A stretch of DNA of 64,000 nt. It comes from Halobaculum sp. MBLA0147. GTDB taxonomy: Archaea > Halobacteriota > Halobacteria > Halobacteriales > Haloferacaceae. Shown here one piece after another: positions 1 to 64,000 of the stretch. The position numbers and the translations under genes were made by a program. How positions within the stretch are numbered: position 1 is the stretch's first letter; each line of letters begins with the position of its first letter. The notes below the pieces were generated by a model. It was given only the letters and a program-made list of their open reading frames with translations. It had not been told where the DNA came from and ran no database searches. The DNA lies in contig NZ_JBGKAD010000001.1 in NCBI RefSeq assembly GCF_041361345.1, forward strand, positions 868,001 to 932,000, read 5' to 3'.

Positions 1-335
1 AACGTCACCTGGAGGACGCCGTTGTTGAAGGAGGCCTCGGCGGAGTGCTCGTCGACGCGCGAGGGGAGCCGCACGCGCTCCTCGTACTGTCGGTTCGGGC
101 CGTCGGCGGCGAGTGTCAGCACTTCGCCGTCACACTTCAGGTCGATGCTGTCCTCGTCGACGCCCGGGAGGTCCGCCACGACGCGGACCTCCTCGTCGGA
201 CTCGTACGTCGAGACGTGTGTCTCGGAGCCGAATCCGGCGTCACCCGGCGCGGCGTCCGGGCCGGCCATCCCGTTCATCATGCGCTCGATCTCGTCGAAG
301 ATGTCCCCGAACGGATCGTCGCGATCATCCCGCAT
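1..335 (-). CDS. Hsp20/alpha-crystallin family small heat-shock protein (3' end outside window)
   Basis: About 111 codons are visible; the gene runs off the left edge. An acidic N-terminus rich in Asp is followed by the start of an alpha-crystallin domain: a beta-strand pattern with a VVADLPGV segment near residue 52 and an NNGVLQV segment at the edge, which is the typical GVL strand of the family. Such proteins are ATP-independent holdases that keep unfolding proteins soluble. The ATG at 335 is chosen because a TATA-like T-rich box lies at 361-368 on the minus strand, preceded by CGAA, giving a very short leader. The family call is firm; the specific client role is unknown. Confidence 0.9.
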   Translation of the reverse strand, partial: MRDDRDDPFGDIFDEIERMMNGMAGPDAAPGDAGFGSETHVSTYESDEEVRVVADLPGVDEDSIDLKCDGEVLTLAADGPNRQYEERVRLPSRVDEHSAEASFNNGVLQVT

Positions 336-561
336 ACACTCACGGGTACGGCTCACACGGGCAAAAGCCTTCGGCGCAGTTATCGAGGCCGAGAGTTCCG
401 GTACCGGCGCGAATCGCCGTCTTCCGGGGCGGTGTCCGGTCGTCGGGACGGCCGTCGGAGCGCCGGTCGCGGCGGGCGGCGTCGTGTCGTCGCGGCCGCG
501 AGGTGCCGTCGTGTCCGAGCAATCCAAAGACGCTTACTCGCGTGTCTCGAACCGTGGTTCG

Positions 562-789
562 ATGCGAGACCGGTACAAGGAACTGATGCTCCGCAGCTTC
601 AAGGACGCGATGGACGTCGTCGACGAGTACAACGAGTGGGCCGCCGGCGCCTTCGACTCCGCGCCGCCGGTGCCACCCCAAGCCGTCCCGCAGGTCGCGA
701 TGGCGCTGTACCAGTCGCGCGTGATGGACGGCTGGGGCGGCGACGGCGGGTTCGACATCCCCGAGTTCGACGACAAGATGTTCGAGTGA
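562..789 (+). CDS. Small conserved haloarchaeal protein, unknown function
   Basis: A 75-residue protein starting with an amphipathic helix (MRDRYKELMLRSF), then a Pro-rich linker near residues 34-41 and an acidic C-terminal tail ending in DDKMFE. It has no Cys pair, no signal peptide and no membrane segment, so it is probably a soluble cytoplasmic protein. The ATG at 562 is preferred because a TATA-like CTTACT lies about 27 bp upstream and the frame further upstream is antisense to the Hsp20 promoter. I recognise the style of a conserved haloarchaeal orphan but not a named family. Confidence 0.6.
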   Translation: MRDRYKELMLRSFKDAMDVVDEYNEWAAGAFDSAPPVPPQAVPQVAMALYQSRVMDGWGGDGGFDIPEFDDKMFE

Positions 790-919
790 CGACGTGACGA
801 CGCCGTCTTCTCCACTGCTCGGTTCTCGTGTGCCGACACCGAGCAGCTCCGTCCGAGTGGTCCGGTGACGCCCGAGTGACCCGAAACCTACTCGGCTCGC
901 GCTCCCGACACGGCGAGGT

Positions 920-1165
920 ATGGAACGGCTCGACGTGTCGGACGGGTTCGACGTCCACGACTACCGGGCGAAGCTGAAGCTGCTCACGCAGGACGCCGAC
1001 TCGATGCAGTTGGCGAACCGCGAGGGGCTCGGCTGTCCCGCCTGTGGTCGCGAGTTCGAGAAGCTGTTCGTCACCGAGGACGACTCCGTGAGTTTCGACG
1101 CCGCGCCGAACGGGCCGATCTGCGTGACGCGGACGGCAGAGGAGTTGCTAGTGTTGGCGCACTGA
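920..1165 (+). CDS. Small zinc-ribbon-like protein (haloarchaeal 'flagella cluster protein'/DUF7385-like)
   Basis: An 81-residue protein with an N-terminal charged segment (DVHDYRAKLKLL), a CPAC pair at about residues 40-43 and a further Cys near residue 68, ending in a LLVLAH strand. The layout resembles small haloarchaeal proteins often annotated as flagella cluster protein or DUF7385, whose function is not established. The Cys pair suggests metal binding, but only one clear CxxC is present, so a full zinc finger is uncertain. It stands alone with a TATA-like ACCTACTC about 27 bp upstream of the ATG. No archaellum genes lie nearby. Confidence 0.6.
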   Translation: MERLDVSDGFDVHDYRAKLKLLTQDADSMQLANREGLGCPACGREFEKLFVTEDDSVSFDAAPNGPICVTRTAEELLVLAH

Positions 1166-1481
1166 ATGCACGGGCTGTGACCCACGTTCTGAAGGTCCGA
1201 ACAGAGGTCGTACAGCTGTTCTACACAACTTCGGATTCCCGCTCTCGCCCCCGTTTCCACCCGTGACCTGTCCGAGGGGTTTGGTACGCGATTCTGTTGC
1301 CTCCGGTGTCTCCCCGAAGACCGTGTCACGGTCTCGGGCCGACACCGCGAACCGTCGAAGCGTTCGGACCTCGTTCGGGCACGGATCTCACCGTGTGGCA
1401 GGGACGACGGAGCGGGCTCTCAACGCCCACACCGAGCGCTCGCGGCTTAAGACTGCACATAAAAATATTTGTATCTTTCTC
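1166..1481. other. Gene-free stretch between convergent genes
   Basis: There is no convincing coding region here: the open frames lack a promoter and show no recognisable protein features. The only structure I see is an AT-rich block near 1443-1475, unusual against the GC-rich background. It is noted separately as a possible terminator for the minus-strand membrane protein. Confidence 0.5.
1455..1478 (-). terminator. T-rich transcription terminator (putative)
   Basis: Just past the stop codon of the minus-strand gene ending at 1482, the minus strand reads through an A/T-rich block with a run of five T (ATATTTTTATG). Archaeal transcription often ends at such oligo-T tracts without a hairpin. 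The block is the most AT-rich spot in the surrounding 3 kb. It could alternatively contain a promoter element. Confidence 0.4.
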
Positions 1482-1967
1482 TCACTCGCCGGCGAGGTAC
1501 CCCGCGCCGGCCACGAGGGCCCCGACGACCGACAACACGAGGGTCAGGAGGAACCCCAGCCCGAACAGCGCCGGGGCGAAGGCGAGTCCGAAGACGAAGC
1601 CGATCACCGCGCCGTTGCCCACGGCCAGCAGTGGCGACCCCTCGCCGGCCCACCCGCCGACGGCCGCGCCGACGCCGAGGCCGACGAGCCAGGTGAACGG
1701 GAGTGGGAGGAGGCCGGCGAGGAACGCGCCCGCGATCGTCAGTCCGGCGAGTTTCAGTGCGCCACCGGAGTCGTCGCGCGACCGTCCGGCGTCCGAGACG
1801 ATGACGTTGTACGCACGCTTCGCCAGTCCGGACCAACTGGTGCGATCCGACACGGGCATCCGTCCACGCGACCCCCGTGATCGTCCGTCGGCGTCGCGCT
1901 CGTCGGCGTCGGTCCGGTCGCGTTCGGACCCGCGTTCGCGTTCCCGCTGTCGCCCGTCCCGTGACAT
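1482..1967 (-). CDS. Gly/Ala-rich integral membrane protein, unknown function
   Basis: A 161-residue protein. Residues 1-36 are a highly charged Arg/Asp low-complexity head. From about residue 70 there are three to four closely spaced hydrophobic segments rich in Gly, Ala, Leu and Val, resembling glycine-zipper membrane proteins. The C-terminal half alone looks like the functional part. The ATG at 1967 is not well supported by a promoter, and an internal ATG at 1859 (MPVSDRTSW) would remove the charged head. No domain family is recognised. The next gene upstream on the same strand ends 202 bp away, across a polypurine tract. Confidence 0.65.
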   Translation of the reverse strand: MSRDGRQRERERGSERDRTDADERDADGRSRGSRGRMPVSDRTSWSGLAKRAYNVIVSDAGRSRDDSGGALKLAGLTIAGAFLAGLLPLPFTWLVGLGVGAAVGGWAGEGSPLLAVGNGAVIGFVFGLAFAPALFGLGFLLTLVLSVVGALVAGAGYLAGE

Positions 1968-2050
1968 ACCCGACCAGACGTGGCCGAGACTGAAGAAGCT
2001 ACACCCAACGTCTCACCACACACCGGAGCCGCCGCACGCACCGACGACAC

Positions 2051-2150
2051 GGGAGAGGAGGAACACGAGGGAGAGGAAAGCGAGAAAGGGGAAGCGAGGA
2101 AGGAGAGAGCAGGAAGGGGGAACGAGGGAGGACAGAGCAGGAAGGGGGAG
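2051..2150. repeat. 100-bp polypurine/polypyrimidine tract
   Basis: The plus strand has only 8 pyrimidines in 100 bases. It includes a 16-bp direct repeat (AGAGCAGGAAGGGGGA at 2106-2121 and 2134-2149). It lies in the non-coding gap between two minus-strand genes, immediately after the stop codon of the gene ending at 2170, so the transcript there would be pyrimidine-rich. Confidence 0.8.
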
Positions 2151-2169
2151 CCAGTCCGTCGCCTCGAGG

Positions 2170-2832
2170 TCACTCGTCGTCGACGGTGCCGACCGTCAAC
2201 AGCGCCTCGGTCACGAGACCGCCGACCTCGGCCAACAGGTTGAGCGCGTTGACGGCGACGAACACCGAGAGCACGCCGAGTCCGCAGACCGCGAGCGCCT
2301 CCGGCAGCGTGTCGACGGACACGTCGACGAACCGGTAGACGACGGCCGGATCGTCGTAGACGAACGGCGCCGACAGGAGGGCCGCCGTCACGGCACCGGC
2401 CGTCACGGTCGCGACGAACGCGACGATCCCGAAGACGAACGTGACGCCGACGAGCAGGACACTCGTCCACGTCGTCGGCGTCGTCAGGAACCGCGCGAGC
2501 GTGTCGCGGAACCGCTCACCCTCGCGACGGCCTGCGACGAGCACCTCCGGCACCGCCGCGGAGCGACCCAACAGCGTCCGGTTCAACTGCGCCTGGACGC
2601 CCGCCAGTGCGGTCGCCAACAGCAGCGTCGCCACGAGGATCGGGATGCCGACCCACGTGATCGCGAGTCCAGCGCCGACCGAACCGCCGACCGTCACCGC
2701 GACGAAGCCGGCCAGCCCCAGCGGGAACGCCACCAGCAGGTACGCGAGTCGTCTGTACGTGTCTGCACGGAACGGCGCTCCGAAGAACGCCGCCACCGCG
2801 TCGCCGATCGTGGACCGCGTCTGTCGCGTCAC
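2170..2832 (-). CDS. Sensor-domain integral membrane protein
   Basis: A 220-residue protein built of a short cytoplasmic head, two hydrophobic helices at about 30-85, a soluble loop containing Arg/Gly residues, then two or three more helices in the second half. The arrangement, with AFFGAPFRADTYRRLAYLL at the front, matches the putative sensor domain found at the N-terminus of some haloarchaeal kinases, here without any kinase part. The GTG at 2832 is chosen because a TTTATA box sits at 2858-2863 on the minus strand, exactly 26-31 bp upstream; a longer frame to 2898 would start upstream of that promoter. What it senses cannot be read from the sequence. Confidence 0.75.
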   Translation of the reverse strand: MTRQTRSTIGDAVAAFFGAPFRADTYRRLAYLLVAFPLGLAGFVAVTVGGSVGAGLAITWVGIPILVATLLLATALAGVQAQLNRTLLGRSAAVPEVLVAGRREGERFRDTLARFLTTPTTWTSVLLVGVTFVFGIVAFVATVTAGAVTAALLSAPFVYDDPAVVYRFVDVSVDTLPEALAVCGLGVLSVFVAVNALNLLAEVGGLVTEALLTVGTVDDE

Positions 2833-2854
2833 ACTACCCACTCCGACCGGAGAC

Positions 2855-2866
2855 CCCGTATAAACC
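2855..2866 (-). promoter_or_regulatory. TATA box of the sensor-domain gene
   Basis: The minus strand reads GTTTATACGGGG here, 26-31 bp before the GTG at 2832. This spacing implies a leaderless transcript and decides the start codon. Confidence 0.65.
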
Positions 2867-2900
2867 CACAGCGGACTGGCGGCGCGACAGGTCGGCACAA

Positions 2901-2912
2901 GATACTTGTATC
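2901..2912. promoter_or_regulatory. 12-bp palindrome GATACTTGTATC
   Basis: A perfect inverted repeat with a 2-bp centre, located about 40 bp upstream of the TATA box of the sensor-domain gene and 30 bp past the end of msrB. It may be an operator for the former or part of a terminator for the latter. Confidence 0.35.
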
Positions 2913-2942
2913 AGAAGTCTGCGCAGCCGCGTGGGAGCCGAC

Positions 2943-3353
2943 TCACTCGTCGTCGTCGTAGTCGATGGCGACGGAGTTGATACAGAAGCGTTCGCCGCCG
3001 TGTTCGGCGGGGCCGTCCTGGAATACGTGGCCGAGGTGGCCGTCGCAGTTGGCACACGACACCTCAATCCGGTGCATCCCGTGGCGGGTGTCCTCCGTGC
3101 GGACGACGTTCCCCTCCTCGGCGGCGTAGAAGGCGGGCCAGCCACAGCCGGAGTCGTACTTCGTCTCGCCCTCGAACAACACCTCGCCACAGCCGGCACA
3201 GCGGTAGACGCCGTCGCCGTAGTGGTCGACGTACTCGCCGGAGAAGCGCGCCTCCGTCCCGCGTTCCCGGAGGATCTCGTACTCCTCCTCGGACAGTCGC
3301 TCGCGCCACTCCTCCTCGCTCGTCGGGACTTCTTCGTCGGTACTCTGACTCAC
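2943..3353 (-). CDS. msrB: Peptide-methionine (R)-S-oxide reductase MsrB
   Basis: A 136-residue protein of the usual MsrB length. It reduces the R-diastereomer of methionine sulfoxide in oxidised proteins, a repair function in the cytoplasm. Two zinc-binding CxxC pairs are visible (CAGC near residue 52 and CANC near 100), together with the GWPAF signature and the catalytic Cys in RFCINS near residue 124. A resolving Cys position is not obvious, so the thioredoxin link is uncertain. It is a single gene followed by DUF429 on the same strand, 78 bp apart. No msrA is present in the window. Confidence 0.97.
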   Translation of the reverse strand: MSQSTDEEVPTSEEEWRERLSEEEYEILRERGTEARFSGEYVDHYGDGVYRCAGCGEVLFEGETKYDSGCGWPAFYAAEEGNVVRTEDTRHGMHRIEVSCANCDGHLGHVFQDGPAEHGGERFCINSVAIDYDDDE

Positions 3354-3431
3354 ACCGTCGGTTCGTCGCGGACGGGCAAGTGGGTTCCGCCGCGACGCCG
3401 CGGCGACTCGTGGTGCCGTCTCGGCTCTCGG

Positions 3432-4466
3432 TCAGTCGTCGACGGTCTCGCCCGCGTATCCGTCGAAGACGACGCCCTCCGTGCGTTCTCGTGGGGTGTA
3501 CGAGCCGTCGACGGCCGCCGCCGCGTCGCGGCTCGCGGCGAACGCCGCCGCGACGGCGTCCAACGCGTCGTCCGTCGCCGTCGCACAACTCGCGTCGGTC
3601 CTACCCAGCTCCACGCCGGCCGCCGCCAGCGCCGCGCGGTTGCGCTCGCGCGCCGCCACGCCCGTGCGGTCGTCGCCCTTGTACCCCTCCCGGACACCAC
3701 GCGGGAGGGCGTCGAAGACGGCAGCCGGGTACGTCTCCAACAGCGTCACGGGAGCGTCTGGCTCCCGGTGGAGCGGCGGGACGCGGACCGCCTCGCGCTC
3801 GACGAGGGGGGCCAGCAGTGCCGAAATCCCGTAGAACGTCTGTGTTCTGATCCGGAACCCGGCGGGCTCCTGCCCGCCGTACTGCTCGTCCGTCGCCCGC
3901 GACCGCGGGAGGTCCGCCGTCTCGGCCACGTCGCGGACGCGCTCGTACAGCGACTTCGGGTCTGTCACGTCCTCGAGTCGGCCCCACGAGTCCGGCGTCT
4001 CGCGGACGAACCGCGCCCAGTTCCCACTGGTGTCGGCGGCGGCGTCGGAGCCACCCGCGTCGTCGGAGTCGTCTCCGAGTGCAGGGGCCTCGGTCTCCGG
4101 CGACTGGAGGAACTCGGCCGGCAGGGAGAACGGCACGTCGAGGCCGACGACGGTCGGTTCCGGCGGGTCGGCGAGCGCGTCGACGAGCGCCGCTAGTGTC
4201 GGCTCGCGCTCACTCGTGGACAGTCCCAGCGTCTCCGACAGCGTCGCGAGCCGGTCGACGCGGAGTCCCGTCGGCGTCCGTCGACAGGTCGCCACCCAGG
4301 AGTTGTCGCCACACGACCGCGCCGCCGCGCTGAAGTCGATCCCGAGGACGCGGGTCGCGCCCACGGCGCTCTCGACGTCCGCCACGACCTCCCCGTTCTC
4401 CACGCCTTCCCCGCTCTCGACGCCGTCGGCGCTCTCGTCGGTCACTCCCGAGATCACGAGCGCCAC
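3432..4466 (-). CDS. DUF429 family protein (predicted RNase H-fold nuclease)
   Basis: A 344-residue protein. After an acidic N-terminal stretch of about 38 residues, it contains [11 protein letters not shown], the first strand and conserved Asp of the DUF429 fold, and [10 protein letters not shown] near residue 100 with a second conserved Asp. The rest is Glu/Asp/Ala-rich with a conserved TYPAA segment in the C-terminal half. Families with this fold have been predicted to be nucleases; no activity is established for the haloarchaeal members. The gene is divergent from pth2, whose start lies 91 bp away. Confidence 0.8.
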
Positions 4467-4556
4467 GGGCTTGCGGATTGCGACTCGACGCGAGCCGGTG
4501 CCCGTCTCTCACCCGACCCCGACAGTGCTTTCACTCGGCCGGGAGTGTGCCCGGGC

Positions 4557-4895
4557 GTGAAACAGACCATCGCAGTCCGCGGCGACCTCGGGATGGGAGC
4601 GGGGAAACTCGCCGCACAGGTCGCACACGCCTCACTGTCGGCCTACGAGGACACGGACCGCCGGACGGCCAGCGAGTGGAAGGGATCGGGCCAGCAGAAG
4701 GTCGTCGTGCGCGTCGACGGCGAGGACGCGTTGTTCGAGGTCGCGGACGTGGCCGACCGCGAGGGACTCCCCCACGCGGTGATCCGCGACGCCGGCCGGA
4801 CGCAACTCGACCCCGGCACCGCGACGGCCGTCGCGGTCGGACCGGGTCGCGACGACGTCGTCGATCGCGTCACTGGCGACCTCCCACTGTACTGA
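4557..4895 (+). CDS. pth2: Peptidyl-tRNA hydrolase, archaeal/eukaryotic type (Pth2)
   Basis: A 112-residue enzyme that cleaves peptidyl-tRNA released from stalled ribosomes and so recycles tRNA. The N-terminal block [20 protein letters not shown], the HASLSAYE helix, and the Ile-Arg-Asp-Ala-Gly-Arg-Thr segment near residue 78 are the standard Pth2 signature. The GTG at 4557 is chosen because it yields the normal N-terminus (MKQ...); an in-frame GTG at 4545 would add four residues. The length is typical. A translation-related neighbour, truD, lies about 900 bp downstream, separated by a response regulator. Confidence 0.95.
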
Positions 4896-5021
4896 TCCCG
4901 TCCCTCGAGACGACTCCGTCTCGCCGAGTCGCCTCGTGTGCCCGTTCGTAACGACAGCAAGTATCGAAACGGAGAATTGGCTCGTGGTACTTATTATCAC
5001 CCCTCACGACCGATCGGTGAG

Positions 5022-5696
5022 ATGACGGACGGGCCGTCGGTACTGGTGGTCGAAGACGAGGTCGAGATGGCCGAGACGTACGCGGCCTGGTTACGCGACG
5101 AGTACGACGTGCAGACGGCACACGACGGGCGGGAGGCGCTGGCGGTCGCCTCGGACGCCGTGGACGTGGTGTTGTTGGACAGACTGATGCCGCGACTCTC
5201 GGGTGACGAGGCACTCGACAGACTCCGGGCACGGGGGTACGACCTGCGGGTCGCGATGGTCACCGCGGTCGAACCCGACGCCACGGACGCCGAGTTGCCG
5301 TTCGACACGTACCTCACCAAGCCCGTCGACGAGACCGCGGTGCGGGAGACCGTCGCCACGCTGGCGTCACTGGCGGAGTACGACGAGGCGGTCCGCGAGG
5401 CGTTCGTGGCCGCCGAACGGCGTGCGGCGTTGGAGACGGCCACGGAGACGAGTATCGAGACCGCGGCACACGCCGACACCGAACCCCGGGTGCGGTCCCC
5501 AGTCGAGGGACCCACCGAGCCGACCGACGGCGACACCGTCGCCGACCGTCTCGACGACCACGGCGAGACACTGACGGAGGCACACGCGGACGCGTCGGAC
5601 CGCCTCGGCGACGTAGATCACGACACTGTCGCCGCCGCGCTGTCGGGGCTGTCTGCGAACGTCCGTGCGCGCTACGGCTCCGTCTCTTCGCGGTAG
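5022..5696 (+). CDS. Response regulator with receiver and HalX-like domain
   Basis: A 225-residue protein. Residues 5-110 form a CheY-like receiver with the acidic pair E11/D12, phospho-acceptor D53 in VVLLDRLMP, conserved Thr81 and Lys100 in LTKP. The following helical region (about 110-150, starting LASLAEYDEAVREAF) fits HalX, a domain seen mainly in haloarchaeal regulators, and the rest is an acidic, low-complexity tail. There is no DNA-binding domain that I recognise. The ATG at 5022 is chosen because a TTATTA box at 4991-4996 gives a near leaderless transcript, whereas upstream frames contain no family sequence. No partner kinase is adjacent. Confidence 0.85.
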   Translation: MTDGPSVLVVEDEVEMAETYAAWLRDEYDVQTAHDGREALAVASDAVDVVLLDRLMPRLSGDEALDRLRARGYDLRVAMVTAVEPDATDAELPFDTYLTKPVDETAVRETVATLASLAEYDEAVREAFVAAERRAALETATETSIETAAHADTEPRVRSPVEGPTEPTDGDTVADRLDDHGETLTEAHADASDRLGDVDHDTVAAALSGLSANVRARYGSVSSR

Positions 5697-5822
5697 CCCG
5701 TTCTCCCGCCGTCCGGACGCTCGTGTGTCGCGCCACAGCGGCTACACTCTCGGTCCCGACTCACACGTCCCCGGCGACGGCGACGGGCAACACACTTCCA
5801 CTCGGGGGCGCAACGACGGCCG

Positions 5823-7460
5823 ATGCGCGAGGCTCACGAGCGCGAGCAGACGGTCGGGATCGACTGGTACGTCGTCGACGCGCCGGGGGTCGGCGGGCGA
5901 CTCAGGAGTCGTCACGGCGACTTCCGCGTCCGCGAACTCGAGACCGTCTCGCCCGTCACGACGGACGCCGATCCGGGGAGTTACCCCCACCTACTCGTCC
6001 GTGCTCGGCTGGTCGGGTGGGACACCAACGACTTCGTGCGACGGCTCTCGACCGCGATGGGGATCGGCCGGGAACGGATCTCGTGGGCCGGGACGAAGGA
6101 CAAACGTGCCGTGACCACCCAACTGTTCTCGATCAGAGACGCGACGCCCGCCGACCTACCGAGCGTCGACGACGCCGAGGTGACCGTCGTGGGTCGACTC
6201 GGGCGCGACCTGACGTTCGGCGACCTCGCCGGCAACGCCTTCGAGATCAGGGTTCGAGACACGGGACCGAGGGGAGAGGACGGCGGAAAGAGCGATCAGA
6301 CCGACGGGACCGGAGCCGCCGAGAGCGACGCCGACGACCCCGTCGCGGCACTCGTCGACGACCTCGCGACGTGGTGGCGCGACGAGTCGAGTGGCGACGG
6401 TGGCGGTGCTAGGGAAGACAGTCCCGTACCGGGGACGGCGCGGATCACCGATCCGAACGCGCGTGTCGACGAGAACGTTCCCCCGGACGCGGCGAGGCGA
6501 GCCGTCGCAGTGCCGAACTGGTTCGGACACCAGCGCTTCGGTTCTCGTCGCCCGGTGACCCACGAGGTCGGACTCCGGCTGGCGGCTGGCGACCCACGCG
6601 GCGCAGTGCTGACGTACGTCGGGAACCCGGCACCGACGGAGCCGACCGAGACGCGTGCGGCCCGCGCGGCGGTCGACCGCGAGGCGACGCGCGAGGACCC
6701 GAACTGGTCCGGCACGCTCGCGTGGTACCCCGACCGGCTCCGCTTCGAGCGGTCGATGCTCCACCGCCTCGCCGACGAGAGTCGCACGGACGACTCCGGC
6801 GACGCCATCGCAGGTGGCGAGGGCGACGATGCCGGAGACACCGACACCGGCACGGACACCGACACCGCCGTCGACACCGAGTGGCTCGACCACGAGCGCG
6901 TCGCGCCCGCGGACCGCCGCTGGTGGGACGCCGTCGCCGCCGTCCCGGAGAACCTCCAGCGGCTGTTCGTCAACGCCGCGCAGTCGTCCCTGTTCAACCG
7001 GATCGTGAGCGAGCGACTCCGCCGTGGGCTCCCGCTCCACCGGCCGGTCGAGGGCGACGTGGTGTGTTTCCGCGACGGCGACGACGAGCGGGTCGCTCGC
7101 CCCGACCCGGACCGGACACAGCGGGCGACCGCCGACCGCGTCGACGTGTTGACCCGCCACTGTGAACGCGGCCGGGCGTTCGTCACCACCCCACTCGTCG
7201 GCCACGAGACGGAGCTGGCCGAGGGCGAACCCGGCGAGATCGAACGCGAGGTGCTCGCCGAGGCCGGTGTCGAGCCCGCGGACTTCGCGCTCCCCGGCGC
7301 GTTCGACTCGGCTGGGACGCGCCGAGCACTCCTCGTCGGCACGGAGCTGGCCGTCGAACGCGTCGACGAGGACCCCGTCTTCGCCTTCGCGCTCCCGTCG
7401 GGTGCGTACGCGACCGCCCTGCTGCGTGAGGTGCTCCAACGCGACCCGACGGCGTTGTGA
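5823..7460 (+). CDS. truD: tRNA pseudouridine(13) synthase TruD
   Basis: A 545-residue enzyme that isomerises uridine 13 of tRNA. The TruD motif GTKDKRA is present with the putative catalytic Asp at residue 93, preceded by the NDFVRRLS helix; NWFGHQRFGSRRPVTHEVG in the middle and PLVGHET near the end are further family signatures. It is clearly longer than bacterial TruD. The extra length comes from acidic low-complexity inserts (about residues 155-205, and around 325-355 with an Asp/Thr/Gly repeat), typical of halophilic adaptation. It precedes rps12 by 232 bp and is probably transcribed separately. Confidence 0.95.
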   Translation: MREAHEREQTVGIDWYVVDAPGVGGRLRSRHGDFRVRELETVSPVTTDADPGSYPHLLVRARLVGWDTNDFVRRLSTAMGIGRERISWAGTKDKRAVTTQLFSIRDATPADLPSVDDAEVTVVGRLGRDLTFGDLAGNAFEIRVRDTGPRGEDGGKSDQTDGTGAAESDADDPVAALVDDLATWWRDESSGDGGGAREDSPVPGTARITDPNARVDENVPPDAARRAVAVPNWFGHQRFGSRRPVTHEVGLRLAAGDPRGAVLTYVGNPAPTEPTETRAARAAVDREATREDPNWSGTLAWYPDRLRFERSMLHRLADESRTDDSGDAIAGGEGDDAGDTDTGTDTDTAVDTEWLDHERVAPADRRWWDAVAAVPENLQRLFVNAAQSSLFNRIVSERLRRGLPLHRPVEGDVVCFRDGDDERVARPDPDRTQRATADRVDVLTRHCERGRAFVTTPLVGHETELAEGEPGEIEREVLAEAGVEPADFALPGAFDSAGTRRALLVGTELAVERVDEDPVFAFALPSGAYATALLREVLQRDPTAL

Positions 7461-7650
7461 GACGGCGGCGGCACTCGGCGGAACGCCGTGAGGCGGTGGA
7501 GATCGAGTCGGAACGACGACCGTCGAGACGGACAGAGAACACCGCTCGGCCGCCGAACGGCGCTGAGAGCGAGTCGACCGAGTCGCGAGACGCGTCGAGA
7601 GCGCGCGAGAGGTGGCTCTCGAGGGCTCTCACCCGCTCGTTCGGTCCGGA

Positions 7651-7662
7651 AAGGGAACCCTT
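7651..7662. promoter_or_regulatory. Palindrome AAGGGAACCCTT overlapping the rps12 promoter
   Basis: A perfect 12-bp inverted repeat (5-bp arms, AA centre). Its right arm merges into the TATA-like CCCTTACG about 30 bp upstream of the rps12 ATG at 7693. A protein bound here would compete with TBP/TFB. Confidence 0.4.
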
Positions 7663-7692
7663 ACGTGGCTCCGTTCTGAAACTGAGAGCACT

Positions 7693-8121
7693 ATGACGAA
7701 CGGTAAGTACGCCGCGCGGAAGCTGAAGAAGGACCGCCAGAAGCGGCGGTGGTCCGACTCGGAGTACGCGCGACGCGAGCGCGGGCTCGACGAGGCGTCC
7801 GACCCGCTGGAGGGCGCCCCGCAGGGCCGCGGTATCGTCCTGGAGAAGGTCGGCATCGAGGCGAAACAGCCCAACTCCGCGATCCGGAAGTGCGTCCGGG
7901 TCCAGCTCATCAAGAACGGGAAGCAGGTCACCGCGTTCTGTCCGGGTGACGGCGCGATCTCGTTCATCGACGAGCACGACGAGGTCACCATCGCCGGGAT
8001 CGGCGGCGCGAAGGGTCGCGCGATGGGCGACCTCGGTGGTGTCAACTACAAGGTCGAGAAGGTCAACGGTGTGTCGCTGATCGAACTGGTCCGCGGGAAC
8101 GCCGAGAAGCCGGTGCGCTGA
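7693..8121 (+). CDS. rps12: 30S ribosomal protein S12 (uS12)
   Basis: A 142-residue archaeal-length S12, the decoding-centre protein of the small subunit. Signature segments are [15 protein letters not shown] and the [11 protein letters not shown] region near the C-terminus. The ATG at 7693 gives the normal archaeal start [11 protein letters not shown]; an upstream in-frame stretch has no family similarity. rps7 follows after 2 nt, so the two form an operon. Confidence 0.98.
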
Positions 8122-8123
8122 CA

Positions 8124-16051: not shown

Positions 16052-16068
16052 GTGTGAGTCGTTCACAC
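16052..16068 (+). promoter_or_regulatory. Inverted repeat GTGTGA-N5-TCACAC upstream of the small gene at 16077
   Basis: Perfect 6-bp arms separated by GTCGT end 8 bp before the ATG at 16077. In DNA this could be an operator; in RNA it would be a leader hairpin just before the start codon. Confidence 0.4.
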
Positions 16069-16076
16069 GGGTGTCG

Positions 16077-16259
16077 ATGCCTGACACGAAGCGCGGCCGC
16101 GAACGCGAGGGACGCAAGAAGCGGGAACAACTCGAGGCTCGGCTCACGGAGCAGGAACTCGAGGCGCTCGACGACGACGACGAGCTCCCCGAGTACCCGC
16201 CGGAGGACCTCGACGCGGACCTCGTAGACCCGGAGGGCACCGAGCGAGAGGAGGCCTGA
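16077..16259 (+). CDS. Small highly charged protein, unknown function
   Basis: A 60-residue protein with a basic N-terminal helix (KRGREREGRKKREQLEARL) followed by an acidic, Pro-containing tail ending in EREEA. The bipolar charge and small size are those of a conserved haloarchaeal orphan, but I cannot name the family. Two inverted repeats upstream suggest regulated expression. The gene is divergent from the thermosome gene with 253 bp between the start codons. Confidence 0.6.
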   Translation: MPDTKRGREREGRKKREQLEARLTEQELEALDDDDELPEYPPEDLDADLVDPEGTEREEA

Positions 16260-16358
16260 TCGGCGGACGCTCTTCGAGAGACGCGGCGCGACCACGCGGT
16301 GCGGGTTTCTGTGCGAGACTACACCTCGAGAGTGCACAGTGTCGGTCCCGGCCTGCCG

Positions 16359-16511
16359 CTACTCCTCGTGAGCCTCGTGGAGGTCGTCGATCGCACTCTC
16401 CAGCCGCGAGAGTGCCGCGTCCGCGTCCATGTACCCTTGATCGTACTCGGCGTACACCGCGTCTGCCTCGTCCAAGAACGCCGTGACGGCGTCGTCGAGT
16501 TCGTCTGTCAC
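16359..16511 (-). CDS. Very small acidic helical protein
   Basis: A 50-residue frame starting at GTG 16511: MTDELDDAVTAFL, then AEYDQGYMDAD, ending HEAHEE. The composition is strongly haloarchaeal (Asp/Glu/Ala) and the heptad-like pattern suggests a single coiled-coil helix. No promoter is obvious, and the frame overlaps the region just upstream of the helicase on the opposite strand. The start is inferred from the natural break in protein-like sequence. Confidence 0.5.
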   Translation of the reverse strand: MTDELDDAVTAFLDEADAVYAEYDQGYMDADAALSRLESAIDDLHEAHEE

Positions 16512-16657
16512 GCTCTCGTGTCGGACGGCCAGCACCCTCGGTGTTTCGGCTCCGAGTCGAGGCGGTCGGGCGGCTGTTCCCGGGCGACTCTGGACCCGAC
16601 CGCTCCGCAAGTGACTCCGAGCCCGACCGCTCCGCAACCGACTTCTCGCCCGCACAC

Positions 16658-18076
16658 GTGTCTCCCTACGTGCAGGTTCGTCTGTGGTTCGCCGACGGCG
16701 GTGTCCGACTGCGTGTCGAGTCGCCGGACTCCGCAGACGGCGAGCGCGGCGTCCCGCCGGGCGCCTTCGACCCGACGACACTCCCGGGTGTCGAGCCCGA
16801 CGACCGGGCCGGCGGCTACCGCGCGCCGGCACACCGGTACGCGGCGATCCGCGAGGCGCTCCAGTCGGCACTCGCCGACACGGAGACGGACACGACCCTC
16901 GTCGACGAGGTGGCCGCGGGGCTCGCGGACGGACTCGACGTGACGAGCCCCTACGACCTCCGTCCGTACCAGTCGGCGGCACTGGACGCCTGGACGGACG
17001 CGGATCGGCGGGGTGTGGTCGAACTGCCGACGGGCAGCGGCAAGACAGTGATCGGACTCGCGGCGATCGCCGCCGCCGACACCCCGACGCTCGTCGTCGT
17101 CCCGACCGTCGACCTCCTCCAGCAGTGGCGGCGCGAACTCGAAACCGCCTTCGACGTGCCCGTCGGCCAGTTCGGCGGCGGCGAGCAGCGCCAGGAACGG
17201 CTCACCGTCGGCACCTACGACTCGGCGTACCTGCGGGCCGACGACGTGGGTGGTGACTTCGGGCTCGTCGTGTTCGACGAGGTCCACCACCTCGGCGGCG
17301 AGGGGTACCGCGACGTGGCACGACTGCTCGCCGCCCCGGCACGACTCGGGTTGACCGCGACGTTCGAGCGCCCGGACGGCGCCCACGAGGTCGTCGCCGA
17401 TCTCCTCGGACCGGTCGTCTACCGCGCGTCCGTCGACGACCTCGCGGGCGAGTACCTCGCGGAGTACGACCTCCGGCGGATCGAGGTCGCGTTGACCGAC
17501 GCCGAACGCAGCGCCTACGAGGAGGCCCAGGGCACCTTCGTCGACTACGTCCGGTCGGCCGGGATCACCTTCGAGTCCGGCAGCGACTACCAGGAGTTGG
17601 TGAAGCGGTCCGGGCGCGACCCGGCGGCGCGGGAGGCACTCCTGGCGAAACAGCGCGCTCGCGAGGTGATGATGAACGCGGACGCCAAACTGGACGCGCT
17701 CGGACGGATCTTCGACCGCCACCGCGGCGAGCGCACCATCGTCTTCACCGCCCACACGGACTTGGTGTACCGGATCTCCGAGCGGTTCCTCGTCCCGGCG
17801 ATCACCGCCGAGACCGGCGCCCCGGAGCGTCGCGAGGTGCTCGACCGCTTCCGCGAGGGAACGTACAGCCGCGTCGTCGCCGCGAACGTGTTGGACGAGG
17901 GGGTCGACGTGCCGGACGCGAGCGTGGGTGTCGTCGTCGCCGGCAGCGGGAGCGAACGCGAGTTCACCCAACGGCTCGGCCGGTTGCTCCGCCCGGGCGA
18001 GACGGCCCACGCCGTCCTCTACGAACTCGTCACGGAGGAGACCGCCGAAGAGCGGGTCGCCGAGCGGCGGCGGTGA
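16658..18076 (+). CDS. XPB/Rad25-like superfamily 2 DNA helicase
   Basis: About 472 residues from the GTG at 16658. Helicase motifs in order: the LRPYQ Q-motif-like element, Walker A LPTGSGKT near residue 125, DEVHH (motif II) near 206, LTATFERPDG (motif III), a GSDYQE insert region, FTAHTD (motif IV), ANVLDEGVDVPDA (motif V) and QRLGRLLRPG (motif VI). It is an ATP-driven DNA translocase of the XPB group, probably in repair or transcription-coupled processes. The frame is open to a GTG at 16541, but that extension contains a 16-bp direct repeat (16595 and 16622) and no conserved sequence. The start is uncertain. Confidence 0.88.
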   Translation: MSPYVQVRLWFADGGVRLRVESPDSADGERGVPPGAFDPTTLPGVEPDDRAGGYRAPAHRYAAIREALQSALADTETDTTLVDEVAAGLADGLDVTSPYDLRPYQSAALDAWTDADRRGVVELPTGSGKTVIGLAAIAAADTPTLVVVPTVDLLQQWRRELETAFDVPVGQFGGGEQRQERLTVGTYDSAYLRADDVGGDFGLVVFDEVHHLGGEGYRDVARLLAAPARLGLTATFERPDGAHEVVADLLGPVVYRASVDDLAGEYLAEYDLRRIEVALTDAERSAYEEAQGTFVDYVRSAGITFESGSDYQELVKRSGRDPAAREALLAKQRAREVMMNADAKLDALGRIFDRHRGERTIVFTAHTDLVYRISERFLVPAITAETGAPERREVLDRFREGTYSRVVAANVLDEGVDVPDASVGVVVAGSGSEREFTQRLGRLLRPGETAHAVLYELVTEETAEERVAERRR

Positions 18077-18121
18077 CGGCGGTGGGCCACTGCGGGGACG
18101 GGCCGTCGGCCGTCTCCTCTC

Positions 18122-18526
18122 TCACTCGTCCCCGCCGACCAACCGCACGTTCACGCCGCCGTCGGCGGCCCAGTCGTCGAACGCCACGTCGAACGTCGCG
18201 GTGAAGGAGGTGGACGCACCGCTCGCCAACTCGACGGTCCGCTCGTCTCGCAGCGTCTCCTCGTCGCCGAGCGTCACCTCGATCACGACGCGCCGGCTGC
18301 CCGGGCGCTCGCCCGCGTTGACCAGCGTCACGGGCACTTTCAGGTTCCCGTCGTCGCCCGGACGAACGTCCCAGTCGTCGACGACGATCCCGGAGGTCGG
18401 AACTGGAGTCGGTGTCGGCGAGGCCGGCGGGCCCGCCGGTCCCGTCGGCTCCGCCGCCTCGACACAGCCGGCGAGGGCGGCGACCCCGAGGGCGGCCAAC
18501 CGCGCCAACAGTCCGCGTCGTTGCAC
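18122..18526 (-). CDS. Lipoprotein with Tat signal and an immunoglobulin-like/CARDB-type domain
   Basis: A 134-residue lipoprotein. From the GTG at 18526 the protein begins with a short RR-containing signal, a hydrophobic core LLARLAALGVAALAGC with the lipobox Cys near residue 20, a Pro/Thr/Gly linker and a beta-rich C-terminal domain (NLKVPVTLVNAGERPGSRRVVIEVTLG) resembling FxLYD/CARDB-like folds that bridge extracellular partners. A minus-strand GATAC element about 27 bp upstream supports a leaderless start at 18526 rather than at the longer ATG frame (18574). It is convergent with the helicase gene, 45 bp apart. Confidence 0.7.
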   Translation of the reverse strand: MQRRGLLARLAALGVAALAGCVEAAEPTGPAGPPASPTPTPVPTSGIVVDDWDVRPGDDGNLKVPVTLVNAGERPGSRRVVIEVTLGDEETLRDERTVELASGASTSFTATFDVAFDDWAADGGVNVRLVGGDE

Positions 18527-18634
18527 ACCACGCGGAACCACGCGCCGGCGTATCAGCCTTGTCACTCTCGGCACGTCTCGACGGCCGTCGTGTACTGAGA
18601 GAGAGAGAATACTCCGACCGCAGGCGGGTGCGAC

Positions 18635-19855
18635 CTACCGGAGTCGCGCCGTGATCTCCGCCTCGAGGTCCTCGCGGAGTTCGTCGACCGCGACCTCCTC
18701 CAGGACCGGCACGAAGAAGCCCTCGACGAGCATGTTGCGTGCCGTCTGCGGGTCGATGGACCGGGAGGTCATGTAGAACAGCTCCTCCGCGTCCACCTGG
18801 CCCACCGTCGCGGAGTGAGACGCCTCCGTGTCGTGGTTGTGGATGATCAGCTTCGGCGACGCGTCCGCCTCGCTGTCGTCCGACAACATCAGCGTGTTCT
18901 CCCGCTGGTAGGAGTTGGTGTCCCAGGCGTCACGCCCCACGTCCTGGACGCCCTCGTACACCGAGCGCGCCTCGTCGTCGAGCACACCCCGCGTCACGAG
19001 GTCGGCAGTCGTGTGCTCGCCGTGGTGCCAGACGCGGGCGTTCAGGTCGAAGTGCTGGTCGTCGTGACCGAAGAACGCCCCGACGATCTGCGTCTCCGAG
19101 GAGTCACCCTCCAGCTCCGTCTCGATGTCCGCGCGGCTGAGCCGGGAGCCGAGGTTCCCCTCGATCCAGTCGATCGTCGCGTACGTGTCCGTCTCGCCGC
19201 GCTTCAGCGAGAAGTTGTACACGTCCTCGTCGAGCGTCTGCAGCGACCCGTACTGGACGTAGGAGTTCTCACCGGCCGCGACCTCGACGAGGTTGCTGAA
19301 GTAGCGCTCCCCGTCGACCCCTGCGTCGCTCTCGGGCCCGTTCTCGATCCGTTCGAGGATCGTCACCGACGAGTTGCGCTCGGTGACGACCAACGTCTGG
19401 GAGAACAGCGAGCGGCTGTTCATCTCCGCGCGGATCGTCACGTCCTCGGCGTCGACACCTTCCGGGACGTACACGACCGTGCCGGTGGTGAACAGCGCCG
19501 TCGACAGCGCCGTCAGGTAGTTCGTCTCCGGATCGGTCACCGACCCGAAGTGCTCCTCGACGACCTCGGGGATCTCGTCCAGTGCCGTCTCGAAGTCCAA
19601 CACCGACACCCCGTCGGGTGCGACCCGCTCGGTCTCGTCGGACTGGGTGCTCGGGTCGACCAGCGTCTCGTAGTCGAGCGCCTCCAGGTTCGTCCACCGG
19701 CGCCCGGGCGTCTCGATCACGTCGGGCAGTTCCAGTTCGTCGAGTGCGTCCAGTGCGTCCAGCCGTGTCTGGCGGAGCCAGTCCGGCTCGTCGCGACTGT
19801 CCGCGATCTCGTGGACCGTCTCCGCCGAGATCGTGAGTGGTACCTGCGTGCTCAT
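18635..19855 (-). CDS. sufD: Fe-S cluster assembly protein SufD
   Basis: A 406-residue component of the SufBC2D scaffold that builds iron-sulfur clusters in the cytoplasm. It has the SufB/D beta-helix core with SLFSQTLVVTERNSSVTILE, FFGHDDQHFDLNARVWHHGEHT (His-rich, SufD-type) and the C-terminal helical block EASHSATVGQVDAEELFYMTSR followed by ARNMLVEGFF. The start codon lies 1 nt after the sufB stop, indicating tight co-transcription. Last gene of the sufCBD operon; no sufS or sufU in the window. Confidence 0.96.
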   Translation of the reverse strand: MSTQVPLTISAETVHEIADSRDEPDWLRQTRLDALDALDELELPDVIETPGRRWTNLEALDYETLVDPSTQSDETERVAPDGVSVLDFETALDEIPEVVEEHFGSVTDPETNYLTALSTALFTTGTVVYVPEGVDAEDVTIRAEMNSRSLFSQTLVVTERNSSVTILERIENGPESDAGVDGERYFSNLVEVAAGENSYVQYGSLQTLDEDVYNFSLKRGETDTYATIDWIEGNLGSRLSRADIETELEGDSSETQIVGAFFGHDDQHFDLNARVWHHGEHTTADLVTRGVLDDEARSVYEGVQDVGRDAWDTNSYQRENTLMLSDDSEADASPKLIIHNHDTEASHSATVGQVDAEELFYMTSRSIDPQTARNMLVEGFFVPVLEEVAVDELREDLEAEITARLR

Positions 19856-19856
19856 G

Positions 19857-21287
19857 TTATCCGAGACTCCCCTCCATCTCCAACTCCACGAGGCGGTTGA
19901 GTTCCACCGCGTACTCGATGGGCAACTCCTCCGTGATCGGCTCGATGAAGCCGCTCACGATCATCTGCTTGGCGTCGTCGTCGTCGAGGCCGCGCGACTG
20001 GAGGTAGAACACGTCCTCGTCGCCGATCTTCCCGACGGTCGCCTCGTGTGCCACGTCGACCTTCGACTCGTTGATCTCCATGTACGGCATCGTGTCCGAC
20101 GTGGACTCGTTGTCGAACATCAACGCGTCACACTCGACGGCCGTCGAGGAGTTCTCGGCGCCGTCCGCGATGTGGACCAGCCCGCGGTAGTTCGTGCGGC
20201 CGCCGTCCTTCGAGATCGACTTCGACTCGATGGTCGACTTCGTCTCGGGGGCGTTGTGGTACACCTTCGCGCCGGTGTCGATGTTCTGGCCCTCGCCCGC
20301 GAAGGCGATGGTGATGTGGTTGTCCGACGCGCCGCGACCCTTCAGCATCGAGGAGGGGTACAGCATCGTCGCCTTCGACCCCATCGAGCCGGAAATCCAC
20401 TCCATCCGGCCGTTCTTCTCGACCAGGGCGCGTTTCGTGTTCAGGTTGTACGTGTTCTTCGACCAGTTCTGCACCGTGGAGTACTGGACGTGTGCGTCCT
20501 CGCCGACGAACACCTCGACGCCACCGGCGTGGAGGTTGAACGCGGAGTACTTCGGTGCGGAACAGCCCTCGATGTAGTGGACCTCCGACCCCTCCTCGGC
20601 GACGATGAGCGTGTGCTCGAACTGGCCCATCCCCTCGGAGTTCATCCGGAAGTACGCCTGCACCGGCATCTCGACGGTGGTGTCCTCCGGGACGTAGACG
20701 AACGACCCACCGGACCACACCGCACCGTGCAGCGCCGCGAACTTGTTGTCGCTGGGCGGCACCGCCTCGGTCATGAAGTGTTCGCGGACGATCTCCTCGT
20801 GCTCCTGGACGGCCTTGTCCATGTCACAGAAGATCACGCCCTTGTCTTCCCACCGCTCCTGCATGTTCTGGTAGACGATCTCCGACTCGTACTGGGCACC
20901 GACACCCGAGAGGGCGTTCTTCTCCGCCTCCGGGATCCCCAGTTTGTCGAAGGTGTCTTGGATCTCCTCGGGGAGATCCTCCCAGTTCTCCGCGCCGCCG
21001 CGTGTCTCGATGTCCGGTCGGATGTAGGGGACGATCTCGTCGACGTCCACCTCCGAGAGGTCCGGCTGACCCGGCCAGTCCGTCGGCATCGGCATCTCGT
21101 GGAACTGCCGGAGCGCGCGCAGGCGCCGCTCCAGCATCCAGTCCGGTTCGTCCTTGTCCTCGGAGATCAGCCTGATCGTCTCCTCCGTCAGGCCCTTCTC
21201 CGTCTGGAAGGCAGACTTCTCCTCCTTCTTGAAGTCGAAACGTGCCTCGGTGTCCGTCTGCTTGAGTTCGTCTTGTTCGGAGCTCAT
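19857..21287 (-). CDS. sufB: Fe-S cluster assembly protein SufB
   Basis: A 476-residue scaffold subunit of the Suf system. Typical segments are the N-terminal ISEDKDEPDWMLERRLRAL, SVFNLHAGG-like APKYSAFNLHAGGVEVFVG, the TAVECDALMFDNES block carrying the conserved Cys thought to accept sulfur, and HEATVGKIGDEDVFYLQSRG at the C-terminal end. The length is standard. It sits between sufC (54 bp upstream) and sufD (1 bp downstream). The palindrome before sufC probably controls all three genes. Confidence 0.97.
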   Translation of the reverse strand: MSSEQDELKQTDTEARFDFKKEEKSAFQTEKGLTEETIRLISEDKDEPDWMLERRLRALRQFHEMPMPTDWPGQPDLSEVDVDEIVPYIRPDIETRGGAENWEDLPEEIQDTFDKLGIPEAEKNALSGVGAQYESEIVYQNMQERWEDKGVIFCDMDKAVQEHEEIVREHFMTEAVPPSDNKFAALHGAVWSGGSFVYVPEDTTVEMPVQAYFRMNSEGMGQFEHTLIVAEEGSEVHYIEGCSAPKYSAFNLHAGGVEVFVGEDAHVQYSTVQNWSKNTYNLNTKRALVEKNGRMEWISGSMGSKATMLYPSSMLKGRGASDNHITIAFAGEGQNIDTGAKVYHNAPETKSTIESKSISKDGGRTNYRGLVHIADGAENSSTAVECDALMFDNESTSDTMPYMEINESKVDVAHEATVGKIGDEDVFYLQSRGLDDDDAKQMIVSGFIEPITEELPIEYAVELNRLVELEMEGSLG

Positions 21288-21340
21288 GTCGTGTGTTACC
21301 TTGTACCGCTACACTATTGTGTCTTTGCCACCGCTCGCGG

Positions 21341-22270
21341 TTACGCCGTGCCGTACACTTCCTCGCGCACCCAGTCGTACCCCTCGTCTTCCAGCTGCTC
21401 GGCCAACTCCGCCCCGCCGCTCTTGGCGATCTCGCCGTCGAGCATCACGTGGACGTAGTCGGGGTCGACGTAGTCGAGGATGCGCTGGTAGTGCGTGATC
21501 TGGAGGATCCCGGTGCCCTGCTCGTCGCGCAGCTTCTCGATCCCCTCCGAGACGTCCTGGAGCCGGTCGATGTCCAGCCCGGAGTCGATCTCGTCGAGCA
21601 CCGCGATCGACGGCTCCAGCACCGCCGCCTGCAGCACCTCGTTCTGCTTCTTCTCGCCGCCCGAGAAGCCGGCGTTGAGGTACCGCTCGGCGAACTTCGC
21701 GTCCATGTCCAACTGCTCCATCTTCTCTTGAAGCAACTGCTGGAACTCGGCGACACCGACCTCGCCGTCGTCTTCGGGCCCCTCCATCGGGGAGGACTCG
21801 TAGCCCGCGGCGTCCTCGTTGGTGTCGTCGGCCGTCTCCGCTTCGTCGGCCTCCTCGTCCTCGAACAGTTCCTCGCGCTCCTCCAACTTGGCGTTGAGCG
21901 CCTGCCGGAGGAAGTTCACCATCGTCACGCCCTCGATCTCGGCGGGGTACTGGAAGGCGAGGAAGATACCCAGCGCCGCGCGCTCGTTGGGCTCGAGTTC
22001 GAGCAGGTCCCACTCGTAGTCCTCGTCGTCCAGCTCCTCGTCGATATCCTCGACGTCGGCCTCCTCGAGGTGCAGCGTCACGTCACCCTCGGTGACCTCG
22101 TAGGCCGGGTGGCCCGCGATGACCTTCGCGGTCGTGGACTTCCCGGACCCGTTGGGCCCCATCAGCGCGTGAATCTCGCCGCTCGTGACTTCCAGGTCGA
22201 CGCCCCGGAGGATCGACTCGCCCGTCTCGGCTACCTCTGCGTGGAGGTTCGACAGTTCCAGTGTTGCCAT
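21341..22270 (-). CDS. sufC: Fe-S cluster assembly ATPase SufC
   Basis: A 309-residue ABC-type ATPase that powers the SufBCD scaffold. Walker A GPNGSGKST is at residues 38-46, the Q-loop in LAFQYPAEI, the signature in FSGGEKKQNE and Walker B in IAVLDEIDSGLD. An acidic insert of about 45 residues (EEREELFEDEEADEAE... to DDGEVG) in the helical subdomain makes it longer than the usual ~250 residues and is typical for halophiles. The ATG at 22270 gives the normal N-terminus MATLELSNL. An upstream extension of the frame would cross the promoter and is rejected. Confidence 0.97.
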   Translation of the reverse strand: MATLELSNLHAEVAETGESILRGVDLEVTSGEIHALMGPNGSGKSTTAKVIAGHPAYEVTEGDVTLHLEEADVEDIDEELDDEDYEWDLLELEPNERAALGIFLAFQYPAEIEGVTMVNFLRQALNAKLEEREELFEDEEADEAETADDTNEDAAGYESSPMEGPEDDGEVGVAEFQQLLQEKMEQLDMDAKFAERYLNAGFSGGEKKQNEVLQAAVLEPSIAVLDEIDSGLDIDRLQDVSEGIEKLRDEQGTGILQITHYQRILDYVDPDYVHVMLDGEIAKSGGAELAEQLEDEGYDWVREEVYGTA

Positions 22271-22299
22271 GTGTGAGTGGTACCTCGTACTCGTACGGT

Positions 22300-22320
22300 G
22301 GGTCGTTCGACCCATAACCG
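22300..22320 (-). promoter_or_regulatory. sufC promoter with overlapping 14-bp palindrome (putative iron/redox operator)
   Basis: GGGTCG-TT-CGACCC (22300-22313) is a perfect inverted repeat abutting the minus-strand TATA-like GGTTATGG (22312-22319). Transcription would start near 22288, about 18 nt before the ATG, so the palindrome covers roughly positions -12 to -25. That is a location where a repressor blocks initiation. DtxR/IdeR-like regulators are known in haloarchaea, but the motif itself is not assigned. Confidence 0.5.
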
Positions 22321-22444
22321 TTTCGCATCCCCGTTGTTCGGGTTCGTGATACACCAAGAACGTTTTGTGGTTCTCGAAACGCCGACCGGCTCGGCGGGCG
22401 TGGACGGGTGCGCCGTCGGGTCGCTCACCCCTAGTCGCCGAGGC

Positions 22445-22500
22445 CGGTCGATCCCCGAGCGCAGCGTCGGTCGATCCCCGAGCGCAGCGTCGGTCGACCC
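22445..22500. repeat. 23-bp tandem repeat, 2.4 copies
   Basis: Units at 22445-22467 and 22468-22490 are identical (beginning CGGTCGATCCCCGAG), with a partial third at 22491-22500. The array lies between the stop codon of polB (22517) and the sufC promoter. Confidence 0.85.
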
Positions 22501-22516
22501 CCAGTCGCCGCGCCGG

Positions 22517-25372
22517 TCAGCCCCAGTCGCCGAGCCCGGTCTGTTCCTGGCCGCTCTCGATCTCGTCCCAGGTGAGGCCCAGCGCCTCGGTGATCCGCTC
22601 GATGGGGCCCTTCAGCGTCTTCTCGAGCATCTTGTCGTAGTCGACGTCGAACTCCTCGGGGATCTCGTCGGCGAACTCGTAGCAGATCACGTCCGGGTCG
22701 CGTTTGAACTCCGTGTACAGCGCGTCGTCGCGGCTCGCGCCGTTGGGTTCCAGTCCGAGCTCCGACTCGACGCGGTCGTAGAAGTCCGGGTGGACACCGT
22801 CGAGGTAGAGCCGCTTGGGCTTGGACCCGGACTGGAAGTTCGTCCCCAACAGCAGGTTGGCGTACTTCGCCCCGCGGACCTGTGCGGTGTCCGTGTCGTA
22901 GTTGTCCAGTTTCTTCCCGATCCCACCCGGGATCCCGATCTCTTCTAAGTCCACGTCGCCGGCCTTGAACGACTGGATCTCCTCGTGGAGGTACTCCTCG
23001 ACGTCGTCGAGGTCCTCGCCGGTGACGATCATCTCGATGACGCGTTTCTGCACGCGCTTGGTGATCGGCGCGATGTCGGATCGGGTGTACTCGAACCCCG
23101 TGATGTCGATGCTGTCGACGTGTTTCCCCTCCTTCCAGACGATGTGGCCGGCGTAGCGCTTCTTCTTGCCTGCCTGGAAGAACCGCCGGTAGAGTTTCTC
23201 GAACTCGATCTCGAAGCGGTGTTCTTCGGCGTCGAGTTCCTCCGCCGCGAAGTCGTCGTACCGGTCGTTGATGTACGTCTCGATGTCCTCGCTGGCCTCG
23301 ATGGCCGCCTGCGTCGTCGCCAGCTCCGTCTCGCTCATCTCCGGGTGCGCCTCCCGCACCTCGTCGGGGACCGTCGTCTCGCTAGTTTCCACGTCCGACA
23401 GCGACAACATTACGCTGTCGGTGTCTCCGTACGTAACGTCGTAGCCGATCTCTGCGGCGGCTTCCTCGGTGAACTCGATCACGCGGCGTCCCATCGCGGT
23501 GATCGCCCCGGCGTTGTCCTTGTCGTACAGGCGGAACTGTTCCCACCCCGACACGCCGTACAGCGAGTTCATGATCACCTTGATCGACGCCTGCTGGCGG
23601 TCGTACTTGCCGTACTCTTCGGTGCCGGGTTCGTGTTCGTCGCGGAGTGCCTTCTTCTCCTCACGTTTGGTGAGCAGCGCGTCGACCATCTCGCGCATCA
23701 TCCCGTCCGGCTCCTTCCGGAAGCGGGTGCCGTTGGGAGCGCGGTACGTCTCCCCGTCGAACGACTCGGGGTCGTCGACGATGGTCTCCGGAGAGGCGTT
23801 GATCGTCACCATACACATCGGGTACAGCGACTTCAGGTCCAGCACCGAGACGTTCTCGGCGACTCCGGAGATGGGTTCGAACACCGCGCCGCCCTCGAAC
23901 TCCTCGCCGGCCTGTTGCCCCTTCGTCGGGAGCACGAACTCCCCGTACGCCTGGTGGAGGACGTACATGTCCACCACGTCGCCGGGCGTCGGCGCGTCCT
24001 CCAGTTGGCAGCCGACGAACTTTCGCGTCTCGTCCCACAGGTCGATCAGGTTCTGCTGGCGGTCGATCTCGACACACAGCTCCACGTCCCGGAGGTTGTA
24101 CTCCAACAGTCGCCGCGGGTCCTCCTCCCAGAGGTCGCCGATGTCGCCGGTGTACCGCTCCTTCCCGACGCCCAACTCCAACTCCCCGACTGCGTCCAGT
24201 CGGTAGGAGTCCAACTCCGAGAACTGGTTGCGCTGGTAGGCGTACAGCAGGTCGAAGACGACCCGACCCTTCACGTCCGGCCCACCCCAGCCGGAGCGCC
24301 ACGTCTCGTCGACGCGAGAGGCGCGGTCCGGCGAGAGGTCGTACTCGCTGCGCGGGTCGAGTTCCTCCATCCGGTCGAAGAGGTACGGTGCGTCGAAATC
24401 TTCGAAATTCCAGCCCGTGGTGAGATCTGGATCAGTATCGTTCAGATACGAAAGGAAAGCGTCCAGCATCGCCTCCTCCGTGTCGAACCGTTCGAGTCGG
24501 ACGGACGGGTCCTGTGTGGTGTCGTCCGAGACGAACTCGTACTCCTCGAAGGCGGCCTCCAACTCGGCGTCGGGGACGGCCGCACCGGGGCCCTCGGGCG
24601 CGTCGTACAGCCACAGGACGTACTCGTCGCGGTAGGAGTCGTGACTCGTGAGACAGACGATGGGCTCCTCGCCGTTCTCGGGGAACCCGTTGCGGTCGTC
24701 CACCTCGATGTCGAAGGTGTTGATCCGGAGGTCCGCGTCCACGTCGGCAGCTTCCAAGTGTTCGGCGGTGACCTGCAGCGGACTGTCGGGGTCGTCCTCG
24801 TCGATCCGCCGCCGCTCGACGCGGAGGCCGGCGGTCACGTCGTGGTCGACGAGGAAGCGGTTCGGGAAGAGGATGTCCGCCTCGTAGGTGGTCTCGAAGT
24901 CGTCGCGGATCTGGCCCACGTCCCGCGGCGTGCGGGTGGTCACCTTCGTAACCGGCTCGCCGCGGATGCTCTCGAACCGCTCGGCGTCCGGGTCGCCGCC
25001 GGGGTGCTCGCGGGTGTCCAGCACCACGTCGTACTCCGAGACCAGGTCGCGGTCGGCCACGTCGGCCGTCGGGACGTAGAAGTACGGCTCGACGCCGACG
25101 ACGCGGACGTGTTCCAACTCGTCGTCGGGCGTACGGCCGAAGACGTGGACGACCGGGTACTGGTCGCTGCCACGGCCCTCGACGGTGTAGTCGACCGCGG
25201 TCACCATCAGCTCGACCGGGGTCTCGTCGGTCCGGTCGGGGACGCGCACGTCGCCGGCGTCGACGACTTCGCTGACGTGTGTCGACGCCTCGCCCGCGAC
25301 CACGGCCGCCTCCGCGTCCGGCCGGTCCCCGTCGTCGGCCGTCGGGAGGTCGTCGAACGTCTGCTGATCCAT
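22517..25372 (-). CDS. polB: Family B DNA polymerase (replicative PolB)
   Basis: A 951-residue DNA-dependent DNA polymerase with proofreading. The N-terminal ~60 residues are acidic and low complexity. The 3'-5' exonuclease motifs FDIEVDD (about residue 219), NFEDFDAPY and NLRDVEL are followed by polymerase motifs DLKSLYP (about 511), KVIMNSLYG (about 598) and YGDTDS (about 647). All these insertion-prone sites are uninterrupted, so there is no intein, unlike many haloarchaeal polB genes. The ATG at 25372 is preceded by a T-rich box near 25400 on the minus strand, while the longer upstream frame overlaps a divergent promoter. Confidence 0.97.
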   Translation of the reverse strand: MDQQTFDDLPTADDGDRPDAEAAVVAGEASTHVSEVVDAGDVRVPDRTDETPVELMVTAVDYTVEGRGSDQYPVVHVFGRTPDDELEHVRVVGVEPYFYVPTADVADRDLVSEYDVVLDTREHPGGDPDAERFESIRGEPVTKVTTRTPRDVGQIRDDFETTYEADILFPNRFLVDHDVTAGLRVERRRIDEDDPDSPLQVTAEHLEAADVDADLRINTFDIEVDDRNGFPENGEEPIVCLTSHDSYRDEYVLWLYDAPEGPGAAVPDAELEAAFEEYEFVSDDTTQDPSVRLERFDTEEAMLDAFLSYLNDTDPDLTTGWNFEDFDAPYLFDRMEELDPRSEYDLSPDRASRVDETWRSGWGGPDVKGRVVFDLLYAYQRNQFSELDSYRLDAVGELELGVGKERYTGDIGDLWEEDPRRLLEYNLRDVELCVEIDRQQNLIDLWDETRKFVGCQLEDAPTPGDVVDMYVLHQAYGEFVLPTKGQQAGEEFEGGAVFEPISGVAENVSVLDLKSLYPMCMVTINASPETIVDDPESFDGETYRAPNGTRFRKEPDGMMREMVDALLTKREEKKALRDEHEPGTEEYGKYDRQQASIKVIMNSLYGVSGWEQFRLYDKDNAGAITAMGRRVIEFTEEAAAEIGYDVTYGDTDSVMLSLSDVETSETTVPDEVREAHPEMSETELATTQAAIEASEDIETYINDRYDDFAAEELDAEEHRFEIEFEKLYRRFFQAGKKKRYAGHIVWKEGKHVDSIDITGFEYTRSDIAPITKRVQKRVIEMIVTGEDLDDVEEYLHEEIQSFKAGDVDLEEIGIPGGIGKKLDNYDTDTAQVRGAKYANLLLGTNFQSGSKPKRLYLDGVHPDFYDRVESELGLEPNGASRDDALYTEFKRDPDVICYEFADEIPEEFDVDYDKMLEKTLKGPIERITEALGLTWDEIESGQEQTGLGDWG

Positions 25373-25529
25373 ACACGCCGTTGGGTCGTCCCCGGCGAAA
25401 AACCTCTCCCTCCCGGGTCGCCCGGCGCCGTCGACACGCGGCGGACTGTCGGTCGACGACGGTCGGACGGCAGGTGCGGCCGTGACGGCAAGACATATAC
25501 ACTGTGAACGGTTACCAAACTCCGGAGAT

Positions 25530-25703
25530 ATGACACCACCCACCGACTCCTCGTGGGACGCCGCAGGTGACGCCGCGGAACCGGAGACGGCCGAGGCCGT
25601 CGAGATGTACGAGGACGACGGACGGGTCGTGCTCTTCGACTCGGAGAACCCGCTCGCGTGGCTCGAGGCCTCGCGGACGGTGACGGTGACAGACCTGGTG
25701 TGA
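25530..25703 (+). CDS. Small haloarchaeal protein (DUF7331-like)
   Basis: A 57-residue acidic protein whose second half, DGRVVLFDSENPLAWLEAS, matches the pattern of a small haloarchaeal family labelled DUF7331 (a strand followed by ENPLAWL). The function is unknown. The ATG at 25530 is preceded by CCGGAG and, about 35 bp upstream, an ACATATAC box. It is divergent from polB, with 157 bp between the start codons, so the two may share a regulatory region. Confidence 0.7.
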   Translation: MTPPTDSSWDAAGDAAEPETAEAVEMYEDDGRVVLFDSENPLAWLEASRTVTVTDLV

Positions 25704-25763
25704 CCGGCGGCTCGCCGCCGTGACACCGCGCAGTTTTACCGACCCGACCGTCTACGCCCGCTC

Positions 25764-26372
25764 GTGAGCGACGGGGACGGCGGCCGGACGGCGCGCGACG
25801 GAGACAGCGACGACGCCGACCGTGGCGTGGACGGCGACGACCGAGACGGCGACGCCGGCCAGGGCGTGGACGCCGACGACGGAGAGGGCGTGGACGCCGA
25901 CGACGGAGACGGCGACGACGCCCCCGTGGGCGTGGACGCCCCCGGCCGAGGCGCAGACTACGCCCCCGACCGGGACGCCACGGACCGAGACGACGCGGCC
26001 GTCGACGGCGGCGGCTCGCTGGGCGAGAAGTACCCGGAACCAGAGGAGTACGACCCGAGCGAACAGTTCGGCGACCCGGAGCGGGACCTCCCGTCCGTGC
26101 CGGAGGTGGAGATCCCCACGGTCCGCAACCCGGCCGACGACCTGCCGGACCCCTCGGAGGTGGACGACGAGATCAAGAACGCCTTCTGGACGGCCGTGTT
26201 GTGGACCAACGTCGCCGGTGCGGGGTTGATCCTCGGGCCACTGTACGCGCTGTTGCAGGGCGGGACGACACTCGGTGCGATCGCGACAGTCGTCGGCGCA
26301 CTCGCCGCCTTCCGCGTCTACCAGACCGTCCGCGCGTTCCACCAGCGCGAGGGTGCCGACGACGAGTCGTGA
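25764..26372 (+). CDS. Acidic protein with two membrane helices (DUF7322-like)
   Basis: A 202-residue protein. Residues 1-80 are an extremely acidic, repetitive Asp/Gly/Ala region (DDGDGDDA-type). Residues about 105-130 hold VEIPTVRNPADDLPDPSEV, then two hydrophobic helices at about 138-180 and a basic tail. The membrane part resembles a small haloarchaeal family (DUF7322) of unknown function. The GTG at 25764 follows a GTTTTACC box by about 28 bp, which fits a leaderless transcript. The Asp-rich head is encoded by short GC-rich DNA repeats and may vary between strains. Confidence 0.65.
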   Translation: MSDGDGGRTARDGDSDDADRGVDGDDRDGDAGQGVDADDGEGVDADDGDGDDAPVGVDAPGRGADYAPDRDATDRDDAAVDGGGSLGEKYPEPEEYDPSEQFGDPERDLPSVPEVEIPTVRNPADDLPDPSEVDDEIKNAFWTAVLWTNVAGAGLILGPLYALLQGGTTLGAIATVVGALAAFRVYQTVRAFHQREGADDES

Positions 26373-26445
26373 CGACGCCGCCACGACACGTCCGCCGAAC
26401 GGCCGGTTCCGCGTGTTTATTCCGCCGGCAACGCTACCCGCTCGT

Positions 26446-26985
26446 ATGGACGACACGGGGAGTCGACTCGGTGCGGGCGTCGGTCGCGACGACGACGAAG
26501 AGACGGGATCGGACGGCGTGACGCTCGCGGAGTCGTACACGGAGATGACGGAGTTGTTGCTCCCGAACGACACCAACAACCTCGGGCGGGCGCTCGGGGG
26601 TGCGGTGCTCCACTGGATGGACATCTGTGGTGCCATCGCCTCGATGCGGTTCTCCTCGAAACAGTGTGTCACCGCCTCGATGGACCACGTGGACTTCATC
26701 AGCCCCATCGATCTCGGCGAGGTCGCGGTCGTCGAGGGGTACGTGTTCAACACCGGGCGGACGAGCATCGACGTGAAGGTGGACGTGCGCGCCGAGAATC
26801 CACAGACCGGCGAGGTGCGGGAGACGACGAGTTCCTTCTTCACCTTCGTCGCGCTGGACGGCAGCGGCCGGCCCACGAGTGTCCCCGACCTGCGGTGTCC
26901 GACCCCCGAGGAGGAGGCGCTGCGCGAGGAGGCCGTCGAGGAGCGAACCGAACAGCTCCGCGACGTGTCCGACCGACTGGAGTGA
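26446..26985 (+). CDS. Acyl-CoA thioesterase (hotdog fold)
   Basis: A 179-residue enzyme of the acyl-CoA hydrolase group, splitting fatty acyl-CoA into free acid and CoA. The hotdog signature is clear: LPNDTNNLGRALGGAVLHWMD with the Asn/Asp catalytic region, CVTASMDHVDFISPI, and the VEGYVFNTGRTSIDVKVDV strands. It ends with a charged helix. The ATG at 26446 is 27 bp after a TTTATTC box (leaderless). The acidic first 24 residues are outside the domain. It stands alone between a small membrane gene and an HtrA-like gene. Confidence 0.93.
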   Translation: MDDTGSRLGAGVGRDDDEETGSDGVTLAESYTEMTELLLPNDTNNLGRALGGAVLHWMDICGAIASMRFSSKQCVTASMDHVDFISPIDLGEVAVVEGYVFNTGRTSIDVKVDVRAENPQTGEVRETTSSFFTFVALDGSGRPTSVPDLRCPTPEEEALREEAVEERTEQLRDVSDRLE

Positions 26986-27036
26986 GCGGGCGAGCGGGTC
27001 TGGTACTCGTTCAGACCGCGGACCGCGAGTGGCGAG

Positions 27037-27128
27037 TCACCACCCCGAACGCGGCTCGGTCACCACACCGAACGCGGGGCGATCACCACACCGAACGCGG
27101 CTCGGTCACCACCCCGAACGCGGGCCGG
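27037..27128. repeat. 23-bp tandem repeat, 4 copies, reaching into the protease gene
   Basis: Four units (27037, 27060, 27083, 27106) share TCACCACMCCGAACGCGG plus a variable five-base end. The last copy encodes the final residues and stop codon of the minus-strand HtrA-like gene. Unit length equals that of the array at 22445, though the sequence differs. Confidence 0.9.
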
Positions 27129-28290
27129 AGACCGACCCGCGTGGGCGCGGCCGAGCGCCGAGTTCCACGTCGACGGTCACCCGCCGGTCGTCGCGGACGA
27201 CGGTGACCGGCACCGTGTCGCCGGGGCTCGTCTCTAAGGCGAGGAAGTTCGAGAGGTCCGCCTGCGTCTCGACGGTCGCGTCGCCGATGCCGACGATCAC
27301 GTCCCCGCCGGTCACCACCTCGACGCCCCGACGCGTCTCGCTGCCCGTCGTGCCCCGCAGCGCCCCGTCGGAGGGGCCGCTGGAGACGACGCTGACGACG
27401 ATCAACCCCGCCACGTCGTCGAGGTCGTACACCTCGGCGGCGGTCGGCGTCACCTGTCTGATGCCGACCCCGAGGTACGAGTGCCGGAACTCCCCGTCCG
27501 CGATCAGTCGGGGGACGACGCGCCGCGACAGCGCCGCCGAGATGCCGAACCCGATGTTCTCGCCGCCGCCGGAGTTGACGACCGCGACGACCTCGCCGGT
27601 GGCGTCGACCAGCGGCCCGCCGCTGTTGCCGGGGTTGAGCGCGGCGTCCGTCTGGACCGCGTCCGGGATCGAGAACTCGTTGGGCGCGGGGAGCAGTCGG
27701 TCGACGCCGCTGACGATCCCGGCCGAGGCGGAGCCGCTCAGGTCGAACGGCGTCCCGATGGCGAGCACGTCCGTTCCGACGGGAACCTCCGGAGACGCCG
27801 GTGCGAACGAGAGCGGGTCGGCGGAGTCCGGGCGGTTCCGCGGCCGCAACACTGCCAGATCGGAGTACACGTCCGTGCCGACGAGCGTCGCCTCGCGCCA
27901 CTCGTTGCCCTGGAACCGAATCCGGAAGCGGTTGCCCGGCGCGACGACGTGCTGGTTGGTGACGACGTGTGGCCCGCCGGGCCCGAGGCCGGTGACGAAG
28001 CCGGAGCCGCTGGCCGCGCGTCCGTCCCGGTCGTACACCAACACGCCGACGACGGACGGGATCGTCTCGCGGTACAGTTCCACCGCCGCGTCGCCGAGAC
28101 CCGGCGGGACGGCGGCGTTCCGGTCGTCGCCCGTCGTCTCCCCGCCCGTCTCCGCCGTCGCCGGCTCTCCGTCCTCGCCGTCGGTGGGTGTGTCGATCAA
28201 CCCGTCGCGGCGGGCCGCGGTGGCACAGCCGGTCGTCGCCGCCGAGAGTCCGGCTCCGAGGCTCGCGAGGAACGCGCGTCTCCGTGGCAT
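27106..28290 (-). CDS. HtrA/DegP-like serine protease lipoprotein with PDZ domain
   Basis: A 394-residue protein anchored outside the membrane. The signal MPRRRAFLASLG ends in a lipobox with Cys22. After a disordered acidic linker comes a trypsin-like domain with the catalytic triad visible as VVTNQH (His114), YSDLAVL (Asp about 142) and GNSGGP (Ser about 222). A C-terminal PDZ domain (about 275-370) contains GVEVVTGGDVIVGIGDATV. Such proteases degrade or refold damaged surface proteins. The C-terminal residues arise from a 23-bp tandem repeat. A GATATATC box on the minus strand near 28355 gives a leader of about 37 nt. Confidence 0.93.
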   Translation of the reverse strand: MPRRRAFLASLGAGLSAATTGCATAARRDGLIDTPTDGEDGEPATAETGGETTGDDRNAAVPPGLGDAAVELYRETIPSVVGVLVYDRDGRAASGSGFVTGLGPGGPHVVTNQHVVAPGNRFRIRFQGNEWREATLVGTDVYSDLAVLRPRNRPDSADPLSFAPASPEVPVGTDVLAIGTPFDLSGSASAGIVSGVDRLLPAPNEFSIPDAVQTDAALNPGNSGGPLVDATGEVVAVVNSGGGENIGFGISAALSRRVVPRLIADGEFRHSYLGVGIRQVTPTAAEVYDLDDVAGLIVVSVVSSGPSDGALRGTTGSETRRGVEVVTGGDVIVGIGDATVETQADLSNFLALETSPGDTVPVTVVRDDRRVTVDVELGARPRPRGSVSGPRSGW

Positions 28291-28530
28291 ACCAGCCACT
28301 GGGCCGGCGCGTACGTGAATCCGGCGGCGTCGTAGTCCCACCGGCAACGTCGTTGATATATCTCCCCCACAGACGACACTAGTCGTGTTCGACTTCTTCA
28401 CGACCGAGACGTAGTGACGACTGGAGACAGGAGGTGACGAGACGCACGCCCGCTCCCAGTCGGCGGCTCGCGAGCAGAGACACCCAGCGACGCGTCAGTG
28501 TTAAGCCCTCCATGTGTGAAGAGGTACCAC

Positions 28531-29568
28531 ATGCGACGCTGGTCGCGGCGTGCGGTACTGGGGGGAGCGGCGACGGTGGCGGCGGTGGGGACGGTCGGCT
28601 GTGCCGGCGTCCGTCGCGACGTGGGCGGGACAGACCGGCGCGGGGCGACGACCGACGAGACGGGTACCGAGACGACGGGCGACGCGACGCGAGTGGGCGA
28701 CGCGCCGGCCGTGACACCGGACAGTGTCACGGTCGGCGCGAAGAACTTCGCGGAGAATCGCATCCTCGGCCGGATGGCGGCGATCACGCTCCGGGAGCGG
28801 ACGGACCGCCGGGTGCAGACGGCGATCCCGTCCGGCTACGACGAGCCGAACTGGATCGCACTCACGGAGGGGAGACTGGACTGCTACTGGGAGTACACCG
28901 GGACGATCTACCTCTCGTTCGAGCCCACACACGAGTCGGCACCCGACGACCCCGCGGCGCTGTACGACGCGGTCGTCGAGGAGGCGGCCGAGCAGGGAGT
29001 CACAGTGTTCCCGCGCGCGCCGTTCGACAACACGTTCGTGATGCTCGCGGGTGCCGACTGGCGCGAGCGGACCGGCGTCGAGACGCTGAGCGACTTCGCG
29101 GCGTACGTCAACGCCGGCAACACGGACGTGGACGTGGCGGTCGGCAACGACTTCCTCGACCGCCCGGACGGGTGGCCGGGGTTGGTCGACCACTACGAGT
29201 TCGACGAGGCGGCGCTGACGGCACTGGACGACGAGATCAGTGCGGTCCCGCTAGGGATCACCTACGAGCTGTACGAGCGCGGCGACGCCGACGTGGTGAT
29301 GGGGTTCAACACGGACCCACAGATCCACCGGACGGATCTGGCCGTCCTGACCGACGACCGGGACTTCTTCCCGACGTACAACCCGATTCCGGTCGCGGAC
29401 GTGGGTGTCGTCGGGCCGAACACGAGAGCGGGCGAGCGGCTCGCGGAACTGGGACCGGCGTTCGACGGCGTCGAGACGATCCGACGACTCAACGGCCGCG
29501 TCGTCGTCGACGGTGACGACCCCGCGACCGTGGCACGCGAGTTCCTGGAGAACGAGGGGCTGTTGTAG
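28531..29568 (+). CDS. Glycine betaine/choline-type ABC substrate-binding lipoprotein (OpuAC/ProX family)
   Basis: A 345-residue lipoprotein with an RR-signal (MRRWSRRAVLGG) and a lipobox Cys at residue 24. The binding fold starts with VTVGAKNFAENRILG and contains the diagnostic CYWEYTGTIY segment near residue 127, as in osmoprotectant binding proteins, then AVPLGITYELYERGDADVV and a GRVVVDGDDPATVAREFL end. It would deliver betaine or a similar compatible solute to an ABC importer. No permease or ATPase gene is nearby, so it is an orphan here. A GTTAAG box about 30 bp upstream supports the ATG at 28531 as a leaderless start. Confidence 0.88.
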   Translation: MRRWSRRAVLGGAATVAAVGTVGCAGVRRDVGGTDRRGATTDETGTETTGDATRVGDAPAVTPDSVTVGAKNFAENRILGRMAAITLRERTDRRVQTAIPSGYDEPNWIALTEGRLDCYWEYTGTIYLSFEPTHESAPDDPAALYDAVVEEAAEQGVTVFPRAPFDNTFVMLAGADWRERTGVETLSDFAAYVNAGNTDVDVAVGNDFLDRPDGWPGLVDHYEFDEAALTALDDEISAVPLGITYELYERGDADVVMGFNTDPQIHRTDLAVLTDDRDFFPTYNPIPVADVGVVGPNTRAGERLAELGPAFDGVETIRRLNGRVVVDGDDPATVAREFLENEGLL

Positions 29569-29596
29569 CGCCGTCTGGTCGGTCGAGGTCCGCGGA

Positions 29597-31627
29597 CTAC
29601 CCTTCCTCGTCGCGCGCGGCTGGGAGCCGGACGGTGGCGCGAGTCCCCGTCGGCTCGCGGTGTTCGAAGGCGAGCTCCCCGTCCAGTTCGGAGACGATCC
29701 AGTCGGAGATCCACAGCCCCAGCCCACTGCCGTGGGTCACGGCCGTCTCGTAGTCGGCGTCCAGCGCCGCGACCTCGTGATCGGGGATGCCCGGGCCGTC
29801 GTCCGCGACGGTGACGACGATCCACTCCCCGTCGGCGTCGGCCTCGCGGTGCGCCGACACCGTCACCGTCGGGCGTGACCGGTCGTTGTGGATCACGGCG
29901 TTCTCCAGCAGGTTGTCGAAGACGACCGCGAGCGTGTCGTGACCCGTGGCGACGAGCGGCGCCGCCAGGTCCGTCTCGACGACCGCCTCGTCGTGTGTGT
30001 CCGCCACGCGTTCGGCCGTCTCCGCGAGGAGGTCGTCGACGCGCGTCGGTCCCAGCGGCGTCTCCTCGCTCGCCAACGACTCGACGTGGCGGGCCTTGTC
30101 GGCCTGTTCGAGCAGCCGCTCGACCGTCTCGCGGATCTCGCGGCGGCGACGCTCGTGGTCTGCCGGCGGCGTGTCCGGCGAGAGCAACTGCACCTGTCCG
30201 AGGACGACGTTCATCCGGTTGCGGAGGTTGTGGCGGAGGAACCGGTTCAACACGGAGATCATCGTCTTCTGTTCCTCGACGGCGCGGTTGCGTCGCTGGA
30301 GTTGCGACTCCGCGGCGCGCGCCTCCTCGCGGGCGGTCTCGGCGGCGCGGATCTGCGTCACGAGGCGGTCGCGCATCCCGCCGACGGCGGCGACGAGGTC
30401 GCCGATCTCGTCGGAGCGATCGCGCCGCAGTTCCACGTCGTAGGCGCCCGACTCCACCGCCGCCGCCTTCTCCGCGAGCGTGGTGACGGCCGCCGCGGTG
30501 TCGCGGCCGAGGTAGCCGCCGACGAGCACCACGCCGACGAGCGTGACGGCCGTGAGCGCGATCACACCGCGTCTGACCGCCGTCGCGAGCCCGTACGCCT
30601 GCGCCGTCGGGGCGTGTTTGACGACGACCCAGTCCGTCCCGGCGACCGGCGAGTACGCCTGGACGTAGTCGCGCGACAGCGACCGCTCCTTGACACCCTC
30701 GGCGACGATACCGGACTCGCCGTCGCGGCCGCGTTCGACGACCGGGGCGGTGCCCGGGACGACCGTCTGGTACGGCCGGAGTGTGGCCTCGTCGTCGCGC
30801 GCGAACAGCACGCGTCCGTCGTCGGAGACGACCTGCGTGAACCCGTCGCGGGTGGTGCTGGCGAAGTTCTCGGCGATCCCCGCCGAGCGGACGGTCAACA
30901 CGAGCAGCGTCGTCGGTGCCGCACGGACCGGCGAGACGAACGCGACGACGGTCCGCCCCTGCGGGTCCGTGTACGGGTCGGTGACGTAGCTGTCGTCGAA
31001 CCCGTCGAAGGATGTGGTGCCGATCCGCGGGAACGGCGCGAACGACTCCCCGGGCGACAGCGTGTCGCCCGTGCTCGCGACGACGGTGCCGTCTTGGACG
31101 CGGACGAGGTGGAGTTCGGTCGCCGGCGGCGGCAGCGTCGCCAGCCGTCGCTCCAACACCTGCCCGCGGGCGGTAGGTGCGTCCGGCGCGAGCATCGCCC
31201 CGTCGGAGACGAGTTCGACCTGGGTGCGTCTGGCGGTGACGAACTCCCCCAGCTCGTCGGCCTCTGCCCGCGTCTGGGCGAGTAGGCGCTCGTCCACGTC
31301 TCGCTGGAGTGTCGTCGTCAGTTCCGCTTGGACGACCGCGCCGGTCGCCGCGACCACGACCACGATCAGCGAGAGGGCGACGAGCAGTCGTGCGGAGAAG
31401 GACGTGCGGACGCGGTCGGGGACGAGCCGTGTCCAGGTCGTCGCGTCCGGCGTGGACGCCGCCGTCTCCGAGCGAGTCACCTGCGAGGAGACGCCGCCGT
31501 CGGAGTCGACACTCGGCGTCACATCCGAGTCGACGCTGTGCCCCGTAGTGTCGCGGGTCTCGGTGTCGTCTCCCGTGCCGTCGCGGCCCGACGAACCGTC
31601 GCTCGTTCCGTCTCCGTCGTCCGTCAT
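29597..31627 (-). CDS. Membrane sensor histidine kinase (extracellular Cache-like, HAMP, HisKA, HATPase)
   Basis: A 676-residue kinase. Its Ser/Thr/Asp-rich cytoplasmic head (about 70 residues) is followed by a membrane helix (RLLVALSLIVVVVAATGAVV), a large extracellular sensor domain of about 260 residues, a second helix (VIALTAVTLVGVVLVGGYLG) and a HAMP region with RRDRSDEIGDL. The H-box FLRHNLRNRMNVV puts the phospho-acceptor His near residue 467; N, G1 and G2 boxes are DNLLENAVIHN, VADDGPGIP and GSGLGLWI. It is convergent with the betaine-binding protein gene (28 bp apart). No response regulator is adjacent, so its partner is unknown. Confidence 0.92.
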   Translation of the reverse strand: MTDDGDGTSDGSSGRDGTGDDTETRDTTGHSVDSDVTPSVDSDGGVSSQVTRSETAASTPDATTWTRLVPDRVRTSFSARLLVALSLIVVVVAATGAVVQAELTTTLQRDVDERLLAQTRAEADELGEFVTARRTQVELVSDGAMLAPDAPTARGQVLERRLATLPPPATELHLVRVQDGTVVASTGDTLSPGESFAPFPRIGTTSFDGFDDSYVTDPYTDPQGRTVVAFVSPVRAAPTTLLVLTVRSAGIAENFASTTRDGFTQVVSDDGRVLFARDDEATLRPYQTVVPGTAPVVERGRDGESGIVAEGVKERSLSRDYVQAYSPVAGTDWVVVKHAPTAQAYGLATAVRRGVIALTAVTLVGVVLVGGYLGRDTAAAVTTLAEKAAAVESGAYDVELRRDRSDEIGDLVAAVGGMRDRLVTQIRAAETAREEARAAESQLQRRNRAVEEQKTMISVLNRFLRHNLRNRMNVVLGQVQLLSPDTPPADHERRRREIRETVERLLEQADKARHVESLASEETPLGPTRVDDLLAETAERVADTHDEAVVETDLAAPLVATGHDTLAVVFDNLLENAVIHNDRSRPTVTVSAHREADADGEWIVVTVADDGPGIPDHEVAALDADYETAVTHGSGLGLWISDWIVSELDGELAFEHREPTGTRATVRLPAARDEEG

Positions 31628-31915
31628 CGCTGCACCTCGGGCGTCGATGGACGGACCGTGTCGGTCGGTTGCCGCCGGGCACCGCTCGCGTCCCCCGCAC
31701 TCGCCGCCGTTGCCGCCTGTGACCCCCCTCTTGTCACGGTACGTTGTCGCAAGGTTGTCTGCGAGTGGTAAAACGGTTCGGCCCGGCACCCTCGGAGACG
31801 GGGAGTCGCCGAGGCGACGGCCGTGGCGCGTCTGCGGCGGCCACCACGAGTCGGCGGTGGGACCCGCCTCGTCGAGACCCGCCCAATTGATTGGTGTGGG
31901 TGTCGTGCGGTGGGT

Positions 31916-32689
31916 ATGGAACTCGCGACACGGACGTGGCCGGAACTTCGCGAGGCGTTGGCCGACGCGTCGTTGGCGGTCGTCCCGACCGGCTCGACGG
32001 AACAACACGGGCCACACCTCCCGCTGGCGACGGACGCACTGATCGCCGAGTCGCTCGCGGAGGCGGCGACCGAGCGAACCGGTGCCGTGTTGACGCCACC
32101 GGTCCGGATCGCGGTCTCGGAACACCACCGGCAGTTCCACGGGACGATGTGGGTCGAACCGGACGTGTTCCGCGACTACGTCGAGAGTGTCGTGCGGAAC
32201 CTGGGCTACCACGGGATCGACAGGGTGCTGTTCGTCAACGCCCACGGCGGCAACGTCCAACACCTCCGCGAGGTCGGACGACGCCTCCGACGCGACGAGA
32301 CCGCCTACGCCATCGAGTGGATGTGGGACGAGTCGATCCCCGACCTCGTCGACGAGTTGTTCGAGCACAACGGCCCCCACGGCGGCCCGAAGGAGACCGC
32401 GATGATCATGCACGTCGCCCGCGAGTTGGTCCGCGAGGATCGGCTGGACGAGGCCAGAGACGGCGGTTTGGTCGACCTCGCGGACGGGAACCTCCGGCAG
32501 TTCGGGGCACGGACGTTCTACGAGTCGATCGACAACTCCGAGAACGGCGTGTTCGGCGACCAGACCGACGCGACCCCGGAGAAAGGTGCGGAGCTGTTCG
32601 CGGCCGCGACCGAGCAGTTGGTTCACCTGATCGAGTGGCTCGACGAGCAGCCGTTCGAGGCGCTGATGCCCGCGCCACACGTGGAGTGA
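31916..32689 (+). CDS. Creatininase family amidohydrolase (ArfB candidate)
   Basis: A 257-residue metal-dependent hydrolase. The metal-binding region PTGSTEQHGPHLPLATDA provides E29, H31 and D40, and FVNAHGGNVQHL plus a late Glu (KETAMIMH) complete the family pattern. In archaea one member of this family, ArfB, removes the formyl group from the formamidopyrimidine intermediate of riboflavin and F420 synthesis. A riboflavin operon (rbkR-ribB) lies 4.7 kb away, which makes that role plausible but not proven. The ATG at 31916 follows a CCAATTGATTGG palindrome that includes the likely TATA element. Confidence 0.85.
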   Translation: MELATRTWPELREALADASLAVVPTGSTEQHGPHLPLATDALIAESLAEAATERTGAVLTPPVRIAVSEHHRQFHGTMWVEPDVFRDYVESVVRNLGYHGIDRVLFVNAHGGNVQHLREVGRRLRRDETAYAIEWMWDESIPDLVDELFEHNGPHGGPKETAMIMHVARELVREDRLDEARDGGLVDLADGNLRQFGARTFYESIDNSENGVFGDQTDATPEKGAELFAAATEQLVHLIEWLDEQPFEALMPAPHVE

Positions 32690-32693
32690 CGAG

Positions 32694-32810
32694 TGTGGTG
32701 CGCTCCGAGAGACGTTGGGTGACGGGTGCGAAGCGTGCCGAGACACGCGGAGTGAACGGATGTGATGCGATCCGAGACAGGTGGAGTGAACGGGTGTGAG
32801 GCGACGTGAG
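32694..32810. repeat. Degenerate 34-bp tandem repeat, about 3.5 copies
   Basis: Units start at 32694, 32727, 32761 and 32795 and share the core CCGAGA-C...GGAGTGAACGG followed by TGTGA. The last partial unit runs into the GTG start of the next gene, so the array forms the entire spacer and its 5' signal region. Confidence 0.75.
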
Positions 32811-33870
32811 TGACGACACTGCGGCCGACGAACGACTCGGCAAGGTGGACGGCGAGTTCTTCGAGGAGTACGTCTTCCCACACCTCGGCGCGGACCGCGA
32901 GGACGTGCGACTCGGGCCGGCCCACGGCGTCGACTTCGGTGTCCTCGACGTGGACGGACGGGCGCTCGTCACGGCGACGGACCCGGTCTCGATTCTGCCG
33001 GAGTTGGGGTTCGCCCGCGCGGGCCGCTTCGCGTTGCACTTCGCGCTCGCGGACGTGGCGGTGTCCGGCGTCGCCCCGTCACACCTCTGTGTCTCCTTCG
33101 CGCTCCCGACGGACGTGACCGACGAGCAGTTCGCGGCGCTGTGGACGGCGGTGAGCGCGGAGTGTGAGGCGTTGGGGATCGCCGTCGCCACGGGGCACAC
33201 GGCGCGGTACCCCGAGGCGTCGTACCCGTGGGTCGGCGCGGCGACGGTGTTGGGCCTCGGTGCCCACGACGACGTGATCCGGCCCGACGCCGCGCGTCCC
33301 GGAGACACGCTCGTCGTCACGGAGGGGCCGGGGATCGAGACCGCCGGGTTGTTGACGACGCTGTTCCCCGACGCACCCGCGTTCGCGTCCCTCGACGACG
33401 CGACGCTGGCGGACGCGCGGGCCTGTCTCGACCGGACCGGCGTGACGCGGGACGCACTCGCCGCCGTGGACGCCGTGGACGGGGTAGCCGCCGCTGCCGG
33501 AACCCCGATCTCCGCGATGCACGACGCGACGGAGGGTGGGCTCCGTGGTGCGCTGTGTGAGATGGCGACCGCCGGCGGCGTGCGGTTCGACGTGGACACC
33601 GCGGCGGTGCCGACCGATCCCGCCGCCCTCGCCGTCGCGGACGCACTCGACGTGGACCCGTGGGCGTGTACGACCTCCGGGACACTCCTGCTCGCGGTCG
33701 CACCCGACGCTGTCGACGCCGTGCTGGACGCGTTCGCGGATCGCGGCACACGGGCCGCGGCAGTCGGCGAAGTGTCCGCCGGATCGGGCGTGTACCTCGA
33801 TGGCGAACGCGTCGAGCCGCCCGCCGAGGACCCCTCGTGGGCGGCGTTCGCGAATCTGGCAGAGGAGTGA
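32806..33870 (+). CDS. AIR synthase-like (PurM/HypE fold) protein
   Basis: A 354-residue protein of the PurM superfamily, with N-terminal ATP-binding half (GPAHGVDFGVLDVDG, ALVTATDPVS, FALADVAVSGVAPSHLCVS) and C-terminal half (ISAMHDATEGGLRGALCEMA, CTTSGTLLLAVAP). Haloarchaeal members are called AIR synthase family proteins. They resemble HypE more than purine AIR synthase, yet no hydrogenase maturation gene is here, so the substrate is unknown. The GTG at 32806 lies in the 34-bp repeat spacer. It is likely transcribed with the creatininase-family gene 116 bp upstream. Confidence 0.85.
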   Translation: MSDDTAADERLGKVDGEFFEEYVFPHLGADREDVRLGPAHGVDFGVLDVDGRALVTATDPVSILPELGFARAGRFALHFALADVAVSGVAPSHLCVSFALPTDVTDEQFAALWTAVSAECEALGIAVATGHTARYPEASYPWVGAATVLGLGAHDDVIRPDAARPGDTLVVTEGPGIETAGLLTTLFPDAPAFASLDDATLADARACLDRTGVTRDALAAVDAVDGVAAAAGTPISAMHDATEGGLRGALCEMATAGGVRFDVDTAAVPTDPAALAVADALDVDPWACTTSGTLLLAVAPDAVDAVLDAFADRGTRAAAVGEVSAGSGVYLDGERVEPPAEDPSWAAFANLAEE

Positions 33871-33884
33871 CGACACCGAGACAG

Positions 33885-35072
33885 CTACTCGCCGTCGACG
33901 GCCGCGAACTGCGCTGTGACGTGCTCGACCACCGCGTCGAACGCGCGGTCGGCGGCCGGCACGCCCGTCTGCCCGTCGCTCGCGTCGTCCGCGAACGAGC
34001 AGAACCCGTGCGGGAGCCCGTCGAACACGTGCTCGTCGACCGAGACACCCGCCTCGCGGAGGCAGTCGGCGTACCGCGTCGCGTCGTCCCGGAGCGGATC
34101 GTGGTCGCCGACGGCGACGACCGCGGGTGGGGTCGCCGCGAGCCACCCCGCATCCGCGAGCGCCGGGACCGCGTACGGGTTCGCGCGGTGGACGGGACTC
34201 TGGAGATACGTCTCCCAGAAGGCAGTCACGTCCCGACTCGTGAGCAACGGCCCGTCCGCCCGCTCGCGGTGACTCGGCGTGTCCGTCCACGGCGACACCA
34301 TCGGGTAGAAGAGCGCCTGCACCGCGAGGTCCACGTCGAGCGCGAGTGGCTCCTGTGCGACGGCAGACGACACTCCGTGAGCGGTCGCGGCCGCTCCCGC
34401 GGCGTCGGCCCCGTCTGTCTCCGAGGTGTCCGCGCCGTCCACTCTCGAGCCGTCGATCCCGTCCACTCCCGAGTCGTCGGCCGCCGCCGCGAGTGCGGTC
34501 GCCGCGGCGAGGTTGCCGCCGGCACTGGTCCCGGCGACACCCACGTGGCCGTCGCCGCCGAGCGCGGCCGCGTTCCGGGCGACCCAGCGGACGGCCGCGA
34601 CGGCGTCCTCCACGGCCGCCGGGAACGGGTTTTCCGGCGCGAGGCGGTAGTCGACACTGACCACGACCGCGTCGAGTCGCCGGCAGAGTCGCCGACAGAT
34701 CCCGTCCGCGGAGTCGAGGGTCCCGAGACACCAGCCGCCGCCGTGGAAGAAGACCAGCGTCGGCGCCGGCGTCTCGGCCGGGCGGTACACCCGCACCGGA
34801 ACCGCCCCGTCGGGGCCGTCGAACCCCAACTCCGTCGTCTGCGCGACCGGGAGGTGTGCGTCCGTCGAGAACAGCTCGTCTTCGACGCGGCGGGCGCTCT
34901 CGACGGCGAGTTCGTGCCACGGCGGGACGCCGAGTGCCTCGATCTCCGCGACGGCGTCCGCGAACGCTGGGTCGAGGTCGGGGTACGACGAGGTCTCGTC
35001 GCGGGACTCGTCGGTCGTAGTCTCGTCGCGAGACTCGTCGGTCGTAGTCTCGTCGTCGGACTCGTCTGTCAT
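33885..35072 (-). CDS. Alpha/beta hydrolase (hormone-sensitive lipase type esterase)
   Basis: A 395-residue esterase. The oxyanion-hole motif HGGGW is near residue 110, the nucleophile Ser is in GTSAGG near 182, the acid in GDHDPLRDDA and the His in GLPHGFC near the C-terminus, all in the family order. An acidic N-terminal repeat (DETTTDESR twice) and a Gly/Asp/Ala insert in the cap region (about 205-235) are halophile-style additions. It follows the MtaD-like gene by 10 bp on the same strand and may be co-transcribed; the natural ester is unknown. Confidence 0.93.
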   Translation of the reverse strand: MTDESDDETTTDESRDETTTDESRDETSSYPDLDPAFADAVAEIEALGVPPWHELAVESARRVEDELFSTDAHLPVAQTTELGFDGPDGAVPVRVYRPAETPAPTLVFFHGGGWCLGTLDSADGICRRLCRRLDAVVVSVDYRLAPENPFPAAVEDAVAAVRWVARNAAALGGDGHVGVAGTSAGGNLAAATALAAAADDSGVDGIDGSRVDGADTSETDGADAAGAAATAHGVSSAVAQEPLALDVDLAVQALFYPMVSPWTDTPSHRERADGPLLTSRDVTAFWETYLQSPVHRANPYAVPALADAGWLAATPPAVVAVGDHDPLRDDATRYADCLREAGVSVDEHVFDGLPHGFCSFADDASDGQTGVPAADRAFDAVVEHVTAQFAAVDGE

Positions 35073-35082
35073 GCTGTCGAGA

Positions 35083-36405
35083 TCACTCGTCCGCCGCGGC
35101 TCGCTCGACCGCCGCGTGTGCCGCCTCCCGCGCTCGGCGTTCGACGGCGTCCGTGTCGAACGCCAAGACCTCGCGGTCGCGCATGACGACCTCGCCGTCC
35201 GCGACCGTGTGGCGAACGTCGCTCGCGGTGGCGGCGTACACGAGCAGCTTCACTGGGTCGTGGACCGGCGTGAGGTGGGGTGCGTCCAGGTCGACGACCG
35301 CCAGGTCGGCGGCGCGACCGGGTTCGATCCGCCCCGCGTCGAACCCGAGCAGGTCCGCGCCCCCCGCGGTCGCCATCTCTACCACAGTCTCCGCGGTCAC
35401 GTCGCCCGCGTTGCCGTCCGCCAACTTCCCGACTCTGGCGGCGGCGCGCATCTCGTCGAACACGTCGAGGGTGTCGTTCGACGCCGGGCCGTCCGTCCCG
35501 ATCCCGACCGTGACCCCCGCGTCGCGGAGGCGCTGGACCGGCGCGATGCCGGAGGCGAGTTTGGCGTTCGCGGCCGGACAGTGGGCGACACCCACGCCGC
35601 GCTCGGCGGCGAGTTCGATCTCCGCGTCGTCGAGGTGGACGCCGTGGGCGACGTACGTGTCCCGCAGCAGGTCGCGGTCGTCCGCGAACGCCAGCGGTCG
35701 TTGGCCGTGCTCCGCGACGACGGGATCGACCTCGCCGGTCGTCTCGTTGGCGTGGAAGTGCAGCGGCAGCTCCGCCGCCGCGGCGCGCTCGCCGAGTTCG
35801 GCGAGGTACCCCGGCTCGACGGAGGTGAGCGAGTGGGGCATCACTGCCGTCCGGATACGACCGTCGGCCGCGCCGTCGTACCGCTCCGCGACCGCCACCG
35901 ACTCGTCGACGTCCGCCTGCGCCCCCTCGTCGTCCTTCGTCACCGTCACCGCGCCGAAGCCGAGCAGCGCACGGATGCCGGACTGCTCGACGGCCTCGAC
36001 GATCGACGCCGTCTCGAAGTACATGTCACCGACGGCGGTGACGCCGGACTGGATCAGTTCGACGAGTGCCAGTTCCGTCCCCGCACGCACCGCCTCGGGA
36101 CCGAACGTCGCCTCGACGGGGCCGACCTCCTCGGTGAGCCACGGCATCAGCGGCTTCTCGGCGGCGTACCCCCGCAGGAGTGTCATCGCCATGTGACAGT
36201 GCGCGTTCACGAGGCCGGGGATCACCAGCCCGCCGCTCGCGTCCAGTGTCTCGTCGGCCTCGCCCGCGAGGTCGTCCTCGACCGCGAGAATCTCGCCCGC
36301 CGTCCGGTCGACGAGGACGTCCGTCCGTCGGACCGACAGCGACGGGTCCAACACGCGTCCGCCGGTCACCGCGAGCGTCGCCTCGGTCTCGGTGGCTGCG
36401 TCCAT
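35083..36405 (-). CDS. mtaD: 5'-methylthioadenosine/S-adenosylhomocysteine deaminase-like amidohydrolase
   Basis: A 440-residue metal-dependent deaminase of the TRZ/ATZ group. Metal ligands are visible in GLVNAHCHMAM (about 67-69), FHANET (about 220) and the later GIGTDGPASND Asp. MtaD enzymes deaminate methylthioadenosine, S-adenosylhomocysteine or adenosine; related enzymes act on other ring amines, so the exact substrate remains open. The ATG at 36405 gives a normal N-terminus, while the upstream frame is the rbkR promoter region. It is divergent from rbkR. Confidence 0.88.
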   Translation of the reverse strand: MDAATETEATLAVTGGRVLDPSLSVRRTDVLVDRTAGEILAVEDDLAGEADETLDASGGLVIPGLVNAHCHMAMTLLRGYAAEKPLMPWLTEEVGPVEATFGPEAVRAGTELALVELIQSGVTAVGDMYFETASIVEAVEQSGIRALLGFGAVTVTKDDEGAQADVDESVAVAERYDGAADGRIRTAVMPHSLTSVEPGYLAELGERAAAAELPLHFHANETTGEVDPVVAEHGQRPLAFADDRDLLRDTYVAHGVHLDDAEIELAAERGVGVAHCPAANAKLASGIAPVQRLRDAGVTVGIGTDGPASNDTLDVFDEMRAAARVGKLADGNAGDVTAETVVEMATAGGADLLGFDAGRIEPGRAADLAVVDLDAPHLTPVHDPVKLLVYAATASDVRHTVADGEVVMRDREVLAFDTDAVERRAREAAHAAVERAAADE

Positions 36406-36517
36406 ACGCCCCGCGAGTAGTCCTGCCGTACTCAATCCGTCGCACCGCGGTCGGGCCACGGCTCTTCCGCGACACACGCCGCGACCGGCAACCTTTCGAG
36501 TGAGCCACCACACACTC

Positions 36518-36590
36518 GTGACACGTCACGGCGACGGAGCCGTCCGACCGGCTCCCCGGCCGCACCATCACGATTCTGTGACGCGTAACG
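36518..36590. promoter_or_regulatory. Two copies of a GTGACRCGTMACGG motif upstream of rbkR (candidate RbkR operator)
   Basis: The 14-bp element occurs at 36518-36531 (with C before it, making a near-perfect inverted repeat CGTGAC-AC-GTCACG) and at 36577-36590. The second copy ends 12 bp before the TATA-like CTTTAGT at 36602-36608. The first also sits upstream of the divergent mtaD gene. Confidence 0.5.
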
Positions 36591-36631
36591 GAAACGGTAC
36601 GCTTTAGTTCGCGGCGGGCCGAGAGTCGACG

Positions 36632-37387
36632 ATGGCAACAACCACGTCGGCCGTCGGCGACGCGGAGGTCGCCGCGTTGAAGACGGTCGCGTTGCAGGGC
36701 GGGTTCGCCGAGCCGGTGAAGGTCTCCTGTTCGGTGCTGGGCGACCGCCTGGACGCGTCGAGTCAGACCGCCTCGCGTCGCCTCCAGCGGCTGGAGGAGG
36801 CGGGCTTGGTCGAACGAGAGGTCGTCAGCGACGGCCAGTGGGTCTCGATCACCGGCGACGGGGAGCACCGCCTCCGCGCCGAGTACGCCGACTACCGCCG
36901 GATCTTCGAGGGTGGATCGGGCGTCTCGCTGGAGGGTGCCGTCACCAGCGGGATGGGCGAGGGACGTCACTACATCTCCCTGCCGGGGTACGTCGAACAG
37001 TTCGTCGAGCGACTGGACTACGAGCCGTTCCACGGCACCCTGAACGTCGACCTGACTGACGAGAGCGTCCGCGCGCGGGCGGGGCTCGACTCCGTCGACG
37101 GGGTGCCCATCGACGGCTGGGAGGGCGAGGAACGCACCTACGGCCCGGCGACCTGCTACCGGGCGAGCGTCGAGACGGCAGACGGCGAGGTGTCGGACCC
37201 GTGTCACGTGATCGTCCCCGAGCGGACACACCACGACGAGCGGCAGTTGGAGGTGATCGCGCCGGTGAAGCTCCGCGACGAGTTGGCGCTCGCGGACGGC
37301 GACACCGTCACCGTCCGCATCGTGGAGGCGGGGCGAGCGTACGACGCGACCGGCACCGGCGGCCAGGACGGAGGTGAGACGGCGTGA
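36632..37387 (+). CDS. rbkR: RbkR: winged-helix regulator fused to CTP-dependent riboflavin kinase
   Basis: A 251-residue bifunctional protein. Residues 1-90 are a winged helix ([21 protein letters not shown]). Residues 95-235 are the archaeal CTP-dependent riboflavin kinase with [16 protein letters not shown] and FHGTLNVDL signatures, making FMN from riboflavin. RbkR proteins are known to repress riboflavin genes and sense FMN. The short acidic tail follows. The ATG at 36632 is about 27 bp from the TATA-like CTTTAGT, giving a leaderless message. ribB overlaps its stop codon by 4 nt, so the two are an operon. Confidence 0.95.
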
Positions 37388-38058
37388 GTCACCAGCAGAG
37401 CCACCTCGACGCGGCGGTCGCCGCGTTCCGCGCCGGCGACCCGGTGTTGGTCCACGACTTCGCGGACCGCGAGGGGGAGACCGATCTGATCTACCCCGCG
37501 AGTGCGGTGGACGCGGCGGCGGTGAGTCGCCTCCGCAACGACGCCGGTGGGCTCGTCTGTGTCGCCGTGCCGGACGACGTGGCCGAGACGCTGGCGCTGC
37601 CGTTCCGGTCGGCGACGCTGGACCACCCGGCTGCGAGCGACGACGACATCGCGTACGACGACCGCTCGTCGTTCTCGCTGACGGTGAACCACCGCGAGAC
37701 GTTCACGGGGATCACCGACGAGGACCGCGCACTCACGATCTCGGAGTTGGCGAGTGCCGTCTCGGCGGTGCGCTCCGGGCGGTCGTACGACGCCGACGAC
37801 TTCGCCGCCGCGTTCCGCGCACCGGGACACGTCCACGTCTTGCGTGGCGCCCCCGACGGCCTCGCAGACCGAACCGGCCACACGGAGTTGGGGCTCGCAC
37901 TCGCCGCCGCCGCCGGGGTGCCGCCCGCGGTCGTCGTCTGTGAGATGCTCGACGACGAGACCGGCCGGGCGCTCTCGCCGGAGGCCGCACGGGCCTACGC
38001 CGACCGCCACGGCGTCCCGTACGTCGAGGGTGCCGATCTGGTCGAACGACTCCGCTGA
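37384..38058 (+). CDS. ribB: 3,4-dihydroxy-2-butanone-4-phosphate synthase RibB
   Basis: A 224-residue enzyme converting ribulose 5-phosphate to dihydroxybutanone phosphate, one precursor of riboflavin. The acidic active-site loop [12 protein letters not shown] appears near residue 28, and [21 protein letters not shown] and [10 protein letters not shown] are standard signatures. It has no fused GTP cyclohydrolase domain, as expected for archaea. The GTG at 37384 overlaps the rbkR stop (GTGA), which implies translational coupling with the regulator/kinase. Confidence 0.96.
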
Positions 38059-38099
38059 GACTCGTCGAGAGACGCCGTAGTCGGTGTCTACTGGGTCTG

Positions 38100-40283
38100 T
38101 CACCGGATCGCGAGCTCGCCGCCTGGCGAGTCGCGAGCGTTCGTGTCCTCGTCGTCGTCATCGTCGCCGCTCTCGTCGTCTCCGTTCTCGGAACCGTCTC
38201 CGTTTCCAGGTCCGCTCTCGGAGCCGTCTCCGTTGCCTTCGCTGGCACCGTTCCCGCCGTTTCCGTTCCCGTTACCAGCGTCGTCGCCGTTCCCGTTACC
38301 AGCGTCGTCGCCGTTCCCGCTCCCGTTTCCGTTACCAGCGTCGTCGCCGTTCCCGCTCCCGTTTCCGTTCTCACTTCCGTTGCCAGCGCCGCTCCCGTCG
38401 TCATTCCCGTCACTGTTCCCGTTTCCGGCTCCGTTCCCGTTCCCGTTCTCGCTTCCGTTGCCGCGACCCGGGCCCTCGTCGCGCTCGTCCGACGACCCGG
38501 AGACGTTGGTCACGGAGACACTGTCGTCGTCGACCGACAGCGACAGGCGAGCTTCGAACTGGCCCTTCCGGAGGTCGACCGTCACGGTGCCCGGGTCGGC
38601 GGCGAACGAGACACGCCCGTCGCCACCGGTCGTCCCGACGCGCTGGCCGTCGACACTGGCTCGGACACCCGCGACCGGATTGTCGTCGTACGTCACCGTC
38701 ACCGTCACCGTCCCGTTCTCGACCGTGCCGCTGGCGTTCAGGCCGGCGACCACGTCGTCGTCCGTCTCACCCGACTCGACGACGAGCGTCGCCGTCTCGT
38801 TCCCGCTCGTCGCACGGATCGTCGTCGTCCCGTTCGCCGGGAGTCGCACGTCGGCCGTGCCGTCTGCGTCGGTCTGCCCCGCGGCGGTCCCGTCGACCGT
38901 CACCGTCGCGTTCGCGACCGGGCCGTCCGCGCCGACGAGCCGCACCGTCACCGTCTCGTTGGCCGCCGGCTCCCCACCGGCGAGGACCAGCGCGAGGTCG
39001 TCTCCGTCGGCCTCGTCGTCGTCCGCCCCCGCACCGCGGTCCGCCGGCGGTCCCTCACCACGACCCTCGGGTGGCCCACCGCCGCGATCGTCCGGCGGCC
39101 CAGGGCCACGGTCGCCGGGCGGTCCATCGCCGCGGCCCGCGGGCGGGCCGCGACCCGGTACCGTCGCCGGTGGGCCGGTGTCGCCGACGGACTCCTCCAG
39201 TGCGACGACCACACCGCTGGACCCGTCGACGGTCACACTCGCCTCGCCGGACTCGTTCGTCCCGCTCAGCCGGAATGCGTACTCGTAGAGGCCGTCCTCC
39301 GTGTCGACCGTACTCCCCGCGAGCGTCCAGTTGCCAGGTGCCGGCGAGAGTGCGCCGCGTGCGGTCGCCAGCGCCGTCTCGCCGGAGACGGTCAGACTGG
39401 CGTTCTCGTCCGGCTCGCGCTCGAACTCCCGACTCCGACCCCGCTCGGCGGCGACCGAGAGTCCCGTCCCGTTGCCGTTCGAGACACGCACCGTCGCGTT
39501 CCCACCGACGGTGAACTGCCCGAGGAGCATTCCGGGTGCGGTCCCCGAGACGGGTGCCACGCGGTCGCGGACTCGCTCGACGACCGTCGCGTCGTACCCC
39601 GCCGCGGCGAGTTCGAGCCGCGAGACGTTCGCCGAGAGCCGTTCGGCTCGGGCGAGATCCCGTGTCACCGTCTGTGCCCTGGCGTGGAGCAGCGCCACGC
39701 GGTGGGCGAACTCCCCGGTCGAGAGGGTGTCGGCGCGGTACGCCGCCCGCAGCGACTCGTACTCGGCGGCGACCGCCTCGCTGCGGTTCTGGAGCGTCGT
39801 CAGCCGCGTCGCCAGCAGTTCGGCCCGCTCCGTCTCGTTGGCGCGGCGGAACTGCGCCGTCAGCGAGGCGTTCGAGACGCTCTCGCGGACCGACTCCCCG
39901 GTCACCGTCACCACGGTCGAGAGCTGTCGCCCCGCCCCGGCCGAGACGGTCTCGCCGTCCGTCTCGGCCGTCTCGTTCTCGTCGACAGTCGTCGTCTCGT
40001 CGTCCCCCACCGTCTCGTTGCCTGCCGTCGTCTCGTTCTCGCCGGCAGTCGCCGTCTCGTTCGTGTCACTCCGGCTCGTCTCGTTCCCGCCGCTCGTCTC
40101 GTTCCCTGTCACCGTCTCGTCGTCGGCTGCCCCGAGACTCGCGACCCCCCAGTCGCCGGTCTCGACGGCCGTCCCACCCGCCGCGCCGAGCGTCGACACC
40201 CCGCCGGCCACGGCCAGCGCCGAGCCGGAGCCGACGACGACGGCGAGGACGAGCAGTCCGACCGCCACCTGTCTCCGGTTCAC
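38100..40283 (-). CDS. Large secreted/surface protein with Ig-like domains and Asn/Gly-rich tail (DUF7096-like)
   Basis: A 727-residue protein with a signal peptide (MNRRQVAVGLLVLAVVVGSG...). A Thr/Asn/Glu-rich region with repeated NETxxx N-glycosylation-type sites is followed by a helical domain (about 125-245), a beta domain, a Pro/Gly/Arg/Asp repeat (RGDGPPGDRGPGPP-like, about 375-420) and two carboxypeptidase-regulatory-like domains (NATVTVDGTAAGQTDADGTA and GVRASVDGQRVGTTGGDGR). The last ~110 residues are a GNGSENGNGNG-type low-complexity tail. No C-terminal membrane helix is seen. Its start is near a GTTTAGGT promoter box; a 30-bp tandem array lies farther upstream. The role is probably at the cell surface. 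Confidence 0.75.
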   Translation of the reverse strand: MNRRQVAVGLLVLAVVVGSGSALAVAGGVSTLGAAGGTAVETGDWGVASLGAADDETVTGNETSGGNETSRSDTNETATAGENETTAGNETVGDDETTTVDENETAETDGETVSAGAGRQLSTVVTVTGESVRESVSNASLTAQFRRANETERAELLATRLTTLQNRSEAVAAEYESLRAAYRADTLSTGEFAHRVALLHARAQTVTRDLARAERLSANVSRLELAAAGYDATVVERVRDRVAPVSGTAPGMLLGQFTVGGNATVRVSNGNGTGLSVAAERGRSREFEREPDENASLTVSGETALATARGALSPAPGNWTLAGSTVDTEDGLYEYAFRLSGTNESGEASVTVDGSSGVVVALEESVGDTGPPATVPGRGPPAGRGDGPPGDRGPGPPDDRGGGPPEGRGEGPPADRGAGADDDEADGDDLALVLAGGEPAANETVTVRLVGADGPVANATVTVDGTAAGQTDADGTADVRLPANGTTTIRATSGNETATLVVESGETDDDVVAGLNASGTVENGTVTVTVTYDDNPVAGVRASVDGQRVGTTGGDGRVSFAADPGTVTVDLRKGQFEARLSLSVDDDSVSVTNVSGSSDERDEGPGRGNGSENGNGNGAGNGNSDGNDDGSGAGNGSENGNGSGNGDDAGNGNGSGNGDDAGNGNGDDAGNGNGNGGNGASEGNGDGSESGPGNGDGSENGDDESGDDDDDEDTNARDSPGGELAIR

Positions 40284-40364
40284 ACCTCCACCGACGGGTC
40301 ACACCCACCTAAACGACCCCGGTTCTCCCGCCCGTTCGCGCACGCTTTCGCCCGTTTGCACCCA

Positions 40365-40502
40365 GTTGTGCGGTCCGTGTGCCGACTCCTCCCCGTCGTG
40401 CAGTCCGTGTGCAGGCTCCTCCCCGTCGTGCAGTCCGTGTGCAGGCTCCTCCCCGTCGTGCAGTCCGTGTGCAGGCCCCTCCCCGTCGTGCAGCCCGTGC
40501 GT
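40365..40502. repeat. 30-bp tandem repeat, about 4.6 copies
   Basis: Units at 40365, 40395, 40425, 40455 and a partial at 40485 share GTCGTGCAGTCCGTGTGCAG plus CTCCTCCCC. Central copies are nearly identical; the outer ones diverge. The array lies between the stop codon of the phosphotransferase gene and the promoter of the surface-protein gene, both on the minus strand. Confidence 0.92.
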
Positions 40503-40509
40503 CGACTCG

Positions 40510-41706
40510 CTACAACGGCTCGTCGCCGTCGACGATCCGGAGACACCGCTCGGCCATCGCCGGGACGCGGTCGCGCATCAGCGGGTACAGCTCGTCGTCG
40601 CCGTTCCCCTCCAGGTGCCGCCGGAAGAACATCTCGCCCAGCGCGGCGAGTTTGTACACCGCCAGCGCGCGGTAGAAGCGGTCGTGTTCGTAGGTGAACC
40701 CCGTCGCGTCCTCCCAACGGGCGACCAACTCGCGGCGCGTCGGGTACCCCTCGCGTTCGGTGAACGTCGTCCCGAGTTCCGGCACCGCCGGCTCGGGGTC
40801 GTCCGGATCGCGCCAGAACGACAACAGCCACCCGAGATCCGTCCGCGGGTCGCCCAACGTCGACAACTCCCAGTCGAAGACGCCGACCAACTCCGGGGGC
40901 GTCCCCGGCGCGAACATCAGGTTGTCGAGTTTGAAGTCGCCGTGGACGAGCGTCGTCGGGTGGGCCTCGGGGACGTTGTCCGTCAGCCACTCCGTCGCCT
41001 CGAAGATCTCCGGCACCTCGCGTTCCGCCATCGTCGTCTCGAAGGCCCACTGGAACTGGCCGGCCCAGCGGTTCACCTGTCGGCGGGTGAACCCCTCCGG
41101 ACGACCGAACTCGGCGAGCCCGACCGCCGCCGGGTCGACGCCGTGGATCGCCGCGAGGGTGTCGACCGTCTCCTCGCCGAGTCGACGGCGGTGGGCGGGT
41201 GTCGCGAACCGCTCCGGCTCCGCGTCGCGGATCACCGTCCCGCGAGTGCGCTCCATCACGTAGAAGTCCGACCCGATCACGGCCGGGTCCTCGCAGGCGG
41301 CGACCGGCACCGGCACCGGCACCGGCGTGTCGACGAGCGCGTCCGTCACGCGGTACTCGCGCAACACGTCGTGAGCCGTCTCGGCGGTCTCGCCCGGCGG
41401 CGGCCGCCGAACCACCAACTCGCGGTCCCCGTACGTGACGAACAGCGTCTCGTTCGAGTGGCCCTCGCGGTGGCGCTCGACCGCGAACGCGTCCGCGTCC
41501 GTCGACTCCCCAGAGGCGTCGGCGTCCGTCGACTCCCCAGAGGCGTCTGCGTCCGTTCCGGTCGGCTCGCCGAGCGCGTCGGCGAGGAACGCACGCAACG
41601 CAGACTCGTCGACCAGTCGGTCCGCGTACGACCGCTCGGGGTCGGCCGAGTCACCGCCGTCGCCCGATCCCGTGGGCTCACCGTGGTCCTCTGTCACGCT
41701 CGTCAC
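40510..41706 (-). CDS. APH-type phosphotransferase (acyl-CoA-dehydrogenase-associated kinase-like)
   Basis: A 398-residue kinase-fold protein. Conserved elements are NETLFVTYGDRELVVRRPP (nucleotide loop region), FYVMERTRGTV, LVHGDFKLDNLMF (catalytic loop with HGDFKLDN) and GVFDWELSTLGDP (metal-binding DWE). This subgroup resembles the kinase half of ACAD10/11, which phosphorylate hydroxy-acyl-CoA. The adjacent divergent acyl-CoA dehydrogenase supports a shared lipid-catabolic role, as inference. The N-terminal acidic region contains a 27-bp repeat (41495-41548; ADASGESTD twice). The GTG at 41706 fits a TATA-like CTTTTG 27 bp upstream; GTG 41697 is an alternative. Confidence 0.88.
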   Translation of the reverse strand: MTSVTEDHGEPTGSGDGGDSADPERSYADRLVDESALRAFLADALGEPTGTDADASGESTDADASGESTDADAFAVERHREGHSNETLFVTYGDRELVVRRPPPGETAETAHDVLREYRVTDALVDTPVPVPVPVAACEDPAVIGSDFYVMERTRGTVIRDAEPERFATPAHRRRLGEETVDTLAAIHGVDPAAVGLAEFGRPEGFTRRQVNRWAGQFQWAFETTMAEREVPEIFEATEWLTDNVPEAHPTTLVHGDFKLDNLMFAPGTPPELVGVFDWELSTLGDPRTDLGWLLSFWRDPDDPEPAVPELGTTFTEREGYPTRRELVARWEDATGFTYEHDRFYRALAVYKLAALGEMFFRRHLEGNGDDELYPLMRDRVPAMAERCLRIVDGDEPL

Positions 41707-41803
41707 CACACCCCACGGCGACAAAAGTCTCGGGAAACGGCCTCCGCGTTGTCCGACTGGGGTGCCCACGGGGGTTGATACGGACGCGGGTCCAGGTGTC
41801 GGT

Positions 41804-43036
41804 GTGAACCTCTCGTACGACGACGGCGAGACTGCCCGCGACCTCGCCGACAGGACCCAGGCACTGCTCGACGACGTGGTGATCCCGACCGAGCGGGAGG
41901 TGCTCGGCGACGGGCCGGTCGACGACGCGACGCTGGCCGAGTTGCGCGAGGCGGCCCGCGAGTACGACGTGTACGCCCCGCAGGTGAGCGAGGCCCACGG
42001 CGGCCTCGGGATGGACTTCCGCGACGTACTCCCGGCGTTCGAGGTCGCCGGCCGCTCGCTGCTCGGCGCGCACGCCTGTCGCGTCAACGCCCCCGACGAG
42101 GGGAACGTCCACACCCTGGAGCTGCTCGGGACGGACGCCCAGCGGGAGCGGTGGCTCCAACCGCTCGTCGACGGGGAGATCGACTCCGGGTTCTCGATGA
42201 CGGAACCTCTCCAGGGAGCGGGCTCGGACCCGAAGATGATCCAGACGACGGCTCGCCGCGAGGGCGACGAGTGGGTGATCGACGGCCACAAGTGGTGGAC
42301 CACCGGCGGCGGGAGTGCGGACCTCCTGATCGTGATGGCGCGCACCGACGAGGAAGCGCACCCGTACGAGGGCTGCTCGCTGTTCCTCGTCCCGGCCGAC
42401 ACCGACGGGGTCGAGATCGTCCGGGAGATCCCGCACATGGGTGGTGCGGTGACGGGGATGAGTCACGCGGAGATCGTCTACGACGGTGTCCGCGTGCCCG
42501 AGGAGAACCTCCTCGGCCGCGAGAACGCCGGGTTCCACCACGCACAGCAGCGACTCGGTCCGGCACGACTCACGCACTGTATGCGCTACGCCGGGCTCGC
42601 GGAGCGGGCCCTCGACGTGGCCGTGGCGTACGCCAGCGAGCGGCGGGCGTTCGACGGCCCGCTCGCCGAGAAGCAGTCGCTCCGGTTCGACGTGGCAGAG
42701 GCCCACACGGATCTCCACGCCGTCCGGACGATGGTCCGGGACGCCGCCGACCGGATCGCCGCGGGCGAGGAGGCGCGCCACCGCGTCGCGATGGCGAAGC
42801 TGTTCGCGGCGAACGCGGTCCAAGACGCCGTCGACACCGCGGTCCAGATCTGCGGCGGCAACGGGATCGGGAAGGACCTGCCGCTGGCGGACTTCTTCCA
42901 GGCCGCTCGGCAGTTCCGACTCGTCGACGGCGCCGACGAGGTCCACAAGCGCGTGATCGCCCGCGCCGCCTTCGACGACCCCGACACGGACGAACTCGCC
43001 CCGCTGACCCGGTTCGGCGAGCCGAACGGGGACTGA
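41804..43036 (+). CDS. Acyl-CoA dehydrogenase
   Basis: A 410-residue flavoprotein that introduces a double bond into acyl-CoA. Family signatures include GFSMTEPLQGAGSDPKMIQTTA (flavin/substrate region), WVIDGHKWWTTGGGSADLLIVMA, YASERRAFDGPLAEKQ (C-terminal domain) and QICGGNGIGKDLPLADFFQAAR near the end. The GTG at 41804 lies about 30 bp from a TTGATA box, giving a leaderless transcript. It is divergent from the APH-type phosphotransferase gene with 97 bp between starts, so they probably share control. The chain-length preference is not readable. Confidence 0.96.
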   Translation: MNLSYDDGETARDLADRTQALLDDVVIPTEREVLGDGPVDDATLAELREAAREYDVYAPQVSEAHGGLGMDFRDVLPAFEVAGRSLLGAHACRVNAPDEGNVHTLELLGTDAQRERWLQPLVDGEIDSGFSMTEPLQGAGSDPKMIQTTARREGDEWVIDGHKWWTTGGGSADLLIVMARTDEEAHPYEGCSLFLVPADTDGVEIVREIPHMGGAVTGMSHAEIVYDGVRVPEENLLGRENAGFHHAQQRLGPARLTHCMRYAGLAERALDVAVAYASERRAFDGPLAEKQSLRFDVAEAHTDLHAVRTMVRDAADRIAAGEEARHRVAMAKLFAANAVQDAVDTAVQICGGNGIGKDLPLADFFQAARQFRLVDGADEVHKRVIARAAFDDPDTDELAPLTRFGEPNGD

Positions 43037-43135
43037 TCTACACAGACGAGAGGGTGGAGTGCGGCGAGAGTGAGAGAGAAGCGGTAGCTCGGCGGCGAGA
43101 CGGCAGAGAACCCGATTTCGACGCGTCCGGGTGCG

Positions 43136-43324
43136 TCAGTCCTCGTCGTCTTCGTCTTTCATGTCTTGGAGCTTCGAGACCAGGTCCGAGGTGGACTCCT
43201 CGGTCTCGAAGCTCACGTCGCCGTCGTGGTCGTTCTCGTGGACGTTCACGGTCGCCTCGTCGCCCGGGCCACCGTCGGACTGCTGCCGTTCTTGCTCGGA
43301 CTCGTCGTAGCTACCGAATCCCAT
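43136..43324 (-). CDS. DUF5786 family small acidic protein
   Basis: A 62-residue protein starting MGFGSYDESEQERQQ, the hallmark of the haloarchaeal DUF5786 family, with a conserved HEN/HDG middle part and an acidic coiled tail (SDLVSKLQDMKDEDDED). The function is unknown. The ATG at 43324 matches the family start; the frame extends upstream without family sequence. It is convergent with the acyl-CoA dehydrogenase gene, 99 bp apart. Confidence 0.85.
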   Translation of the reverse strand: MGFGSYDESEQERQQSDGGPGDEATVNVHENDHDGDVSFETEESTSDLVSKLQDMKDEDDED

Positions 43325-43448
43325 ACCCACACCCTCGAAACCGAGAGACATAAACCCCGGCTTCTGCGCCCGGAGTGCGGCGTGTGGTCGACTCACGTGT
43401 CGAGTGGCTGCCGCCGCCTCGCGGCGGCACCACGACCCTCTGCGTCGA

Positions 43449-44807
43449 CTACTCCTCGTCGCGGTCCGGGTCGGCCTCGTCGTCGGCGCGACGCTGTACG
43501 TCGACCCGGTAGTGTTCGAGGATGTCGCGTCCCAGCAACAACGGGTAGCTCATGTGCGAGCGGTCTTGGACACTCGCCGTCACCGTGTGGCGCTGGCCAC
43601 CGATCCCGACGACGATGTCGACCACCGGACGCGCCGCACCCTGCTTGACGCTACCCGACTTCACACGGGTCATGCTCTTGATCGGCCCGGCGCCGATTTC
43701 GCCGGCCAGGGACGTGTCGATGGACGACCGCGTCGCGCCGGTGTCGGACTTGGCGTACACCCGCGTCGAGCCCTGTGTCCCGGCGACCGCCACGTCCTCG
43801 ATGTACCCGACGACGGGGCGCTCCCCAGTGGTCGGTCGAGGCTTCGTCGGGAGACAGTCCGGGCGCGAGTCGTCGAGTGTCTCCGCGACACGTGCGACGC
43901 GGTCGTCGTCGACCGTCCCGCCGGCGCGCTCGATCCCGAGGCGGGCGACGTACGGGGCGGGAGAGACACCACAGGCCTGGAACAGCCCCTTGAATCCAGC
44001 CGTCGGGTTCACCTCCAGCACGGACCAGCCGTCGTACCCCTCGACGAGGTCGACACCGGCGTAGTCGAGACCGACCGTCTCCGTCGCACGCAGCGCGATC
44101 TCGCGGACGCGCTCGTCGAGGTCCGCCGTGGCGTCGGCCACGTCCCCACCCAACGCGACGTTCGTCCGCCAGTCACCCTCCGGTGCGAACCGTCGCATCG
44201 CGCCGACGACCTCGTCGCCGACGACGTACACGCGCAGGTCGCTGTGGCGCTCGCCGTCGCGGTCGAGCAGCTCCTGGAGGAACGCCTGTCGGTCCCCGAC
44301 GGTCGGGTTCACCGGGTCGTCGGCGTCGATCTTCCAGGTGCCGCCGCCGTGGGTGCCGATGGCGGTCTTGTAGACGGCCTCGTCGCCGTAGCGGTGGCGC
44401 TCGTCGTTGAGCCGGTCGTGGGCGAGCGCGAGGAAGGCGTCGGGTACCGGGAGGTCCGCCGCCGCGAGCGCGACCGCCGTCGCGAACTTGTGGACCGCCG
44501 TCAGCACCGCCGACGGCTCGTTCAACACCGGCCGCGTGCGGGCGAGTGTCGCCGCCAGTCCGAGTCCCTCGGCGGGTTCCGCGACGTTCGAGAGCAGCAG
44601 TCGGTTCGCCACCACGTCTACGTCCGGGTCGAGCGTGACGGTGCCGTCCTCGACCGCGACGGTCGTGTTCTCGGTCCGGAGCCACACCGGCTCGTGGCCC
44701 AGGTCGGCGACCGCGTTACAGATGGCCTTCGACTCCTTGCTCGTGTGTGTCGCGAGGACGCCGACGGTCACCGCGTCCGCGGCCGTGGCAGGGTCGTCCG
44801 TCTCCAT
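43449..44807 (-). CDS. RimK-like ATP-grasp ligase fused to a retropepsin-like (RimB/DUF785) protease domain
   Basis: A 452-residue fusion. Residues 1-315 form an ATP-grasp ligase of the RimK/LysX type (LATHTSKESKAICNAV, KTAIGTHGGGTWKID, GLDYAGVDLVEGYDGWSVLEVNPTAGFKG), which adds amino acids to a carboxylate. Residues about 325-440 form a domain like the ATP-dependent zinc protease family often found beside RimK, with DTGAT near 355 and LLGRDIL near 430. One chain may therefore both add and trim a glutamate-type tail on a protein or small molecule. The target is unknown. A GTTATG box 27 bp before the ATG at 44807 indicates a leaderless transcript. Confidence 0.88.
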   Translation of the reverse strand: METDDPATAADAVTVGVLATHTSKESKAICNAVADLGHEPVWLRTENTTVAVEDGTVTLDPDVDVVANRLLLSNVAEPAEGLGLAATLARTRPVLNEPSAVLTAVHKFATAVALAAADLPVPDAFLALAHDRLNDERHRYGDEAVYKTAIGTHGGGTWKIDADDPVNPTVGDRQAFLQELLDRDGERHSDLRVYVVGDEVVGAMRRFAPEGDWRTNVALGGDVADATADLDERVREIALRATETVGLDYAGVDLVEGYDGWSVLEVNPTAGFKGLFQACGVSPAPYVARLGIERAGGTVDDDRVARVAETLDDSRPDCLPTKPRPTTGERPVVGYIEDVAVAGTQGSTRVYAKSDTGATRSSIDTSLAGEIGAGPIKSMTRVKSGSVKQGAARPVVDIVVGIGGQRHTVTASVQDRSHMSYPLLLGRDILEHYRVDVQRRADDEADPDRDEE

Positions 44808-44959
44808 ACCCGACGGGCACGCCCACCGGACATAACTGTCCCGGGTCGGGGGGTGAACGGACACCCGGGCGGTCGATCCGACTCGCCCTCCCGGCGTGGC
44901 TCACCCCGTGGACGAGGTCACCCGTCGTCGCCGACGGCCGACCCGGCCGAGACGACGGC

Positions 44960-45940
44960 TCACTCCGTGTCGACCGCCGAGACTGCCGAGACGGCCGCTC
45001 GCTCGTCGGTGACGACGCCGTGTGCGGCGTCCGCGACGGACGCGGGTGGCTCGCCGGGGCCGTCCGCGTAGCGACTCGCCAGGCTCGCGCGGAGTGCGTC
45101 CCGGACACAGGCACGAGTCGCCGCCCCGACCGGCGTCGCGCTCCCGGAGAACGCCGCCCGCTCGCCGTCCGGGTCCGAGCCGACGACGACCGCGTCGGAG
45201 GTGGTACCCGGGACGCCGACCGTCGCGAGTAGCGTCGCCGCCTTCGCCTCCGCCGCCACCGCGACGAGGTTCGCCGCCGCCCCCGCCGCCAGCGACCGCT
45301 CCGTGACCACGACGACGTTCACCGTCCCGTCGTGGTCTCTCGTCTCCCCACCACCGACCAGCTCGTCGTGGTCCGTCTCCCCGTCTCCTCGCAGTCGCGA
45401 GGACGCGGCGTCGTGGTCCGGCTGCGGGAGCGCCGCCGGGTTGGAGACACCCGCCGTGACGACGGCGGCGACGGAGCCACGCCGGGCGACTCGCGCGTGG
45501 CGCTGCGCGACGCCGGTGAACAGCACCGGCGTCCGGGCGTCGCCTGCCCCCGTCTCGGCCGTCTGGCCGTCGCCTGCTCCCGTCTCGGGCGTCTCGCCGT
45601 CGACGGGTGTCGCTTCGACCGTCTCGGTGTCGCCCACTCCCGTCCCGTCCGCCTCGGCGTCGAGATCCGCCGCCGTCTCGACGCGGGCTTCGCGCACTCG
45701 GTCGCGTGCGTACGCACGTAGATCACGTTCCGACCACCCCTCGGGGACGGTCACGTTGTACACCGCGTCTGCGCGGGACGTGCCGCCGTCGTAGCCGGTC
45801 GAGAGCCACCGCGTCCCCGGTCGTCCGATCCGGAGCACGCCGTCGTCGCGGGCGACGGAGACGACGCCGGTGTGGTCGTCGTCCGACGTGGCGCTGCGAG
45901 CGTCGTCGCCACCACGCCCGTCGGACTCGTCACTCGTCAC
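44960..45940 (-). CDS. cbiZ: Adenosylcobinamide amidohydrolase CbiZ
   Basis: A 326-residue enzyme of archaeal cobinamide salvage that cleaves adenosylcobinamide to adenosylcobyric acid. The core segments LSTGYDGGTSRADAVYNVTVP, VLFTGVAQRHARVARRGSVAAVVTAGVSNPAALP, TVNVVVVTERSLAAGAAANLVAVAAEAKAATL and GTTSDAVVVGSDPDGERAAFSGSATPVGAATRACVRDAL are characteristic. Two acidic low-complexity inserts (about 100-135 and 180-205) lengthen it. Its start overlaps the cobD stop by 11 bp, placing it at the end of the cobalamin operon. It supplies cobyric acid that CbiB and CobD use. Confidence 0.94.
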   Translation of the reverse strand: MTSDESDGRGGDDARSATSDDDHTGVVSVARDDGVLRIGRPGTRWLSTGYDGGTSRADAVYNVTVPEGWSERDLRAYARDRVREARVETAADLDAEADGTGVGDTETVEATPVDGETPETGAGDGQTAETGAGDARTPVLFTGVAQRHARVARRGSVAAVVTAGVSNPAALPQPDHDAASSRLRGDGETDHDELVGGGETRDHDGTVNVVVVTERSLAAGAAANLVAVAAEAKAATLLATVGVPGTTSDAVVVGSDPDGERAAFSGSATPVGAATRACVRDALRASLASRYADGPGEPPASVADAAHGVVTDERAAVSAVSAVDTE

Positions 45941-46991
45941 GGTCGGTCGGGCTCGCCGCGACGGCGCGCGCCGCCTCGATCAGTCGGTCGTTCGCCTCGG
46001 GGGTGCGGACGGCGACACGGACGTGTCGCTCCAACCCGCGGAAACTCCGCGCGTCGCGGACGGCAATTCCCCGCTCGCGGAACCCCGAGACGACCCCGTC
46101 CACGTCGCCCGAGGGGAGTCGACACAGCAGGAACGGCGCCGCGACGGCCTCCAGCCCAGGCGCGTCCGGGCGGTACACGTCGAACGGCTCGTCGAGCGCC
46201 GCGGCGAGACGAGCCCGCTCGCTGCGGACGCGCTCGCGGGTGGCGGCGACGAACTCCGAGGCCCGGAGCGCGTGGGTGCCGACGCGTGCCGCGGGTGTCG
46301 AGAGGTTCCAGGCGCGCCGCGCCGTCGCGAGGTCGTCGCGCCGCTCGTCCGTCGCGACGAGGAAGCCGGCTCTGAGCCCAGGGAGCCCGAACAGTTTCGT
46401 CAGGGCCCGCGCCACGACGACGCCCTCCTCGCCGGCCAGCGACGCGTGGTCGGTGAACCCGAGGAACGCCTCGTCGACGAGCAGTTCCGTCTCCGCCGCG
46501 CGACAGCGGGCGGCGAACTCCCGCACACGACCGGGCCGGTGTGCGTCGCCGGTGGGGTTGTTTGGGCGACAGAGGATCGCCGCCGCGTGGTCCGTCGGGT
46601 CGGCGTCGACGACGGACTCGTGTGGCACCGACACCGGCGTGGCTCCCTGGAGTCGGACCTCGCGGGCGTACTCGCCGAAGCTCGGCGACGGGACGAGCAC
46701 GGTGTCGCCCGGACCGACGCGGGTGGCGAGCGCGAGCCGGAGGCCGGCGAGTCCGCCGGGCGTCTGGACCACCTGTTCGGGCGCACAGTCGACGAAGTCG
46801 GCCGCGGCCGCGCGGAAGGCGGGGTAGGCGTCGTCCGGGTAGCCACGAGCCGCGTCGAGCGCCTCCGTGTACACCTCGCGGGTCCCCGGCGGCGTCTCCG
46901 GGTTCGTGTTCGCCGAGAAGTCGAGTAACTCCGGATCGTCCGCCCCGCCGTGTGGGACGCGCTCTACGTCCCGCACCCCCGCTGCGTGCAT
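45930..46991 (-). CDS. cobD: Threonine-phosphate decarboxylase-like aminotransferase CobD
   Basis: A 353-residue PLP enzyme of the histidinol-phosphate aminotransferase group. FSANTNPETPP at the start, RPNNPTGDAH, LLVDEAFLGF and LTKLFGLPGLRAGF (PLP Lys region, K in LTKLF) are visible. In this cobalamin context it most likely makes (R)-1-amino-2-propanol phosphate, the linker between corrin and nucleotide loop. The ATG at 46991 is chosen; GTGs at 47000 and 47003 are alternatives. It overlaps cbiZ by 11 bp. A 151-bp gap separates it from cobY. Confidence 0.88.
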   Translation of the reverse strand: MHAAGVRDVERVPHGGADDPELLDFSANTNPETPPGTREVYTEALDAARGYPDDAYPAFRAAAADFVDCAPEQVVQTPGGLAGLRLALATRVGPGDTVLVPSPSFGEYAREVRLQGATPVSVPHESVVDADPTDHAAAILCRPNNPTGDAHRPGRVREFAARCRAAETELLVDEAFLGFTDHASLAGEEGVVVARALTKLFGLPGLRAGFLVATDERRDDLATARRAWNLSTPAARVGTHALRASEFVAATRERVRSERARLAAALDEPFDVYRPDAPGLEAVAAPFLLCRLPSGDVDGVVSGFRERGIAVRDARSFRGLERHVRVAVRTPEANDRLIEAARAVAASPTDRDE

Positions 46992-47142
46992 GCTCGTCAC
47001 CACCGAGTGACTCGGGTGACTTGGGTCTTCCTCGTCGGCTCGGGGGGCTCGCGGCCGGGCGAGGGGTTCCGACGGCTCGCGACCCGACGAGCGGGCGACC
47101 CCGACGGCTCGCGACCTCGAAGAGTGGTGCCGAGAACGCACC

Positions 47143-47898
47143 TCACCCGCTGTCGGCGCGCTCGGCGGCGAGCAACTCCGCCGCGACCGCCAGGTCGCGT
47201 CGCCGGTTGACGTTCACCGCCAGTCGGGTGTCCCACCGCCGGAGCACCGTGTCCTCGTCGTCCGCGACGACGTTCACGCCGGTCGGTGCCCACGCGTCCG
47301 CCGGGACACGCGTTCGCGGTAGGGACTGTGACACCGGGGTCGCCGTCTCGTCGCCACCGTCGCTCCCTCCGTCGTCGCCGGCCGCCCCGTCGCCACCGTC
47401 GCTCCCTCTGTCCTCGTCGGCCGGCCCGTCGCCACCGCCGACCGTCCCGTCGCTGCCGCCGACCGCGTCGGCGTCGTAGTCCCCGGCCAACGAGTCGACA
47501 CTGACGCCGAGTCGCGCCTTCGACACGGCCGGGACGTGGACCGTCGTCGAGCCGTCGGCGGCCGCGACCACGTCGTCGATCACGTCTGGCCCGAGCAGCG
47601 GGAGGTCGGCCGCGACCGTGAGTGCTGGCGTCTCGACGTGGTCGAGCGCCGCGAGCAGGTCCGAGACGTACCCCTCGCCGGGCGTCTCGACCACCGCGAC
47701 AGCCTCCCGCTCGCGGAGGTGAGCGGCCGTCGCCTGGGTGTGTGGCGAGACGGCGGCGACGACCCGGTCGCAGTCGCTCCCGCACACGGCGTCGACGACC
47801 CGGTCGACCATCGGGACGCCCGCGACACGCACGAGCGGCTTCTCGCGGTCCGCGTCGAGTCGCGTCCCACGCCCGCCACACATCACGAGAGCGTCCAC
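47143..47898 (-). CDS. cobY: NTP:adenosylcobinamide-phosphate guanylyltransferase CobY
   Basis: A 251-residue archaeal nucleotidyltransferase that activates adenosylcobinamide phosphate with GTP; it replaces the bacterial CobU. The nucleotide loop VDALVMCGGRGTRLDADREKPLV at the N-terminus, LTVAADLPLLGPDVI (metal Asp), and GVNVVADDEDTVLRRWDTRLAVNVN are diagnostic. The middle (about 140-185) is a Gly/Asp/Ser repeat insert (DRGSDGGDGAAGDDGGSDGG) that is probably a disordered loop. The GTG at 47898 gives the normal start and overlaps the cobS stop by 16 bp, showing translational coupling. Confidence 0.93.
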   Translation of the reverse strand: MDALVMCGGRGTRLDADREKPLVRVAGVPMVDRVVDAVCGSDCDRVVAAVSPHTQATAAHLREREAVAVVETPGEGYVSDLLAALDHVETPALTVAADLPLLGPDVIDDVVAAADGSTTVHVPAVSKARLGVSVDSLAGDYDADAVGGSDGTVGGGDGPADEDRGSDGGDGAAGDDGGSDGGDETATPVSQSLPRTRVPADAWAPTGVNVVADDEDTVLRRWDTRLAVNVNRRRDLAVAAELLAAERADSG

Positions 47899-48710
47899 GC
47901 CACCACCCCCACGTGGAGTCCGAGCACTCGCGCGAGTTCGTTCACCGCCCCGAACACGTCGCCGGTCACCCCGCCGAGGAGTCGGTCGGCGAGTCGGAGT
48001 CCGACGACCACGGCGACCGCCGCACCGGCGAGCACGCCACTCACGAGGGCGAGGAGCCCCGCCGGAGCGACGCCGACCACCCCGGAGAGACCGCCGTCGG
48101 GAGCCCCAGCCGTGGGTAGCGTCGCGACCAGGGGGAGGAGCCAGAGCGGCGTCACCGCCGCGAGGACGGGGACCACCCCGCGTGGCCCCGACGCGTCCGC
48201 GAACTGCGACCCGAGCCCCTCGTGGGCGGCGGTGCCGAGACACACGGTCGTCGCCGTCGCGGCTCGTGCGCCGACCTCCGCCGCGACGACCAGGGTGACC
48301 GCGACGACGACCGGGCGACGCGCCGCCGCGGCGAACCCGCTCCAGAGCCCGAGCAGCGCCACGCCGACTGCGACCGCGCCGCCGACGCCGAGTGTCGTGT
48401 CCTCCAGCACCGCCAGTCGGTCGGCGGCGTCGCCGTGGACCACCGCCGCGTCGCCGAGGTCCGCGACGCCGTCGAGGTGCGTGATCCCCGTCGTCGCGAG
48501 CAACAGCGCCAGTCCCGCGGTCGCGCCGGTGACGGGCGGGAGCGACAGCGCCGGCGCCGCGGCGACCGGCACGGCGACGAGGAGACCGAGCGGGTAGCCG
48601 ACCACCGGGAACGCCCACGGCGACCGGGTGAGGGCCCGCCACGCGCGTTCGGAGTGACCGACCGGGACGCGGGTGAGGAACCCGACCGCACCGCGAACCG
48701 CGTCGATCAC
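47883..48710 (-). CDS. cobS: Adenosylcobinamide-GDP ribazoletransferase CobS
   Basis: A 275-residue integral membrane enzyme that joins alpha-ribazole to adenosylcobinamide-GDP, the final assembly step of cobalamin. GAVGFLTRVPVG at the N-terminus, HLDGVADLGDA (acidic active-site motif) and several hydrophobic helices rich in Ala, Val and Leu match the family. The GTG at 48710 overlaps the cbiB stop by 4 nt; the end overlaps cobY. It sits in the membrane with CbiB, so the two neighbours act on the same membrane-associated corrinoid. Confidence 0.96.
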   Translation of the reverse strand: MIDAVRGAVGFLTRVPVGHSERAWRALTRSPWAFPVVGYPLGLLVAVPVAAAPALSLPPVTGATAGLALLLATTGITHLDGVADLGDAAVVHGDAADRLAVLEDTTLGVGGAVAVGVALLGLWSGFAAAARRPVVVAVTLVVAAEVGARAATATTVCLGTAAHEGLGSQFADASGPRGVVPVLAAVTPLWLLPLVATLPTAGAPDGGLSGVVGVAPAGLLALVSGVLAGAAVAVVVGLRLADRLLGGVTGDVFGAVNELARVLGLHVGVVAWTLS

Positions 48711-49789
48711 CCGCCCACCTCCGTCGCGGCGACGGTCGCGAGGAGGGTCACCGCCGCCACGGCGTAACTGGCGACCCCGGCGACCGCCGCGACCCGGACA
48801 CCGTGGCGGGCCGCGGCCGGCGAGGGGAGGTCGTCGCCGTACGGCAGTTCGTACGTCTCAGGCTTCCGGAGGCGAACCCCGAGGACGGCCGCCAGCGTCG
48901 CCATCGGCCATCCGGAGTTCGGCGAGTCGGGCGTGTCGGCGTGGCGCCGCGCGGCGCGCACCGCGCCGGGGGCGCCGGCGGCGACGGCCACCAGCACGGT
49001 CGCGAGCCGCGCCGGCAGCCACATCACCGCGTCGTCGAGTCTGGCGCTGGGTGTCCCGACGCGTTTCGACCGGTAGCCCAGCATCGAGTCGAGCGTGTTC
49101 ACGCCCTTCACCCACGTCGCCGCCGCCGCACCCACCGCGAGACCGATCACCGGAGGTGAGACGGTGGTCACCCCCTGCGGCGTGATCGGCCACGACGAGA
49201 GACCGGCGGAGGGCGTGCCCGCGACCGCCGGCCCGACCACCGTCCAGCCGACGACGCCGAGGACGAACCCCGTCAGTGGCGCGACCAGCCCGTCGGCGAG
49301 GTTCTCCGCGACGCTCTCGACGGCGGCACTCCGAACTGCACCCGCCGAGAGCTCGCTCGCGTCACGCCCCGCCAGCGACCGCAGTCTGGTCCGTGCCGCG
49401 TCGAGGTCCGTCGTCGTCGCCGCGATCACGGCACGCGCCTCCGCGAGCAACAGACGGAGACTCGTCGTCACGAACACCACCAGACCAGCGGCGAGCGCCG
49501 CAGCCGCGGTCACGACCACCGCGTCGCCGTCCGAGCCGGCGACACCCGCACTCGCGAGCCACGCGGTCGCGAGGACGACTCCCCCGGCGAGCCCCGCAGC
49601 GATCAGCGGGGCGACCACCGCGACGACGACCCCGACCGTAAGCGGGTGTCCCCACGCTCTGTCGACCGGCGCGACCACACGCCCGAACAGCGCGACCGGG
49701 TGGACGCGAGCCGGCGGCTCACCGACCGCCGCGTCGAGTCCCGCGGCGACGAGGAGTGCAGCGGTCGCGACGAGGCTCACGGCGACCAC
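48707..49789 (-). CDS. cbiB: Adenosylcobinamide-phosphate synthase CbiB
   Basis: A 360-residue membrane enzyme attaching aminopropanol phosphate to adenosylcobyric acid. Signatures are EPPARVHPVALFGR near the start, SVAENLADGLVAPLTGFVLG, KGVNTLDSMLGYRS, RLDDAVMWLPARL and NSGWPMATLAAVLGVRLRKPETYELPYG, separated by Ala/Val-rich membrane helices. The GTG at 49789 places the first hydrophobic helix at the N-terminus; a longer frame to 49840 has no ATG or GTG and is less likely. First gene of the cobalamin cluster; cobS overlaps its stop. Confidence 0.94.
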   Translation of the reverse strand: MVAVSLVATAALLVAAGLDAAVGEPPARVHPVALFGRVVAPVDRAWGHPLTVGVVVAVVAPLIAAGLAGGVVLATAWLASAGVAGSDGDAVVVTAAAALAAGLVVFVTTSLRLLLAEARAVIAATTTDLDAARTRLRSLAGRDASELSAGAVRSAAVESVAENLADGLVAPLTGFVLGVVGWTVVGPAVAGTPSAGLSSWPITPQGVTTVSPPVIGLAVGAAAATWVKGVNTLDSMLGYRSKRVGTPSARLDDAVMWLPARLATVLVAVAAGAPGAVRAARRHADTPDSPNSGWPMATLAAVLGVRLRKPETYELPYGDDLPSPAAARHGVRVAAVAGVASYAVAAVTLLATVAATEVGG

Positions 49790-49902
49790 CCGTCGTGAGG
49801 TCCAGTCACTGTCGGGCGTCTCGCGGCATGCGGGCTTCAATCGCTCGGTCCAGCGGGCGGCCGAGACGGGTCACGGTCCGGTCACCGACCTCGTCTGGCC
49901 GG

Positions 49903-50193
49903 TCACGTCTGGTCGTGCGTGTGGTGGAAGAACCGAACCAGCGGCGTGTCGCCGTCGGAGACGGGCCGGAAACAGACGCGGCGGTACCGCTCGTTGTCGA
50001 TGAGGTTCACCATCAGCCCGGCGTCGTGGTCCGACAGCGACTCGTAGGGGTCGCCACACACCGGACACACCGCCGGCGACTCGTCCGGACGGGTGCTGTC
50101 GCCGCTGGCCGCCGGTGGGACGACCGGGTCGTCCCCCGTCGAGCGGTCACCGTCGGTACCCACGTCCCCGTCACCGCCGTGGTCCCGAGTCAC
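49903..50193 (-). CDS. Small zinc-ribbon protein, unknown function
   Basis: A 96-residue protein with a disordered, Gly/Asp-rich N-terminal half and a compact C-terminal half containing CPVCGDPYESL (CxxC knuckle), a later single Cys in YRRVCFRP and His residues in FFHHTHD, which together could hold one zinc ion. The GTG at 50193 is exactly 25-30 bp after a minus-strand CCTTTTGA box, so the message is leaderless and the longer frame to 50220 is excluded. It may bind nucleic acid or protein; nothing nearby decides this. Confidence 0.65.
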   Translation of the reverse strand: MTRDHGGDGDVGTDGDRSTGDDPVVPPAASGDSTRPDESPAVCPVCGDPYESLSDHDAGLMVNLIDNERYRRVCFRPVSDGDTPLVRFFHHTHDQT

Positions 50194-50338
50194 GGGCGAG
50201 GTGACGGCTCCAGACCTCAAAAGGTCGGTGGCGCCGGGCGACTGACGGCTCGGTCACGTTAACTCTTTCCCCGAGTCACCACGGGTGAATCGAGAGTCCC
50301 CAGTTTATGCACACTGGGTGTGGAGTAGTGATCGAGAG

Positions 50339-51811
50339 ATGCAACGCAGTCTCGCTCCCGTGTTGACCGTTCTGTTACTGGCAGCGGCGATTCCGGCGGG
50401 CTCGGCCCCCGCGGCGGCCGACGGACTCGTCTCCGTCTCGACGACCGTCGGGCCGTCACAGCCAGTCCCCGAGGAAGAGTTCACGATCACCGCGAACCTC
50501 TCGAGCACCGAGGACTCCTCGAGTACCTACAAGTTCCTCGAAGCGGAGGTCCGCGAGGGACGCGAGAAGGGTGACGAACTCGTCTCGCGGACGGACCTCA
50601 CCGGCGAGTTGCGTCCCGGGACGACCCGCGAGCTCGCCGTCGACGCACAGCTCAACGAGTCCGGGACACACACCGTGTTCCTCCACGTCGAGGCACGAGA
50701 CACGGACGGCGACCGGAGACGGATCGTCCAGCCGGTGACCGTCGAGGTGATCCAGGGTCACCCGCAGGTGGCCGTCGACACCGATCCGGCCGCGCCCGGG
50801 GAGCCGCGGACGATGCGCGTGACGCTGTCGAACGGACTCGACACGTCGGTGTCGAACGTCGAGTTGGTGGCGGCGAGTGACGCCGCCGACATCTCGGAGT
50901 CGCGGCGCGTCGCCGCGACGCTCGCCAGCGGCGGCGAGCAGACGTTCGAGTACACCGTGCGCCCCGAGGAGAACGCCGTGTTGCCGGTCGACGTCCGCGT
51001 GCGGTACACCACGGACGGCGAGCGTCGCGACGTCGAGTACACGCTCGACGCGGACTTCTCGCCGGCCGACGAGCCGAGCGAACACCCGCAACTGGAGGTG
51101 AACGTCCCCACCGCGCTGCCCGGGTCGAGTCGCCCCGTGAACGTCACCGTCGCGAACGGTCTCGACGAGGACGTCCGACAGGTCTCGGTCACCGTCAGTA
51201 GCGACCAGGCGACGTTCGACACGACGGAACGTGTCCGGGCGACGATGACCGCCGGCCAGACGGCGCGCTTCTCGTTCCCCGCGACCGTCGACGAGGCCGG
51301 CCGGTACCCGGTGACGGTGACGCTCCGGTACACGGACGAGAACGGCCGTCAGCAGGTGAGTCGCACGTTCCAGGGGAACTTCGACGAGCCGACGAACCCC
51401 GGTCGCGTGACGCTCACCGGCGTCGACGCCGTCGCACGCGGCGGGACGCTGGAACTGTCGGCGACGGCGAGTAACGTCGGGTCGGACGACGTGTCGTCGG
51501 TCGTCGTCTCGATCCCGGGCTCCGGCCCGGCGACCGGCACCGACTACTTCGTCGGCAGCGTGGAGGCGAGTGACTTCGCCTCGTTCACGCTCTCGACGGG
51601 TGTGACCGGGAACCTCTCCAGTGTGCCCGTCGAAGTGACCTACACCGTGGAGGGCATGGAGCGATCGTACACCACCGAGGTGCCGGTCACGCAGGTAGAC
51701 ACCCGACCCCGTCGCGACGCCAACAGTGGCGGTGGGCTCCCGATCGTGCCGATCGCAGTCGGGGGCGTCGTGGTGATCCTCCTGATCGTCGCCGTGCGGA
51801 TCAGGGGGTGA
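50339..51811 (+). CDS. Secreted CARDB/COG1361-type adhesion-like protein with C-terminal membrane anchor
   Basis: A 490-residue protein with a signal peptide (about 28 residues), four to five Ig-like beta domains carrying repeated units such as VTLSNGLDTSVSNVELV and VTVANGLDEDVRQVSVTV, and a final membrane helix (PIVPIAVGGVVVILLIVAV) with a short basic tail. This COG1361-type architecture is common for proteins that accompany archaeal ABC exporters. It opens the operon: its stop overlaps the GTG of the ATPase gene by 4 nt. A TTTATG box 35 bp upstream and the ATG at 50339 fit a short leader. It probably acts outside the cell as partner of the exporter. Confidence 0.85.
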   Translation: MQRSLAPVLTVLLLAAAIPAGSAPAAADGLVSVSTTVGPSQPVPEEEFTITANLSSTEDSSSTYKFLEAEVREGREKGDELVSRTDLTGELRPGTTRELAVDAQLNESGTHTVFLHVEARDTDGDRRRIVQPVTVEVIQGHPQVAVDTDPAAPGEPRTMRVTLSNGLDTSVSNVELVAASDAADISESRRVAATLASGGEQTFEYTVRPEENAVLPVDVRVRYTTDGERRDVEYTLDADFSPADEPSEHPQLEVNVPTALPGSSRPVNVTVANGLDEDVRQVSVTVSSDQATFDTTERVRATMTAGQTARFSFPATVDEAGRYPVTVTLRYTDENGRQQVSRTFQGNFDEPTNPGRVTLTGVDAVARGGTLELSATASNVGSDDVSSVVVSIPGSGPATGTDYFVGSVEASDFASFTLSTGVTGNLSSVPVEVTYTVEGMERSYTTEVPVTQVDTRPRRDANSGGGLPIVPIAVGGVVVILLIVAVRIRG

Positions 51812-52944
51812 CGACGGTGTCCGACGACGCACCGGCGACCGGCGGGTTCGACGCCAAGAGCGCCCGCGAGGTCGAGGCCGTGATCCCCGAGGACGCGATC
51901 ATCCGCGGGCGGGACGTGGTCAAGGAGTACCAGACCGGCGACCAGACCGTCCGCGCGCTGAAGGGGATCGACTTCGGGATCGGCCCCGGAGACTTCGTCG
52001 CCGTCGTCGGTCCCTCCGGCTCCGGGAAGTCGACGCTGTTGAACCTGCTCGGCCTGTTGGACGTGCCGACCAGCGGCGAGGTGACGCTGAACGGTGAGGA
52101 CGTAGCGAGGTTCGACGACGCCGAACGCACCCGCAAGCGCAAGCAGGTGATCGGGTTCGTCTTCCAGAGTTTCTACCTGATCCCGACGCTGACCGCCCTC
52201 GAGAACGTCGAGATGCCGCGGATGCTCGACCGGACGCCGACGGTGACCCGCCGGCGTGCGACGGAGTTGCTGGAGCGAGTGGGCTTGGGCGACCGCCTGG
52301 ACCACTACCCGGACGAGCTGTCTGGCGGACAGAAACAGCGCGTCGCCATCGCGCGGTCGCTGATCAACGACCCCGACCTGGTGTTGGCCGACGAGCCGAC
52401 CGGGAACTTGGACCGGGACACGGGCGACCAGATCCTCGACCTGTTCGACGAACTCAGACGCGAGGAGGGAGTCGCCGTCGTCACCGTGACACACGACGAC
52501 TACGTCGCGGAGGCCGCCGACCGCGTCGTCAACCTCATCGACGGGACACTGCGGACGAGTGGTGACGCCAGTCACGGCAGCGCCGACCCAGACGCCGGGG
52601 CCGTGACGGACGCCGACACCGACGGCGTGGGTGACACGGACGCCTCGACCGTGACGGATGCGGACGCCGACGGAGACGCTCCGGCGGTGACGGGCGTCGA
52701 CGGTGTGGCCGACGGGGACGCCCCGGCGGTGACGGACACGGACGGCGACGGCACGGGCGATACGGACGCCCCGGCAGTGACGGACACGGACGGCGACGGC
52801 GAGCCCGCAGACGAGTCGGCCGAGTCGGAGTCGGCCACCGAGACGGCGGTAGCGCACGACGGCGAGCCCGACGACGGAGTGCAGACCGACGCGTCGGGCG
52901 ACACGGACGGCGGCGAGTCCACCGACGGAGGTGACCCCGGGTGA
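51808..52944 (+). CDS. ABC transporter ATPase, MacB/LolD type, with acidic repeat tail
   Basis: A 378-residue protein. Residues 33-255 are the ATPase: Walker A GPSGSGKST, Q-loop VFQSFYLIP, signature LSGGQKQRVAIARSL and Walker B LVLADEPTGNLD, with the LNLLGLLDVPTSGEV segment typical of MacB/LolD. The C-terminal ~120 residues are a low-complexity Asp/Thr/Ala repeat (DGDAPAVTDTDGDG-like) with no known function. It drives the two permeases encoded downstream. The GTG at 51808 overlaps the previous stop, and the next gene overlaps its end by 4 nt. Confidence 0.95.
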   Translation: MTTVSDDAPATGGFDAKSAREVEAVIPEDAIIRGRDVVKEYQTGDQTVRALKGIDFGIGPGDFVAVVGPSGSGKSTLLNLLGLLDVPTSGEVTLNGEDVARFDDAERTRKRKQVIGFVFQSFYLIPTLTALENVEMPRMLDRTPTVTRRRATELLERVGLGDRLDHYPDELSGGQKQRVAIARSLINDPDLVLADEPTGNLDRDTGDQILDLFDELRREEGVAVVTVTHDDYVAEAADRVVNLIDGTLRTSGDASHGSADPDAGAVTDADTDGVGDTDASTVTDADADGDAPAVTGVDGVADGDAPAVTDTDGDGTGDTDAPAVTDTDGDGEPADESAESESATETAVAHDGEPDDGVQTDASGDTDGGESTDGGDPG

Positions 52945-54113
52945 GTCTGCTCCGTCGGTTGAGCGCACAGGTGCCCACACTGGTGTTGGCCCGTCGGAAC
53001 GTCTCGCGGGCGAAGACGCGGTCCGTCCTCGCCGTCGTCGCCATCGTGATCGGTGTCGTCGCCATCGGCGGGATCGGCGTCGGCGGCGAAGCGTTCAAAC
53101 AGGACCAGTTGGCCGCCTACGAGGGGTTCGGCGGGACGGCGACGGTGTCGCCGGTCTTCTACGAGGACGAACCCGACACCCGGACGTTCGACGAGAGTGA
53201 ACTGAGTCGGATGCGGCAGGCCGCCGGGAGCGGGACCCTCATCCCGATCCGTCGCGTCTCCGGCCTGGTCCGTGGACCGAACGGCGACCCCATCGTGTTC
53301 GCCCGGACGTGGGGAATCGACGACCCGTCGGCGTTCTACGACGCCAGCGAGGGTGAGTTACCGGAGACGTTCCGGCGCGACGTGGTCGTCGTCGGGTCGT
53401 CGTTCGCCGACTCGAACGACGTGTCGGTCGGTGACACGCTCCGTGTCGACGGGGGCGGCGCGGACGGCGAGTACCGCGTCGCGGCCGTGCTCGAACCACA
53501 GGGGCAGGCCGACCCGCTCCAGGCGGACAGGGCCGTGTTCGTCCCGAACGCGGAACTGGACCGGGACACCTACGACCAGGTGATCGTCCAGGCGAACGTC
53601 CGCGTCGAGGGGATCGACGGACTCGTCGCGAACATCGAGTCGGCGTTCAACGAGCGCCGCGACCGCGTCTTCGTGACCACAACCGAGAGCCGGAAAGAAC
53701 AGCAAGAGCAGGCGTTCACGCTCATCAACCAGTTCCTACTCGGGATCAGCAGCATCTCGCTGTTGGTCGCGGCGGTGACCATCGCCAACACCATGCTGAT
53801 GTCCGCCATCGAACGCGAGGGTGAGATCGGCGTGTTGCGCGCCGTCGGCTTCGGGAAGTTCGCCGTCGTCCGACTGCTCGTCGCCGAGGCCGGACTGCTC
53901 GGCGTCGCGGGCGTCGGCGCCGGTGTCCCGCTGGCACTCGGGTTCGGTGCCGTCGCCAACGAACTGCTCGTCGGCGACCCGCTGGCGTTCACCGCGACCG
54001 GACTGACGTACATCGGCGTCGGCGCCGTCTTCGGCGTCCTGACCGCGCTCGTCGGGGGGCTGTACCCCGCGTGGCGAGCGGCGAACAAACGACCCGTGGA
54101 GGCACTCGGATGA
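52941..54113 (+). CDS. ABC transporter permease 1, MacB/FtsX type
   Basis: A 390-residue permease with one N-terminal membrane helix (VLAVVAIVIGVVAIGGIGVG), a large extracellular MacB core domain (about 50-270) and three C-terminal helices (LLGISSISLLVAAVTIANTML, LLVAEAGLLGVAGVGAGVP, IGVGAVFGVLTALVGGLYP). The EREGEIGVLRAVGFGK coupling loop is the FtsX signature. Mechanotransmission exporters of this type move lipoproteins or peptides, or transmit force. It overlaps the ATPase gene. A second, similar permease follows after 130 bp, so the pair may form a heterodimer. Confidence 0.94.
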   Translation: MSLLRRLSAQVPTLVLARRNVSRAKTRSVLAVVAIVIGVVAIGGIGVGGEAFKQDQLAAYEGFGGTATVSPVFYEDEPDTRTFDESELSRMRQAAGSGTLIPIRRVSGLVRGPNGDPIVFARTWGIDDPSAFYDASEGELPETFRRDVVVVGSSFADSNDVSVGDTLRVDGGGADGEYRVAAVLEPQGQADPLQADRAVFVPNAELDRDTYDQVIVQANVRVEGIDGLVANIESAFNERRDRVFVTTTESRKEQQEQAFTLINQFLLGISSISLLVAAVTIANTMLMSAIEREGEIGVLRAVGFGKFAVVRLLVAEAGLLGVAGVGAGVPLALGFGAVANELLVGDPLAFTATGLTYIGVGAVFGVLTALVGGLYPAWRAANKRPVEALG

Positions 54114-54160
54114 TCGCACACGACACTCACCGTCGGCGTTGCCGTCGTCGCGCACACGAA

Positions 54161-54214
54161 CGAACCGGCGGGAGACGAACCGACGGGAGACGAACCGACG
54201 GGAGACGAACCGCC
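54161..54214. repeat. 15-bp tandem repeat, 3.6 copies
   Basis: Units CGAACCGRCGGGAGA at 54161, 54176 and 54191, plus a 9-bp partial at 54206, fill most of the spacer between the two permease genes. No coding role is supported because the second permease start at 54244 is well defined. Confidence 0.9.
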
Positions 54215-54243
54215 GGCGACCGCCCCGTCGGGGAGGTGTCGGC

Positions 54244-55416
54244 GTGAGTCTCCTCTACCGGCTGACGGGCAAGTTCCCGTCGGTGATCATCGCGAAGCGC
54301 AACATCTCGCGAGCGAAGACCCGCTCCGCGCTGGCGGCGCTGGCGATCGTGATCGGCGTCGTCGCCATCGGCGCGGTCGGCGGCGCGAGCGTCGCGTTCA
54401 AGGAGAGTCAGTTCGCGCTGTTCGAAGAGCAGGGTGCGAACAACGTGTTCGTGTCGCCGGGGTTCGACGCCGACGAGCGGTTCCTCGACCGAGAGGACGT
54501 CCTCCAGATTCAGGAGGCGGTCGGGAGCCGGGCGGTGGTCGGCACGGCCGGGAGTTCCGGTGAGTACGTGAAGCGAGCGGACAGGCGAGAGGACGTCGGG
54601 ATCACCTACATGGAGGACCCACGCGTGATACACGACATCGGGCGTGGGGAACTCCCGACGAACTGGCGCGACAGCGCCGTGGTCTCCGACGAGTTCGCCC
54701 GCGAGTACGGGCTCGGCGTCGGTGACCGGATCACTCTCGTCACCACGAGAGAGACGCCGGCCGGCGAGATCGAGTCGCGCGACACCTACCGTGTCGCCGC
54801 CGTCCTCACCCCTACGTCTCAGTTCGGCGTCGACGAGGTGTTCCTCCCGCTGTCGAAACTGGAGGCGCAGCGGTACGACCAGGTGCAGGTGATCACCGAG
54901 AGTGCCGACAGAGCCGAGGCCGTCGCGGACGACCTCGACGAGCGGTTCAACGGCCGGAAGGACGAGCTGTTCATCCTCGAACTCTCCTCGATCGTCCGAT
55001 TCATCGAGAACCTCGCGAACAGTATCAACCTGTTCCTGATCGCGCTGGCGTCGATCTCGCTGGTCGTCGCGGCCGTCGCCATCGCCAACACGATGCTGAT
55101 GGCGGTGATCAAGCGCCGCGAGGAGATCGGGGTCTTGCGCGCCGTCGGCTACCAGCGCGGGGACGTGTTGCGGATCCTCCTCGTGGAGTCGACGATGCTC
55201 GGCGCGCTCGGCACGGCGGTCGGGATGGCGATCGCACTCGCCGTCTCCGTGGCCGCGAACGCGATCTTCCTCGGCGACCCGCTGGCGTTCACCGGCGAGG
55301 CGCTGACGTACCTCGGCGGGGCCGCCGTGTTCGGCATCCTGGTGAGCCTGATCGCCGGGGTCTACCCGGCGTGGCGCGCCGCCAACGACCGCCCGGTGGA
55401 CGCACTGCGCGGGTGA
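54244..55416 (+). CDS. ABC transporter permease 2, MacB/FtsX type
   Basis: A 390-residue paralogue of the preceding permease, of the same length and topology: ALAALAIVIGVVAIGAVGGA helix, extracellular MacB core, LFLIALASISLVVAAVAIANTML and two more helices, and the KRREEIGVLRAVGYQRG coupling loop. Shared N-terminal segment SRAKTRS marks recent duplication. The GTG at 54244 (MSLLYRLTGKFP) matches the start of permease 1 (MSLLRRLSAQVP), which decides the start. Last gene of the exporter operon. Confidence 0.94.
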   Translation: MSLLYRLTGKFPSVIIAKRNISRAKTRSALAALAIVIGVVAIGAVGGASVAFKESQFALFEEQGANNVFVSPGFDADERFLDREDVLQIQEAVGSRAVVGTAGSSGEYVKRADRREDVGITYMEDPRVIHDIGRGELPTNWRDSAVVSDEFAREYGLGVGDRITLVTTRETPAGEIESRDTYRVAAVLTPTSQFGVDEVFLPLSKLEAQRYDQVQVITESADRAEAVADDLDERFNGRKDELFILELSSIVRFIENLANSINLFLIALASISLVVAAVAIANTMLMAVIKRREEIGVLRAVGYQRGDVLRILLVESTMLGALGTAVGMAIALAVSVAANAIFLGDPLAFTGEALTYLGGAAVFGILVSLIAGVYPAWRAANDRPVDALRG

Positions 55417-55536
55417 CTCTCCACGGCGCATCCCACCGCATCCTCTGCCAACCCCCGTGCACCCGCGACGCGTCTCGCTGCACCCGCGACTGGTCGGTCG
55501 AGACACGCAGGGCCGAGACGGCACACGTCGCGGAAC

Positions 55537-55944
55537 TCAGACGCCGGTGGCCGAGCCACCTTCCTCGGCCCGGTCGCGGTAGACGCGCAACAGCTCTTCG
55601 AGGATCATCCCGGAGCGGTCGGTCGCGTCGTAGTTCTCGTCGATGTACGCCTCCGCGGCCTCGAAGTCGTTGCGGAGTCCGTACTGCCGGACCGTGATGA
55701 CGGCGTCGAGGAAGTCGCGGCCACCGTCGGCACCCAACAGCTTCGGCTGGTCGCCCAGGTCGAGTTCGTCTTTCAACTCCCCGTACGCGAACGTCGCCGG
55801 GTCGTACTCGTCGTCGACCAGCGCGAGCACGTACTCGGCGGAGAACCGGTAGAACTCCGACTTGCTCTCGAACACCCCGTCGTCTACGAGCGCGTCGATC
55901 TGGTCGACGACCTCGTCGGGGTACCGGACGGTGTCCTTCGCCAT
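55537..55944 (-). CDS. Ribbon-helix-helix (CopG-type) regulator, CdrL-like
   Basis: A 135-residue protein. Residues 1-48 are an RHH domain (KDTVRYPDEVVDQIDALVDDGVFESKSEFYRFSAEYVL): a short beta strand followed by two helices. The C-terminal part is an acidic helical domain. Its N-terminal pattern resembles the CdrS/CdrL regulators that control cell-division genes in haloarchaea, but no ftsZ gene is nearby, so this identity is tentative. The ATG at 55944 has a GAGGAG ribosome site about 12 nt upstream and a TTTACCTA box farther up. Confidence 0.8.
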   Translation of the reverse strand: MAKDTVRYPDEVVDQIDALVDDGVFESKSEFYRFSAEYVLALVDDEYDPATFAYGELKDELDLGDQPKLLGADGGRDFLDAVITVRQYGLRNDFEAAEAYIDENYDATDRSGMILEELLRVYRDRAEEGGSATGV

Positions 55945-56132
55945 CTGTGTGTCTCCTCTGTTCCACGTATCCTCGGGTAGGTAAAGAAAGTTCGGGGCAC
56001 GGATCTCGGCGACGATAACTGCCGGCTCACCGGGGTGAGCGGGACCGTCTCGCCGACTGGGTCGGCGCGACCCTCGTGTCGTCGGGTGAAGCGCAGTCGT
56101 CGTGTCACGACCGCCGTGGCACCGTGACACGG

Positions 56133-57125
56133 TCACCCGAAGTCGGCGAGCGTGTGTTGATCGGCGACCAGCGAGCGGGCGTCGTACCCCTCGCTGGTGA
56201 GGTGCGCGGCGAGTTCGTCCGTGAACCCGTGGGTCGTGTACACGCGCTCGGGGTCGACGGCGGCGACCACGTCGCACAGCTCCCGGAAGTCACAGTGGTC
56301 CGAGAGGACGAACGTCTCGTCGTAGCCGCCGCGGTACAGGAACGAGTCGTCGACCGCCCACCCGGAGAACCCCACCGCCAGCGCGTCCGTCCGGTCGCAC
56401 AGTCGATCCACCCAGTCGGACCCCGCGACACCCGAGGGGAGCACGGCGGCGTCGCCCGGCCCGAGGTCGTCGAGGTCGTCGTACCGCGTGCCGGGGAAGG
56501 ACACGTCGTGGTGGGACGCGATCACCGCCGAGAGGTCCGCGATCGCCTCGGAGACCACCACCGACCGCCCGGCACGCTCCGCGAGCAACTGGAGTTCCTG
56601 TGCGCGTCCCAGCGCGTAGCCGAACAACAGGACGGGCCGGTCGGTTGTGTCTTCGAGGAAGTCGACGATCCGTCGTTCCAGTTCCGCCTGCGGCGGGAAG
56701 ACGTACTCCGGCGTGCCGTACGTCGCCTCGACGACCAACACGTCCGCGTCCGGCGGCTCGAACCCGTCGAGGGAGAGGCGATCCCGCGTCGAGACGTCGC
56801 CCGTGTAACAGTACGTCGTCCCGTCCGGGTCCTCGACGACGACCGCCCGCGAGCCCGCGACGTGACCGGCGTCGACCAACTCGACGCGGGGGTGTGAGAC
56901 CGCCGCGACGGGGTCGTCGCGTCTGACCCCCGCCAGCGCCGCCGTCGTGGGGGAACACACCGCCTCACCGGGGGAGTCGTCGTAGAGGTGGTCGCCGTGG
57001 GCGTGACTGTAGACGGCCACGTCGCCGTCCGGCGTCGCTGCGTCCGCGACGACGCGCGTGCCGTCCGAGAGTGCGATCTCGACGCCGTCTCGCAGTGTCA
57101 CACCCGTGTCGGTGTCGTCCGTCAC
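56133..57125 (-). CDS. Metallo-beta-lactamase-fold nuclease (mRNA 3'-end processing-like)
   Basis: A 330-residue hydrolase. The metal-binding signature SHAHGDH sits near residues 40-46, with further ligands in ELVDAGHVAGSRAVVVED, CYTGDVSTR and the late SDHCDF and YTTHGF motifs. This arrangement resembles the beta-CASP/Ysh1-type exonucleases that trim RNA or DNA ends, which haloarchaeal genomes annotate as mRNA 3'-end processing factor. The GTG at 57125 is 27 bp from a minus-strand AGTATC box (leaderless). The substrate is not proven; a DNA-repair role (Snm1-like) is an alternative. Confidence 0.82.
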   Translation of the reverse strand: MTDDTDTGVTLRDGVEIALSDGTRVVADAATPDGDVAVYSHAHGDHLYDDSPGEAVCSPTTAALAGVRRDDPVAAVSHPRVELVDAGHVAGSRAVVVEDPDGTTYCYTGDVSTRDRLSLDGFEPPDADVLVVEATYGTPEYVFPPQAELERRIVDFLEDTTDRPVLLFGYALGRAQELQLLAERAGRSVVVSEAIADLSAVIASHHDVSFPGTRYDDLDDLGPGDAAVLPSGVAGSDWVDRLCDRTDALAVGFSGWAVDDSFLYRGGYDETFVLSDHCDFRELCDVVAAVDPERVYTTHGFTDELAAHLTSEGYDARSLVADQHTLADFG

Positions 57126-57217
57126 CGTCCGTCGGGTGGGGCGGCGCGGAGATACTGGTTTCGGTGGCGGGGCGACAGACGGCGGTTCCCTCACCCTCTC
57201 GCACGTCCGGGGACGGC

Positions 57218-58783
57218 TCACCAGTCTGCGAACGCGCCGTCCAACAGCGTCTCCCGTTGGCGAGTGAGGTAGTCGCGTTGCGCGCGACGGACGGCGTCGG
57301 GGAACGCCATCCCGTCGGCGCGGTGTTCCCGTGCTCGGTCGCGTTTCCAACTCGCCGGGGTGGTGCCCGTCTCGACGCGGTGGCGTAGCGGGGCGAGGTA
57401 CCCCTCCGCCTCCCGTTCCGAACAGCCCGCGCCGACCAGCCCCGCCTCCGCGTGGGCGAAGATGTCCTCGAAGACCCGCTCGATGTCGGTCGTCTCCACG
57501 CCGTCGTTGGTCACCCACTGCAGGTCCGCATCGAGGCCCTCGGCCGCCGCGGCGCGGAAGTTGTCGTGGGCCGTCCCCCAGTCGAGTCGCCGCGACGGGT
57601 GGCGTCGCTGCGGAAGACACTCCATCAGCCCGGCGAACGCCGCCACGAACGCCACGGAGTCGCGCACGGTCGGCTGGCCCGGAATCGGTCGGAACTCCAG
57701 ACGGGCGTTGGCGGCCGACCGCGAGTCCCCACCGAAGACGGGACGTACCCACCGCCAGTAGGTGCCGTGTTTCCGGCGCAGCGTCGCGAACGTGTCGTCG
57801 AACCGGTCGCCGGCGACGATCGCGTCCTCCGGCATCGGGACGATCACGTCGTCGGCCGCGACGCGGTCGACCGCCTCCTCGACGGTGTGGAGGTCCTGCG
57901 GGAGACACACCTTCGGCGCGCCGGTGACGTTCAGACACTCGAACGTCGCGACGCGGTTCTCGTCGTGGCCCTCGGCGAGGATCGCGTCCGGATCGGCGTC
58001 GTCGGCGTACAGCTCCGGCGGGAAGAACGGACTGTTCACCCCGAGCGCCAGCAGCGGGCCGGCGAGTCTGATTGCGTAGTCGTGGTACCGCGGCAGGTCA
58101 CTCGCCGTCGGCACCTGGTAGTGCGGTTGGATGGAGGTCGTCAGCGCCACCGGCATCGCCGTCCGACACGCGAAGTCGACGAACGGGGCGTCGATCCGGA
58201 ACTCGTCGCCCGCCGCCGGACCGTTGCCCATCGCGTGGTACCGCGGCGAGTCGGACATGTTCGTCCCGATCAGGACGCCCTCCGACTCTACGGCACCCGA
58301 CAGGTACGATCGCGCGCTCTCGCCCGCGGGCGGGGTGGTCCACATCGCGTCCGAGACGAGTCGCATCCCCTCCTGGCTGGTGGTCTCCAGCGCCGCCCGG
58401 AGGCGACTCCGGACCTCGGCGGACTGTGCCCGGAGTCCGTCGGGGTTGAACGGCTGTGGACTGGTCGTCATCTCCGCGTTGTGGAGGCCGAGTTCCTTCT
58501 CGAAGCCGATGAGGTCGAGCAGGCGGCGCGGGACGCGAGCCAACTCGCCGCGACCCATCCCCTCCGTCTCGTCCCCGGCGTTCCAGCGCCCCTGCGAGAC
58601 GGCGTAGAACTCGTACTCCAGCCCGACGATCGACTGGTGATTGTCGAAGGTGCCGTCGCGCAGTTCCGTCTTCACCGTCTCGGCGTCGATCTCGGCGCGG
58701 TCCTGGAACGTCGCCGGGTCGACGGCGAGGATCTCCTCGACCCGCGCGGCCAACGCCGGCACGTCGCCCGCTCTCGTGGTCAT
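57218..58783 (-). CDS. Glutamate-cysteine ligase-like protein (carboxylate-amine ligase family)
   Basis: A 521-residue protein with the GCS2-type fold: HQSIVGLEYEFYAV (strand with active-site Glu pair), ELGLHNAEMTTSPQPFNPDG (substrate-binding region), FVDFACRTAMPVALTTSIQPHYQ and SAANARLEFRPIPGQPT (catalytic ARLEFRP). Haloarchaea make gamma-glutamylcysteine with a related but shorter enzyme; this longer form may be a paralogue with another amine substrate. The ATG at 58783 is used; a GTG two codons upstream is possible. A CTAAACACTA box near 58814 on the minus strand fits. Confidence 0.8.
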   Translation of the reverse strand: MTTRAGDVPALAARVEEILAVDPATFQDRAEIDAETVKTELRDGTFDNHQSIVGLEYEFYAVSQGRWNAGDETEGMGRGELARVPRRLLDLIGFEKELGLHNAEMTTSPQPFNPDGLRAQSAEVRSRLRAALETTSQEGMRLVSDAMWTTPPAGESARSYLSGAVESEGVLIGTNMSDSPRYHAMGNGPAAGDEFRIDAPFVDFACRTAMPVALTTSIQPHYQVPTASDLPRYHDYAIRLAGPLLALGVNSPFFPPELYADDADPDAILAEGHDENRVATFECLNVTGAPKVCLPQDLHTVEEAVDRVAADDVIVPMPEDAIVAGDRFDDTFATLRRKHGTYWRWVRPVFGGDSRSAANARLEFRPIPGQPTVRDSVAFVAAFAGLMECLPQRRHPSRRLDWGTAHDNFRAAAAEGLDADLQWVTNDGVETTDIERVFEDIFAHAEAGLVGAGCSEREAEGYLAPLRHRVETGTTPASWKRDRAREHRADGMAFPDAVRRAQRDYLTRQRETLLDGAFADW

Positions 58784-58922
58784 ACCCACCCGATTCGCTC
58801 CCGCAGCCTTAGTGTTTAGGTGGTACCACGGGACAGTGTGTGGACGGCGGAGGTGTGCTCGTCGCGACGGCAGGGTCGGCGGCGCGCGAGCGGCGCGAGT
58901 GAGACGAGCGCCTCGACTGCGA

Positions 58923-59043
58923 GCGGGGAACGAAGTGACCCGCGAGTTGGAGGCTCGAACGGAGTGAGAGCCTCGGAGCCGCGAGCGGGGAACGAAGTGA
59001 CCCGCGAGCCGCGCGAGGGTCTCGCGAACGGAGTGAGCGAGAC
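58923..59043. repeat. Four hairpins with conserved 11-nt loop GAACGRAGTGA and variable stems
   Basis: Loops at 58928-58938, 58957-58967, 58990-59000 and 59026-59036 all read GAACGRAGTGA. The flanking stems differ but pair within each copy: GCGGG/CCCGC (copies 1 and 3, identical 28-bp units), GAGGCTC/GAGCCTC (copy 2) and GTCTCGC/GCGAGAC (copy 4). Confidence 0.85.
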
Positions 59044-59147
59044 GGCTGGAAGGGGGAGGTGCCGTGCGGGGCGGAGATACGGCCGATCGGACCCACTGGA
59101 GCCCCGTAGTCGCCCAGACGCGCTACCCACAGAACCACCAACCCACA

Positions 59148-59213
59148 CGACCACCTCCGCGCGACCACCCCCGCGCGACCACCTCCGCGCGACCACCTCC
59201 ACACGACCACGAC
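59148..59213. repeat. 14-bp tandem repeat, about 4.7 copies
   Basis: CGACCACCTCCGCG repeats at 59148, 59162, 59176 and 59190 with single-base changes, followed by a partial copy at 59204. Non-coding, about 90 bp upstream of the methyltransferase promoter. Confidence 0.88.
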
Positions 59214-59353
59214 ACCCACCGAAACACCCCGTGACACTGACTCACGCGATTCGGCCGCGAGTCGGTGTGACACGGCCGCACGCGACCGAGTTCGATCCGG
59301 AGTGTTTTTAGGGTGCGAGCCGGCACGTGTCTACACAGTCCGGTGAAGCGACA

Positions 59354-60175
59354 ATGAACGGTGCGAGACTCGACGTGCTCGTGCCGTCGTCGCTCGTCCG
59401 GGAGGCCGAGGACGGCCGCGAGGCCACACGGAAACTCGGCTACGTCGCCCGTGCGGCGACGGTCTTCCGGGCGGACCGGTTGGTCGTCTTCCCAGACCGG
59501 GAAGGCGAGACGAGCAGGGGCGAAGAGTTCGTCCACACCGTGCTCGCGTACGCCGCGACCCCACCGTACCTGCGACGGGACGTGTGGGACCGTCGCGACG
59601 AACTCGAACACGTGGGCGTGCTCCCACCGCTGCTCCCGCACGACTCCGGCCCGGAGGGGTCGGAGACACGAGACGGAATCGTGACCGAGGTCGGACCTGA
59701 AGGCCGCGTTCGGGTCAATTGCGGACTGCAACACCCGATCTCCCTGCGTGTCCCGCCCGACAGGGCGCTCGCGGAGGGGGAGCGCGTCACCGTCAGGGTC
59801 TCTTCGAGAGAGCCGGTTCGCGCCAAACTCGTCGACGACCGCCGTGGTCTCGACGTGTGCCGGCGCGAGCTGTCGGAGGAACTCGCCGCCGCCGACGTCG
59901 CCGTCGCCACCTCCCGACACGGAGACGACCTCTCCGTGCCCGTGTTGGAGACGGTGACGCGCCGCTGCCGCGACGCGGACCGCGTCGCGGTCGCGTTCGG
60001 CGCGCCGGAACGAGGGCTGCCGACGATCCTCGGGTACCCCGAGGACGCACCGGTCGACCCCGCGGACACGCGGTTCGACCGCTGGCTGAACACGGTTCCG
60101 AACCAGGGCAGCGAGGTCGTGCGCACCGAGGAGGCGATGTTCGCCTCGTTGGGCGCACTCTCGCTGTCGCCGTGA
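59354..60175 (+). CDS. SPOUT-fold RNA methyltransferase (putative RNA uridine N3-methyltransferase)
   Basis: A 273-residue protein of the COG2106/SPOUT1 group, S-adenosylmethionine-dependent enzymes with a trefoil knot. VLVPSSLVREAEDGREATRKL opens the protein, residues about 105-155 form an inserted OB-like beta domain (IVTEVGPEGRVRVNCGL), and the knot is VAVAFGAPERGLPTI followed by NTVPNQGSEVVRTEEAMFASLG. It stands directly before rpl3, as in other haloarchaea, suggesting a target in rRNA. The ATG at 59354 is preceded by GGTGAAG; a GTG at 59327 is a weaker alternative. Confidence 0.88.
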   Translation: MNGARLDVLVPSSLVREAEDGREATRKLGYVARAATVFRADRLVVFPDREGETSRGEEFVHTVLAYAATPPYLRRDVWDRRDELEHVGVLPPLLPHDSGPEGSETRDGIVTEVGPEGRVRVNCGLQHPISLRVPPDRALAEGERVTVRVSSREPVRAKLVDDRRGLDVCRRELSEELAAADVAVATSRHGDDLSVPVLETVTRRCRDADRVAVAFGAPERGLPTILGYPEDAPVDPADTRFDRWLNTVPNQGSEVVRTEEAMFASLGALSLSP

Positions 60176-60197
60176 ACGAACGCCACACAACACACCC

Positions 60198-61214
60198 ATG
60201 CCACAACCAAGCAGACCACGCAAGGGCTCGATGGGCTTCGGCCCGCGCACCCGCTCGGCCAGCGAGGTCCCACGTCTGCGCTCGTGGCCCGACGACGACG
60301 GGGCCGCGGGCGTGCAGGGCTTCGCCGGCTACAAGGCCGGGATGACCCACGTCGTGATGGTGAACGACGAGGACGACTCCCCCCGACAGGGGATGGAGGA
60401 GTCCGTACCCGTCACCGTCGTGGAGGTCCCGGAGATGCGCGCCGTCGCCGTCCGAGCCTACGAGGAGACGTCGTACGGGAAGAAACCGCTCACCGAGGTC
60501 TGGACGGGAGAGTTCCACGAGGAGCTCGACCGGACGCTGGACCTCCCGTCGGAGGACACCTTCGACGCCGACGCCGACGAGCTGCGGTCGCTCGTCGACG
60601 ACGGGGCGGTCGACGACCTGCGGCTGATCACACACACCCAACCCGCGACGCTGCAGAACGTCCCCAAGAAGGAGCCGGACGTGATGGAGACGCGCGTCGG
60701 CGGCGAGAGCGTCGCCGACCGCGTCGACTACGCGCTGGATCTCGTCGAGGACGGCGGTTCTCACGAGTTCGGTGACGTGTTCCGCGCCGGGGAGTACCTG
60801 GACGCGGCCGGCATCACGAAGGGGAAGGGTACCCAGGGCCCCGTCAAGCGCTGGGGCGTCCAAAAGCGAAAGGGGAAGCACGCCCGTCAGGGGTGGCGCC
60901 GACGGATCGGCAACCTCGGGCCGTGGAACCCCTCCCGCGTCCGCTCGACGGTCCCCCAGCAGGGGCAGACCGGCTACCACCAGCGGACGGAGTTGAACAA
61001 GCGCCTGCTCGACTTCGGCGACGGCGACGACGCGTCCGTCGACGGCGGCTTCGTCAACTACGGCGAGGTCGACGGGCAGTACGCGCTGATCAAGGGGTCG
61101 CTGCCGGGCCCCGAGAAGCGGCTCCTCCGCTTCCGCCCGGCGGTCAGACCGAACGACCAGCCGCGCCTCGACCCCGAGGTACGGTACGTGTCCACGGAGT
61201 CTAACCAAGGATGA
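60198..61214 (+). CDS. rpl3: 50S ribosomal protein L3 (uL3)
   Basis: A 338-residue archaeal L3, an early 23S rRNA assembly protein whose extension reaches the peptidyl transferase centre. RKGSMGFGPRTRSASEVPR, GYKAGMTHVVMV, GTQGPVKRWGVQKRKGKHARQG and GQTGYHQRTELNKR are clear signatures. It follows the methyltransferase gene by 22 bp and overlaps rpl4 by 4 nt. Confidence 0.98.
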   Translation: MPQPSRPRKGSMGFGPRTRSASEVPRLRSWPDDDGAAGVQGFAGYKAGMTHVVMVNDEDDSPRQGMEESVPVTVVEVPEMRAVAVRAYEETSYGKKPLTEVWTGEFHEELDRTLDLPSEDTFDADADELRSLVDDGAVDDLRLITHTQPATLQNVPKKEPDVMETRVGGESVADRVDYALDLVEDGGSHEFGDVFRAGEYLDAAGITKGKGTQGPVKRWGVQKRKGKHARQGWRRRIGNLGPWNPSRVRSTVPQQGQTGYHQRTELNKRLLDFGDGDDASVDGGFVNYGEVDGQYALIKGSLPGPEKRLLRFRPAVRPNDQPRLDPEVRYVSTESNQG

Positions 61215-61957
61215 CAGCGACAGTGTACGACCTCGACGGCGAGGAGACCGGGGACGTCGAACTCCCGGACGTGTTCGACACTCAGTACCGGCCGGACCTG
61301 ATCCGGCAGGCGGTCCTCGCCGCGCAGGCAAACCGGAAACAGGCGTACGGCGCAGACGAGTTCGCCGGCATGCGGACGCCGGCGGAGTCGCAAGGGTCGG
61401 GCCGCGGGATGGCCCACGTGCCCCGCGAGAACGGACAGGGACGCCGCGTCCCACAGACCGTCTCCGGGCGCAAGGCCCACCCGCCGAAGGCCGAGAAGGA
61501 CCAGGGCAAGCAGATCAACGACAAGGAACGGAAACTCGCCGTCCGCTCGGCGCTGGCCGCGACGACGGACGCCGAGTTGGTGGCCGAGCGCGGCCACGAG
61601 TTCGACGACGACCTCGAACTCCCGCTCGTCGTCACCGACGAGTTCGAGGAGTTGGAGAAGACGCGCGAGGTCGTCGACCTGTTGGAGGCGCTGGGCGTCC
61701 ACGCGGACGTCGAGCGCGCCGACGAGGGGCGCCAGATCAAGGCCGGACAGGGGTCGACCCGTGGCCGGAAGTACCGCGAGCCCTCGTCGATCCTGTTCGT
61801 GACCAGCGAGGAGCCGTCGCGTGCGGCCCGCAACCTCGCGGGTGTCGACGTGACGACCGCGGCAGAGGTGAACGCCGAGGAACTCGCACCGGGGACGCAC
61901 CCGGGGCGGCTGACGGTGTTCACGGAGGCCGCACTCGAGGAGGTGACCGACAGATGA
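61211..61957 (+). CDS. rpl4: 50S ribosomal protein L4 (uL4)
   Basis: A 248-residue archaeal L4, with the exit-tunnel loop RGMAHVPRENGQGRRVPQTVSGRKAHPPKAEK and the C-terminal RKYREPSSILFVTSEEPSRAARNLAGVDV block. Start and stop overlap rpl3 and rpl23 by 4 nt each, so translation is coupled. Confidence 0.98.
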   Translation: MTATVYDLDGEETGDVELPDVFDTQYRPDLIRQAVLAAQANRKQAYGADEFAGMRTPAESQGSGRGMAHVPRENGQGRRVPQTVSGRKAHPPKAEKDQGKQINDKERKLAVRSALAATTDAELVAERGHEFDDDLELPLVVTDEFEELEKTREVVDLLEALGVHADVERADEGRQIKAGQGSTRGRKYREPSSILFVTSEEPSRAARNLAGVDVTTAAEVNAEELAPGTHPGRLTVFTEAALEEVTDR

Positions 61958-62202
61958 CGATCAAACACCCACTCGTCACGGAGAAGGCGATGGACGAGAT
62001 GGACTTCGCGAACAAGCTCCAGTTCGTGGTCGCCACGGACGCGAGCAAACCCGAGGTCCGCGACGCCGTCGAGTCGCAGTTCGACGTGAGCGTCGAGAGC
62101 GTGAACACACAGGTGACGCCGCGTGGCCAGAAGAAGGCCACAGTACGGCTCTCGGAGGACGACGACGCACAGGACGTCGCCTCCAGGATCGGGGTGTTCT
62201 GA
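61954..62202 (+). CDS. rpl23: 50S ribosomal protein L23 (uL23)
   Basis: An 82-residue archaeal L23 located at the tunnel exit, where SRP and chaperones dock. HPLVTEKAMDEMDFANKLQF and VNTQVTPRGQKKATVRL are the family segments. It overlaps rpl4 by 4 nt; rpl2 begins 2 nt after its stop. Confidence 0.98.
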   Translation: MTIKHPLVTEKAMDEMDFANKLQFVVATDASKPEVRDAVESQFDVSVESVNTQVTPRGQKKATVRLSEDDDAQDVASRIGVF

Positions 62203-62204
62203 GA

Positions 62205-62927
62205 ATGGGCGCACGAATTCAGGGACAACGACGCGGGCGCGGTGGCTCGACGTTCCGAGCGCCGTCGCACCGCTACAAGTCGGACAAACAGCACAAGACG
62301 ACCGAGGACGACGAGACGGTCTCCGGCGAGATCGTCGACATCGAGCACGACCCGGCACGCTCCGCCCCGCTGGCGGACGTGGAGTTCGAGGACGGCGACC
62401 GCCGCCTCGTGCTCGCTCCGGAGGGCGTGACGGTCGGCGAGGAGATCCAGATCGGCGTCTCGGCCGAGATCGAGCCGGGCAACACGCTCCCGCTGGCGGA
62501 GATCCCGGAGGGCGTCCCGGTGTGTAACGTCGAGAGCAAGCCGGGCGACGGCGGCAAGTTCGCGCGTGCGTCGGGTGTCGCCGCGACACTGCTGACCCAC
62601 GACCGCGACGTGACCGTCGTCCAGCTGCCCAGCGACGAGGTCAAGCGGCTGAACCCGGACTGCCGGGCCACGATCGGCGTGGTCGCGGGCGGCGGGCGGA
62701 CGGAGAAGCCGTTCGTGAAGGCCGGCAACAAGCACCACAAGATGAAGGCGCGTGGGACGAAGTACCCGCGTGTCCGTGGGGTCGCGATGAACGCCATCGA
62801 CCACCCGTTCGGTGGCGGTGGCCGCCAGCACCCCGGCAAGCCCAAGTCCATCTCGCGGGACGCCCCGCCGGGACGGAAGGTGGGAGACATCGCGTCGAAA
62901 CGAACCGGAACTGGGAGGGACTCCTAG
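62205..62927 (+). CDS. rpl2: 50S ribosomal protein L2 (uL2)
   Basis: A 240-residue archaeal L2, needed for subunit association and peptidyl transfer. GARIQGQRRGRGGSTFRAPSHR at the start, the GNTLPLAEIPEGVPVCNVE segment and PRVRGVAMNAIDHPFGGGGRQHPGKPK with the conserved His at the end are diagnostic. It directly precedes rps19 with no gap between stop and start. Confidence 0.98.
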   Translation: MGARIQGQRRGRGGSTFRAPSHRYKSDKQHKTTEDDETVSGEIVDIEHDPARSAPLADVEFEDGDRRLVLAPEGVTVGEEIQIGVSAEIEPGNTLPLAEIPEGVPVCNVESKPGDGGKFARASGVAATLLTHDRDVTVVQLPSDEVKRLNPDCRATIGVVAGGGRTEKPFVKAGNKHHKMKARGTKYPRVRGVAMNAIDHPFGGGGRQHPGKPKSISRDAPPGRKVGDIASKRTGTGRDS

Positions 62928-63353
62928 ATGAGCTCGAGTGAGTACCGAACCGGCCGCGAGGGTGAGTTCACCTACCGCGGTCACACGTTGGACGAGTTGC
63001 AGGAGATGGATCTCGACGAGGTGTCGGAACTGCTCCCCGCACGCGCGCGGCGAACTATCGACCGAGGACTGGACACGGAACAGCGGAAGCTGCTCGAACG
63101 CGCCCGCGAGGCGGGCGCAGAGGAGACGGCCAACGATCCGATCCGGACGCACCTGCGGGACATGCCGATCGTCCCGGAGTTCGTCGGGTTGACGTTCGCC
63201 GTCTACACCGGGCAGTCGTTCGAACGCGTCGAGGTGGAGCCGGAGATGATCGGGCACTACCTCGGCGAGTTCCAGTTGACCCGCACGTCCGTCGAGCACG
63301 GCCAGGCCGGCATCGGGGCGACCCGGTCCTCGAAGTTCGTCCCCCTCAAGTGA
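62928..63353 (+). CDS. rps19: 30S ribosomal protein S19 (uS19)
   Basis: A 141-residue archaeal S19 with the usual N-terminal extension ([27 protein letters not shown]) and the conserved core [40 protein letters not shown] and a final [12 protein letters not shown]. It binds the head of the small subunit with S13. The next gene, rpl22, starts 2 nt after its stop codon. Confidence 0.98.
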
Positions 63354-63355
63354 CA

Positions 63356-63817
63356 ATGGGAATCAACTACAGCGTCGAGGCGGACCCGGACACCTCCGCG
63401 AAGGGGATGTTGCGGGACCGCAACATCAGCCTGAAGCACAGCAAGGCCATCGCCAGCGCGATCAAAGGCGAGACGGTCGCCGACGCCGAGGAGTACCTCG
63501 AGGCGGTGATCGCCGAGGAGCGGTCCGTGCCGTTCAAACAGCACAACTCCGGCGTCGGACACCGCTCGGACATCGACGGCTGGGACGCGGGGCGGTACCC
63601 GCAGCAGGCCGCCGAGGACTTCCTGAAGCTGCTGGAGAACGTGGCCAACAACGCCGACCGGCAGGGGTTCGACGCCGAGGAGATGGTGATCGCCCACACG
63701 GCGCCGCACAAGGTCGGTGAACAGACCAGTCAACAGCCGCGAGCGATGGGCCGCGCGAGCCCGCACAACACACCGGAGGTAGACGTCGAGATGATCATCG
63801 AGGAGGTCGACGACTGA
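63356..63817 (+). CDS. rpl22: 50S ribosomal protein L22 (uL22)
   Basis: A 153-residue archaeal L22 lining the exit tunnel. The start MGINYSV is the common haloarchaeal N-terminus and decides the ATG at 63356 over the overlapping GTG at 63350. Core segments are [19 protein letters not shown] and [23 protein letters not shown] with MGRAS near the end. The stop overlaps the rps3 start by 1 nt (TGATG). Confidence 0.98.
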
Positions 63818-64000
63818 TGGCGGACGAACAGGCGTTCATCGAGGACGGCCTCCAGCGTACCCAGATCGACGAGTTCTTCGAGGACGAACTCGGTCGGGCT
63901 GGCTACGGTGGGATGGACGTGGCGAAGACGCCGATGGGCACACAGATCGTGCTCAAGGCGGAGAAGCCCGGCATGGTGATCGGGAAGGGTGGGAAGAACA
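63817..64000 (+). CDS. rps3: 30S ribosomal protein S3 (uS3), truncated by window end
   Basis: The first 61 codons are visible. The protein starts [12 protein letters not shown], then [20 protein letters not shown] and [21 protein letters not shown], the KH-domain loop (VIGKGGK) that binds 16S rRNA. Gene order L22-S3 is the standard archaeal one; L29 would be expected next. Confidence 0.97.

Follow-up and report, generated by a model that had tools for sequence, protein, structure and literature searches.

An array of hairpins in an intergenic gap of Halobaculum sp. MBLA0147 is probably part of a degenerate copy of a mobile element, whose P1 and P2 region is enlarged here. The element would belong to a MITE-like family that is non-autonomous and dispersed in the Halobacteria. 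The array lies at 58892-59043 of the window, which is the whole 64,000-nucleotide stretch of DNA that was analysed (contig NZ_JBGKAD010000001.1, positions 868,001 to 932,000, forward strand), and is a member of a dispersed modular repeat family with 26 BLAST matches in its own genome. This repeat family is apparently undescribed so far. No description of it was found in a literature search that reached few subscription papers, and searches by the exact 11-mer strings returned only papers that were unrelated, as judged by title. Similarly, the window and seven copies gave nothing relevant in Rfam, even at E values up to 1, and the element had no match in a phage collection.

Hairpins of the array and the geometry of their tips

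The 11-mer GAACGRAGTGA occurs four times on the + strand (58928-58938, 58957-58967, 58990-59000 and 59026-59036). A first-pass annotation had described it as the invariant 11-nt loop of four hairpins whose stems change in a paired manner. These hairpins are real and far above chance, as dinucleotide shuffles of the window held a mean of 0.15 copies and never reached four. The perfect arms around the four 11-mers measure 5, 7, 5 and 7 bp (GCGGG/CCCGC, GAGGCTC/GAGCCTC, GCGGG/CCCGC and GTCTCGC/GCGAGAC in hairpins 1-4). The stem changes are compensatory, but hairpins 1 and 3 have the same stem, so that the window contains three stem sequences and not four. The 11-mers, although all present, do not form an open loop. 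When the array is folded as RNA, AC pairs with GT inside the "loop" and the remainder is a tandem GA/GA mismatch and a GNA triloop, giving a structured tip with varying inner pairs. The region 58905-59055 has a z of -3.8 when folded as RNA. A fifth hairpin of the same kind lies just upstream at 58892-58912, with GAGTGAGACGA in a GGCGC/GCGCC stem.

The array occupies a gap of about 570 nt with divergent called genes on either side, one of which has no Pfam match, while the other encodes a putative RNA methyltransferase (PF02598) ahead of ribosomal protein L3. Downstream of the array, positions 59150-59210 of the same gap contain a short tandem repeat (GCGCGACCACCTCC, about 16 bp). The following features were assigned.

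58853..58880, + strand: possible decayed 5' terminus of the element, placed by position only (slot of GTGTTCAGATAAG in better preserved copies); its own sequence is poorly conserved
58881..59015, + strand: putative P1 region, outer arm GGCGCGCG ... CGCGCG around several hairpins, placed from own-genome copies and a related-genus model
58892..58912, + strand: hairpin 0, GGCGC-GAGTGAGACGA-GCGCC, variant tip with GAG triloop, read from the sequence
58923..58943, + strand: hairpin 1, GCGGG-GAACGAAGTGA-CCCGC, with a second GA/GA at 58921-58922 and 58944-58945 (shuffle and arm counts)
58950..58974, + strand: hairpin 2, GAGGCTC-GAACGGAGTGA-GAGCCTC (shuffle and arm counts)
58985..59005, + strand: hairpin 3, GCGGG-GAACGAAGTGA-CCCGC, with a second GA/GA outside (shuffle and arm counts)
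59019..59043, + strand: hairpin 4, the P2 hairpin, GTCTCGC-GAACGGAGTGA-GCGAGAC, in copy L258, which is 97% identical, it aligns with the model's P2
59044..59074, + strand: conserved-core remnant GGCTGGAAGGGGGAGGTGCCGTGCGGGGCGG (consensus GGCTGGGGAGG.GTGAGG...), from comparison with other copies

No 3' terminus of the element was recognised within the window. Because the 5' slot is at best decayed and a 3' terminus is not recognised, this copy, whose termini are no longer recognisable, is probably an old, enlarged relic.

The tip has the form GA-NN-GNA-NN-GA, in which tandem G.A mismatches and a GNA triloop enclose two covarying Watson-Crick pairs. An unbiased scan covered about 2 Mb of five genomes, in which genes were called by a simple gene caller (coverage about 80% in most samples and 60% in one), and listed the hairpins between genes that have an outer stem of 5 bp, a mismatch of 2 nt on either side and an inner stem. 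GA/GA, counted with its strand mirror TC/TC, was dominant only with an inner stem of exactly 2 bp below a loop of exactly 3 nt (75 of 214), as against 1 of 168 and 2 of 30 in neighbouring geometries. About 75 hairpins of the scan were of the GA/GA type and 60 of these had a GNA loop. A second GA/GA was present exactly 5 bp farther out in 15 of 69 hairpins. The geometry of the tip is fixed (tandem G.A, two pairs, GNA triloop), while the stem sequences are free.

Among 103 non-redundant hairpins, for which inner pairing was not required, positions 3-9 of the 11-mer were GC in 46, AT in 34, CG in 14, GT in 8, AC in none and another combination in 1; independence predicts 40 Watson-Crick pairs. 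These counts bear out the earlier claim of selection for structure rather than sequence. Positions 4-8 were C-G in 94 of the 103. Mismatches in the stems were GT/TG in 17 cases and AC/CA in 3, and this preference for G.T over A.C indicates that the strand with the 11-mer folds, and not its complement. It is thus the fold of a single strand that is under selection, with G.T/G.U intermediates kept and A.C not. Compensatory changes would also result if template-switch correction kept palindromes perfect without any function. Such a mutational artefact is very improbable here, as it would turn the GA/GA mismatches into pairs, yet GA/GA is the most constant part of the hairpins, and a preference for G.T over A.C would not result from it.

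Perfect stems of at least 5 bp were found in 60 of 179 intergenic loops of the GA-tip form and in 2 of 112 in called coding sequence; loops without pairing arms, which the first-pass annotation had named as the finding that would speak against it, are thus not equally common. With wobbles allowed in stems of at least 5 bp, 70 of 74 hairpins lay outside called genes. In favour of transcription terminators or 3'-UTR stem-loops, hairpins are found upstream of RNA 3' ends in Haloferax (PMC7237163), and convergent gaps are somewhat enriched (23 hairpins). However, tandem contexts held 16 sense and 12 antisense hairpins, a further 18 were in divergent gaps, and the array of the window is also flanked by divergent genes. 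The orientation test was negative, and the idea of transcription end signals, which had been one of three put forward earlier, is highly unlikely.

Termini, internal structure and site occupancy

The better preserved copies in the MBLA0147 genome start with GGYRGTGTTCAGATAAG and end with its reverse complement, forming 17-bp terminal inverted repeats. Nine such paired ends span 250-488 bp, and these dispersed elements are too short to code. Possible 8-bp target duplications flank three of the nine copies, with identity at 8, 7 and 7 positions, and 2 of 2000 permutations gave a summed flank identity at least as high; the other six end pairs were without convincing duplication. Duplications of 8 bp are known for IS1595-type transposases. 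What distinguishes the copies from each other is hairpin-pair cassettes of about 50 nt, gained or lost as a whole at fixed places.

In a related Halorubrum-like genus, other hairpins sit inside a strongly repeated unit. Eighteen copies from one genome (G153) align over about 240 nt in the order GGCGCGTGCC-P1-GCACGCGCGAGGGAGTC-P2-GACGAGGCTGGGGAGG..., GGGACTCAAAGGGGCAG, followed by a long arm that ends in CTGGGGCTTTGG. In 33 copies from several genomes, 97.6% of the cells were paired, compared with 28-46% in slide controls, and double changes were present in 30 of 62 pairs. The covariation score was 0.303, versus 0.126 in shuffled alignments and at most 0.05 when slid; the alignment mixes paralogues and orthologues, so that relatedness inflates the shuffle comparison, and the slide control keeps relatedness but favours a structure derived from the same alignment. 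Massive covariation of the homologous unit is shown for the related genus. The inverted termini of the MBLA0147 copies were not seen in the Halorubrum-like ones, many of which have TTATAAA upstream. In G153, tandem repeats of about 60 bp, each with TTTATAA and GGCTGGGGCTTTGG, follow the unit (L437, L439, L441 and L442).

A model (R1) built from 38 copies of the Halorubrum-like genus found 12 copies in 140 kb of G153, or by extrapolation about 260 per genome. The same model matched copies in the MBLA0147 genome with E values of 0.0007, 0.0012 and 0.0026, and its match to the window (58975-59059) was weak, at E 0.088. The window array is 97% identical over 95 bp to the own-genome copy with E 0.0007, and its membership of the family is mainly based on this identity.

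Presence and absence could be followed at orthologous places of the Halorubrum-like genus. At one site between two abutting genes, which we take to be YeeE/YedE-like, a hairpin block of 129-138 nt is present in eight genomes, two others have a shortened block of 66 nt that lacks the inner two hairpins, and the block is absent from most of the rest. The tip at this site reads GAACGGAGTGA, GAGCGGAGTGA or GAGCGGAGCGA, and one stem is GGC/GCC or GGG/CCC. These variants indicate that both single wobble steps and double compensatory changes have occurred at one orthologous site. The block has no evident termini. It lies at the start codon of the downstream gene, where empty sites read ATGGCT and filled sites have an apparent GTG start, which indicates that the 5' end of the gene was changed. 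On a Halorubrum plasmid, a different place from the block site, an annotated YeeE/YedE family gene also lies next to one copy of the larger repeat. A second orthologous place has the unit in many of these genomes and lacks it in at least three. In three genomes of the same genus as MBLA0147, no hairpins were found at the window locus; similarity to the left-hand gene was not found there either, so that a clean empty site is not available. Palindromic mobile repeats are the best of the three options that had been offered for the hairpins, given the inverted termini, the apparent 8-bp duplications of some copies and the presence and absence at an orthologous site.

Distribution of the motif and of the element

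The following statements on whole genomes are based on sequence searches of genomes and on about 2 Mb of stretches. The motif GAACGNAGTGA has 36 copies in the MBLA0147 genome, compared with 2 of a reversed control. It occurs at least once in all 292 sampled Halobacteria genomes and is far above the control in most of them, although a few genomes of the class (G014, G054, G129 and G195) are not enriched. In the same phylum outside the class, counts are near the control, with small excesses in a few genomes. The impression recorded earlier, that similar elements occur in other haloarchaeal intergenic regions, is supported. A sister motif, GAGCGNAGCGA, was above the control in most of ten genomes tried and was weakly raised in the MBLA0147 genome (77 versus 71). 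A companion hairpin, GTCAGAGCNTGCTCTGAC, was also observed beside GNA hairpins in many haloarchaeal genera, with scattered matches in unrelated bacteria.

A sequence-only model of the core matched 40 of about 60 genomes of the class and, weakly, one of about 330 others; 13 candidates per genome were scored, so that copy numbers are lower bounds. Carriers of the core include Halosimplex, Halopiger, Natrinema, Haloterrigena and Halorussus, and plasmids of Halobaculum and Halorubrum also match. At five plasmid places that were inspected, the elements were without annotation and no annotated transposase was listed in the neighbourhood.

Spread by a RAYT (TnpA_REP) transposase, as in REP/BIME-type repeats, would account for short intergenic palindromes in arrays, with many copies and compensatory stems. 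This explanation is very improbable and failed on the search for a cognate transposase in the genomes tried. One genome (G124) has 55 copies of the motif and no Y1 transposase, the Y1 genes of the other genomes tested encode 126-140 aa and no hairpin of this type lies within 1.5 kb of any of them, and the stems here are not conserved within a genome, unlike those of REPs.

Two further loci of one genome were recorded in passing. One (L025 1240-1680; G000:C1 ~2360030-2360470) has a tRNA-like gene with a CAT anticodon region, on which ARAGORN makes no call, followed by three tandem copies of its 3' end with a 97-bp period and a GAACGGAGTGA tip in each. In the other (L008; G000:C1 ~733900-735400), a hairpin element at 1501 lies about 240 bp from a repeat array (1747 on) whose repeats match a CRISPR direct-repeat family below its cut-off.

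The folded molecule and comparison with known systems

The strand that folds could do so as RNA or as single-stranded DNA, and there is a slight lean towards RNA. It is quite possible, if short of an even chance, that the family is a non-coding RNA with its own promoter in many dispersed copies (SINE-like or regulatory), with mobility secondary. This would fit the multi-branched fold, the conserved joining sequences, the acceptance of G.U pairs (one pair is mostly U.G), the TTATAAA upstream of many related-genus copies and an orientation that is independent of neighbouring genes. However, TTATAAA starts only about 16-22 nt before P1. The spacing from promoter to start in archaea puts the transcript start for this box beyond the 5' side of P1, which would be omitted from the RNA. 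The slot of TTATAAA is moreover that of the inverted terminus in the MBLA0147 genome, and both points weaken its reading as a promoter. GNRA tetraloops, which are usual in RNA, were not enriched in the scan.

A single-stranded DNA intermediate of replication, transposition or transfer, with the caps as ultra-stable DNA mini-hairpins, is on the whole doubtful but deserves serious weight. C(GNA)G hairpins made of DNA have an extraordinary stability and resist nucleases (PMC4686876). The prevalence of C-G at positions 4-8, the lack of orientation bias to genes, the TTATAAA spacing and the absence of GNRA enrichment are all in agreement with DNA. In contrast, it is RNA that typically shows complex, conserved multi-branched folding with linkers that are conserved as well, G.U-rich positions occur here, and 58905-59055 folded as DNA gave no excess over shuffles under an energy model that ignores sheared G.A pairs.

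For the favoured MITE-like family, copies would be spread by a transposase supplied in trans. The element would have to fold in single-stranded form, with a transcript slightly favoured over single-stranded DNA, and the G.A/GNA caps may keep its arms compact and stable or allow a protein to recognise them. More tentatively, the body of this widespread mobile family may itself be a structured RNA or single-stranded DNA module that grows and shrinks by exchange of hairpin cassettes with the fixed G.A/GNA cap, and a dedicated protein may recognise this cap; the family would then be the archaeal equivalent of SINE-like structured repeats. Its tens to hundreds of copies in a genome, its inverted termini and its compensated fold make the family a handle on what shapes archaeal intergenic regions, and it bears on whether mobile elements carry selected RNA or single-stranded DNA structures. 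Being small and precisely defined, the cap lends itself to a test for a binding protein, and at the presence/absence sites in one genus mobility could readily be measured, together with its influence on the genes nearby.

Among known structures, the kink-turn also has tandem G.A pairs, together with a defining 3-nt bulge. It was rejected, as the bulge is missing here and GA/GA is flanked by paired stems on both sides. The GNA-loop DNA mini-hairpin d(GCGAAGC) shares the C(GNA)G tip and the sheared G.A pair (PMC4686876 and references there). Here, the tip is known from sequence and differs in standing at a fixed 2-bp distance from a tandem G.A mismatch and in being repeated across genomes.

REP/BIME repeats with RAYT are likewise intergenic palindromes in arrays that are kept by complementary changes (PMC2817692, PMC3733652). 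Unlike in these systems, the stems differ between copies, a RAYT was not found in the genomes tried, and the GTAG/GTGG head at the palindrome foot was not seen on inspection of the listed hairpins with flanks. PATEs and IS605-type elements of haloarchaea also have palindromes, and PATEs are without coding capacity, but PATEs lack inverted termini and duplications (PMC3119063).

The closest likeness is to the MITEs and small mobile repeats (SMRs) described in Haloquadratum walsbyi, which are short, non-coding and dispersed, with inverted termini and, for MITEs, often with target duplications (PMC3119063). SMRs, at about 80-110 bp, create no duplications (PMC3119063). The terminal inverted repeats of a MITE are present in the nine own-genome copies and are not recognisable in the window copy. 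No autonomous partner or parent transposon with GGYRGTGTTCAGATAAG termini was found in the 0.8 Mb sampled of the MBLA0147 genome. Unlike both MITEs and SMRs, the family has a strongly covarying multi-hairpin interior, a fixed tip motif and exchangeable hairpin cassettes.
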